Virus record (IMG/VR): IMGVR_UViG_3300007344_000067
Coordinates: 1 to 40,435 of that record
Origin: a virus
DNA: 40,435 bases
Direction: 5' to 3' (one strand)
The notes beneath the pieces are model-generated. The model made no database searches and was not told where the DNA came from. It saw only the letters and a list, made by a program, of their open reading frames with translations. Made by a program: the position numbers and the translations under genes. Below are positions 1-40,435 of the stretch, in pieces (within the stretch, counting starts at the first letter, position 1; the number at the start of each line of letters is the position of its first letter).

Positions 1-4
1 AGTA

Positions 5-691
5 ATGAGATTTGAACATCGACCATTAAAGGATTTATCCGTATACGAGAATATTGGATGTGACTATTCTACTGGTTCGCGACATTATGTTGTAGAACAC
101 AACGGAGAGGTCAAACACTATCCGTCTGTTACAACGATTCTTTCTGCTAATCCACAAAAACAAAAATCTCTGGATGAATGGAAGAAGCGAGTCGGACCCG
201 CAGAAGCAAACAAAATTTCTAGGCACGCTACCAATAGAGGTGAATTAGTTCATCAGGTATGCGAAGACTACATCAACAATCACGATGATTATCTATCTGA
301 TCGTTTTGATGTAAACGCAATGTTTCTTGATCTGAAGCCCAAGCTCGATGCGAATATTGGATACGTTATCGCGCAGGAAGTTCCGCTTGTCTCGCATGTT
401 CTTCGTTTAGCTGGGCGCGTTGACCTGATTGCGGAGTGGGATGAGCAACTGGCTATCATTGATTTCAAGACTTCACGACGAGCTAAAAAAGAAGAGTGGA
501 TTGTAGACTATAAGAAACAGATTGCTGCGTATGCTGCTATGGTATACGAAATGACAAATATCGTCATCAAAAAAGGTGTCATAGCGATTGCCGTAGAGGA
601 TCATGTTCCTCAAATCTTCACTTTTAATCCGTGGGATCATCTACGAGAGCTTCATATTGACATAAAACGATATGAAAGTATGACTAAATAG
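5..691 (+). CDS. PD-(D/E)XK exonuclease of T4-like phages
   Basis: This 228-aa protein looks like a PD-(D/E)XK nuclease of the RecB/Cas4/YqaJ type. Visible motifs in order are PSVTTIL near residue 40, a helix with E80 and H83 (RGELVH), E125, then GRVDLI with D140, the core IDFKTS with D153 and K155, and a final QIAAYAAM with Q172 and Y176 that matches the QxxxY motif of the family. These are the expected metal-binding and catalytic positions. In marine T4-like phages such an enzyme is annotated as an exonuclease and probably acts in host DNA breakdown or recombination; its substrate cannot be read from sequence. The start is set at the first ATG because MRFEHRPLKDL resembles N-termini of the family, but the gene begins four bases into the window, so an upstream start cannot be excluded. 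Confidence 0.8.
   Translation: MRFEHRPLKDLSVYENIGCDYSTGSRHYVVEHNGEVKHYPSVTTILSANPQKQKSLDEWKKRVGPAEANKISRHATNRGELVHQVCEDYINNHDDYLSDRFDVNAMFLDLKPKLDANIGYVIAQEVPLVSHVLRLAGRVDLIAEWDEQLAIIDFKTSRRAKKEEWIVDYKKQIAAYAAMVYEMTNIVIKKGVIAIAVEDHVPQIFTFNPWDHLRELHIDIKRYESMTK
683..690 (+). promoter_or_regulatory. Possible late promoter box ACTAAATA
   Basis: ACTAAATA overlaps the stop codon of the exonuclease gene and lies 17 bases before the gp33 ATG. It differs at two positions from the T4 late box TATAAATA. The same CTAAATA core recurs at other gene ends in this window, but also inside genes, so this is only a candidate. Confidence 0.3.
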
Positions 692-706
692 GGTAAAGGG
701 ACTTTG

Positions 707-940
707 ATGTTGGATCTGAACGAAGAAGTAGTAAACCGTAATCATTTTTCAAAGATGGTGGAGGATTATATTAGGGAACGACCAATGCCGTATATGGATG
801 CCATTCTTGCTTGTGCAGAGAAGTGTGGTATCGAACCAGAAATGGTATCAAGGCTGGTTAGCCCAACCATAAAAGACAAGTTAGAAGCTGAAGCGACAGA
901 GATGCGATTGCTCAAAGTAGGATCGCACTTGCCTCTTTAG
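707..940 (+). CDS. 33: Late promoter transcription coactivator, gp33-like
   Basis: This 77-aa protein resembles the short gp33 proteins of T4-like cyanophages. The pattern is a charged N-terminus, then PYMDAILACAEKCGIEPE, then a core with SPTIKDKLEAEA, and a short hydrophobic tail. In T4, gp33 bridges the sliding clamp gp45 to RNA polymerase carrying gp55 and is needed for activated late transcription. The ATG at 707 is chosen over an in-frame TTG one codon earlier because AAAGGG lies six bases upstream of the ATG. The recognition rests on memory of the family pattern, not on an alignment. No gp55 sigma factor is in the window. Confidence 0.65.
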   Translation: MLDLNEEVVNRNHFSKMVEDYIRERPMPYMDAILACAEKCGIEPEMVSRLVSPTIKDKLEAEATEMRLLKVGSHLPL

Positions 941-961
941 TTACCATTTTCACGAAAGCTG

Positions 962-989
962 TTGACTTTTGTGAAATAGAGTGTATAAT
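962..989 (+). promoter_or_regulatory. Sigma70-type promoter for hsp20
   Basis: TTGACT at 962-967 and a perfect TATAAT at 984-989 are separated by 16 bases. Transcription would start near 996, giving a leader of roughly 68 bases before the hsp20 ATG. This is the clearest host-type promoter in the window and fits early or middle expression by unmodified host polymerase. Confidence 0.8.
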
Positions 990-997
990 ATACACTC
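979..997. promoter_or_regulatory. Dyad overlapping the -10 box (possible operator)
   Basis: GAGTGTAT at 979-986 and ATACACTC at 990-997 form perfect 8-base inverted arms around AAT. The dyad covers the -10 box and the predicted start point of the hsp20 promoter, where a bound dimeric repressor would block polymerase. No candidate regulator gene is in the window. Confidence 0.45.
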
Positions 998-1063
998 GAA
1001 TGGAGACGCTGAAAGTTCAGGTCTTCAAACAACCACAACTCGCTTAATTAAGGAGATGTAAAA

Positions 1064-1543
1064 ATGGTAAAGTCATTTCTACCCACCCAATTCCCCGATC
1101 TTGTCGGATTTGATAGGATCTTTGATCTGATGGAACGGCAGGTAAATCGAGATAGAGCGCCCCTCTTTCCTCCGTATGATGTCGTACAAGAAAGGAATCA
1201 GAATAACTACAGGATTGATTTGGCTGTAGCTGGATTTCTTCAGAAGGACATCAACATCACTTTCCATGAAGGTGTTCTCACTATTCAAGGAAAGCGCGAC
1301 AACTCTCTCCAGTCAACTCTGGATCAGAAGAAGCAAGAAAAACGGCTTCATCAAGGGATCAGAGCGCGTGATTTTGAACAAAAATTTACACTAGCTGATA
1401 GTATAAAAGTGAAAGGCGCAGAGCTGACCGACGGCATTCTTTCCGTTTATCTGGAGAATGTTGTTCCTGAAGAGGATCAGCCTCAACAGATTCCGATTGG
1501 ATCTGGAGTGACCCAAGGGTCAGAACAACTGCTAACCGAGTAG
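1064..1543 (+). CDS. hsp20: Small heat shock protein, Hsp20/alpha-crystallin family
   Basis: This 159-aa protein has the layout of IbpA-type small heat shock proteins: an N-terminal segment with FDRIFDLMER, then an alpha-crystallin domain at about residues 40-135 starting YPPYDVVQ-like and running through NYRIDLAVAGF, INITFHEGVLTIQGKRD and the late strand ADSIKVKGAELTDGILSVYL, followed by a short tail. A-x-L-x-x-G-x-L is visible as AELTDGIL. Such proteins hold unfolding proteins in an ATP-independent way, and hsp20 genes are common in T4-like cyanophages. AGGAG at 1051-1055 precedes the ATG. The gene has its own promoter and a terminator directly after it, so it appears to be a monocistronic unit between replication genes. 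Confidence 0.92.
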   Translation: MVKSFLPTQFPDLVGFDRIFDLMERQVNRDRAPLFPPYDVVQERNQNNYRIDLAVAGFLQKDINITFHEGVLTIQGKRDNSLQSTLDQKKQEKRLHQGIRARDFEQKFTLADSIKVKGAELTDGILSVYLENVVPEEDQPQQIPIGSGVTQGSEQLLTE

Positions 1544-1561
1544 CATATTAGGATAAGGATG

Positions 1562-1603
1562 CCCCCGTTCAAGCGGACCAAAGGTAGCTTGGGCGGGGGT
1601 TTT
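1562..1603 (+). terminator. Rho-independent terminator after hsp20
   Basis: Arms 1562-1574 and 1587-1599 pair over 13 positions with two G-U wobbles, the loop is 12 bases, and a T run follows at 1600-1603. It ends only 11 bases before the gp59 start codon, so read-through is probably needed for, or regulates, gp59. Confidence 0.8.
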
Positions 1604-1614
1604 CCAACTATACG

Positions 1615-2229
1615 ATGAACGCACTTGAAACGTATCAAATGTTTCGCGCCCTTCAACTACACTTCAAGGGCACAAACTACGACTACATCAAATATCAAGG
1701 CAAAGTAAAAGTCGATCCTGACAAGTTCAGCACGCGACGAGATCGCTTTGTATACGAGAAGATTCTGCGAAAGCATCAAGGCAAGCGCGATGATATTGAG
1801 CAGTTTTTCGTTGCGAACCTACAAGAAAACCCGAGCGTATGGGTCGGAACGCTGACCAATCCAGAAGCAATGAAGCTATACAAGGAATGGCGATCCTATC
1901 AGGAGAGCATATCCTATCATTTCAAAACAGAGATGGAAGAAATAGCCTCCTCTATGCCAGAGAGCATGACACCGAATGGAATGCTCATGGTGACGGACGG
2001 AGAACATCCGTTCCTGCTCGACAAATTCTACGAGGGTATTGTGAGCCCTTGTGCCATGATTCAAATGAACATGGCAATGAAGTTCTTTCCCTATTGGGAC
2101 AAGAATATTGATGATGATTTGCTTTGGCCTGACACTCGTGACAAGCTAAACAGACTTACCCCTTTCGTTAATGCCAATTTGGAAAAGACGAAAATGGTAT
2201 TAGCAGATGTGTTTTCATCAGCTAAATAG
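1615..2229 (+). CDS. 59: Loader of replicative helicase, gp59-like
   Basis: This 204-aa protein matches T4-like gp59 in length (T4 gp59 is 217 aa) and in its N-terminal pattern: ETYQMFRALQLHFKGTNYDYIKYQGK, followed by basic FSTRRDRFVYEKILRKH. In T4, gp59 binds forked DNA, gp32 and helicase gp41 and loads the helicase at forks. Its place directly before gp32 suits this. The start codon has no normal Shine-Dalgarno sequence; the only G-rich stretch upstream is the 3' arm of the terminator hairpin, 16 bases away. Together these suggest weak or conditional translation. Confidence 0.82.
   Translation: MNALETYQMFRALQLHFKGTNYDYIKYQGKVKVDPDKFSTRRDRFVYEKILRKHQGKRDDIEQFFVANLQENPSVWVGTLTNPEAMKLYKEWRSYQESISYHFKTEMEEIASSMPESMTPNGMLMVTDGEHPFLLDKFYEGIVSPCAMIQMNMAMKFFPYWDKNIDDDLLWPDTRDKLNRLTPFVNANLEKTKMVLADVFSSAK
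2221..2228 (+). promoter_or_regulatory. Possible late promoter box GCTAAATA before gp32
   Basis: GCTAAATA overlaps the stop codon of gp59 and lies 56 bases before the gp32 ATG. It has the same core as the boxes at 683 and 3217. It differs at two positions from the T4 consensus, so it is a candidate only. Confidence 0.3.
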
Positions 2230-2233
2230 TAGC

Positions 2234-2265
2234 GTGGACATTCCACAATACACCGTAATACACCG
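2234..2265 (+). promoter_or_regulatory. gp32 leader hairpin and tandem repeat (possible translational operator)
   Basis: GTGGA at 2234-2238 and TCCAC at 2242-2246 form a perfect 5-bp hairpin with a 3-base loop. It is followed by two copies of AATACACCG, at 2247-2255 and 2257-2265, and then an unstructured A-rich stretch up to GGAG at 2273-2276. T4 gp32 represses its own translation by binding a 5' structure and an unstructured leader. The layout here is compatible with that, but the similarity is structural, not sequence based. Confidence 0.35.
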
Positions 2266-2284
2266 AAATATGGAGAATACAAAA

Positions 2285-3151
2285 ATGAGTTTTGCAGACC
2301 TCAAAAAGAAGAGCAACATCGCCCGACTGTCGGAAGCGATGGATTCCCTCGATAAGAAGAAGTCCTTCAAGGGCGATGATGATCGCTATTGGAAGCTCAC
2401 CGTTGACAAGGCAGGAACAGGGCACGCTGTTATTCGTTTCCTTCCGGCCCCCGACGGCGAGGATCTTCCGTTCGTTCGCATTTGGGATCATGGATTCCAA
2501 GGACCGGGTGGATGGTACATCGAGAAGTCGCTCACGACGCTGGATCAGAAAGATCCCGTCTCGGAGTATAATAGCAAGCTGTGGAATAGCGGAGAGCAGG
2601 ATGAAGCTCGAAAGCAGAAGCGGCGACTGAGCTACTACTCCAACATCCTCGTTGTGGATGATCCGGCTAACCCGGAGAACAACGGCAAGGTCTTCTTGTT
2701 CAAGTATGGCAAGAAGATTTTCGACAAGATCCAGTCAGCCATCAGCCCTGAGTTTTCGACGGATGAAGCATTCGATCCGTTCAACCTCTGGACTGGCGCA
2801 AACTTCAAGCTGCGCGCGAAGAATGTGGCTGGATACCGTAACTATGATTCCTCGGAGTTTGCTGCTCCGGGTGAGATTGGTGCGGACGACGCCGAGCGCG
2901 AGGAGCTTTGGAATCGAGAGTATTCCCTTCAGTCTCTCGTCGCACCGAGTGAGTTCAAGTCGTATGCAGAACTCGAAGCCCGCCTGAATCAGGTACTTGG
3001 GCTTGATGGTCCCGCAGCCGCTCCCACGGCTGCACCTGCGGCACCCAAGGCTGCCGCAGCCCCGTCACTACCGACAGCAGAGGAATCTCTGTCCGATAGT
3101 GATGATGGAGATGATGGATTGGACTTCTTCAACGATCTGCTTCAGGATTAG
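2285..3151 (+). CDS. 32: Single-stranded DNA-binding protein, gp32-like
   Basis: This 288-aa protein is a gp32 homologue. It has a basic N-terminus (MSFADLKKKS, the region used for cooperative self-contact in T4), an OB-type core with VIRFLPAP, GPGGWYIEKSLTT, DPVSEYNSKLWNSG, ARKQKRRLSYYSNI and NGKVFLFKYGKKIFDKI, a Pro/Ala-rich linker at about residues 243-262, and a very acidic tail ending DDGLDFFNDLLQD. The tail in T4 recruits replication partners. The protein has no cysteine, so it cannot bind zinc as T4 gp32 does. The ATG at 2285 is chosen because GGAG lies 8 bases upstream and the next 26 upstream codons do not resemble the family. A strong terminator follows. Confidence 0.92.
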   Translation: MSFADLKKKSNIARLSEAMDSLDKKKSFKGDDDRYWKLTVDKAGTGHAVIRFLPAPDGEDLPFVRIWDHGFQGPGGWYIEKSLTTLDQKDPVSEYNSKLWNSGEQDEARKQKRRLSYYSNILVVDDPANPENNGKVFLFKYGKKIFDKIQSAISPEFSTDEAFDPFNLWTGANFKLRAKNVAGYRNYDSSEFAAPGEIGADDAEREELWNREYSLQSLVAPSEFKSYAELEARLNQVLGLDGPAAAPTAAPAAPKAAAAPSLPTAEESLSDSDDGDDGLDFFNDLLQD

Positions 3152-3177
3152 TTGATAACCACATCTCCCCCTTAGAG

Positions 3178-3214
3178 CCCCCTTCCGCTTCGGTGGAAGG
3201 GGGTTTCTTTTTTT
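3178..3214 (+). terminator. Rho-independent terminator with UUCG loop after gp32
   Basis: CCCCCTTCC at 3178-3186 pairs with GGAAGGGGG at 3195-3203. A further G-U pair and C-G pair close a TTCG tetraloop at 3189-3192. An 11-base T-rich run interrupted by one C follows at 3204-3214. This is a textbook intrinsic terminator separating the replication block from the structural genes. Confidence 0.92.
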
Positions 3215-3216
3215 GT

Positions 3217-3224
3217 GCTAAATA
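3217..3224 (+). promoter_or_regulatory. Possible late promoter box GCTAAATA before gp4
   Basis: GCTAAATA lies just after the gp32 terminator and 5 bases before the gp4 start codon. If it is used with T4 geometry (last A of the box at -6), transcription would begin at 3230, the A of the gp4 ATG, giving a leaderless message. A promoter is expected here because the terminator is strong. Confidence 0.45.
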
Positions 3225-3229
3225 GTTCT

Positions 3230-3673
3230 ATGGCATACAAAGGACGATGGGCACCGAAGAATCCAGAGAAATACGAAGGCGATCCGAATAAGATTATCTT
3301 TCGCTCGCTGTGGGAGAGAGCTGCGTTCAAATGGTGTGACGACAATTCCAAAATCAAATTTTGGAATAGCGAAGAGACGGTAATACCCTATCGCAATGCG
3401 GTGGATGGTAAGATCAGACGTTATTATATGGACCTGAAGATCACATGGACAGACGGGACCACTACACTCGTAGAGATCAAGCCGGAGAAACAGACAAAGC
3501 CTCCAAAGAAACCTCAAAGACAGAGCAGACGATATTTGAAAGAAGTTAGATCATATGCCATGAATATGTCCAAGTGGGAAGCTGCGAAACAATATGCAGA
3601 AAGTCGCGGGTGGAAGTTTGAGGTCTGGACAGAAAAACACCTTCAATCCCTCGGAATGAAGATATACAGGTAG
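3230..3673 (+). CDS. 4: Head completion protein gp4-like, nuclease fold
   Basis: This 147-aa protein matches T4 gp4 (also called gp50/65) in length (150 aa) and pattern: MAYKGRWAPKNPEKYEGDP, FRSLWERAAFKWCDDN, IPYRNAVDGKIRRYYMDLKI and VEIKPEKQTKPP. The residues E (SLWE), D (YYMD) and E-x-K (VEIK) form a PD-(D/E)XK-like active site. In T4 it is required to complete DNA-filled heads before tail joining. The ATG at 3230 starts the conserved MAYKGRW; an in-frame GTG at 3215 is possible but lacks a ribosome binding site. The ATG itself has no Shine-Dalgarno either, consistent with the leaderless model. Confidence 0.82.
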   Translation: MAYKGRWAPKNPEKYEGDPNKIIFRSLWERAAFKWCDDNSKIKFWNSEETVIPYRNAVDGKIRRYYMDLKITWTDGTTTLVEIKPEKQTKPPKKPQRQSRRYLKEVRSYAMNMSKWEAAKQYAESRGWKFEVWTEKHLQSLGMKIYR

Positions 3674-3677
3674 AGTA

Positions 3678-4304
3678 ATGGCAGGAATCGACTTCTCTCA
3701 AATTCTAAAAGTAGCGATCAAAGACAATGTGTTTGAGAAGACTCGGGCTGCTGCGAATCGTTGGTTTTTTACTAAAACTCAAAGATTTAGACGCAGTATT
3801 CGCGTACCTGATCAGGGGCTCGAATCAAATCAAGATGCAAAAGCTCCGGCTCGTGTTCGATATACGATGGTGGGCAATATGTATTATTTCAGCTATGAGC
3901 CCAAGACGGCCAAATATCTCCCATACTATGACAGATTTCCTTTGGTGATGCCTTTAGAATTGTATAATGATGGCATTTTAGGTATCAATTTTCACTATTT
4001 GCACCCCATACATCGCGGAATACTCATGGATCGCATCTTAGATCACTTTGAGAACGAAGACGACGATCGAAGGGTACTAAATCGTTTTAGATTTTCATAT
4101 GAAACCCTAGAATCTTTGGATTCTCGGTATAAATACTACAGACCAGCCGTCAAACGCTATTTGTTTAGTAGGATGAAATCGAGAATGTTAATGCTAGATG
4201 AAGAAGAATGGAAACTTGCATTGTTTCTTCCTGTTCAGCGTTTCGTTGGTGCAAAGCCCGCAGAGGTTTGGGCTGAGAGTAGAAAACAGTATACTAAGGG
4301 GTAA
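3678..4304 (+). CDS. Possible DNA end protector, gp2-like
   Basis: This 208-aa protein has a recognisable block GNMYYFSYEPKTAKYLPYYDRFPLVMPL followed by GILGINFHYLHPIHRGILMDRI, found in structural-module proteins of many T4-like phages. I associate this pattern, tentatively, with DNA end protector gp2, which in T4 coats the ends of packaged DNA and shields injected DNA from RecBCD. Location next to gp4 supports this because genes 2 and 4 are adjacent in T4. The C-terminal third is rich in Arg and Lys (YKYYRPAVKRYLFSRMKSR), which would suit nucleic acid contact. If the gp2 assignment is wrong it remains a conserved tail or head protein of unknown role. It follows gp4 by four bases and is probably co-translated. 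Confidence 0.4.
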   Translation: MAGIDFSQILKVAIKDNVFEKTRAAANRWFFTKTQRFRRSIRVPDQGLESNQDAKAPARVRYTMVGNMYYFSYEPKTAKYLPYYDRFPLVMPLELYNDGILGINFHYLHPIHRGILMDRILDHFENEDDDRRVLNRFRFSYETLESLDSRYKYYRPAVKRYLFSRMKSRMLMLDEEEWKLALFLPVQRFVGAKPAEVWAESRKQYTKG

Positions 4305-4307
4305 TTT

Positions 4308-4997
4308 ATGCCATTTAGCATAGATGAATTTAAGGCAACAGTAAACAAACGTCGCGGTTTTGCGAGAGCTTCAAATTTTCGTATGTTGGTGACCGGAGGA
4401 ATCCTTACACACTCTAGCGCCAGAGCTTTAGGGTTTCTTTTAAATTCTGCTCAAATTCCAGGCAGACAATTACAGACGATTGATGTTGTGACGCATGGAG
4501 TAGTAAGAAAACAACCTTATGGTATGAATGCGTATGATGATTTGACTGTTAATGTGTATTGCACGAATAAAAATTTATTCCCACGAGACCTTTTTCAAGA
4601 ATGGCAAGATTTAATTGTAAACTCAAATAATTTTAACGCATATTATTTTGATCAATATGTGTCTAGCATTGAAATTGAATCATATGATGATCGAGGTGAA
4701 GTGCAGATGACTTGTAAATTTGAAGAGGCTTATCCATTATTTGTTGGACCTCTTCAGGTAGATTGGAGTGCTGGATCTTCAATATTAAATTTACAGGTTA
4801 GCTTTGCCTATAAAAAGTGGAGATTTTTGCCAGCAGGAGGATTGCCTTTTGGTGGAAATCTTGAGATTAATTCACTGTATCCAGCTTTTGATCTTGGTGG
4901 ATTTATAGATAATAACTCTGTGGCCATTGTTGATCGAACAAGTGGGCAAATAATGGATAGAGTTAGAACAGCAGGACGTTTCCTCAGTAACATTTGA
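4308..4997 (+). CDS. 54: Baseplate tail tube initiator, gp54/gp19-like tube fold
   Basis: This 229-aa protein has the pattern of the T4 gp19 tail-tube fold: SNFRMLVTGG, an insertion with IPGRQLQTIDVVTHGVVRKQPYG, then DDLTVNVYCTNKNLFPRDLFQEWQDLI and a C-terminal strand EVQMTCKFEEAYPLFVGPLQVDWS. It is longer than gp19 (163 aa) and sits among hub and tube-base genes rather than next to a sheath gene. It is therefore more likely gp54, which starts tube polymerisation on the hub, than the tube subunit itself. AAGGGG upstream gives a good ribosome binding site. The last 50 residues (GGNLEINSLYPAFDLGGF) have no T4 counterpart that I recognise. Confidence 0.7.
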   Translation: MPFSIDEFKATVNKRRGFARASNFRMLVTGGILTHSSARALGFLLNSAQIPGRQLQTIDVVTHGVVRKQPYGMNAYDDLTVNVYCTNKNLFPRDLFQEWQDLIVNSNNFNAYYFDQYVSSIEIESYDDRGEVQMTCKFEEAYPLFVGPLQVDWSAGSSILNLQVSFAYKKWRFLPAGGLPFGGNLEINSLYPAFDLGGFIDNNSVAIVDRTSGQIMDRVRTAGRFLSNI

Positions 4998-5010
4998 AAT
5001 GGAGTAAATT

Positions 5011-5715
5011 ATGGGATTACCTACTATCAATCATCCAATTTTTAAAACAAAAATTCCTTCGACGGGAGAAGAAATAAGGTTCAGATCATTCTTGGTAAAA
5101 GAAGAAAAGATTTTAGTGACTGCGATACAATCTGATGATCCACAGCTCATGGTAGATTCTCTTATTCAGATTATCAATAACTGTCTTGTGACTGAAGGTA
5201 TAAATGTCTCAAAATTGGCTAGTTTTGATATTGAGTGGATATTTTTGAATCTTAGATTGAAGAGTGTTTCTGATGTCGTAGGGTTGACTAGAATATGCTC
5301 ATCATGTGAAAATCAATTTCCATTTGAGTTTAATCTGGCTGATGTAGAAATCCCAAAAGTGAAAAATGTAGAAAATAAAATTCAATTAACAGATGAGATT
5401 GGAGTTACTTTGAAGTATCCATCACTTAATACTATGATATTTGGGGCTACCGATCGAAACATAGACTCTACTTTTTCTATGATTGGTTCGTGTATTGATC
5501 AAATTTATGATAGTGATAAAATATATGATAGTAAGGAATATTCATCTCAAGAAATTGTAGACTGGATTTTAGAACTGCCTGGCGATAGTTTTTTAAAAGT
5601 TGAAAAATTCTTTGATTCTATTCCGAGTTTGTCACATGAGTTTGATGTAAAATGCACACATTGTTCGGATACAAATCACATCGCGCTTTCGGGGTTGAAC
5701 GATTTTTTAGACTAA
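5011..5715 (+). CDS. 26: Baseplate hub/tail assembly protein, gp26-like
   Basis: This 234-aa protein fits the T4 gp26 baseplate family (208 aa in T4): IRFRSFLVKEEKILVTAIQSDDPQLMVDSLIQIINNC, then LASFDIEWIFLNLRLKSVSD. Two CxxC pairs, C96/C99 (CSSC) and C215/C218 (CTHC), could together form a zinc ribbon. In T4 gp26 acts in hub assembly. GGAG precedes the ATG. The last codons GAT TTT TTA contain a -1 slippery heptamer, described separately. Slipping there would replace the last residue with the downstream small ORF and give a product of about 293 aa. Its position just before the tape measure is that of the gpG-type chaperone in lambda. Confidence 0.82.
   Translation: MGLPTINHPIFKTKIPSTGEEIRFRSFLVKEEKILVTAIQSDDPQLMVDSLIQIINNCLVTEGINVSKLASFDIEWIFLNLRLKSVSDVVGLTRICSSCENQFPFEFNLADVEIPKVKNVENKIQLTDEIGVTLKYPSLNTMIFGATDRNIDSTFSMIGSCIDQIYDSDKIYDSKEYSSQEIVDWILELPGDSFLKVEKFFDSIPSLSHEFDVKCTHCSDTNHIALSGLNDFLD
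5703..5709 (+). other. Candidate -1 programmed frameshift site (T TTT TTA)
   Basis: In the gp26 frame the sequence reads T TTT TTA, a canonical X XXY YYZ heptamer, two codons before the gp26 stop at 5713-5715. A -1 slip continues in AGA CTA ACC ATG and joins the small downstream ORF. The -1 frame is open only from about 5652 onward, so the heptamer lies in the 63-base window where a slip can make a fusion. GGGG at 5691-5694 upstream could act as a weak Shine-Dalgarno-like stimulator. I see no strong downstream hairpin. Confidence 0.55.
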
Positions 5716-5717
5716 CC

Positions 5718-5891
5718 ATGGCATATCAAAATATAGTAAATTACTATAGAACAAATTTTGCCATGATGCACCATCACAAGTATAGTCTGACTGAAATTGA
5801 AAATATGGCAGTATATGAAAGAGACATATATGTTTCTCTTCTTATACAATACCTAGAAAAAGTAGAAAACGAAAGAGCAAAAAACGGATAA
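5718..5891 (+). CDS. Small hub assembly ORF after gp26; likely -1 frameshift extension
   Basis: This 57-aa ORF starts MAYQNIVNYYRTNF and has a His cluster (MMHHHKYS), then two probable helices ending in EKVENERAKNG. In cyanophage genomes a short ORF in this position is labelled gp51, but it is far shorter than T4 gp51 (249 aa), so I leave the symbol empty. It begins two bases after the gp26 stop, in the -1 frame relative to gp26, and has no Shine-Dalgarno at a usable distance. It may be translated by termination-reinitiation, by -1 slippage from gp26, or both. The role inferred from position is chaperoning the tape measure protein before tube assembly. Confidence 0.65.
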   Translation: MAYQNIVNYYRTNFAMMHHHKYSLTEIENMAVYERDIYVSLLIQYLEKVENERAKNG

Positions 5892-5905
5892 AGATGGGAT
5901 TTTAA

Positions 5906-7420
5906 ATGCCAAGTCAAGAAACAATACAGCGAGCTGAATTACTTTCTCAACGAATCCAACAAGGTGGTCAGTTCGTTGGAAGTGGAATCCAGAATATTGC
6001 AAATTTGCCTGGACAATTTGTAGGAGAGACTACTCTTCCTGTGCTAAATTCGCTTATCGAAAAAATGGGATCATATACCAGTGGATTGCTTGGGTTTTTA
6101 ACTAAAGACACGGTAACTGGTAAATTATCTAATAACGAAAATGTAGAGAATAAATTAGACGAATCAAACGAAACATTAGATGCAATCCAAGACAATACCG
6201 AAGAAACTGTAAACAAACTTGATGAGCTTTCCGAGGATGATCGTACAAAATTTGAAGAAATTGAAGCTGCCAGAGAGAAAATAAAGAAACCACAAAAGAA
6301 AGAAGAAGAGAAACAACAAAAAAATATTTTCAGCAATTTTCTTAGTAAGTTATTTAATTTTTTTAATGCACTTCCTACTATTTTGAAGATTGGAGGATTA
6401 TTAGCTGGGCTTTCTTTACTTAAAGATAAATTTGATGAGTTTATGGAGAATCCGATAAAGGTTAAATTAGAAGCTATAGATTTTATTGATAGTGTAAAGA
6501 CTCAGATCGTTGAACTTATGTCTGATGAAAAGATGTGGGGCAACATGCTTAAATCAGTATTTCCTAGCGACAGATTAAATGAGGTGCTAAGTCTCCTTTA
6601 TAATTTTCTCACCAGAACCTCCACGAATGTCGTTGATACATCAGTGGATATAGCTGGACGCGCCGCCGCGCGCTTCGGCACGCGCACAACCAGCAAGGCC
6701 TTGTTCGCCGGCGTTTCCGGCGCGCCCATTCCGCAGTCTCTTTCGTCGAACGTCGTAAACATGGCCGAGTGGAAAGCCAACAAGGCCAACCCATCATCTT
6801 CAAGGACATGGTTGGGTCGAGTAAAAACGGCCCGTAACTGGCTAGATAAGAAGATACCAACACGGGGCGCCGGAGGCGCCGCGTTCCGCAGCATAATTCC
6901 CACGCTCCCTATTGTAGAATTAGGAATCTCGGGGTTGAGTTATTCTAGTTCCGTAGAAGACATTGAGGCCGCCCTTGAAGCAAACATCATCACACAAGCG
7001 GAAGCTGACGAGAGAATAATGCAAGAACGACTCGTTCTTGCATCGAGAGTCGGCGCGGACGCGACGCGAATTGCTTTTTTAAAGAAAATACCTTGGCTTG
7101 GTAACTGGGCAGATAAGACATTTCTAAGACGCGCTGTGGTCGGGGCCGGGGTCCCCGAAGGAGCGGAATATGCTGTTAGGGAGTGGGGCCCCGGAGCCGG
7201 GCTGCCCCCCCTAGAAGAAGTAGTTGAAGGTGCCCTGAGGGCAGCCAACTTGGCTGAAGAAAATAGGCGGCTGTCCATGATGTCGCCCCCTCATCTGCCG
7301 GGAATTATTAATGCACCTCCGACAGTCTATCCTATTCCACAACATTCTGGTTTGAACCAGCCAGACATTCCGGTCGTTGTGGGTTCTGGATCAACTTCAA
7401 CTTCAATGGACCCACAATAA
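5906..7420 (+). CDS. Tail tape measure protein, gp29-equivalent
   Basis: This 504-aa protein is assigned by position (between gp26 and the gp48 tube cap) and composition. It has a polar helical N-terminus, a charged coiled-coil stretch at about residues 75-140 (NKLDESNETLDAIQDN through KKPQKKEEEKQQK), a hydrophobic segment at about 150-170 (ALPTILKIGGLLAGLSLL), then an Ala/Gly-rich part and a Pro-rich tail. T4 gp29 is 590 aa and sets tail length while part of the hub. If all residues were helical along the tube, 504 aa would span about 75 nm at 0.15 nm per residue, an inference only. From about residue 250 the base composition changes sharply to GC-rich. The ribosome binding site (GATGGGAT) is weak. 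Confidence 0.65.
   Translation: MPSQETIQRAELLSQRIQQGGQFVGSGIQNIANLPGQFVGETTLPVLNSLIEKMGSYTSGLLGFLTKDTVTGKLSNNENVENKLDESNETLDAIQDNTEETVNKLDELSEDDRTKFEEIEAAREKIKKPQKKEEEKQQKNIFSNFLSKLFNFFNALPTILKIGGLLAGLSLLKDKFDEFMENPIKVKLEAIDFIDSVKTQIVELMSDEKMWGNMLKSVFPSDRLNEVLSLLYNFLTRTSTNVVDTSVDIAGRAAARFGTRTTSKALFAGVSGAPIPQSLSSNVVNMAEWKANKANPSSSRTWLGRVKTARNWLDKKIPTRGAGGAAFRSIIPTLPIVELGISGLSYSSSVEDIEAALEANIITQAEADERIMQERLVLASRVGADATRIAFLKKIPWLGNWADKTFLRRAVVGAGVPEGAEYAVREWGPGAGLPPLEEVVEGALRAANLAEENRRLSMMSPPHLPGIINAPPTVYPIPQHSGLNQPDIPVVVGSGSTSTSMDPQ
6655..7230 (+). other. GC-rich island inside the tape measure gene
   Basis: By direct count 44 of 60 bases are G or C at 6661-6720 and again at 7141-7200, against 20 of 60 at 6361-6420 in the same gene. 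The island holds GC palindromes: GGCGCC at 6866-6871 and 6875-6880, an inverted repeat at 7147-7157, and GGGGCCCC at 7185-7192. The reading frame stays open. It suggests a segment of different origin or unusual codon constraint. Confidence 0.75.
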
Positions 7421-7444
7421 ACTAACCTAAAATCGGAGAAGGTA

Positions 7445-8701
7445 ATGTCAGATAATACGGACCCAGATATAGCAGTTCAACTCAGGGATATATTACAAGG
7501 TAAATTTGATCAATTAAAACAATATGGAAAACAATATGGAACAGAAGGCTTAGATCAATTCAATAAGACGCAGGCCGAATTTCTTAGTAATTTGCAAGGT
7601 CAAATGGACAGCGCAACCCAGCTCAACAGTTTATACGAAAACAAGTATAAAAACTTTTTCTTGCAATACCCTTCAAATGTTGACAATGCTATTGAAGAAA
7701 GACATTGGATTCGATTTGATGTAAAGAAATTTGATGGGCAAAAAATGGTAATTCCTGATTCACAAAATGCAGGAGATGTTGCAGAAGCAGATAGTTTTTT
7801 TGGTAGACTTTATCAAAGTGGGGTAGAAAAAGCAACTGCTGTGGCCAAAGCCTCAATTAATGTGCCATTATCTATTGCAACAACCTCTGTTAATGAATTT
7901 TTGAATGGTGTTCCATTATTCGGCGGCGCCGCCAAAGAACTGATTGACTCAGCACGTTCACCAGAAAACAGAAAATCCAAGTCTAGGCAACTAGGATCTA
8001 TTTTATTATATGCTCCTTTCCAACGAACAGATACTTCTGGCTTCACATGGAACACAAATAGTTCAACTGGATTCTTGGGAAACAACACAAGAAGTGCTGC
8101 TGATGTCAGCGCACAGATTAATACAGGTGTTGAAGCTGCCAAAAGTTTTATAAATGCAGATTCGGCTACTTCATCTGCAAATGTGCAAAAGTTTAAAAGT
8201 ATTGCATCAATGTATGCAGGCCTACAAGTATCTGAAGCTGCAAGTTCAGTTACCGGATCATATCTGCCTAATTTGAGAAATCAATTACTTAGAGGTGGTA
8301 GCGTTGCTCTTAATAATCATCTTGAGTCGTTTTTTAACGATGTTCAAATGAGATCCTTCACTTTTGAATTTCAGTTGTCACCGAAAACACCAGACGAGGC
8401 AAGAACCATACAACAAATTATTAAGATGTTTAAGTTTGCTGGCCACCCCGGAATAATCGGAGATAGTGACAGTTTTCTGAGTAGCCATTTTCAATATCCA
8501 GAAGTGTTTGATATAGAAATTTACAATGAAGCGCAAACACATAAAATTTTAACTTGTGCGCTAACTAATATGAGTACGTCTTATGGTGGGCCTACAATGA
8601 ACAATACATTTTATGATTTATATCCCGTTCAGATTACACTTTCTCTTACTTTTACGGAACTTGAAATTCTCGATAAAATTAAAGTTGATGCAGGTTACTA
8701 A
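7445..8701 (+). CDS. 48: Baseplate tail tube cap, gp48-like
   Basis: This 418-aa protein shows the C-terminal block typical of gp48/gp54-type tube-end proteins: NNHLESFFNDVQMRSFTFEF, QLSPKTPDEARTIQQIIKMFKFAGHP, then the barrel strands YPEVFDIEIYN, HKILTCALTNMSTSYGGP and YPVQITLSLTFTELEILDK. T4 gp48 is 364 aa and caps the hub and tape measure before gp54 starts the tube. The N-terminal 180 residues are Gln/Asn-rich and helical. SD-like GGAGAAGG lies just upstream. An Ala-Gly stretch at 7922-7933 is encoded by a perfect 12-base GC palindrome. The stop codon is directly followed by the gp53 ATG. Confidence 0.78.
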   Translation: MSDNTDPDIAVQLRDILQGKFDQLKQYGKQYGTEGLDQFNKTQAEFLSNLQGQMDSATQLNSLYENKYKNFFLQYPSNVDNAIEERHWIRFDVKKFDGQKMVIPDSQNAGDVAEADSFFGRLYQSGVEKATAVAKASINVPLSIATTSVNEFLNGVPLFGGAAKELIDSARSPENRKSKSRQLGSILLYAPFQRTDTSGFTWNTNSSTGFLGNNTRSAADVSAQINTGVEAAKSFINADSATSSANVQKFKSIASMYAGLQVSEAASSVTGSYLPNLRNQLLRGGSVALNNHLESFFNDVQMRSFTFEFQLSPKTPDEARTIQQIIKMFKFAGHPGIIGDSDSFLSSHFQYPEVFDIEIYNEAQTHKILTCALTNMSTSYGGPTMNNTFYDLYPVQITLSLTFTELEILDKIKVDAGY

Positions 8702-9973
8702 ATGGCAAGAAATTATTTTAAATCACTACCGAGGACACAATACGACATTAATAATAACGGTACAGTTAAACTTGTTACCAATATATTAACTCGTATTGCT
8801 AGAAAGTCAAATATAGCTCTAACTGGAGGTTTGTTTTACAATTATACTATGCAGGAAGGCGATACGCCTGAAATTATAGCAGACAAATACTATGGAAATA
8901 TAAATTATCATTGGGTAGTAATGCTAATCAATAATGCTTATCATAATGTTTATGATTTTTCCTTATCAATGGACAATTTTAATGCTTATATTAATGACAA
9001 ATATGGATCATATGAAAGGTCTGTGGGGGTGACTAAAACCATATCAGACGCCGACACCTATAACATTGCAAGTATATATTCTGAAACACATAACGTAGAA
9101 CAGACTACTGAAAATAGCTCACTACTAAGCGGCACTATACCCTCTGGAAATACAACAACGATCAAATTATCTGGATCAGTTGATCCTTTTTCTACATTAG
9201 GTGTTGGTGATTATGTCGAATTACTTGTGCCTAGTTCGTGGCACAATGTCAACTCTGTCGATTCCAGTAAACTTGGATACACTCAACCTGCAAAAATTTT
9301 AGCAAAATCACGAAGGAGTGATGGAGCCTTTGCTATCTCTACCAATATGGATTCTACTCGATACCCAGAATTTGTTTGGCAGAAAAATGGATACCTCCGT
9401 ATCGTATCATCAAAGACATCGGCTGTTTCATATGGAGATGCTAATCAAACCGAAATATGGTTAGACACAAGAACATCAAATGATAGTTTTTCTACGAATG
9501 GATATATAACTTTCACTTCAGTTCCGGGTGCTACAGATCCAGATAATATTATCGGTAAGACTTTTCAGATTGACTCATATAGAGACGATGATAAAGTTGT
9601 TGTTCTAAATGAATCTAACAAATTACCTGAAGTTTTTCAATCTGGTTGGGATTATACTATTACTCACGGAGGTTATCATCTGACTTCTGGTGATATTGTT
9701 CTTGATGGAGATTTGATTACGCTTCATAGTGCAATACATCATTTTGAGATGGATGTTTATGATGATAATGACACTTTACTTCTTAAAGATCATAAAATCA
9801 CAAAAAATCAATACGTTGATCCGACTGTAGGAACCGCATCGTCGAAGCGAATCGTTAATAATTATGACTATGAATTAAAAGAGGATTCAAATAAACGAAA
9901 CATCATTCTACTGAGAAGAAATCTTTTACTTCCATTTGTTAGACAATTTGAAAATCTTTTAGCTGAAAGTTAG
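8702..9973 (+). CDS. 53: Baseplate wedge protein gp53-like, enlarged
   Basis: This 423-aa protein begins with the gp53 signature: FYNYTMQEGDTPEIIADKYYGNINYHWVVMLINNAYHNVYDF, comparable to T4 gp53, where YGNPQLYWVLLMCND stands at this place. The segment is LysM-like. The end, VNNYDYELKEDSNKRNIILLRRNLLLPFVRQFENLL, is the expected C-terminal gp53 block. T4 gp53 has 196 aa; here about 230 extra beta-rich residues lie between the two blocks (roughly 95-335), including GNTTTIKLSGSVDPFSTLGVGDYVEL. In T4, gp53 clamps wedges together around the hub. The insert could be an exposed domain or a second binding surface. Confidence 0.85.
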   Translation: MARNYFKSLPRTQYDINNNGTVKLVTNILTRIARKSNIALTGGLFYNYTMQEGDTPEIIADKYYGNINYHWVVMLINNAYHNVYDFSLSMDNFNAYINDKYGSYERSVGVTKTISDADTYNIASIYSETHNVEQTTENSSLLSGTIPSGNTTTIKLSGSVDPFSTLGVGDYVELLVPSSWHNVNSVDSSKLGYTQPAKILAKSRRSDGAFAISTNMDSTRYPEFVWQKNGYLRIVSSKTSAVSYGDANQTEIWLDTRTSNDSFSTNGYITFTSVPGATDPDNIIGKTFQIDSYRDDDKVVVLNESNKLPEVFQSGWDYTITHGGYHLTSGDIVLDGDLITLHSAIHHFEMDVYDDNDTLLLKDHKITKNQYVDPTVGTASSKRIVNNYDYELKEDSNKRNIILLRRNLLLPFVRQFENLLAES

Positions 9974-9979
9974 CATACA

Positions 9980-11296
9980 ATGATTGATCTTAATGAAAAT
10001 ATGATCAGGCCTGGTGATGTATACGTTGAAAGTTGTGTTATATACTCGTCTGTCCAACCTGTACCGTACATTATAGAGGATTGGACAAGTATATCCGTTA
10101 CCGAATCTATTGGTGTTAATTATGTTTCTTTAGAAATGACATTAGCTGATACTCAAAATTTAATTGAAGTAATTCCGATTGTTGGAAATGAAAGAATCGT
10201 AGTAAAATTCAAAACATCCTCAACAGATAAATTAAAAATATTTTCTGGAAGAATAATAGACATTCCTACGCAAGATGAAGTAAACCAAGGAACTCGCGTT
10301 TTTACAATTATTGCTATATCTGAAGAATTTGTTCGTAATCAAAAGATTAAATTCTCAAAATCATATAAAGAAACATATATCAGTGATATGGTATTTGATA
10401 TATTTTATCAATATATTAAACCTGTTTCAGGTAAAGACATAATCATTCACCCAACTTTAGGTAGACACAGTAAAGTTATTCCAAACTACAGTCCAATACG
10501 AGCCATAGAATGGTTAAGCAAATGGGCACAATCTCCTAACTACAGAAAAGGAGCTAGTTACATTTTCTTTGAAACTACTCAAAATTTCTTTTTCGGACCA
10601 ATAGAATATTTGATAGATCAAAACACAAAATCAACAAGAATTCCCGTATACAAACGAAGTACGAATGTTATGGCTGGAAACGCATCTAATAAAAATTTAG
10701 ATTCGAGCATGTATAACATCGTGGCAATCAATTTTGATCGTTCTACGGAGTTGAATAAAATTGTCACTGGGCAAGTCGCATCTAGCGTAATGTCACATGA
10801 TTTGGTGCTTCGTTCGACCCAAAAAACATCATACAACTACTTTGACTCATTTAATGAATACACTCATTTGGAAAAGTATCCAACCACAAATGATATTAAA
10901 CTGGGAGAGTATTATAATTCAAGAATACTTTTGAATCCATTACATTATGGAGCATATAGTAGCGAAATAAATACAAACACTAATATTCAGGTTGCATCAA
11001 TTCGGCAAAGTCAAATCAAACAATATCTCTCTAACTCTTTACGAATTATAGTGCCAGGAGACAGTAACAGAATTATTGGAGAAATTGTAGAAGTTGAAGT
11101 TCCATCTATCGGTAGACAGTCTGAACTTGAGCCTGATAGATACTTAACAGGAAAATATTTAATATGGTCAATTAGACATGCTATAACAAAAGAATCTGGT
11201 AAGTCAAAAAAGTATCTATGTCATATGCAATTATATAAAGATTCAAATCGAGTTAAAATACCAAGTCAACAGGCATTCCCATTTGGAGAGATATAG
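9980..11296 (+). CDS. 27: Baseplate hub protein, gp27-like
   Basis: This 438-aa protein fits gp27 (391 aa in T4), the trimeric hub ring that links the spike to the tube. Visible features are an N-terminal half with YIIEDWTSISVTESIGVNYVSLEMTLAD and FSGRIIDIPTQ, typical of gp27/gpD-type tube domains, a central RAIEWLSKWAQSPNYRKGASYIFFET, and a final barrel with LRIIVPGDSNRIIGEIVEVEVPSIG and YLTGKYLIWSIRHAITK. The last pattern is shared by hub proteins of many myophages. The gene is AT-rich (17 of 60 G+C at 10141-10200), in contrast with the next gene. No clear Shine-Dalgarno is seen. Confidence 0.78.
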   Translation: MIDLNENMIRPGDVYVESCVIYSSVQPVPYIIEDWTSISVTESIGVNYVSLEMTLADTQNLIEVIPIVGNERIVVKFKTSSTDKLKIFSGRIIDIPTQDEVNQGTRVFTIIAISEEFVRNQKIKFSKSYKETYISDMVFDIFYQYIKPVSGKDIIIHPTLGRHSKVIPNYSPIRAIEWLSKWAQSPNYRKGASYIFFETTQNFFFGPIEYLIDQNTKSTRIPVYKRSTNVMAGNASNKNLDSSMYNIVAINFDRSTELNKIVTGQVASSVMSHDLVLRSTQKTSYNYFDSFNEYTHLEKYPTTNDIKLGEYYNSRILLNPLHYGAYSSEINTNTNIQVASIRQSQIKQYLSNSLRIIVPGDSNRIIGEIVEVEVPSIGRQSELEPDRYLTGKYLIWSIRHAITKESGKSKKYLCHMQLYKDSNRVKIPSQQAFPFGEI

Positions 11297-11305
11297 GAGA
11301 CTATC

Positions 11306-12169
11306 ATGTTAAGTTTCAACGAACATCAACAGTTAGATGAGAAGGCGATCCTCTTTCAGCAAGGAAAGAACTATGGTCAGGTGGTGTTTCTCGCTGGTGG
11401 TGCTGCTTCTGGTAAGGGATTCGCTCTGGAGAACTTCATGCAACCTGAGAAGTTCAAAGTGCGCGACGTGGATGAGTGGAAAAAGGCTCTAATGAAGCTA
11501 GATGCTATTGCTGCGGAAACGGATGACAAATATAAGCAAAAGGGCATCGACACCAAGGCTAAGTTTGGTGTTCGCGCATCGGATCTGAATCTCAAGAACG
11601 AAGAGGATGTGTTCCGCCTTCACGATATGGTGGATCAGCTTGGGTGGAAAGAGAAGACGCTCGATCTTCTTCTGTCTGGTGCGAAAAATCCAGATCGTCT
11701 CCCTAACATTATGTTTGACATCACAATGAAGAATCTCAATCAGGTTTCCAAAAACATTCCAATGCTTCTGTCTCTCGGTTATAAGCCAGAGAACATTCAT
11801 CTCGTCTGGATTCTCACGAACTTCAATGTTGCGCTGGATCGTAATCGCACTCGCCCGAGAAAGGTGCCAGAATATATCGTTAAGCAGACACACACTGGAG
11901 CTGCTACCACGATGATGAACATCGTAAGAGGCAACATTCCACGCGGAATGAATGGTCGCATCACTGTCGTTCTGAACAATAACGAAGAGACGATATTTTA
12001 TCTGGACAAGGAAGGAAACAAGACTAATCTTGTCAAGAGCTTTACGAGCATTGATCTCAAGAAAGAGGGTAAGAAGTTTGAGAACAACTCATTCGTAAAT
12101 GCTCAGATTCATAAATGGGTCACGAAGAATGCTCCAAAAGAAGTGATCAAGGACATCAAGGGACGATAG
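11306..12169 (+). CDS. Zeta-toxin-like P-loop kinase with possible capsid-targeting N-terminus
   Basis: This 287-aa protein has a Walker A motif GGAASGKG at residues 31-38 (K37) after a hydrophobic strand, an acidic residue pair after strand two (D54, D56), a Walker-B-like NIMFDIT with D138, and a strand HLVWILTNF followed by ALDRNRTRPRKVPEYIV, with R179, R181, R183 and R185. This order fits zeta-toxin/AAA_33 P-loop kinases, whose Arg-rich stretch and VPE precede the lid. The N-terminus MLSFNEHQQLDE resembles the T4 capsid-targeting peptide cleaved by gp21 after an L-x-E motif; here L10-D11-E12. It lies between gp27 and the gp5 OB gene with AGGAG overlapping the gp27 stop, so it is late-expressed with the baseplate. 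Its composition (30 of 60 G+C at 11461-11520) differs from gp27. The substrate is unknown. Confidence 0.7.
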   Translation: MLSFNEHQQLDEKAILFQQGKNYGQVVFLAGGAASGKGFALENFMQPEKFKVRDVDEWKKALMKLDAIAAETDDKYKQKGIDTKAKFGVRASDLNLKNEEDVFRLHDMVDQLGWKEKTLDLLLSGAKNPDRLPNIMFDITMKNLNQVSKNIPMLLSLGYKPENIHLVWILTNFNVALDRNRTRPRKVPEYIVKQTHTGAATTMMNIVRGNIPRGMNGRITVVLNNNEETIFYLDKEGNKTNLVKSFTSIDLKKEGKKFENNSFVNAQIHKWVTKNAPKEVIKDIKGR

Positions 12170-12170
12170 T

Positions 12171-12470
12171 ATGAAGAGTGGAATGGGGCTAAATGGATTT
12201 ATCTGGTTTGAGGGGGTTGTGGAAGATCGCATGGACCCGCTTGGGCTCGGTCGATGTCGAGTCCGTGCTTTCGGATTTGATTCAGAGAGTCGCGATGAAG
12301 TCCCAACAGAACACTTGCCATGGGCATATCCAGTTCTCCCATTGAATAGTGATAGAGGGCAGGTTCATGCACCCAAAGAGGGAACGTGGGTGATTGGATT
12401 TTTCCGTGATGGAGAAGACGCGCAGGATCGAGTGATATTTGGGACCATTGACACAGGAGCGTATCGGTAA
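12171..12470 (+). CDS. gp5 OB-fold domain as a separate protein
   Basis: This 99-aa protein equals the N-terminal OB-fold domain of T4 gp5: GFIWFEGVVEDRMDPLGLGRCRVRAFGFDS, HLPWAYPVLPL, then APKEGTWVIGFFRDGEDAQDRVIFGTI. In T4 this domain of 129 residues packs on the gp27 ring at the root of the spike. Here the ORF ends right after the domain, and the later gp5 parts are encoded by separate genes. The stop codon overlaps the ATG of the next gene (TAATG), indicating translational coupling and probable complex formation. M1 or M5 (MGLNG) could be the start; AGGGA upstream favours M1. Confidence 0.85.
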   Translation: MKSGMGLNGFIWFEGVVEDRMDPLGLGRCRVRAFGFDSESRDEVPTEHLPWAYPVLPLNSDRGQVHAPKEGTWVIGFFRDGEDAQDRVIFGTIDTGAYR

Positions 12471-13678
12471 TGTCAGATCCTTTTGACTTTGATATATTGA
12501 ATCAAACTCCAATTCCTGATAATTTTGTGGAACTCCCACAAAACGCAGAAGATGTTCGGCCTCCTCTGTTATCAGAAGGTGCAATTCAAGCCGCAGTTCC
12601 CTCAGAGCAAGTTTGTCCAAATGTTGCTGACATCATTTTTGCGGAATTTCCAGAATTAACAGAAGTTCTTGACATAATAAAACAAGCTGGAGCTTTGGTT
12701 GATCCTCTAATTGCATTAAAGGCTAGACTTCTTGAGCCTCCTGATCCTGAAGCCTCCGAGAATGAAATAAAATCTCTACTGACAACCGCTGGTGAGAAGA
12801 TTACACAGACAGCAGAGCGCGTTGCACAGGAGGTAAAAGATCAGGCAGCCGAAATTGCTGCGACTGCGTGGGATGCTTGGTATGCAACAGCGAATAGTAT
12901 AACTCGCACAACTCAGGCAATAGAAGAAGGTGTGATCAATATAGAAAACGATATACAAAATATTGATGTGATAACATTGAATGCGATTGACGCGCAGTTT
13001 CCTGGTTTCAAGTCCGCGATTGATTGTTTGTATGGAGAAGATGGTGGTTCGGTGCGTGAGGGTGGAGTTGAGAACGCAAAGGAACAAGTCAACACTCCTG
13101 CTCCCAGTAACAAAGCAGAAGCAAAAACAAATGTAGCAGAAATCTCTCCTGAACCCACAGAAGAAGAAAAAACACAAAAAGGCATAACATCAAGAATTCC
13201 TCCCACAGCACTTGATCAACTGCAATCTGGATTTGCTCGCGATGGAAACGAGTATCCACATATATTTGTTGATCCAGATGACAGGAACACGGCATATGCA
13301 GTCTTTGTCAATGTTACCAAGTTGGTTAGAATATATGACATATCGGGAAGTTCTCCGGTAGAAAGCGGTAGCGCAGATTTTGAAGCGATCAATAAAAAGT
13401 TTGATCAGGACTTCAATGAGTTGCCATATCAGAGAAAACGAAATCCAGACACAGGTGAGAGCGCGGGAAAACCAACTTCAGATTTAACATCACTTGGAGA
13501 AGTTTCATATAATGAAAGATTGGATTTGCCGAATGTTCAAAGGATTATTGGAACCACAAATGACACAACACAATCTGAAGTTGTAGAAACTAATCTTAAT
13601 GAAACAGTATCTTTTGAAAATAGGTTAGATTTGCCGAATGTTCAAAGGACTCTCGAATCTATCACGGATCAACAATAA
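12470..13678 (+). CDS. Unrecognised 402-aa protein between gp5 parts
   Basis: I do not recognise this protein. Residues 1-40 are acidic and Pro-rich. About 40-165 are predicted long amphipathic helices (VLDIIKQAGALVDPLIALKARLLEP; EKITQTAERVAQEVKDQAAEIAATAWDAW). A disordered Glu/Pro/Thr linker spans about 200-240. A small folded part with HIFVDPDDRNTAYAVFVNVTKLVRIYDI lies at about 260-300, and the tail carries two copies of an RLDLPNVQR motif at about 350 and 385. It stands where T4 gp5 has its lysozyme domain, but no lysozyme, amidase or peptidase active site can be seen. TAATG overlaps couple it to both neighbours. It may be a spike-associated, tape-like or linker component. Confidence 0.6.
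   Translation: MSDPFDFDILNQTPIPDNFVELPQNAEDVRPPLLSEGAIQAAVPSEQVCPNVADIIFAEFPELTEVLDIIKQAGALVDPLIALKARLLEPPDPEASENEIKSLLTTAGEKITQTAERVAQEVKDQAAEIAATAWDAWYATANSITRTTQAIEEGVINIENDIQNIDVITLNAIDAQFPGFKSAIDCLYGEDGGSVREGGVENAKEQVNTPAPSNKAEAKTNVAEISPEPTEEEKTQKGITSRIPPTALDQLQSGFARDGNEYPHIFVDPDDRNTAYAVFVNVTKLVRIYDISGSSPVESGSADFEAINKKFDQDFNELPYQRKRNPDTGESAGKPTSDLTSLGEVSYNERLDLPNVQRIIGTTNDTTQSEVVETNLNETVSFENRLDLPNVQRTLESITDQQ
13513..13649 (+). repeat. Two copies of an RLDLPNVQR-encoding repeat
   Basis: A 22-base identical segment occurs at 13523-13544 and 13628-13649, within slightly longer similar stretches encoding NERLDLPNVQR and ENRLDLPNVQR. The copies are 105 bases (35 codons) apart, at the C-terminus of the 402-aa protein. 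A related KKLPNVRLPG occurs at residues 15-24 of the following spike protein. Confidence 0.85.
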
Positions 13679-15237
13679 TGAGTGATTTGCTAACTAAAAT
13701 GATTGCCATTGCTGAACAAAAAAAGCTACCTAATGTTCGGCTGCCCGGTGTCTTTATGTCGGACGATGGTGAACCCAAAGAGTTCTCTGGCTCAGCGGTT
13801 CGCAATAATACAACTCAAGGTTTTGTTGATGATCGCCTACGAAATGCGAACAATTACGTCGAGTATGCTCCTCGTCGCTTTAAGTCAAATATGGACGGAA
13901 CAGGAAAGAATGTCCATGAAGACTATCCACAATCAACCGCAAAAATTGGATGGCCTGATGTTTTGGAATCCACGACACCCAGACAAGCTCGTGGGCAAAA
14001 AGCTGATACATTAACAGAAGCTCACGACCAGCGTACCACATTTGATGTCAGCGTTTCTACTTTTGCTCAGTCTGGCTATAGTAAAAACTCAAGTGGCGAA
14101 TATAAAGCAGACACATGGGCTGGTGCGCGAAATCCAACAACGACACAACCTTCAAACCCATTCAATGCGAATTATCCATACAATCACGTTCGTTTGACCG
14201 AATCCGGGCATCTATTTGAAGCAGACGATACACCGGGAGCAGAGCGCATCAAAGAAGCGCATCGCACGGGAACCTACTATGAGGTGGCTGCCGACGGATC
14301 GCGAGTGACAAAGATCGTTCGAGACGACTTCACAGTCATTGTTGGCGATGAGCGAGTGAATATTCAGGGAGCAGCGATCGTCACAGTCGAGGGTGATTGT
14401 AATCTTTACACTAAAGGTAACTTCACACATCAGGTAGATGGTGACTACAATCTGCTTGTTAAGGGAAAGAAGACAGAGCGCGTCGCTGATGATGTTGTGA
14501 ACGACTATCATGCTGATCATACATTAATGGTTGGGCGTTCGATTGATCCTCTTCGTGCTGGTATCGGAAAAGGTAATGAAGGAGGAGCGTATAAGGTTCA
14601 GGTGGAAGGAGATCATATCTTTACCACACGCGGAAACGTATCTCAACTTTATGGAACAGGAATCACTCCAATCTCCCTCACGCGAACTGTTCGAGGAGAT
14701 GAGGTTGATCAGGTTGATGGGATTCGCTATGAGCAGACACGAGGAACCCGCATTGATTCCGTTGGTGGTGTGCGCTCCAACTATACTGCTGGTGTAGCTT
14801 GGGAAACCGTGGATGGCGCACGGACAACGACAATTAACGGGCTAGAGACACAGATATTTAATCTTGCGAAGACGCAGACTGTTACAGGCCTCGCAACCGA
14901 CAACTACAATGGTGCTTATATTAGTAATACCACTGGTCTTCACGCGCTCAACACAACGGGTGGATATACTTTCTCTGGTACTGGTGCTACAGCATTTACA
15001 ACTGTTGGTGCTACAACTTTCTCTGGAGGAATTATAAACATTACTGGCGGAAATCTAATTCAAACAGGAGGATATATGAGCACGTTAGGGACGATTACGG
15101 CTCTTAGCAATATTACTGCGACGATGGGTGATGTTATAGCATACAATGGCACGGCCAGCAAAAGAACATTAGCAACACACAAGCACGGGCCTCACGATTC
15201 AAATCCACCGAACTGGTCTGGTACTCCAGTAGCATAA
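13678..15237 (+). CDS. 5: Central spike, gp5 C-terminal beta-helix protein
   Basis: This 519-aa protein is the spike part of gp5 without the OB and lysozyme domains. From about residue 168 it has YNHVRLTESGHLFEADDTPGAERIKEAHRTGTYYEV, then octapeptide repeats of T4 gp5 type (V-x-G-x5): VEGDCNLY, TKGNFTHQ, VDGDYNLL, VKGKKTER, and later VRGDEVDQ, VDGIRYEQ, TRGTRIDS, VDGARTTT. These wind into the trimeric needle. The C-terminus has ATHKHGPHDSNPP, an H-x-H plus H pattern like the iron-binding tips of P2 gpV and phi92 gp138, so this needle may not need a separate tip protein. The 165 N-terminal residues are polar and unassigned. Its ATG overlaps the preceding stop (TAATG). Confidence 0.85.
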   Translation: MSDLLTKMIAIAEQKKLPNVRLPGVFMSDDGEPKEFSGSAVRNNTTQGFVDDRLRNANNYVEYAPRRFKSNMDGTGKNVHEDYPQSTAKIGWPDVLESTTPRQARGQKADTLTEAHDQRTTFDVSVSTFAQSGYSKNSSGEYKADTWAGARNPTTTQPSNPFNANYPYNHVRLTESGHLFEADDTPGAERIKEAHRTGTYYEVAADGSRVTKIVRDDFTVIVGDERVNIQGAAIVTVEGDCNLYTKGNFTHQVDGDYNLLVKGKKTERVADDVVNDYHADHTLMVGRSIDPLRAGIGKGNEGGAYKVQVEGDHIFTTRGNVSQLYGTGITPISLTRTVRGDEVDQVDGIRYEQTRGTRIDSVGGVRSNYTAGVAWETVDGARTTTINGLETQIFNLAKTQTVTGLATDNYNGAYISNTTGLHALNTTGGYTFSGTGATAFTTVGATTFSGGIINITGGNLIQTGGYMSTLGTITALSNITATMGDVIAYNGTASKRTLATHKHGPHDSNPPNWSGTPVA

Positions 15238-15243
15238 ATCGGG

Positions 15244-15251
15244 TATAAATA
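15244..15251 (+). promoter_or_regulatory. T4-type late promoter TATAAATA before gp25
   Basis: TATAAATA at 15244-15251 is identical to the T4 late consensus, which is read by gp55 sigma with gp33 and the clamp. It lies in a 38-base intergenic space after the spike gene; with T4 geometry transcription starts near 15257, leaving AGGAG and the TTG start downstream. This is the best late promoter in the window. Confidence 0.8.
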
Positions 15252-15275
15252 GATCAAAAATCAGGAGTAGATTTC

Positions 15276-15680
15276 TTGGCACGCAACACACCTTTAAAGA
15301 ATTCAGTATATCGTGATTTGGATTTGAATTTTAGAGTTCATCCAAACTCTAAAAATTTGATCACTTTAACGGGAGATGATGCGGTTTCTCGTGCATTAAG
15401 AAATCTGCTTTTATATGAACATTATGAAAAACCATTTAATCCTGATTTTGGTAGTAATATAAGGGATATTTTATTTGAAAATTTTGGGCCTCAAACTAGC
15501 ACTACACTAAAAAATCATATAATTGACGCTATTTCTAATTTTGAGCCAAGGGTCAATATTGATTCAGTAAGCGTTAGACCTGTGATGGATGAATATCGTT
15601 ATGAGATTACTATTAAATACTTTGTGGTCAATGAAGCCACAATGAGAACTTCAATCATATTCTTGGAAAGGTTACGATAA
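15276..15680 (+). CDS. 25: Baseplate wedge gp25-like
   Basis: This 134-aa protein matches gp25 (132 aa in T4), the gp25/GPW wedge family: YRDLDLNFRVHPNSKNLITLTGDDAVSRALRNLLLYEHYEKPFNPDFGSNIRDILFENFGPQT, then INSVSVRP-like strand IDSVSVRPVMDEYRYEITIKYFV. EPR, the conserved motif of the family, is present as FEPRV. In contractile tails gp25 with gp6 and gp53 forms the inner baseplate and starts the sheath. The start codon is TTG at 15276 with AGGAG 8 bases upstream; no in-frame ATG would keep the conserved N-terminus. The gp6 ATG follows after one base. Confidence 0.93.
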   Translation: MARNTPLKNSVYRDLDLNFRVHPNSKNLITLTGDDAVSRALRNLLLYEHYEKPFNPDFGSNIRDILFENFGPQTSTTLKNHIIDAISNFEPRVNIDSVSVRPVMDEYRYEITIKYFVVNEATMRTSIIFLERLR

Positions 15681-15681
15681 A

Positions 15682-17544
15682 ATGGCACAAAACGAGAGGC
15701 TAACTGTAACCGATTTAGACTTTGATGACATCAAAGCAAGTCTTAAACGATTTCTAAATTCTCAGTCAGAATACACTGATTACGATTTTGAGTCTTCAGG
15801 TCTGTCTGTTCTTCTGGATGTTTTGGCTTATAACACACACTATCAATCTTTTTACCTGAACATGATCGCAAATGAATCTTTTCTTGATACTGCATCTAGC
15901 CGAGAAGCATTGGTATCATTGGCCAAAGGAATTGGATACACTCCTCGATCAGTGACCGGAGCGATTGCATATGTGAATTTACAATTTAATCCAAATGATC
16001 TTGGTGGAGAAATAAACGGAGAGGCCTCGCCAATTTCCAGACTAGGAACAGAAGTTACCATACCAAAAGGATCTGTATTTACAACGGAGCTTTCAGATAA
16101 GACGTATTCCTTTGTGACAACAGATTCATATGTTGCTCGCCCTGTTGCAAATACAACAGGAGGGTATTGGATAGGGGATACAGCTTCTAGTGGAATTGTG
16201 CCATATGTTGCTACTGACGTTAAGATAACGCAAGGCGTATTTTCGTCCGCTCAATATATTTACAACAGTCAGCTAGATCAACAATACATTATACCAAGCA
16301 CGGGTGTAGATACTTCTACCATTACAGTTTTGGTGACAGATTCCATTTCAACGACATCAACAAAGGTCTATACCAAAGCAGATAATTATACAAATCTGGA
16401 TGGTGATTCACTTGTCTTTTTTATAAGCGAAGGTGCAGATCAAAGATTTGAAATTTATTTTGGAGATGGTGTAATTGGTAAAAAACCGTTGGATGGATCA
16501 ATTATAGACATTACATATGCTGTTCCTGAGCCTGAAGCCGGAAATGGTGCTACAGTATTCAAATCTGATGCCATTCGCTCTCCATTCTACGGAATAGGTG
16601 GATCGACAATTACATATTCTCCAAGTGTATCTACCGTAATCAATGCTTCTGGTGGTAGAGATCGACAAACAGCAGAATCTATTCGTTTTCTCGCTCCTCT
16701 GAATTATGAGTCTCAAAATCGCGTTGTTACAAAACAAGACTATGTGACAGCAATTCGCACGGAGTATCCTCAAGTTGAAACTGTTTCAGTTTGGGGAGGA
16801 GAAGAGGATAATGTTCCGATATACGGAAATGTATATGTTGCGATTAAACCAACCGAAGGTTATTTCTTGAGTAGCACCGAGAAAAGAAAAATTACTGATC
16901 AGATACTAAAGCCTAAAAGTGTTTTTGGAATAACTCCAATCATAGTTGATCCTGAATACATATATCTAAAAATCGTGTCTAACATTACATGGAATCCTAG
17001 ATTAACAGGTCTAACAGAATATACTCTTAGGAATGGAATTAGACAAGAAATTTTAGACTTTGGTGATATTCAGCTTGAAAAGTTTGATGAACCGTTTAGA
17101 TATTCTCCGTTCACATCCATGATTGATGATTATGATTCTGGTATTGTTGGAAATTTAACAACCATACAAATGAGAAAACAATTTAAACCTTTGGTGGGGA
17201 CATCTTCAAATTACACAATAGATTTCGATAATAGAATTACTCCAGGCGAGATGACCAGTTCCAATTTTACATACAATGGGTATACCGGATGCACACTAAG
17301 TGATCAATCAGGCACAATAAATATCATAGCAGGCTCGAATAACATCATAGCAGAGAATATAGGAACAATAGATTATACTACAGGAGTCGTTAACATAAAC
17401 GCATTTAATCCTACATCTATAGGTGTTGGTGGATTTTTATCTATTATAGTAACACCAAGGATAAATGACGTTTTTGTGGGCAGAGGTAAAATCTTAACAA
17501 TCATAAGTGATGACTTAACACTTACCATGCAGCAAGAGACATGA
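15682..17544 (+). CDS. 6: Baseplate wedge gp6-like
   Basis: This 620-aa protein corresponds to T4 gp6 (660 aa), whose dimers form the inner ring of the wedges. Supporting patterns are LTVTDLDFDDIKASLKRFLNSQSEYTDYDFESSGLSVLLDVLAYNTHYQSFYLNMIANESFLDTASSREALVSLAKGIGY split over residues 6-91, YFGDGVIGKKPLDGSIIDITY, and the baseplate-J-like core RDRQTAESIRFLAPLNYESQNRVVTKQDYVTAI. The order gp25-gp6-gp7-gp8 is the T4-like wedge order. A C-terminal beta region of about 130 residues (from IDFDNRITPGEMTSSN) precedes the end. No Shine-Dalgarno stands out; coupling to gp25 is likely. Confidence 0.9.
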   Translation: MAQNERLTVTDLDFDDIKASLKRFLNSQSEYTDYDFESSGLSVLLDVLAYNTHYQSFYLNMIANESFLDTASSREALVSLAKGIGYTPRSVTGAIAYVNLQFNPNDLGGEINGEASPISRLGTEVTIPKGSVFTTELSDKTYSFVTTDSYVARPVANTTGGYWIGDTASSGIVPYVATDVKITQGVFSSAQYIYNSQLDQQYIIPSTGVDTSTITVLVTDSISTTSTKVYTKADNYTNLDGDSLVFFISEGADQRFEIYFGDGVIGKKPLDGSIIDITYAVPEPEAGNGATVFKSDAIRSPFYGIGGSTITYSPSVSTVINASGGRDRQTAESIRFLAPLNYESQNRVVTKQDYVTAIRTEYPQVETVSVWGGEEDNVPIYGNVYVAIKPTEGYFLSSTEKRKITDQILKPKSVFGITPIIVDPEYIYLKIVSNITWNPRLTGLTEYTLRNGIRQEILDFGDIQLEKFDEPFRYSPFTSMIDDYDSGIVGNLTTIQMRKQFKPLVGTSSNYTIDFDNRITPGEMTSSNFTYNGYTGCTLSDQSGTINIIAGSNNIIAENIGTIDYTTGVVNINAFNPTSIGVGGFLSIIVTPRINDVFVGRGKILTIISDDLTLTMQQET

Positions 17545-17547
17545 TAA

Positions 17548-20500
17548 ATGGCATACGCTAATAATAAAATCTCAACTATAGTAGAAAATCAACTCCCAGC
17601 GTTTGTTAGGGAGGATCATCACAATTTTGTTGAGTTTGTGAAATCTTACTATGAATTTTTGGAATTAGTTACGCCACCTGTAGACATTCCTTTAATTTTT
17701 GATAATCCAAATCAAAATATTTACAATGATCGAGGGAAATCTTATGGTAAGGTTCCATTTGTTGTAGGTGAGGTGATAGAACAATATGCAAACGCCACGA
17801 ATCCAGCAGAAGTAACAGCTTCCGCTACCGTTTTTGCTTGGAATCAAACGTCTTCAACTAAAATTGTTACAGTTACAACTATTGGAGGCACTTTAGGTAA
17901 GTTTTTCAGAAATCAAGAAATCATAGGCAAAACTAGCGGTGCTGTATATTGGCCGTCAGAAAATGTAATACAAGCCAAATCAGGTGCAATTCAGGCTGCA
18001 TATGATATAAGCAACATTCGAGATTTAGATCGAATGACTACTCAGTATTTAAAATTTATAAAACGTGAAATTGCATCTGGGCTTCCGGTAAATTTTAATA
18101 AAGGTGTCAACAGCAGAACAGCATTAAAAAATCTTAGGGATTTCTATCGCTCAAAGGGAACAGAAAACTCTTTTAAATTTTTATTTCGTCTTGTGTTTGG
18201 AGAAGATATTGAAGTATATCTTCCAAGTCAAGATATGTTACGGTCAAGTGTTGGTGAGGTTCAACAGAGAACAACACTGAGAATTGAGCCACCGACAACA
18301 GACTTTAACACAAAAGAAATACGAACAGTAGGCAATTTAGATGGGCGCAGAATTACTGGTCAACAATCAAAAGCAACTGCAATCATAGAACGCGCGCAGG
18401 GAATCATTTATGGTGGATATTCTTTCGCTGAAGTTGATATTAGTGATAAGGTAGGAAATTTTCAGCCGGGAGAGAATCTTCGTGTTGCATATGTCGATGA
18501 AATTACAGGAAAACCTATTACTTTATTGTTGCAAAATTTTGGAGTGGTCGATTCGATCGAAATCGTTGACGGCGGTTCAAATTATGTTGTGGGGGATACT
18601 ATAGAATCTTCTAGTAGCACCGGATCAGGTTTGGTAGCAGAAGTTTCCGAAGTTGATGAGAATGGAACAATTAAAGGTATTGTAATAGTTGATCCAGGTT
18701 CAAATTACACATTACCCCCAACAGTTAGCATCATTAATCCACACGGAGGAGAAAAAGGATACGCTCGATTCAACACAGGGCCTCTACAAACCTTACTTGA
18801 TTATAACTTTACCCCAGATAGTTTAAGCAATTCCTTCTTTGCTGAAAGTGATAACCGAGGAGCATATGCAAATACAGGCGCGGTTGGACTTGACGCATAC
18901 GAAATTAATAATGCAACTGTATTAAATCCTGCTGAAGTGGATGCAAATAGTTTTAGTAATTTTGTAACTATTCCAGACAAAAATGAAGGACTTCAGGCTT
19001 GGTGGAAGTTTGATTCTTATAGCATAGAAAAGGCAGTTAAAATTAATACCCTTGATGGTACCTTTTATGATGGAAACGATCCAACAGCAAATCTAGCTTA
19101 TCAAGGGTATTGGGGCCCCCGCGTAGGAGATTCTGTATTCACATCAGATTCGCGTTTGTCTGCGTTTGGATATGGAACGAACAATGTATTGAACATAAAT
19201 CAACCATCACAGAATGCTCTATCACTAACATCTACATTCAATGAATATATGCAGCAGTATGTTAGCAACACATACACCACAGGAGGCATTACAGGCTTCA
19301 AACCTATCGTTATTGATAGTTCTGGAAACGGAAGACATGCTTGGCTTCAAACTACAAATGCTCTGGCATATGATGCCAACTTTACGGGAAGAGCCAATGT
19401 TTTTAATGCGGGCGCATTCTCATCGAATGGTATATATCAGTTACCCACAGCATCAGCGATAACAACCGCAAATTCTTGGGTGAATGGCCCTAACGGAGTT
19501 GATGATCAGAAGAGTCTTGGTGGTGTTGTTCTTCGCGCACACGACGATCTGCGAAATGCAAACACACAGACATGGGTAATGTGGTACTATCCATATGGTG
19601 AGATTGGATATTTTGGTGGAACGTACAACAATGATACAGCTTGGGTTGAATACGACTCAACTAATATATTATATGATCCAACAAATGCACCAAATATTCT
19701 AAGTCGAGATGGTGGTTCGTATTGGGCACTTCAGGCTAACGCAACATCCACAGCAACAAGTGATTATCACGACGTTATTTTCCGATTTCAGGGTGGAACT
19801 TGGGATAATGGTAGTGATGTATATGGGCAGGTCGCAAATACATCTGGATGGTTCCCCGGTACGCTTGCTGGTACACTGAATACGGGTGGCGGGTCACTTC
19901 GCGCGCAGACATGGAACATGATCGCGCTGTCGATCGACTATACGAATCACGTTGGTAATCTCTACTTCTTCAATACCGTAGACGGATTGCACTCCTCCAA
20001 CGGATTTAGTATTGATGCCTCTGTTGACTCAAACACGGTGTTTTCGACTGCTCCTTATGCTGGATTAGAAGGATGGCCTGTTCTTAATGGGGACACAGAA
20101 GGTCGCGCTGTCGTCATGGGAGCAGCTTCCGCTTCCGCTAATGGTGACAGTAATAGCGTGGAACAGAATCCTGCTTCGTCTGCTCATGGTCGATATGCTG
20201 AAGTTCGATATTACGACAAAGCACTTGATGAGCAACAAATTGCACACCTGTTCAAGAATCCCGGTGGTAAGTTCGATAAAACACTTTCGGGCGATTGGGC
20301 AATCGTCAATCCTGCTATTTCTGGTAATGTAGCATCAGGTATAGTTTACGATTCAGGAGAGAGTCAATACACGATTCGTATCGGTAGTGATGATGGGTCT
20401 ACGGGGCTTCAATTAGTATACAACAAAGATTTTGTATTTGATGCCAATGCTCATTATAAAATGACAGTCAAGGCTAAAAATAGCGGATCGACAACTGCTG

Positions 20501-23500
20501 CTAATGTTCAATTTGGTATTGTTGCTGTTGCAAATACTGGAACCAGTCTTGTGGGAATTGGAGGGCAAGACGATTGGGATTTTTTCCAGCCAATAGTTCA
20601 ATCTGGAATTGGCTTGGGAACTGAATGGGTAGAAAAAACTGCTGTGTTTGGTGGAAACACAACTCAATCAGGATGGGATGCTGCCGGAGACGGAGCGGGA
20701 ACATATGATTGGGCGAATCCAGCTAAACTATATGGAGATAGCACGCTTGCGTCTGCTAATGCTACATTCTTTCGCCCTGTTTTACGATGGGATGATTGGG
20801 TATCTGGGGAAAGCACAGACATAGCTTCAATTAAGATTGAAGCTCAGAAAAGTGCAAAAATAACAGCAAAAGTGGCTGGAGAATTCACATGGCCAAAGGT
20901 TTCCGTTGGCGATAATGGAAAACTTAGCACATCACTAACAAATTCATGGACACCTCGTTATTTGAGTGATAATAATTTTTATCAAACATATTCATATGTA
21001 ATAAAAAGTGGATTGTCCATTGATTCATACAAAAGTATAGTTGAACGATTGTTACATACTTCTGGTAAAAAAATGTTTGGAGATGTAAGCTCAGTTGAAG
21101 TTGTTTCCTTAACTCCAAAAGCATCAGCTTTCGTTGAAAATATTTTGAATCTTTTCATAGACTATTATGGAGGTAGTGAGGCTCTTCTGTTAGGGGATAA
21201 CGAATTATGGGATAATCGTTCGCTGAAAGGTGATGTTGCTTTCAAGTCTGACTTTGGTCTTTATGATATGCCTGATCTACCATTTGATCTCGATCTAGCT
21301 CACGGCGAGTTTGACATACGAGCAACGACTGAAATTAAATATCAACCAACCATTGTAACAGATTTTACAGAAGCAACTGTTCGCGGAAGATACAATCAAG
21401 TTATAGATTTGAATCCAAATTATAATGACAGTAATTATAATGCTCGAACATATTGGGCTCTTCAAATAGGATCAGCAGAGGTTACCGAAAATGGAGTGAA
21501 AATTTTCAGAGGAACTTGGGATAACGCCGCAGGAACTTCTGGACCATTTTTTACCTTTTATTCTCCACCGAAGGCCTTCAATTTAGATGGGTCTGAGTTC
21601 GCCCCGAGTAGCTACTCGTTCAAAGGCGCAGATTATCCTTATGTTCGTGTTCTGATGAGAAAGATTGAAGGGAGAAATGGATATTGGACTGGTACCTTGT
21701 TTTTCGGAATAGACGGAAACGATAATGTTCGCGAAGCGTATGATAGTACCGGTGATGGTAATATTGATCAGGCCCGTCGAGAATATCCTTATACGAATGG
21801 CTCCGTTGGGGTCGATGAACCTCAATGGACATCAGATTTCCAATGGGTCACATGGAATATGAGTAATAATGATAAATGGAACTCTGGTATAGTAACCGAT
21901 CTTCGTTTTGATTTTGAAAGAAATTGGCCATATAACAGTTACTCATCAAGCGCAGGATTTGATAGAATCAACAAAGGTGAAGCTGGAGAGCTTAGTGATA
22001 GTGTATTTGAGATAAAAAGAATAGAGTTCGTTAGTAATCCAGGTTATATGTATGGATCATCTGGTCCGGCTTGGATCGCATGGGATCAGTCACCTAATGA
22101 TATGCCGTATGCTAAACAGCACTACAGCTATGATCTTCTCCCTGATCCTACGTTTGCAACGTCAAACACAGCAACACGCCCAACAAAGACATCATTGATA
22201 TGGGAAGTGACTGGAGCGCACTCGCGTCTCGTGTCTGCTTACGAGGAGCCATATGATGCTAATCGTGCAAAGCAGGATGCTGTGTATAGCTTTACCAGCA
22301 CTCCCACCTATCCTGCGAGTTATGTTGAGGGAACGGATGTGGTGACACTTGAGTTCGGTTCGATGCCATATCTATCGCCTCAGACGCGCTGGGCAGCGCG
22401 GCAAGGGTTTCTTGCATGGGAAACGTCAGATCCAGGTAGTGATGGATATATGGTTCTCAAGCATGATCCTACGTCCACAGTAAACTATCCATACTTCGAT
22501 ACAGGCAGCACCCCAAATAGCTTTGGTACAAATATCAGAGGAAAGGATGTTAAGGCTGTTCGTTTGCGAATGAAGAGAACATCAGACACATCACCGGACG
22601 ATGCTGCTTGGTCTGGCACGATGTATTGGGGACTTGGTTATGATGGGGAAGACTTCAACGAGGACGGTAATGTTCTGCCGAATGACTATCCTTTTGGACC
22701 TCCCGGTGCGTTAACCACAACGCAGCCTACATGGGGAAGTGACTGGCATGATGTTGATTGGGATGTCAGCACAACTTGGGAAAATGTGAATAATATCGGA
22801 GACATTCGATTCGACTTTGATCGCAACGCCGGAGCAACAGACACACCAAACATCTATTACATTGAGTCGATTACGTTCATTATGAAGGGCGGCCGCAATG
22901 TCCGCGCGCTCGATGGGCATTTCCACGCAAGCGAAGACTCGAACGATGGCATTTTGTGGCAGAATATTCAAGGGCTTCCATTGGATATTGACAGCAGTAA
23001 ATACCGCTATGTTCGTATGAAGGTGCGTCGTATTGGTCCAGGCGGATATGGAACCAACGATTGGCTTGGAGCGTGTCAAGGTGAAACAACAAAATGGATA
23101 GCAACATCTACTCAAGTTGTTCGCAGGCCTGCTGGAGCAAGTTACTACAGACCAGAAGTCGGTGGGACAAACATCGGAGCAAATATAATCTCTCAGCCTT
23201 CGACTTTGATAATACCAGCAGGATCAGATCCAAGCACCAAATCACCTTGGCATATTCTTGAGTGGGATATGCACAATGTTAATAGTGGTTCGGTGCCACA
23301 GTGGCTCTCTGGAGTATCAACTCGAAGCATTCCAACTAACACATTTGAGTTATTTAATCTTGGATGGCTGGGTATTACTTTGACAGGAAACCCAACAGAA
23401 GATGTTGAGAAGTATGAGATCGACTGGATTCAGGTTGATGACGGAACAAAATATCCACGCGGAAATCATGTGTGGCCGATCGCAAGAACAAATCAAGTGA

Positions 23501-25491
23501 GTAGGCTTCTGGGGGATCGAGATCAATATAGTGATGGATCTGGTGTTGGGGGCCACCCAAACACATTATACGTTAATGGATCTTGGGACTATTCTTCCAG
23601 AGCAATGGGCAGAACTTCGGTTACTCCATCTGCACCTCAAGATTCTAATATTACCTTTGTTGAATTTGCAGATCAAACAAGTCCACTGGTATATCCTTAT
23701 TATTCAAATAATGCAACGGTAATTTATCTTTCAAAATCAAGCTCAACTATTTCAGATACAACTTCAACTATTGCTCAAATCCCTAGTGATGATGGTTGTC
23801 GAGTTATTAGAATTTCTGCAAACACAGCAAATAGTAATGATTGGATTGTTAGTGATCAATTATCTTCAAATAAAGACATTGCTTCATACGGTTTGCTTTC
23901 CGATGTAACCAGCACATATCAAAATTGGGATGTTGTTTCATTAGAGCTTGATAAATATGATACTGTGTTTATTGGTCATTTATACGCAGAAGATCAACAA
24001 AGTAATCCAGGCACAAGTTATTTTAATACGCCAGTTGATCGGTATACGGATGATTCTCGCCCATTCTTTGTGATGCACTATCAACCCACACAAAATTTAG
24101 CACCATCTGGAGTTATAGGTGGAAACACCGGCCACAATTTTTATGGTGTATCAAACACACATAATAGTGAAATTGTATTTTTTGGTAATACGGTAACAAC
24201 TGGTGCTGAAATTCTTGCAAATGGGCCTAGAGTGTTTGACGTGTCTCCGGTAAGCACAGCAGGACAAAAATCATCTCTTGATCATTTTACAGGCGTCGAT
24301 ATGATTGTGGATAGACGTGGTAATCTCAACATGGTTGGGCGTGATTCTGACAATATGGTGATGATTAAGCCTGCTCCAGGTAAAACAAGAGATGGATCTG
24401 ACGCGGAACAATTACCTCTCGGAGTAGACCTTGAACCGATAGTTTTTGATGTTCCTTATAATGAAGGCATGTCAACTGTTAGAACTGGGCCGGATAGAAA
24501 TCAGGTAGCTGGTGTTCAGGAATTTGAAATAATAAATTCAACAACTTTAGATTCAAATAATATGGTACTAGGAAATTGGGCTCCTCATGGAATCATTGAA
24601 GGCCCGAAGGGATCATTTTTCATTGCATGTAATAACTACAATACAGCATTTGGTGGAAACAGTATTTATTGCTATCATGTTGTAGTAACACAAAATGTTG
24701 CAACAGGTACCTACTCCGCATTAAATGTATATCCGGTATATGCAAACTCATCCCATACCACAGATATTTTTCAGGGATGCACAGGAATGGCAATAGACAG
24801 CCATGATCCTCCAAATCTTTATTATGCAACAGCAAACACGATTTTTAAAATTGAACCTAAAGGATATTCCTATGAGATAGGTGATTCTAATATCACTCAA
24901 CTTGTACCTGATACATATGACTATTGGAATGATAATTTTCAAAATGGTGCTACGGTTCCTCCACTTGGATGGTATCCGGCGACACACGCTGATCCCGGTA
25001 CATACAATCAACAAATGGAAGGAACTTATGGTAGAATCAAAGTAGACAATCGTAATCGACTTTTCTTGCGAGGAAGAGCGAATGTTTATCTATTTGACAC
25101 CGCCACTAATGAATTATATTCAGCATACTCTCCCCAAGAATATCAAACTGATATTGTGACTACTGGTGTGGATGCTACATATGAAAATCTAGTTATTGCC
25201 GATTGGGATGTTGAACCAGAAACCGGAGAGTTAGTATTTGTTTTATCTGAGATGGCCGCTGGAAATGCTTTAGTGGCTTCTATTCGTCCAAATGAAAGTT
25301 TGTCATATAGATATTCTGAAGGCGGTCAGTTAGCTCAAGTTCTAATTGACCCAGCATACACTACCAATAGATATGAAACCCCTCTTCCAACTTTAATTGG
25401 ACCGGGGGGCGGTTCTCCTACAGGATTCAAGACCTGGGTCAACGCAAAGATCAGGATTCGCAAAAAGAAAGATGATGGAACGCGAGACTAA
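17548..25491 (+). CDS. 7: Giant gp7-type wedge protein with adhesin domains and beta-propeller
   Basis: This 2647-aa protein has the gp7 N-terminus of marine T4-like phages (LPAFVREDHHNFVEFVKSYYEFLE; DRMTTQYLKFIKREIASGLP; LKNLRDFYRSKGTENSFKFLFRLVFGEDIEVYLP), a GSNY-type beta region at about 335-400, then an inserted LamG/concanavalin-like domain at about 480-905 (WWKFDSY through RYAEVRYYDKALDEQQIAHLF) and a CBM-like sandwich at about 910-1105. The wedge pattern resumes at about 1130-1190 (YQTYSYVIKSGLSIDSYKSIVERLLHTSGKKMFG). After it come three related beta-sandwich repeats (about 1270-1970) and a likely NHL/SMP-type beta-propeller (about 2060-2610; GVDMIVDRRGNLNMVG, GMAIDSHDPPNLYYA, GRIKVDNRNRLFLRG). 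T4 gp7 has 1032 aa. The extra domains probably bind surface glycans. Confidence 0.82.
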   Translation: MAYANNKISTIVENQLPAFVREDHHNFVEFVKSYYEFLELVTPPVDIPLIFDNPNQNIYNDRGKSYGKVPFVVGEVIEQYANATNPAEVTASATVFAWNQTSSTKIVTVTTIGGTLGKFFRNQEIIGKTSGAVYWPSENVIQAKSGAIQAAYDISNIRDLDRMTTQYLKFIKREIASGLPVNFNKGVNSRTALKNLRDFYRSKGTENSFKFLFRLVFGEDIEVYLPSQDMLRSSVGEVQQRTTLRIEPPTTDFNTKEIRTVGNLDGRRITGQQSKATAIIERAQGIIYGGYSFAEVDISDKVGNFQPGENLRVAYVDEITGKPITLLLQNFGVVDSIEIVDGGSNYVVGDTIESSSSTGSGLVAEVSEVDENGTIKGIVIVDPGSNYTLPPTVSIINPHGGEKGYARFNTGPLQTLLDYNFTPDSLSNSFFAESDNRGAYANTGAVGLDAYEINNATVLNPAEVDANSFSNFVTIPDKNEGLQAWWKFDSYSIEKAVKINTLDGTFYDGNDPTANLAYQGYWGPRVGDSVFTSDSRLSAFGYGTNNVLNINQPSQNALSLTSTFNEYMQQYVSNTYTTGGITGFKPIVIDSSGNGRHAWLQTTNALAYDANFTGRANVFNAGAFSSNGIYQLPTASAITTANSWVNGPNGVDDQKSLGGVVLRAHDDLRNANTQTWVMWYYPYGEIGYFGGTYNNDTAWVEYDSTNILYDPTNAPNILSRDGGSYWALQANATSTATSDYHDVIFRFQGGTWDNGSDVYGQVANTSGWFPGTLAGTLNTGGGSLRAQTWNMIALSIDYTNHVGNLYFFNTVDGLHSSNGFSIDASVDSNTVFSTAPYAGLEGWPVLNGDTEGRAVVMGAASASANGDSNSVEQNPASSAHGRYAEVRYYDKALDEQQIAHLFKNPGGKFDKTLSGDWAIVNPAISGNVASGIVYDSGESQYTIRIGSDDGSTGLQLVYNKDFVFDANAHYKMTVKAKNSGSTTAANVQFGIVAVANTGTSLVGIGGQDDWDFFQPIVQSGIGLGTEWVEKTAVFGGNTTQSGWDAAGDGAGTYDWANPAKLYGDSTLASANATFFRPVLRWDDWVSGESTDIASIKIEAQKSAKITAKVAGEFTWPKVSVGDNGKLSTSLTNSWTPRYLSDNNFYQTYSYVIKSGLSIDSYKSIVERLLHTSGKKMFGDVSSVEVVSLTPKASAFVENILNLFIDYYGGSEALLLGDNELWDNRSLKGDVAFKSDFGLYDMPDLPFDLDLAHGEFDIRATTEIKYQPTIVTDFTEATVRGRYNQVIDLNPNYNDSNYNARTYWALQIGSAEVTENGVKIFRGTWDNAAGTSGPFFTFYSPPKAFNLDGSEFAPSSYSFKGADYPYVRVLMRKIEGRNGYWTGTLFFGIDGNDNVREAYDSTGDGNIDQARREYPYTNGSVGVDEPQWTSDFQWVTWNMSNNDKWNSGIVTDLRFDFERNWPYNSYSSSAGFDRINKGEAGELSDSVFEIKRIEFVSNPGYMYGSSGPAWIAWDQSPNDMPYAKQHYSYDLLPDPTFATSNTATRPTKTSLIWEVTGAHSRLVSAYEEPYDANRAKQDAVYSFTSTPTYPASYVEGTDVVTLEFGSMPYLSPQTRWAARQGFLAWETSDPGSDGYMVLKHDPTSTVNYPYFDTGSTPNSFGTNIRGKDVKAVRLRMKRTSDTSPDDAAWSGTMYWGLGYDGEDFNEDGNVLPNDYPFGPPGALTTTQPTWGSDWHDVDWDVSTTWENVNNIGDIRFDFDRNAGATDTPNIYYIESITFIMKGGRNVRALDGHFHASEDSNDGILWQNIQGLPLDIDSSKYRYVRMKVRRIGPGGYGTNDWLGACQGETTKWIATSTQVVRRPAGASYYRPEVGGTNIGANIISQPSTLIIPAGSDPSTKSPWHILEWDMHNVNSGSVPQWLSGVSTRSIPTNTFELFNLGWLGITLTGNPTEDVEKYEIDWIQVDDGTKYPRGNHVWPIARTNQVSRLLGDRDQYSDGSGVGGHPNTLYVNGSWDYSSRAMGRTSVTPSAPQDSNITFVEFADQTSPLVYPYYSNNATVIYLSKSSSTISDTTSTIAQIPSDDGCRVIRISANTANSNDWIVSDQLSSNKDIASYGLLSDVTSTYQNWDVVSLELDKYDTVFIGHLYAEDQQSNPGTSYFNTPVDRYTDDSRPFFVMHYQPTQNLAPSGVIGGNTGHNFYGVSNTHNSEIVFFGNTVTTGAEILANGPRVFDVSPVSTAGQKSSLDHFTGVDMIVDRRGNLNMVGRDSDNMVMIKPAPGKTRDGSDAEQLPLGVDLEPIVFDVPYNEGMSTVRTGPDRNQVAGVQEFEIINSTTLDSNNMVLGNWAPHGIIEGPKGSFFIACNNYNTAFGGNSIYCYHVVVTQNVATGTYSALNVYPVYANSSHTTDIFQGCTGMAIDSHDPPNLYYATANTIFKIEPKGYSYEIGDSNITQLVPDTYDYWNDNFQNGATVPPLGWYPATHADPGTYNQQMEGTYGRIKVDNRNRLFLRGRANVYLFDTATNELYSAYSPQEYQTDIVTTGVDATYENLVIADWDVEPETGELVFVLSEMAAGNALVASIRPNESLSYRYSEGGQLAQVLIDPAYTTNRYETPLPTLIGPGGGSPTGFKTWVNAKIRIRKKKDDGTRD

Positions 25492-25523
25492 ATAGTCAAA
25501 ATTCGGCAAGTTTCGCATAAATA
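25487..25523 (+). promoter_or_regulatory. Late promoter boxes before gp8
   Basis: ACTAAATA at 25487-25494 spans the gp7 stop codon and CATAAATA at 25516-25523 lies in the 53-base space before gp8. The second differs from the T4 late consensus only in the first base. With T4 geometry it would start transcription near 25529, just ahead of GGAG at 25534-25537. Confidence 0.65.
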
Positions 25524-25544
25524 ACAGAAATATGGAGTATAGCC

Positions 25545-27395
25545 GTGCCAGCAATCGTAACAAAGCAGTTTCGCGTACATAACGCTAAAACATTTATAAC
25601 CAATCTTTTAGATCAGAATGAAGGTGGGCCGAGTGCATACGATGGCACAAGTTTTGTGTATCTTAGCATAGGTAAACCTATTTCTTGGGATGAGACTAAT
25701 TTTGGTTCTGATGACTCAAATCCACCAGATCCAGATGACGATATAATTAGCACGACCAATGTATACAGAGACGGAATGGCAGCGTCTAGGATCAATAGTA
25801 CCGATGTTTCTCTAGGTATTAGAAGATATAATTGGACATCTGGTACTGTGTATACGCAATATGATGATCAAGATGAAAATGTCAACAATGGAATTGCGGA
25901 GTTTTTTGTGTATGTTGAAAGTTCAGGTGATATATTCAAATGTCTGGATAACAACAATGGTAGCCCCTCAACTTCTCGCCCAGTAAAACCAGGTATAGGT
26001 CTAAGGGATCAGACATTTACAACTTCTGATGGGTATCGCTGGAAATTTATGGCAGAAACTCCTATTGGAGCGAGAAAGTTTATAACAAATAATTATGTTC
26101 CTATTCTTTCCGTTAACGTCCATCCAACTGCATCGGTACCAAGCGGATATGCCGATCAAAAGATTGTTCAGGAAAATGCAAATATAGGTTCGATCGAAGC
26201 ATATGTTGTGACCAGTGGAGGAGCTGGATTTGTTAGACATAGTGGGGCATTTACTACAAGAATCATATCAAGTGATCCCCCCACATCCACTACTACGAGC
26301 TTTATATTGTCATCGGATTCAGTTTTAGACTCGTATGGAGATAATGCTCTGGTAGGTGCGACAATTCATATTACAAAAACCACCACTGGGGAAATGACAA
26401 CTGGTGTCATTGATTCTTATGTTGCATCAACAAGAACAATTACAGTTACCGATCCCCTCGCTTTTGAACCAGAGAATGGAGATGTTTATCATATTGGTCC
26501 TACAGTTTGGGTATCTGGAGATGGATCTGGGGCAAACGCATATTCAATCTGCACGGCAGCCGGAGGACTATCTCAAGTCAAAGCCTTAACTACTGGGCAA
26601 GATTATAGTTATGCTATAGTCACTATTGATCCTAGTGGTATTTCGGACGGCAGTGGAACTTCTGTTCGTGCTATACTTCCTCCTCCTGGCGGGCATGGAA
26701 GAGATCCGGCAATAGAATTAAATGCTTTCAATGTTCTTATCAATAAAACCGTGCTTGGTGCAGGAACATCAAATAATTATCCAATAACAAATGATTATCG
26801 TGTAATTTCTTTACTGCGAAATCCACTACTCTCTAACGGATATAATCAAACTGTATTAACGCCAGCAACGAGTGGTGCTAACTGGTTTGCTAATACAGAT
26901 ACCGTACATATGTCAACTTGGGTAGTGTGCAATACAACAAATTACTCTAAAGTAGGTAGTAATCCAGATGAGAAAATGCAAGTCTTTAATGATTGGCATT
27001 CTAATTTGGGGCCTCAACCTGACGATGAGGTTGAAGGCGTTAACAGTGGTGCAAAAGCTAGAGTTGTTGAGTTTAATGCCGATGGTAGAGGAATACTAAA
27101 TATGACAAATGTAGTGTTAAACAGTTCTGGTGGTACTTTTAGTCCCACTGAAGCTATCCGTTTAACTCGAACATATAATGGATTTGTACCAACCACAAAT
27201 AACTATGTGATTGCAAATGGATACTCTGATGATTGGTCGGCCGACACAACAACCATACCCGGAACAACCTTCGATGTTGTTCAAGTTGGAGAGATTGAAC
27301 CGTCAACCGGAGAAATACTCTATATTGAAAATCGCACACCTGTTTCGCGAGCCGCCGAACAACGTGAAACTGCAACAATCGTAATCGAGTTCTGA
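25545..27395 (+). CDS. 8: Baseplate wedge gp8-like
   Basis: This 616-aa protein has the gp8 N-terminal pattern: KTFITNLLDQ, FVYLSIGKPISWDETNFG, DSNPPDPDDDI, then the conserved core RRYNWTSGTVYTQYDDQD, FFVYVESSGDIFKCLDNNNGSPSTSRPVKP and TTSDGYRWKFMAETPIGARKFITNNYVPI. T4 gp8 is 334 aa and joins gp7 and gp10 in the wedge. The C-terminal 300 residues are extra and include a GGAGF-type beta repeat at about 216-230. The start is GTG at 25545 with GGAG 7 bases upstream, and no in-frame ATG would keep MPAIVTKQF-like family N-terminus. Confidence 0.88.
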   Translation: MPAIVTKQFRVHNAKTFITNLLDQNEGGPSAYDGTSFVYLSIGKPISWDETNFGSDDSNPPDPDDDIISTTNVYRDGMAASRINSTDVSLGIRRYNWTSGTVYTQYDDQDENVNNGIAEFFVYVESSGDIFKCLDNNNGSPSTSRPVKPGIGLRDQTFTTSDGYRWKFMAETPIGARKFITNNYVPILSVNVHPTASVPSGYADQKIVQENANIGSIEAYVVTSGGAGFVRHSGAFTTRIISSDPPTSTTTSFILSSDSVLDSYGDNALVGATIHITKTTTGEMTTGVIDSYVASTRTITVTDPLAFEPENGDVYHIGPTVWVSGDGSGANAYSICTAAGGLSQVKALTTGQDYSYAIVTIDPSGISDGSGTSVRAILPPPGGHGRDPAIELNAFNVLINKTVLGAGTSNNYPITNDYRVISLLRNPLLSNGYNQTVLTPATSGANWFANTDTVHMSTWVVCNTTNYSKVGSNPDEKMQVFNDWHSNLGPQPDDEVEGVNSGAKARVVEFNADGRGILNMTNVVLNSSGGTFSPTEAIRLTRTYNGFVPTTNNYVIANGYSDDWSADTTTIPGTTFDVVQVGEIEPSTGEILYIENRTPVSRAAEQRETATIVIEF

Positions 27396-27405
27396 GGAAA
27401 AACAA

Positions 27406-30400
27406 ATGCCAATAATTGCAAATACAGCACCCTACCATGATGATTATGACGAGAAAAAGCATTATTATCGTATTATGTTTAATCCTGGTAGACCTGTCCA
27501 GGCTCGTGAGCTTACGCAGATGCAAACTATGTTGCAGAAGCAAGTTGAAAGAATGGGCGATCATATATTTCAACATGGCGCGAGGGTTTTTGGTGGGAAT
27601 CCTGCATATGATAAATGTAAGTTTATTCAGCTTTCCGATTATGAAAATAACAATTCATCAAATCCCCTACTTGACGTTTCTGAATTATATAATAGCACAA
27701 CACTTATTGGTGCGAAACTTGTTCTGGATGATTCAGTAGAAACTGCTGTAGATAGTGATGGTAACATAATCACGTCGGATGGTCGCTCACCGGTTGCAAC
27801 TATTTTGTTTGTAACCTCTAGGAATGGCACTACACCAAATACACTTTTTGTTAACTATGAGACTGAGGATGAATTTCAAGCTGGAGATACGATTAAATCG
27901 GTCGTTGATGCGACATTTACGGGAACATTTACAAATGCTGTAGTTACATATGACACCACATCATCGGCCGACGCGGCCACTGGAAATGCGATGTATGTGA
28001 CTATCACTGATGGCGTATATTATGTGAAGAGTTCTTCTGGGGCGCATTTTGTTCATTGTCCACAACAGAGAATTATGTTATCTAATTATTCATCAAATGG
28101 AACATATAGTGTTGGGCTCGGAATAGAAGAAAAGTTTGCAACAGAAATAGATGACAACACTTTATATGACAATGCTGGAGGTACGTACCAGCCAACCGCG
28201 GCAGGCGCACATAGATTACAGATTGATCTGAAACTCAGAACAAAACCAGGTTCTGATGGAATAACAGTTTCACAAGAAATAGCAAGCGATTATTTTGAAT
28301 TGCTTCGCATTGAAGATGGAATTCGAGTGTTTAGCGCGGGAGCCTCGGCATCAACATCAAGAGTATACTCTGCTATCGGTGATGCTATGGCAAACAGAAC
28401 GTACCATGCAGAAGGTAATTTTGTCGTCGATCCGTTTGAATGCAAGGTCGAAGAAACAAATCCACCTAGCGCACAGCTCAAAGTCACAGTTTCTCCCGCG
28501 CGGGGTAAGGACACTGCTTTAGCTTATGTTGGTGGTCGCGAGTTCTCTTTAGCAGGATCTTGGTCCAAGCTCATTGATAGGGCTCGGGGAACTGCGATTC
28601 TTCGTGATCGTGTTGCTCCAACTGCTATTGGATCGTACATAACCATTCGTGATCTGAAGGTGTCTAATCATCTGGGTGAAGATGTTCTTGATGCAGGTCA
28701 GCTTCCTGTTTGGGATATGCACAGCGTAAATTCATATAATATTAATACTAGCTCTGAGCAAGAATATAACTCAACACGAATTGGATCGTTTCGACTTCGT
28801 GATCTGAAGACATCAGGTAGATTTGGTAACACTGCTGCGGCTAATGTCTATACGGTATACATTCAAGACTACAAGTCATCAAATGCCATAACTGGATATT
28901 TCTCCGATGTCACATCAGACAATGGAAAAACAGTCAAGATTACATCAACAAGCACTCTTAATACATCTACGAATGCTTATATTGGATCGAAACTTTCGAT
29001 TGTCTCTTCTGTAGTTGATGGGCAGACAGACTATGCTAATCAGACCAGAATTATCATTGCCAGCTCAGATACCGCTGGAACCACATCGCTAACACTGGAT
29101 AAGCCTTTTGATCAACCACCAGCAAACACGAGCTTCCCCGGAGAAGGCGAAGCATTCTCTCTCGTTGTTGAACCAACAGCAGCTCTAACTGGAAATGGTT
29201 GTATTGTTCCTTCTCCTTTTAAGGGACACGCTGTCGCTATCACCAGCACGAATGCTACAAACTTCGATCGAGTTACAACAGCTAACGCGCAGTTTATGAA
29301 CGCGGGTGATAACTTTGCCAATACATATCCAATTCGAGGTGGAGACCAGGCAAGTCTTCTATTCCCACTCGACACAGGCGGAGCGCGACTAGCTAACTCA
29401 ATCTCCGAAAGTGTGACGGGTGGATCTTTACATTACATCGCAAGACTTTCTGCTACATCTACCGTCAGTGGTGGAGCTGTTGTGTTCAACGCAGATCAGT
29501 TCCGCACAGGATCAATGGGATATACTACGTTCGTAGAAGGAACTCAGAAAGACAATCTTGTCGTTGTGCTTGAAAAGAACGCAAAGCCTATTGTAGTTGG
29601 ATCGGCAGACCTTTCTGCCTACACGTTTACAACGTCGAGTATCACGCTCGAAAGCGCACAGCTCATAAATGGAGACACGGTTCGTCTGTATGCTCCGGTA
29701 TTGATCAGTGATGTCAAAGCCAAGCGCAAGTCTCTGCGACAGGGATTCAATACACAGGGAACAACATATACGGTTGTTCAAAACCGATCGAACGGGCACG
29801 TTATTTTCACCACCCCAAATAAGATTCCAGGCGGAAAAGACAATCTCGGTATGCCTGATGTGTATAAGATTCGCGCAGTCATTGACACAGGCGCGCCCGG
29901 AACATCTCCAACAGATTCGATGCTGAACAACTCAACATATGACATCACAAATCGTTACACCCTAGATAATGGTCAGCGAGAAGACCTATACGATTATGCT
30001 TCTATTATCCTAAAACCTGGAGCGCCTGCTCCGTCTGGTCAAATTCTTGTTGTGTTCGATCATTTTTCACATACGGATGACACCGGAGCAGCAACTCCAG
30101 AAGCAGGATTCTTCTCTGTTGATTCATATCACAATCAGGTTGCTATTGAAAACATTCCTTCGTTCGTTTCGACTACGACAGGTGTGAGATATAATCTAAA
30201 AGACTATTTGGACTTCCGACCAGTTCGTGCGACAGATTTAACAGGAACAACAGCCGCGAACACCTCTTATTATGTCCCGATTGTTCCTACCCCACAGACT
30301 GATCCAACCGCTTCATATGCGATTGGTCAAGTTGATGCTGCGGGCGCCTTCTTCTACTGGATGCAATACTTTGCTGCTCGATTCGATAAAATCATTCTTG

Positions 30401-33400
30401 GGGATCGTGAAACTGCTTCTGGTGGTAATACTGGGATGTTGCAAATTGTGTCTGGATCAACAAATAGATCGCCTGCAACAATGCCAAAAGTGTCAAAGGT
30501 CAACGATCTATCTTTGTTTACTCTAGCTATTCCGTCTTATACTAAACAAGCATCGGATGTTGTTATTACAAAAGATTCTGTTCGTAGATATACAATGACA
30601 GATATTGATAAGCTAGAAAAAAGAATTGAAAGGCTTGAAAGAATATCAACCTTAAATCAGATTGAACAAATGTCGTCTTCTCTTAAACTCGTTGATGATC
30701 AAGGTATTGAATACTTTAAGAATGGAATTCTTGTTGATACATTTGAAGGATTATCATCATCTGATGTTGGAGTCCCTGGCTCGCCTAATCCCCAGTTTAA
30801 TGCGTCTATCGGATCGGGAAGACTTCGACCAGCGGTTGAGCAAGATAATCTTGATCTGATAATAGATCCAACTAGCAGTTCAAATTATTTTGCAAAAAAT
30901 AATATTCTAATGCTCCCGTTTACTACATCAAAAAATGTAAGAGGACTTGTTCAAGCTGCGGCTACAGTCGGTGGCGCAGAGAATATAAATCCATTTCAAA
31001 TTCAGCCTTTTTATGGAACCATGTCCCTAACGCCAAGTAGTGATAATTGGCATTCTACGCGCGATTTACCTTTGAGTGTATCCGATCGAACTAGCGCGAG
31101 ACTAGCAGCAGAAAATATGGTTCAGAATAGACTGGATCGTGGAGAAGGAAATCCAGTCTGGGGATCATGGGAGACTGAATGGTTTGGTGCTGTAGAAACA
31201 GAATCAACATACTTTAGAGATCCCGACGCAGCATATCAGTATGTTGTTGATAATCCTCCATTCCCCGGCGGCGGAAAAGGAATGAGTCATGTTATATTTA
31301 CGGACTCTTCTGGTAATGCAATATGGAATCCGGTTGATGGATATTCATACGCATCAAATGATGAAACTGGAGCATACCCAGGAGTTAAGAATCTTCGGAG
31401 TGTCAATTCAGTAAATGCTCCTCAAGATAATAGCGGTTATGTTGGTGGTATTATTGATTATGTGGCGTACAATATAAGAAAACCACATAATGACGTAAAG
31501 AACGCAACAACCGCTGGACAGGTTCGTGTTCAGGATGAGCTTCTACAAGAAGTGATTGTAACTGAACAAGGAACACGCACGCGGAGCGGTGTTCAGACTG
31601 AATTCTCCATCAAAGAAACAACAAACCTAGTTGATGAAGTCGCACTTTCTGATATTGTCTATCCATACATGCGCCCTGTTATGATTACATTCCGTGGAAG
31701 AGGGATGAAACCCAAAACCACAGTTTATCCGATTTTTGATAATGTAAATGTAGAAAACTACACAGAGCGTGCAAATGAATTAATTCTTAAAATGAACCCA
31801 GTTTCATTAGAATGGACTAATCCATTTGGAAACCTCACAGAAGAGGAAATGTTGTCTGATGCAACCACAGGAGCATACGGAACTGCGGTTGCTGTTTTTG
31901 CAAACACAGTCTATCTAACTTCCGCAAATGGTACATTCGTCTTAGATAATGCGATTAATAGATCGCGAACAGCAAGCACACCAGCGGTGATAGTTGAAAA
32001 ATATAAGCAATATTCTGGGCGATTCCTCGCTACTCCGTCAACGACCACATTCCAGTTGTTCGATACGAGAATATTTGGGCAAACTCATTGGAGAACTACG
32101 GCGATAACCGCGCGAGCAGCAAGTCTTGATACTGATCTATATGGAAGAAAGCTCCATGTTGTATATGGGAGAGGATATGGTGAGAGTCGAACAATAACTG
32201 CGTTTGATGAAACTACAGGTGTTGTGACTGTTGATTCTGCTTTCAGTCTTCAACCGAACACCAGCTCAAGATACTCAATCGGAGAACACTACACAAACTT
32301 AGCTGGAGAAGCATTTGGAATTTTCTATGTTCCGAATTATTCATACGCAAATCGAACCGCTCAAGAATATGTTGAAAGTTTATCTACGAGTGATATTTAC
32401 TGGAAGATAGCGGAACTGTCAGATCAGAGAACAACAGATACATTGAGATTTACATCAGGAAATAAAACATTTTCTCTAAGATCATCTCCTTCTCCGTTTG
32501 AGTCAGATTTGACAACACACGTTGAGGCTACATTTAGTTCTTCAGGAACAATAAACACTCGCAAGTATCGAAGTGTATTTGATATTGAAACAAGAATAGT
32601 TAATGTCACAGAAGCAGAGACGCTTGAACCTAGAACATCAACAACAGTAACGTCTTTAGGTCAACAATTAACAGGAGACGTTGTTAAATATTTTGATCCA
32701 GTAGCACAAACATTTGTGGTTGATCCAAATCTATATCCGGGTGGCATATTTATTAATGGTGTTGATATTTGGTTTGAAACAAAACATCGAAGCGATGCAG
32801 GAACAGTCTTACCTGTAATCTTGGAAATACGTCCAACTATCGCTGGTGTTCCGAGCGGGTCGCAAGTCATTGCTAGTACGTCACTGCTTCCTTCGGATGT
32901 CAAAACAACAACTAATCCAGCACTATTCAACAACACATCTACATCGTTCATCTTTGATCGACCTATCATGCTGGAATCTGGAAAGGAATATGCGATCGTT
33001 CTTCGATCTGATTCTCTTGATTATAGTGTGTGGACTGCAAAATTGGGTGATGCACTTGTTGGGACGGGCGGAAATACAGGAATACCAGAAAAGGTTGTTG
33101 ACAAACAGCCTCATTATGGATCGTTCTTTAAGTCACAAAATGGTGTGACATGGGAGCCTGAACAATTACAAGACCTTATGTTTGCAGTTCATAAATGTAT
33201 CTTTACTCCAAACCAAACAACAACTGTAATTTGGAAAAATGCTAATACACATTCCGATACAACGGCAGATTCTAGTGTTTCACTGAACTCTCCTTTAGAT
33301 CATATTAATCTGTCATCGGTAACAGGCGTGCCTGCATCAACTCCATATTTCAACTCAACTGAATTTAAACAGTGGCAAAGTGATTTCAGTTTTGATGAGT

Positions 33401-34455
33401 TTAGAGTTGATACCACGTCCTTAGAATTTCCTTCATCTTCGGTTGAATGGGAATATGATTGTGTCAAAGAAGGAGAGACACAAGTTCCTAATCCTTTTGT
33501 TTTAGAGTTTACTGAAACAGATGGGTATAACTCTATGTTGTTAGGAACAAATACAAAGCACCCAACAAGTAGGTTGAAGATTTTAAAGAATCAAACAGGA
33601 TCGTTTTTATTAAAGGGTAAACTATCTACCACTAGCGTACATCTTTCCCCTATTATTAATCTTGAGCGAATTGGAGTTACACTATTCAAAAATGTTATTG
33701 ATAATGGAGGATTACATGCAAATACATGGCCATATAGTCAAGTATATACAGCAGATGGAACAATCATTGGTGGTGGGTTCACAATCAAAAACTCTGGAAC
33801 TGGATATGCAGATACGGACACCATTACAGTTACCCCTTCTAGTGGCTCAATAGGAGGCGGCGCGACTGGAACGGTTATCACTGACGGAAGTGGTTCTATT
33901 ATTGGAGTTAATCTCACAAATAAAGGGCAATCTTATGTTACTTCGCCAGTAATTACTGTTAGTGGTGGTAATGGAGATGCCGAAATTGAATATGTTGGAG
34001 AAGATAATGGAGTCCATCCTGGTAACTATCAGGCTCGATATGTCTCAAAACGTGTCAGACTTCAGCAAGGAGTTGAATCTCGGGACATTCGCGTGATCGT
34101 AACCGCAGCTATTCCCCCAGAAGCGGATATTCATGTATTTGCAAAAGTTAGATCATCTTCTGATAACCAACCATTTAAGGAAAAGAAATGGCAATTACTT
34201 AGAAGACCAAAGCTAGATGCCATTCAAACAGCAGGAGAATCGGCCGATTCAATAGAACTGGTTTTTAGGGGAACCGGAAATGATGACACATATCCATTTG
34301 CATATACATCTTCTCCAGATGGTGTAAATGCTGCTGCCGGCGAAGGCGATCGTTATACAACATTTAATGAATTTGCAATCAAAATCGTGATGCAGACAAG
34401 TGATAGTCGATTCGTTCCTGTAATACATGATATGAGAGCTATTGCGGTGGAATAA
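27406..34455 (+). CDS. Large virion structural protein with DUF4815-type N-terminus
   Basis: This 2349-aa protein opens with the DUF4815 pattern YHDDYDEKKHYYRIMFNPGRPVQARELTQMQTMLQKQVERMGDHIF, common in large baseplate-periphery proteins of marine T4-like phages. A coiled coil lies at about 1065-1095 (DKLEKRIERLERISTLNQIEQM), followed by YFKNGILVDTFEG. About 1420-1450 shows YPYMRPVMITFRGRGMKPKTTVYPIFDN, and a region from about 1765 has FDPVAQTFVVDPNLYPGGIFINGVDIWFETK, PHYGSFFKSQNGVTWEPEQLQDLMF. Near the C-terminus (about 2121-2195) are GTGYADTDTITVTPSSG and GQSYVTSPVITVSGG repeats. It sits where T4 has gp9/gp10, so it may connect fibres to wedges. GAGG precedes the ATG. The exact role is unknown. 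Confidence 0.75.
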   Translation: MPIIANTAPYHDDYDEKKHYYRIMFNPGRPVQARELTQMQTMLQKQVERMGDHIFQHGARVFGGNPAYDKCKFIQLSDYENNNSSNPLLDVSELYNSTTLIGAKLVLDDSVETAVDSDGNIITSDGRSPVATILFVTSRNGTTPNTLFVNYETEDEFQAGDTIKSVVDATFTGTFTNAVVTYDTTSSADAATGNAMYVTITDGVYYVKSSSGAHFVHCPQQRIMLSNYSSNGTYSVGLGIEEKFATEIDDNTLYDNAGGTYQPTAAGAHRLQIDLKLRTKPGSDGITVSQEIASDYFELLRIEDGIRVFSAGASASTSRVYSAIGDAMANRTYHAEGNFVVDPFECKVEETNPPSAQLKVTVSPARGKDTALAYVGGREFSLAGSWSKLIDRARGTAILRDRVAPTAIGSYITIRDLKVSNHLGEDVLDAGQLPVWDMHSVNSYNINTSSEQEYNSTRIGSFRLRDLKTSGRFGNTAAANVYTVYIQDYKSSNAITGYFSDVTSDNGKTVKITSTSTLNTSTNAYIGSKLSIVSSVVDGQTDYANQTRIIIASSDTAGTTSLTLDKPFDQPPANTSFPGEGEAFSLVVEPTAALTGNGCIVPSPFKGHAVAITSTNATNFDRVTTANAQFMNAGDNFANTYPIRGGDQASLLFPLDTGGARLANSISESVTGGSLHYIARLSATSTVSGGAVVFNADQFRTGSMGYTTFVEGTQKDNLVVVLEKNAKPIVVGSADLSAYTFTTSSITLESAQLINGDTVRLYAPVLISDVKAKRKSLRQGFNTQGTTYTVVQNRSNGHVIFTTPNKIPGGKDNLGMPDVYKIRAVIDTGAPGTSPTDSMLNNSTYDITNRYTLDNGQREDLYDYASIILKPGAPAPSGQILVVFDHFSHTDDTGAATPEAGFFSVDSYHNQVAIENIPSFVSTTTGVRYNLKDYLDFRPVRATDLTGTTAANTSYYVPIVPTPQTDPTASYAIGQVDAAGAFFYWMQYFAARFDKIILGDRETASGGNTGMLQIVSGSTNRSPATMPKVSKVNDLSLFTLAIPSYTKQASDVVITKDSVRRYTMTDIDKLEKRIERLERISTLNQIEQMSSSLKLVDDQGIEYFKNGILVDTFEGLSSSDVGVPGSPNPQFNASIGSGRLRPAVEQDNLDLIIDPTSSSNYFAKNNILMLPFTTSKNVRGLVQAAATVGGAENINPFQIQPFYGTMSLTPSSDNWHSTRDLPLSVSDRTSARLAAENMVQNRLDRGEGNPVWGSWETEWFGAVETESTYFRDPDAAYQYVVDNPPFPGGGKGMSHVIFTDSSGNAIWNPVDGYSYASNDETGAYPGVKNLRSVNSVNAPQDNSGYVGGIIDYVAYNIRKPHNDVKNATTAGQVRVQDELLQEVIVTEQGTRTRSGVQTEFSIKETTNLVDEVALSDIVYPYMRPVMITFRGRGMKPKTTVYPIFDNVNVENYTERANELILKMNPVSLEWTNPFGNLTEEEMLSDATTGAYGTAVAVFANTVYLTSANGTFVLDNAINRSRTASTPAVIVEKYKQYSGRFLATPSTTTFQLFDTRIFGQTHWRTTAITARAASLDTDLYGRKLHVVYGRGYGESRTITAFDETTGVVTVDSAFSLQPNTSSRYSIGEHYTNLAGEAFGIFYVPNYSYANRTAQEYVESLSTSDIYWKIAELSDQRTTDTLRFTSGNKTFSLRSSPSPFESDLTTHVEATFSSSGTINTRKYRSVFDIETRIVNVTEAETLEPRTSTTVTSLGQQLTGDVVKYFDPVAQTFVVDPNLYPGGIFINGVDIWFETKHRSDAGTVLPVILEIRPTIAGVPSGSQVIASTSLLPSDVKTTTNPALFNNTSTSFIFDRPIMLESGKEYAIVLRSDSLDYSVWTAKLGDALVGTGGNTGIPEKVVDKQPHYGSFFKSQNGVTWEPEQLQDLMFAVHKCIFTPNQTTTVIWKNANTHSDTTADSSVSLNSPLDHINLSSVTGVPASTPYFNSTEFKQWQSDFSFDEFRVDTTSLEFPSSSVEWEYDCVKEGETQVPNPFVLEFTETDGYNSMLLGTNTKHPTSRLKILKNQTGSFLLKGKLSTTSVHLSPIINLERIGVTLFKNVIDNGGLHANTWPYSQVYTADGTIIGGGFTIKNSGTGYADTDTITVTPSSGSIGGGATGTVITDGSGSIIGVNLTNKGQSYVTSPVITVSGGNGDAEIEYVGEDNGVHPGNYQARYVSKRVRLQQGVESRDIRVIVTAAIPPEADIHVFAKVRSSSDNQPFKEKKWQLLRRPKLDAIQTAGESADSIELVFRGTGNDDTYPFAYTSSPDGVNAAAGEGDRYTTFNEFAIKIVMQTSDSRFVPVIHDMRAIAVE

Positions 34456-34456
34456 T

Positions 34457-34672
34457 ATGGACAAGCGTAATAGTCGATTTGTAAATACCGATCAAATGGG
34501 ATGGGTTCGTGATACAGAGAGTGGTGCTATTATTTGTATAGATCAAGATGCAAAAAAACAGCACCTAGAAGAAGTAAAAAGACAAAGAGCAAAAAATGAC
34601 GAACTAAATAATCTAAAGGATGAGTTATCGCAACTTAAAAAACTCGTCAACAAGTTAATTGAGGATAAATAA
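34457..34672 (+). CDS. Small coiled-coil protein of unknown function
   Basis: This 71-aa protein has an N-terminal motif GWVRDTESGAIICIDQD and a C-terminal coiled coil (LEEVKRQRAKNDELNNLKDELSQLKKLVNKLIEDK) with clear heptad leucines. Similar small proteins with an RD-x-x-(T/S)GAI motif occur in structural modules of T4-like phages, without known function as far as I know. The ATG at 34457 is preferred over an upstream ATG in the overlap with the previous gene. Its stop overlaps the next ATG (TAATG), so it is coupled to the fibre gene and may help its trimerisation or attachment. Confidence 0.65.
   Translation: MDKRNSRFVNTDQMGWVRDTESGAIICIDQDAKKQHLEEVKRQRAKNDELNNLKDELSQLKKLVNKLIEDK
34664..34671 (+). 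promoter_or_regulatory. Possible late promoter box GATAAATA at the fibre gene start
   Basis: GATAAATA lies directly before the ATG of the fibre gene, one base change from the T4 late consensus. With T4 geometry the start point would fall inside the first codons, so it may be only a chance match formed by codons GAT AAA TAA. Confidence 0.25.
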
Positions 34673-37600
34673 TGCCAGTCAATACGATACAGATCCAGAA
34701 GCTCCTCGGAAAACACACATTTCAACAACTTAGACTCACAATCAATGAGCTAATTGATGTCGTGAATGGGCTTCCTTCTACCGTTCGTGGGGATATTACT
34801 AGACAAGGTGGCGTGATTGATGGCAATTCTAGTGGAGTAATCCCAACAATAGACCCTGGGTTATTATACATTGTGGGTAATTCTCGACTAGGTGTTGGTA
34901 CATTTTTAGGACAGAGTGATCCAACCTTAACTGGCCACATTCACGTCAACTCGACAACAAACTCAAGGATCAATCTGTCACAGAATGCTGCGACAGGCTA
35001 CTCTTACATCTCGTTTCAAGCATCAAACACAGCATCATATCCTCAAGCAAATAATTTCGGATTCCTATCCGTCACATCAAATACCACATCTCGCTTTGGT
35101 ATGATTACGCTGGGAACAGCGAACACAGATTATGAGATTGATCATATTTACGCTTCAGAATCTTGGGGATGGGGAAACGCTGATGATGTGTCATCAGCCA
35201 CGCGCTTCACTCTGACATCAGGCGAGAATGTTGGGATTGCTCCACATGGTGGACCAACTGCACATCTAGCCGCACAGCTTCGCATTGATCGTGCTGTTAA
35301 TCACGACCCACAGACATCTAACACCGCTCCTCTTCTCTCCGTTCGTGGATATACTGATGCGTATGGTGGAGTCGGAGTCAATGACACCCCTCCCGTTCGC
35401 ATTCTCATTGGCGATCGAACGCTGACCGCAGCACGAAAGGCAAACACCTATGCTGCTCTGGACTTTGCTGCGAATGGTGCTGTTACAACAACAGAAGATT
35501 CTGTTGGTGCGCGTATTTCCGCAGAGATCAATCGAGAGGATGATGCTAATCTTGCTCGATCTGTCTCATCGTCGCTTGAGTTCTCTGTTCGGAGCGGAGC
35601 AGGTATTCTTCAAAAGGTGATGAAGGTTCTTCCGGGTGGTGACATCACAGGAACAGACTCTCAGGGCGCTGTGCTGATTTCAAACACCCACTATCTTGAT
35701 CTATCCACCTTCAGAGGTGCTGCTGCTGATGGAGCCATTCTTGATGGAAACATGCAATGGTCCCAACTTCTCGTTCAGCACACATATCAAACAGGATCTA
35801 ACTACGGTGGATTGATGGTTCGTGGTGATGACACACCCGGCGGAGGCACAAGTTGGTCACGCCCAGTCATTAAAATGGAAAATCCCACAGCACAATACTC
35901 TAGTGGTAGAAAATGGTACATGGATGTTACTGATCAGTCATCTAGTGAGTCGAGATTTAGACTTGCAAATTTGAAAACTGATGTATGGACCGGCACTCCG
36001 TCTATTGAATTTCAGGTAGCGGTTAAAGATTCTGCCACATTTTTTAGTATAGGAAATAGCAATATTTCACCGAATGTATCTTCTCTAGGCAGACTGAATG
36101 GTGCAGTTCTTGTATTAGATGGAGGAACCAACGGAGAAGGCGCAGAGATTGAACTCAACTCAAATAAAGCATCATATGATGCGGCTACTGGAACAAGACC
36201 AACATCATGGATCATAGATAATAATGCGAGCACTCATTTGCGATTTCGACCATACAATGTTGGTGGTTATGACGGAACAACAACAACTTCGTATGCCCAG
36301 TCTTCTATCGTTTTCAATAAAAATGCTGGTGCCAACACACTAATAGGTATTGGAGCAATAACCCCCAATCAGACTCTTCAAATATTCCGTAATTACGAGT
36401 CAGCAAATCTTCATGTTGAATCCACATTTGGTTCTGCTTCTCCGCGAAATGATTCAACCGCTCGTGTTGTGGCGACTGGTGGTGGAAATGATTGGGCTGT
36501 TGTTCAAGCCGTTAATCCAAATAGAACTTACACAGGAAGAGCAGCAGGAAGAAACTATAGTGCTGGTCTAGCTAGTGGTATAAGTTTTATTGCACACCAA
36601 ACCAATCAACCAGTATCTATTAAAACAACAACAAGTAAAGAGTGGTCATCAGCAATATCACCGGGAGCTAATATAATTCAGCTTGGTGTTGATATTACTA
36701 ATGATCAAGGTGTTGATAATTTAGGATATACATATCCTATGGTATCAATCGCTGCCGAAGCAGGATATGGTGATAATGATGCCGGCCGGGCAGTATACTT
36801 CGGAACGGATAATGCAGGTCGTTCTACATTTGGTGGTCTTAGATTTTCATTATACAATGCTGAACTTGGTGACAATCGCAACCAAGATGTATTCAGACTA
36901 ACAGCACATGGATTTTTAGGAATCGGAACACCCGCTAAGGCGTCTAGTAAAACCGTGCGGTCCCCAACCGCGGTCATTAACCCCGGATTTCAGCTTGACC
37001 TTTCTGGTCATAGAATACTTAATGACAACACAGCAAATACACTCATCGCATTCTCACTCCATACTGACGCATGGAATACAGATACAAGATTGTGGACAAT
37101 GGGTATTGATAATGAGTTCACTGGCATAGGTAAAACTGATATTCCGTTCGTACTTGGTGGTAAGTCTTCCCGAAACCTCGGCGCAATTCGCGGTATCCAT
37201 AATAACATTGACTTGGTGAAGGATGGTGTGTTTTCTGCGGAAATGCGAAGTGATGCTAATCGCACTCAAATTTATCAAATCGGCATTCGACCAGAACATA
37301 ACACACTGACCGTCTATACGCCAGCAAACACCACATCAACAGGCTGGAGCGGAGGCTATGCAGGGCGCGTTGGTATTGGAAATACATTCCCACGATACAC
37401 ACTAACCGTCAATGGCTATAATGCTGATTCAAGCGGTGTTGCTGTGTATGGTGCGGAAGCTGCCATTCGTTTGATTGATAATGCTCCACTTTTAGTGAAA
37501 GCAGGAGAATCGCCTCTTTCAGAAACCGACGCTGATGGAAGCAATATAGCTGAACGAACGTATAGAATTGGTGCTAGGGATGGAGTATTTAATATTGCTC

Positions 37601-39057
37601 AAAACCTAGGCGCTGCTGATACAAATATTCACAGCTCATTTAAAAATATCACAGTCAGTATTTTTGCTAATACTCATATAACCGAGCCGGTGGCCTCGGT
37701 CGCTGATGGTAATATTTATCTTGGAGAAGGATTAGGTAGTGATTGGTTTAGTGGTGGATCAGTCGGAATCAATTCAGGTGGAAATACACTAGCTGCTGGT
37801 CTGTTTGTTGGTGATGTTCCATATGGGAATATGAATAAGAGAGGCCAGTTTGGCGCTAGACAATATGATCCCGACGAGAGTTTAAAGACAAAAATATTAC
37901 CTGGATATTATCCAACTCAAGTTATTTTTGGAGGAAGGCCTCTTTCGGCTGCTGATGGCTCATTTAAACCGATTAGTATGATTGGTGGAAATGTGTTCAA
38001 TGGTACAGCACAAAATCAAGTCGGAGCAGGAAGTGTAGTTAAAAGAACAGAGGGAATAAGAAGATTTTCTGAAGGCAATCAAGAATGGTACGGCACATCT
38101 TGGCATGATGGCATCTCAGTTAATGCTTCTTATACTGTGCCTATGCCTGGAATCGGAACTGGAAAATTCTCCGCGACCGACGATCCGATCACTGCCGCCG
38201 ATCCGAGCGGGGCCCCTGCGATTTATGCTAATCAAGCTACTCGTGCTTGGTGGGAGCGGCGTTATCACGCGGGCGCGACGGGGGGCTTTGACAATCAAGA
38301 GTATTCCGAATCGCACCTATTTGGTTCAGGAAACAGGCATGTGATGACCATCCACGCGAACACTAGCTATCAAGGTGTTCATGTTGAGAAGGGTGGTATC
38401 TACGCAAACAACTCGGTTATCGCATGGGCTCGACTTCGACCACGCGGTGATGTTGATGCGCTCGTTGCCACAGAAACACTAGTTACGTCGGACGGGTATG
38501 TGTCTCCTGCTACTCTAGCATGGGATGGTCACAACATCGAAAGCGTCACAAAGGTCGGAATCGGACGATTCGAGCTTACACTTCCCGCAGAATGGCGCAA
38601 CGGAAACAACTACTCAGTGATGGTAACAGGAACGAGCAATCTGTATCTTTCTGGTCTCGAATCCGGGCCCTCGAACCCGAACCTCCAAGCGCTGAACGAT
38701 GGAGTAACGGCGGCTGAGTTGGATGGTGTTTTGACCCGCCGACGAGCATTCGAGGTTGAATATCTGGGTACTGATGGGAACTCGCTGACGAGTCCCGGGC
38801 AGGTCATCGGAATCCCGTCCAATCCGGGTGGTGGTGATACCTACGCCTCTGACACCGGAGCGCTGTCTACGCATCATGTCCGCGTTGCAAATGATCAGGT
38901 CATTCAGGTTGAGACGAGAACACCAATATCAGACTGGCAGCAGGCTGGTTCCAATGGTGAAGTATCAAGAAACCCAAGCTACACTGCTCTAATTGATGAA
39001 GATGAAGTCTACATTGTGGTCATAGGTTCGGTTGACCCAACGAAATTTAGAGGATAA
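34672..39057 (+). CDS. Tail fibre protein with GIG-type repeats
   Basis: This 1461-aa protein starts with TIQIQKLLGKHTFQQLRLTINELIDVVNGLPS, an attachment-type helix found at the head of fibre proteins in T4-like phages. The rest is beta-rich with spaced repeats of the form (L/V)G(I/V)G-x-P-x-x-L-x-V: near residues 74 (LGVGTFLGQSDP), 559 (IGIGAITPNQTLQIF), 749 (LGIGTPAK), 901 (VGIGNTFPRYTLTVNG) and 1030 (VGINSGGNTLAAGLFV). Such repeats are common in trimeric fibres and in adhesins of the S74 class, but no S74 autoprotease end is visible. The C-terminus (RRRAFEVEYLGTDG through VIQVETRTP) may be the receptor-binding tip. A likely assembly chaperone gene follows. A GC-rich patch lies at 38161-38290. 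Confidence 0.72.
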   Translation: MPVNTIQIQKLLGKHTFQQLRLTINELIDVVNGLPSTVRGDITRQGGVIDGNSSGVIPTIDPGLLYIVGNSRLGVGTFLGQSDPTLTGHIHVNSTTNSRINLSQNAATGYSYISFQASNTASYPQANNFGFLSVTSNTTSRFGMITLGTANTDYEIDHIYASESWGWGNADDVSSATRFTLTSGENVGIAPHGGPTAHLAAQLRIDRAVNHDPQTSNTAPLLSVRGYTDAYGGVGVNDTPPVRILIGDRTLTAARKANTYAALDFAANGAVTTTEDSVGARISAEINREDDANLARSVSSSLEFSVRSGAGILQKVMKVLPGGDITGTDSQGAVLISNTHYLDLSTFRGAAADGAILDGNMQWSQLLVQHTYQTGSNYGGLMVRGDDTPGGGTSWSRPVIKMENPTAQYSSGRKWYMDVTDQSSSESRFRLANLKTDVWTGTPSIEFQVAVKDSATFFSIGNSNISPNVSSLGRLNGAVLVLDGGTNGEGAEIELNSNKASYDAATGTRPTSWIIDNNASTHLRFRPYNVGGYDGTTTTSYAQSSIVFNKNAGANTLIGIGAITPNQTLQIFRNYESANLHVESTFGSASPRNDSTARVVATGGGNDWAVVQAVNPNRTYTGRAAGRNYSAGLASGISFIAHQTNQPVSIKTTTSKEWSSAISPGANIIQLGVDITNDQGVDNLGYTYPMVSIAAEAGYGDNDAGRAVYFGTDNAGRSTFGGLRFSLYNAELGDNRNQDVFRLTAHGFLGIGTPAKASSKTVRSPTAVINPGFQLDLSGHRILNDNTANTLIAFSLHTDAWNTDTRLWTMGIDNEFTGIGKTDIPFVLGGKSSRNLGAIRGIHNNIDLVKDGVFSAEMRSDANRTQIYQIGIRPEHNTLTVYTPANTTSTGWSGGYAGRVGIGNTFPRYTLTVNGYNADSSGVAVYGAEAAIRLIDNAPLLVKAGESPLSETDADGSNIAERTYRIGARDGVFNIAQNLGAADTNIHSSFKNITVSIFANTHITEPVASVADGNIYLGEGLGSDWFSGGSVGINSGGNTLAAGLFVGDVPYGNMNKRGQFGARQYDPDESLKTKILPGYYPTQVIFGGRPLSAADGSFKPISMIGGNVFNGTAQNQVGAGSVVKRTEGIRRFSEGNQEWYGTSWHDGISVNASYTVPMPGIGTGKFSATDDPITAADPSGAPAIYANQATRAWWERRYHAGATGGFDNQEYSESHLFGSGNRHVMTIHANTSYQGVHVEKGGIYANNSVIAWARLRPRGDVDALVATETLVTSDGYVSPATLAWDGHNIESVTKVGIGRFELTLPAEWRNGNNYSVMVTGTSNLYLSGLESGPSNPNLQALNDGVTAAELDGVLTRRRAFEVEYLGTDGNSLTSPGQVIGIPSNPGGGDTYASDTGALSTHHVRVANDQVIQVETRTPISDWQQAGSNGEVSRNPSYTALIDEDEVYIVVIGSVDPTKFRG

Positions 39058-39537
39058 ATGATGGATACGAAGCAGCATGTGATTGTCAAAGAAACGACCG
39101 AGGGTGGTCCGCTCAGGTTCACAAAGCTCCGAGTCGGCACTTCACGAGAGGACTATGATAAGAAGGCAGAAGAGCTGGGTGGTATCGTTGTATGTGAAGA
39201 CGATCTGCCGGAATGCACAGACCCAACCGACCTCAGACTTCAGAAGGGAAAGATCGTCGTTGATGTGCTACCAAAAGCTAATCGAATTATGAACGGACTT
39301 CGTGGGATACGAAATCAAAAGCTCAGAGAGCTGGATCTTCGGTCCATGCGAGCAATAGAAGATGGTGACATGGACAAGCTCAAGAAGATCAAGGAGAAGA
39401 AAGATGAGCTTCGCGATCTTCCGCAGGTTGTCGGAGAAAAGCTCCAAAAGATCATTGACGCTCCCAAAAAAAAGTATGAAACCAAACTCAAGGATATTTC
39501 TAAAATCAAAATTAAGATTAAGGATTTAGAAAACTAA
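39058..39537 (+). CDS. Likely tail fibre assembly chaperone
   Basis: This 159-aa protein has a small N-terminal beta part and a helical C-terminal half with RNQKLRELDLRSMRAIEDGDMDKLKKIKEKKDELRDLPQVV. That resembles the phage tail assembly chaperone pattern in which RxxxLxxxD is followed after about 25 residues by LRDLP. Proteins with this end usually follow the fibre gene whose folding they assist, which is the case here. The end is strongly basic and coiled (KKKYETKLKDISKIKIKIKDLEN). The start may be the first or second of two tandem ATG codons; AGAGG lies upstream. It overlaps the next ATG by one base. Confidence 0.65.
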   Translation: MMDTKQHVIVKETTEGGPLRFTKLRVGTSREDYDKKAEELGGIVVCEDDLPECTDPTDLRLQKGKIVVDVLPKANRIMNGLRGIRNQKLRELDLRSMRAIEDGDMDKLKKIKEKKDELRDLPQVVGEKLQKIIDAPKKKYETKLKDISKIKIKIKDLEN

Positions 39538-39887
39538 TGTCATACGAACACAACCTATTCATTTCGCAGGGAACAGACTTTACAGCGAATGTTGTATTCT
39601 ATACATCAAACACATCAGGTCGTTACCCGGTTGACACCTCAAACTATACAAGTGGTAGATGTCATATGCGTAAGTGCGTAGGTTCAACATCTTATACGGA
39701 TCTGGCAGTAACCTTTCCAGCAGATGCAGCCACAGAAGGAATTGTCACTATCGCATTAAGAGATGATCAAACAACTACTATTGAAGACGGAAGATACCTA
39801 TACGATGTTGAAGCAACATCATCGACCGGAAATATTGAGCAGGTTGTTCGAGGAACGATTACTCTGCATCGAAGTATCACAAGATAG
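39537..39887 (+). CDS. Small beta-sandwich structural protein
   Basis: This 116-aa protein is all-beta by pattern: LFISQGTDFTANVVFY, SGRCHMRKC, an alternating stretch TEGIVTIALRDDQTT, then IEDGRYLYDVEATSSTGNIEQVVRGTITLHRSITR. The arrangement (a QGTDF start, an L-x-DGRYLYD-E strand and V-RG-I-x-x final strand) is like small tail proteins related to the N-terminal domain of baseplate upper protein BppU. A minor virion component or fibre-collar adaptor is likely. The function is not known to me. Its stop codon overlaps the ribosome binding site of gp13. Confidence 0.5.
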   Translation: MSYEHNLFISQGTDFTANVVFYTSNTSGRYPVDTSNYTSGRCHMRKCVGSTSYTDLAVTFPADAATEGIVTIALRDDQTTTIEDGRYLYDVEATSSTGNIEQVVRGTITLHRSITR

Positions 39888-39896
39888 GAGAAGTAA

Positions 39897-40435
39897 ATGG
39901 CAGTTCCAAATAGCAGGGACAGTCTAATCGAATATGCGCTTCGGCGTCTTGGGAAACCTGTCATCGAAATCAATGTTGATTGCGAGCAGTTAGAGGATCG
40001 CCTGGATGAAGCTCTGAAGATGTGGCAAGAGTTTCATATGGACGCTACCGAAAAGGTATATGAACCGTATCAGATAACGGCAGACGACATCACTAATAAG
40101 TATATCACTTTTGATTCAAGCACATACATAAACATCACGCAGATTCTACCAGAAAATAATGTGGGTGGATCTGGTATGTTTAATCTTGAATATCAGCTTC
40201 GACTTCAAGATTATACAGCATTTGGATCAGCGACATGGGGAGATAATATCACAGGCTATAAAATGTATCACCAACATCTCTCTTTACTTCAGGAAGTGTT
40301 AGTCGGTGTTGCTCCTATTCGATTTACTCGGCACATGAACAAATTGAATATCGACTGGGATTGGGAAACAGATGTTAGTGTCGATGATTATATCGTTGTT
40401 GAGGCGTTCAAGATTGTTGATCCAACTAGCTATAC
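39897..40435 (+). CDS. 13: Neck protein gp13-like, cut by the window end
   Basis: The first 179 codons are present and the frame is open to the window end; T4 gp13 has 309 aa. The N-terminus MAVPNSRDSLIEYALRRLGKPVIEINVDCEQLEDRLDEALKMWQEFHMDATEKVYEPYQI spans residues 1-60 and is a strongly conserved block of gp13 in marine T4-like phages. gp13 with gp14 forms the neck that joins head and tail. AGGAG at 39886-39890, overlapping the preceding stop codon, precedes the ATG. Downstream neck, sheath and tube genes are expected beyond the window. Confidence 0.8.
   Translation, partial: MAVPNSRDSLIEYALRRLGKPVIEINVDCEQLEDRLDEALKMWQEFHMDATEKVYEPYQITADDITNKYITFDSSTYINITQILPENNVGGSGMFNLEYQLRLQDYTAFGSATWGDNITGYKMYHQHLSLLQEVLVGVAPIRFTRHMNKLNIDWDWETDVSVDDYIVVEAFKIVDPTSY

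Follow-up and report, generated by a model that had tools for sequence, protein, structure and literature searches.

The window (the whole 40.4-kb virus record that was analysed) contains, on its plus strand, a gene for a tail-tube-fold protein (4308..4997; phrog_45, E 4e-37) directly 5' of the gene for gp26 (5011..5715), a 234-aa protein that is the candidate for a short, gpG-like form. gp26 matches the Pfam family PF12322 (T4_baseplate) with E 3e-58 and 197.5 bits, above the curated cut-off of 24.5, and the PHROG family phrog_150 with E 5e-62. Close to its 3' end, a slippery heptamer, T_TTT_TTA (5703..5709), is read in the gp26 frame and followed by GAC TAA, i.e., by one codon and the zero-frame stop codon (5713..5715). 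No stop interrupts the -1 frame between 5646 and 5888; its stop codon is at 5889-5891, and its part from 5709 to 5891 encodes a gp51 domain of 60 aa plus the stop, which matches phrog_634, the PHROG family of gp51, 'baseplate hub assembly catalyst' (E 6e-26).

A shift into this frame at the heptamer would join 233 residues of gp26 to these 60 residues in a predicted fusion of 293 aa with the junction LNDFL-RLTMAYQ. The heptamer, the frame and the coordinates of this fusion are as given in the original prediction, which had been made from the DNA letters; the heptamers that it had also pointed out at 5589 and 7075 exist without making a fusion, the -1 frame closing after 4 and 9 codons, respectively. 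The -1 ORF of the window further matches positions 227-276 of the gp26 profile phrog_150 (282 positions), a first sign that some members of the family are natural fusions. Within the same frame, a 57-aa ORF from the ATG at 5718 (5718..5891) marks a possible but unsupported independent start of gp51.

The next gene (5906..7420, plus strand; 504 aa) is the probable tape measure gene, an assignment based on position, length and a weak match of its product to PHROG tape measure proteins (E 0.03); comparison with the tape measure protein of Cr30 revealed no similarity. The part of the gene encoding the C-terminal portion (6601-7300) is mostly 47-63% GC, compared with 24-40% in the N-terminal part, and is possibly a recombined segment.

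Frame, slippery site and register among relatives

Relatives were collected from GenBank phages and from IMG/VR by gp51 and, independently, by gp26. Queried with only the gp26 of the window, IMG/VR returned one relative, and alignment queries were needed to find more. The collection comprises 429 gp26 loci; there are 364 distinct loci that carry gp51 in the -1 frame, and 149 gp26 clusters at 70% identity and 27 at 40%.

gp51 lies in the -1 frame at 422 of the 429 gp26 loci, and T_TTT_TTN is in frame at 345 of the 364 distinct loci, at an invariant distance from the gp51 domain. At 18 further loci, all from Ackermannviridae, a T_TTY tetramer is found instead, as N_NTT_TTC or N_NTT_TTT, and a single locus, where the gp26 ORF is broken, fails the slippery-site test. 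An alignment of homologues had been proposed with the original prediction as its check, and it reveals that 363 of the 364 distinct loci with gp51 in the -1 frame have retained both this relation and the slippery site. In a first set of 87 loci, all gp51 ORFs are in the -1 frame, with T_TTT_TT(C/T/A) 81 nt before a gp51 motif. In a sample selected by gp26 rather than by gp51, T_TTT_TTC occurs at the same place in 80 of 80 loci, and gp51 is in the -1 frame in 78 of these, the other two being cut within the -1 tail by the end of the contig. When aligned to the gp51 profile, every tail (345/345) shows zero offset relative to the slip codon, while the gp26 stop is found at distances of 7 to 31 nt from the start of the heptamer, which indicates that the conserved register is that of the fusion and not that of the stop.

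The seven exceptions to the -1 frame are three contig ends, T4, STML-198, Vibrio phage K369 and Streptococcus phage GXN1. In T4 and STML-198, gene 51 is separate; in K369, a -1 tail is visible by eye, but weak. The combination that had been named as evidence against the prediction, both ORFs with no slippery site or with the second in a different frame, occurs at only one distant locus, that of GXN1.

Several loci show individual variation. In GXN1, a PF12322-like baseplate protein (1977-2726) precedes a gp51-like tail, NYSVTDIESMSISDFHYHYN, that lies in the +1 frame, an arrangement that suggests a +1 version of the frameshift in a Gram-positive phage. In the Ackermannviridae, the reduced heptamer aligns with the full one, gp51 likewise keeps to the -1 frame, and the Salmonella-type examples that were read have no early start codon before gp51. 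At five other loci (L050, L056, L059, L065 and L072), gp26 runs approximately seven codons beyond the slip, and the distance from slip to gp51 is unchanged.

Codon choice, stimulator signals and the origin of gp51

The first Phe codon of the slippery site is TTT in all 149 clusters, compared with 70% TTT in the gene bodies, and the wobble base preceding it is always T. Under the codon use of the genes themselves, the joint log10 P is -54.8 when the 149 clusters are taken as independent and still -12.0 with the 27 clusters at 40% identity; the clusters are not independent, and P values here and below are therefore indicative only. Other Phe-Phe pairs in the same genes read T_TTT_TTY in only 10 of 164 cases.

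Upstream of the slippery site, the window contains an SD-like element, CGGGG (5690..5694, plus strand), a predicted frameshift stimulator located 8 nt from the heptamer with a calculated anti-SD duplex energy of -5.7 kcal/mol. Over the 149 clusters, the anti-SD energy reaches a minimum of about -6 kcal/mol at this place, with most other upstream positions between +0.6 and -2.2. Codon usage deviates accordingly at the two codons concerned: at codon -5, GAG is used in 66 and GAA in 38 clusters, against 729:2699 in gene bodies (indicative P 1e-19), and codon -4 favours GGA/GGG (indicative P 2e-7). An SD-like frameshift stimulator in this arrangement is known from dnaX.

Downstream, a two-stem RNA hairpin is predicted at 5717..5765 of the plus strand (5717-5723 pairing with 5759-5765, and 5732-5738 with 5742-5748), starting 7 nt past the heptamer. 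Its energy of -14.9 kcal/mol corresponds to a z score of -4.68 against dinucleotide shuffles, none of 200 being as low, and of -3.69 against synonymous shuffles. For the family, a stretch of 66 nt that begins 5 nt past the heptamer was compared with synonymous-codon shuffles in 55 clusters. The mean z score was -1.50, with 17 of the 55 clusters below -2 and none above 2; four control regions gave values between -0.07 and -0.22. S-PM2 has a different strong downstream hairpin, no strong hairpin was found in the downstream region of S13, and RNAalifold on 148 ungapped downstream sequences yielded no common structure; the hairpins are therefore lineage-specific rather than one conserved fold. Taken statistically over the family, the predicted stimulators are present both upstream and downstream of the site.

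The ATG at 5718-5720 is not preceded by a Shine-Dalgarno sequence, as had been predicted for the 57-aa ORF: the calculated duplex energy is +0.3 kcal/mol, compared with -5.9 for gp26, -4.0 for the next gene and -6.6 for a gp48-like gene. An equivalent start is missing in many relatives. Within 42 nt from the slip, the -1 frame contains no ATG in 97 of the 149 clusters and no ATG, GTG or TTG in 64. Residues encoded in that same stretch are conserved family-wide, for example His 8, Leu 11 and Asn-Tyr-Tyr 13-15 of the tail; standard independent initiation therefore cannot make the whole gp51 domain in those 64 clusters.

These data bear on three alternatives to a programmed ribosomal frameshift. 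The T run could have arisen by chance, forced by the two Phe residues at the C-terminus of gp26, where the motif GLxxFF restricts the sequence to TTY TTY. The codon choice is invariant at this place only, however, and T4 and STML-198 retain Phe-Phe but encode it as TTC TTT; a chance run is contradicted by the codon data and was rejected, its probability being negligible. Sequencing error was likewise rejected, the site being conserved across hundreds of contigs. A second possibility is that two forms do exist but are produced when RNA polymerase, rather than the ribosome, slips on the T run. Runs of 7 or 8 T in 37 of the 149 clusters would be compatible with such a mechanism, but the remaining 112 have exactly six, which is short for polymerase slippage, and only 4 or 5 T are in phase in the Ackermannviridae. 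Moreover, the phase of T_TTT_TTN is fixed, and SD-like and downstream structure signals act on ribosomes, which makes transcriptional slippage a very improbable source of the longer form. An equally small chance is given to the third alternative, that gp51 arises solely as a small protein of its own, through translational coupling or reinitiation at an ATG just after the gp26 stop, the T run being incidental. Here TAACCATG in the window, an ATG within 42 nt from the slip in 52 of 149 clusters and the annotation of gp51 as a separate gene in GenBank records such as that of S-PM2 are in favour, but several other GenBank records leave the frame unannotated or truncated, the window ATG lacks a Shine-Dalgarno sequence and the 64 clusters described above have no start at all ahead of the conserved domain. 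This alternative also leaves unexplained the invariant heptamer, the fixed register and the colinearity of T4 gp51 with the predicted fusions (see below). Some free gp51 may possibly be formed by reinitiation in the third or so of clusters (52/149) that have an ATG near the gp26 stop.

T4 genes 26 and 51

In T4, genes 26 and 51 are divergent neighbours. Both T4 proteins match PF12322 (gp26, 8.8e-64; gp51, 3.9e-52), and gp51 in addition matches phrog_634 and covers positions 13-280 of phrog_150. Aligned to the predicted fusions, including FFRISMFYNNLENYYRTNFSLM, T4 gp51 shows no gap across the junction. By these matches, T4 gp26 and gp51 are paralogues. The 3' end of T4 gene 26 reads GAG TTC TTT GAG TTA CTA TAA and the corresponding part of the STML-198 gene GAA TTC TTT, which indicates that the slip has been lost with retention of the Phe-Phe pair; in the -1 frame behind T4 gp26, no gp51 was found.

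In an unrooted tree, T4-type gp51 and the frameshift type are split with 100/99 support. The T4-type gp26 proteins group together insecurely, with RB43-type gp26 placed elsewhere with weak support. In RB43-type phages, the genes for a fused gp51 and for gp26 lie in tandem, sharing a strand and flanked by gp54 and gp25, in contrast to the divergent arrangement in T4.

Judged by sequence, the frameshift is still used within the Straboviridae, in S13, in ZPAH1 and CC2 of the Emmerichvirinae and in the Schizotequatrovirus VH7D. The simplest reading of these relationships, the tree being unrooted, would be that the frameshift is ancestral and that the gene was duplicated once, one copy losing slippage and the other being fused in frame. 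In T4, gene duplication thus seems to have taken the place of the frameshift, and this would account for its being cited as an exception: a 2016 review by Atkins describes the G-T frameshift as conserved in long-tailed phages 'except T4' (PMC5009743). More broadly, a chaperone frameshift probably extends over the T4 superfamily, including cyanophages, Schizotequatrovirus, Emmerichvirinae, Ackermannviridae and others, with T4 exceptional only through its 26/51 duplication.

T4 serves as the reference for contractile phages, and it is the one named as lacking a tail-gene frameshift that is widespread elsewhere. The data point to frameshifting in its relatives and to paralogous genes for the same two products in T4 itself, which makes this a clear example of gene duplication taking over from recoding. 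If this is true, gp51, the long-unexplained 'catalyst', can be assigned a definite function as the counterpart of gpGT in T4.

The annotation of these loci would be corrected as well. The gp26 coding sequence is joined across the frameshift in none of the frameshift-type GenBank regions viewed, and the gp51 frame is wholly missing in some. It is unannotated in S13, ZPAH1, CC2, VH7D and S8, and in Melnitz-3 and OC the annotated gp51 ORF begins inside the domain.

Proposed mechanism, function and known systems

The comparative analysis, which is based on sequence, shows a conserved frame and slippery site, a fixed register, stimulator signals and homology to T4 gp51, and as comparative evidence for a programmed -1 frameshift it is very strong. 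According to the model favoured here, which is assigned a probability of roughly 0.85, ribosomes undergo a programmed -1 frameshift close to the 3' end of gene 26, and the two resulting proteins share the gp26 domain and work like gpG and gpGT. Most ribosomes would terminate at 5713-5715 and produce gp26, and a minority would slip back by one base on T_TTT_TTN and continue into gp51, resulting in the 293-aa gp26-51 fusion. Slippage would be aided by the upstream SD-like site and, in many lineages including that of the window, by a downstream RNA hairpin. The shared gp26 domain would bind the tape measure protein, and the minor long form would recruit a hub or tail-tube partner through its C-terminal gp51 domain; frameshift efficiency, stoichiometry and binding partners are inferred. 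In T4 and its close relatives, duplication would substitute for the frameshift, with gp26 as the short form and gp51 as the long form, fused in frame.

In the literature, T4 gp26 and gp51 are listed together among the hub assembly chaperones, with gp51 described as essential, as having no assigned function and as absent from the particle, and with the presence of gp26 in the T4 hub disputed (PMC3004832). PDB sequence searches returned no solved structure of gp26 or gp51. The AlphaFold model of gp26 has a pLDDT of 93.6, and its three highest-probability fold matches in the PDB are chains A and B of HK97 2OB9 (0.51 and 0.44) and 3FGX (0.25), with Foldseek E values of about 1 to 4 that are not significant. 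Both 2OB9 and 3FGX are tail assembly chaperones (PMC9603447), and the fold evidence from the model is at most suggestive of such a role for gp26. The model of T4-type gp51 has the order of elements of gp26 minus one short helix, with three additional C-terminal helices, and no chaperone fold was among the matches listed for it. From sequence, gp26 and gp26-51 are predicted to be short and extended forms of one domain, both of which T4 has as continuous proteins.

The genomic position is shared widely. The ORF after gp26/gp51 is long (at least 300 aa) in 97% of the loci with enough sequence, and in Cr30 the annotated tape measure gene is one small ORF away. A tail assembly chaperone role, with gp26 resembling lambda gpG and gp26-51 resembling gpGT, is supported by position and by T4 genetics, and weakly by fold. 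The conserved slip site and -1 frame support the original reading of gp26 and its small partner as a frameshift pair of this type.

A different function for the same products also has to be considered: the frameshift may be real, with gp26 and gp26-51 serving as assembly factors of the hub (gp5-gp27-gp29) rather than acting on the tape measure protein in the manner of gpG and gpGT. T4 gp26 and gp51 are defined through baseplate hub assembly (PMC3004832), and the fold likeness to known tail assembly chaperones is weak. The two descriptions overlap, however, because the T4 hub contains the tape measure protein gp29, and both the two-length logic and the location directly 5' of a probable tape measure gene are as in gpG/gpGT, as is the long ORF that follows in nearly all loci with enough sequence. 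A function confined to the hub is therefore considered unlikely, and the analogy with gpG/gpGT, with its presumed binding partners, best accounts for the genomic position, the two protein lengths and the genetics of T4.

Neither a frameshift between gp26 and gp51 nor the paralogy of the two T4 proteins was found described in open-access full texts, the literature covered by the search. Among known systems, the tail assembly chaperone frameshift of lambda gpG/gpGT, reportedly the work of Xu, Hendrix and Duda, has the same layout: a -1 shift on a slippery heptamer close to where the short ORF ends, two proteins with a common N-terminal domain, a position directly before the tape measure gene, which in the window is a probable one, and conservation across divergent phages. 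It differs in that gp26 belongs to another protein family by sequence (PF12322, often with Cys pairs), gp26-51 carries a gp51 extension of approximately 60 aa, a predicted SD-like stimulator lies upstream and the T4 relatives have two genes. The T4 proteins gp26 and gp51 correspond by homology to the short form and to the entire predicted fusion, respectively, but are encoded by two separate paralogous genes that involve no frameshift, the slip codon of gp26 having been lost. HK97 2OB9 and Rbstp2171 3FGX provide the highest-probability PDB fold matches of the gp26 model, in matches that are not significant by E value and with gp26 about twice as long. Finally, the -1 frameshift of Escherichia coli dnaX combines a slippery heptamer with an SD-like stimulator approximately 10 nt upstream and a structure downstream. 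The gp26 site shares this combination of heptamer, predicted upstream SD-like stimulator and predicted downstream structure, in a different gene with a different function; in dnaX, the shift leads to early termination, whereas at the gp26 site it would lead into the gp51 domain.
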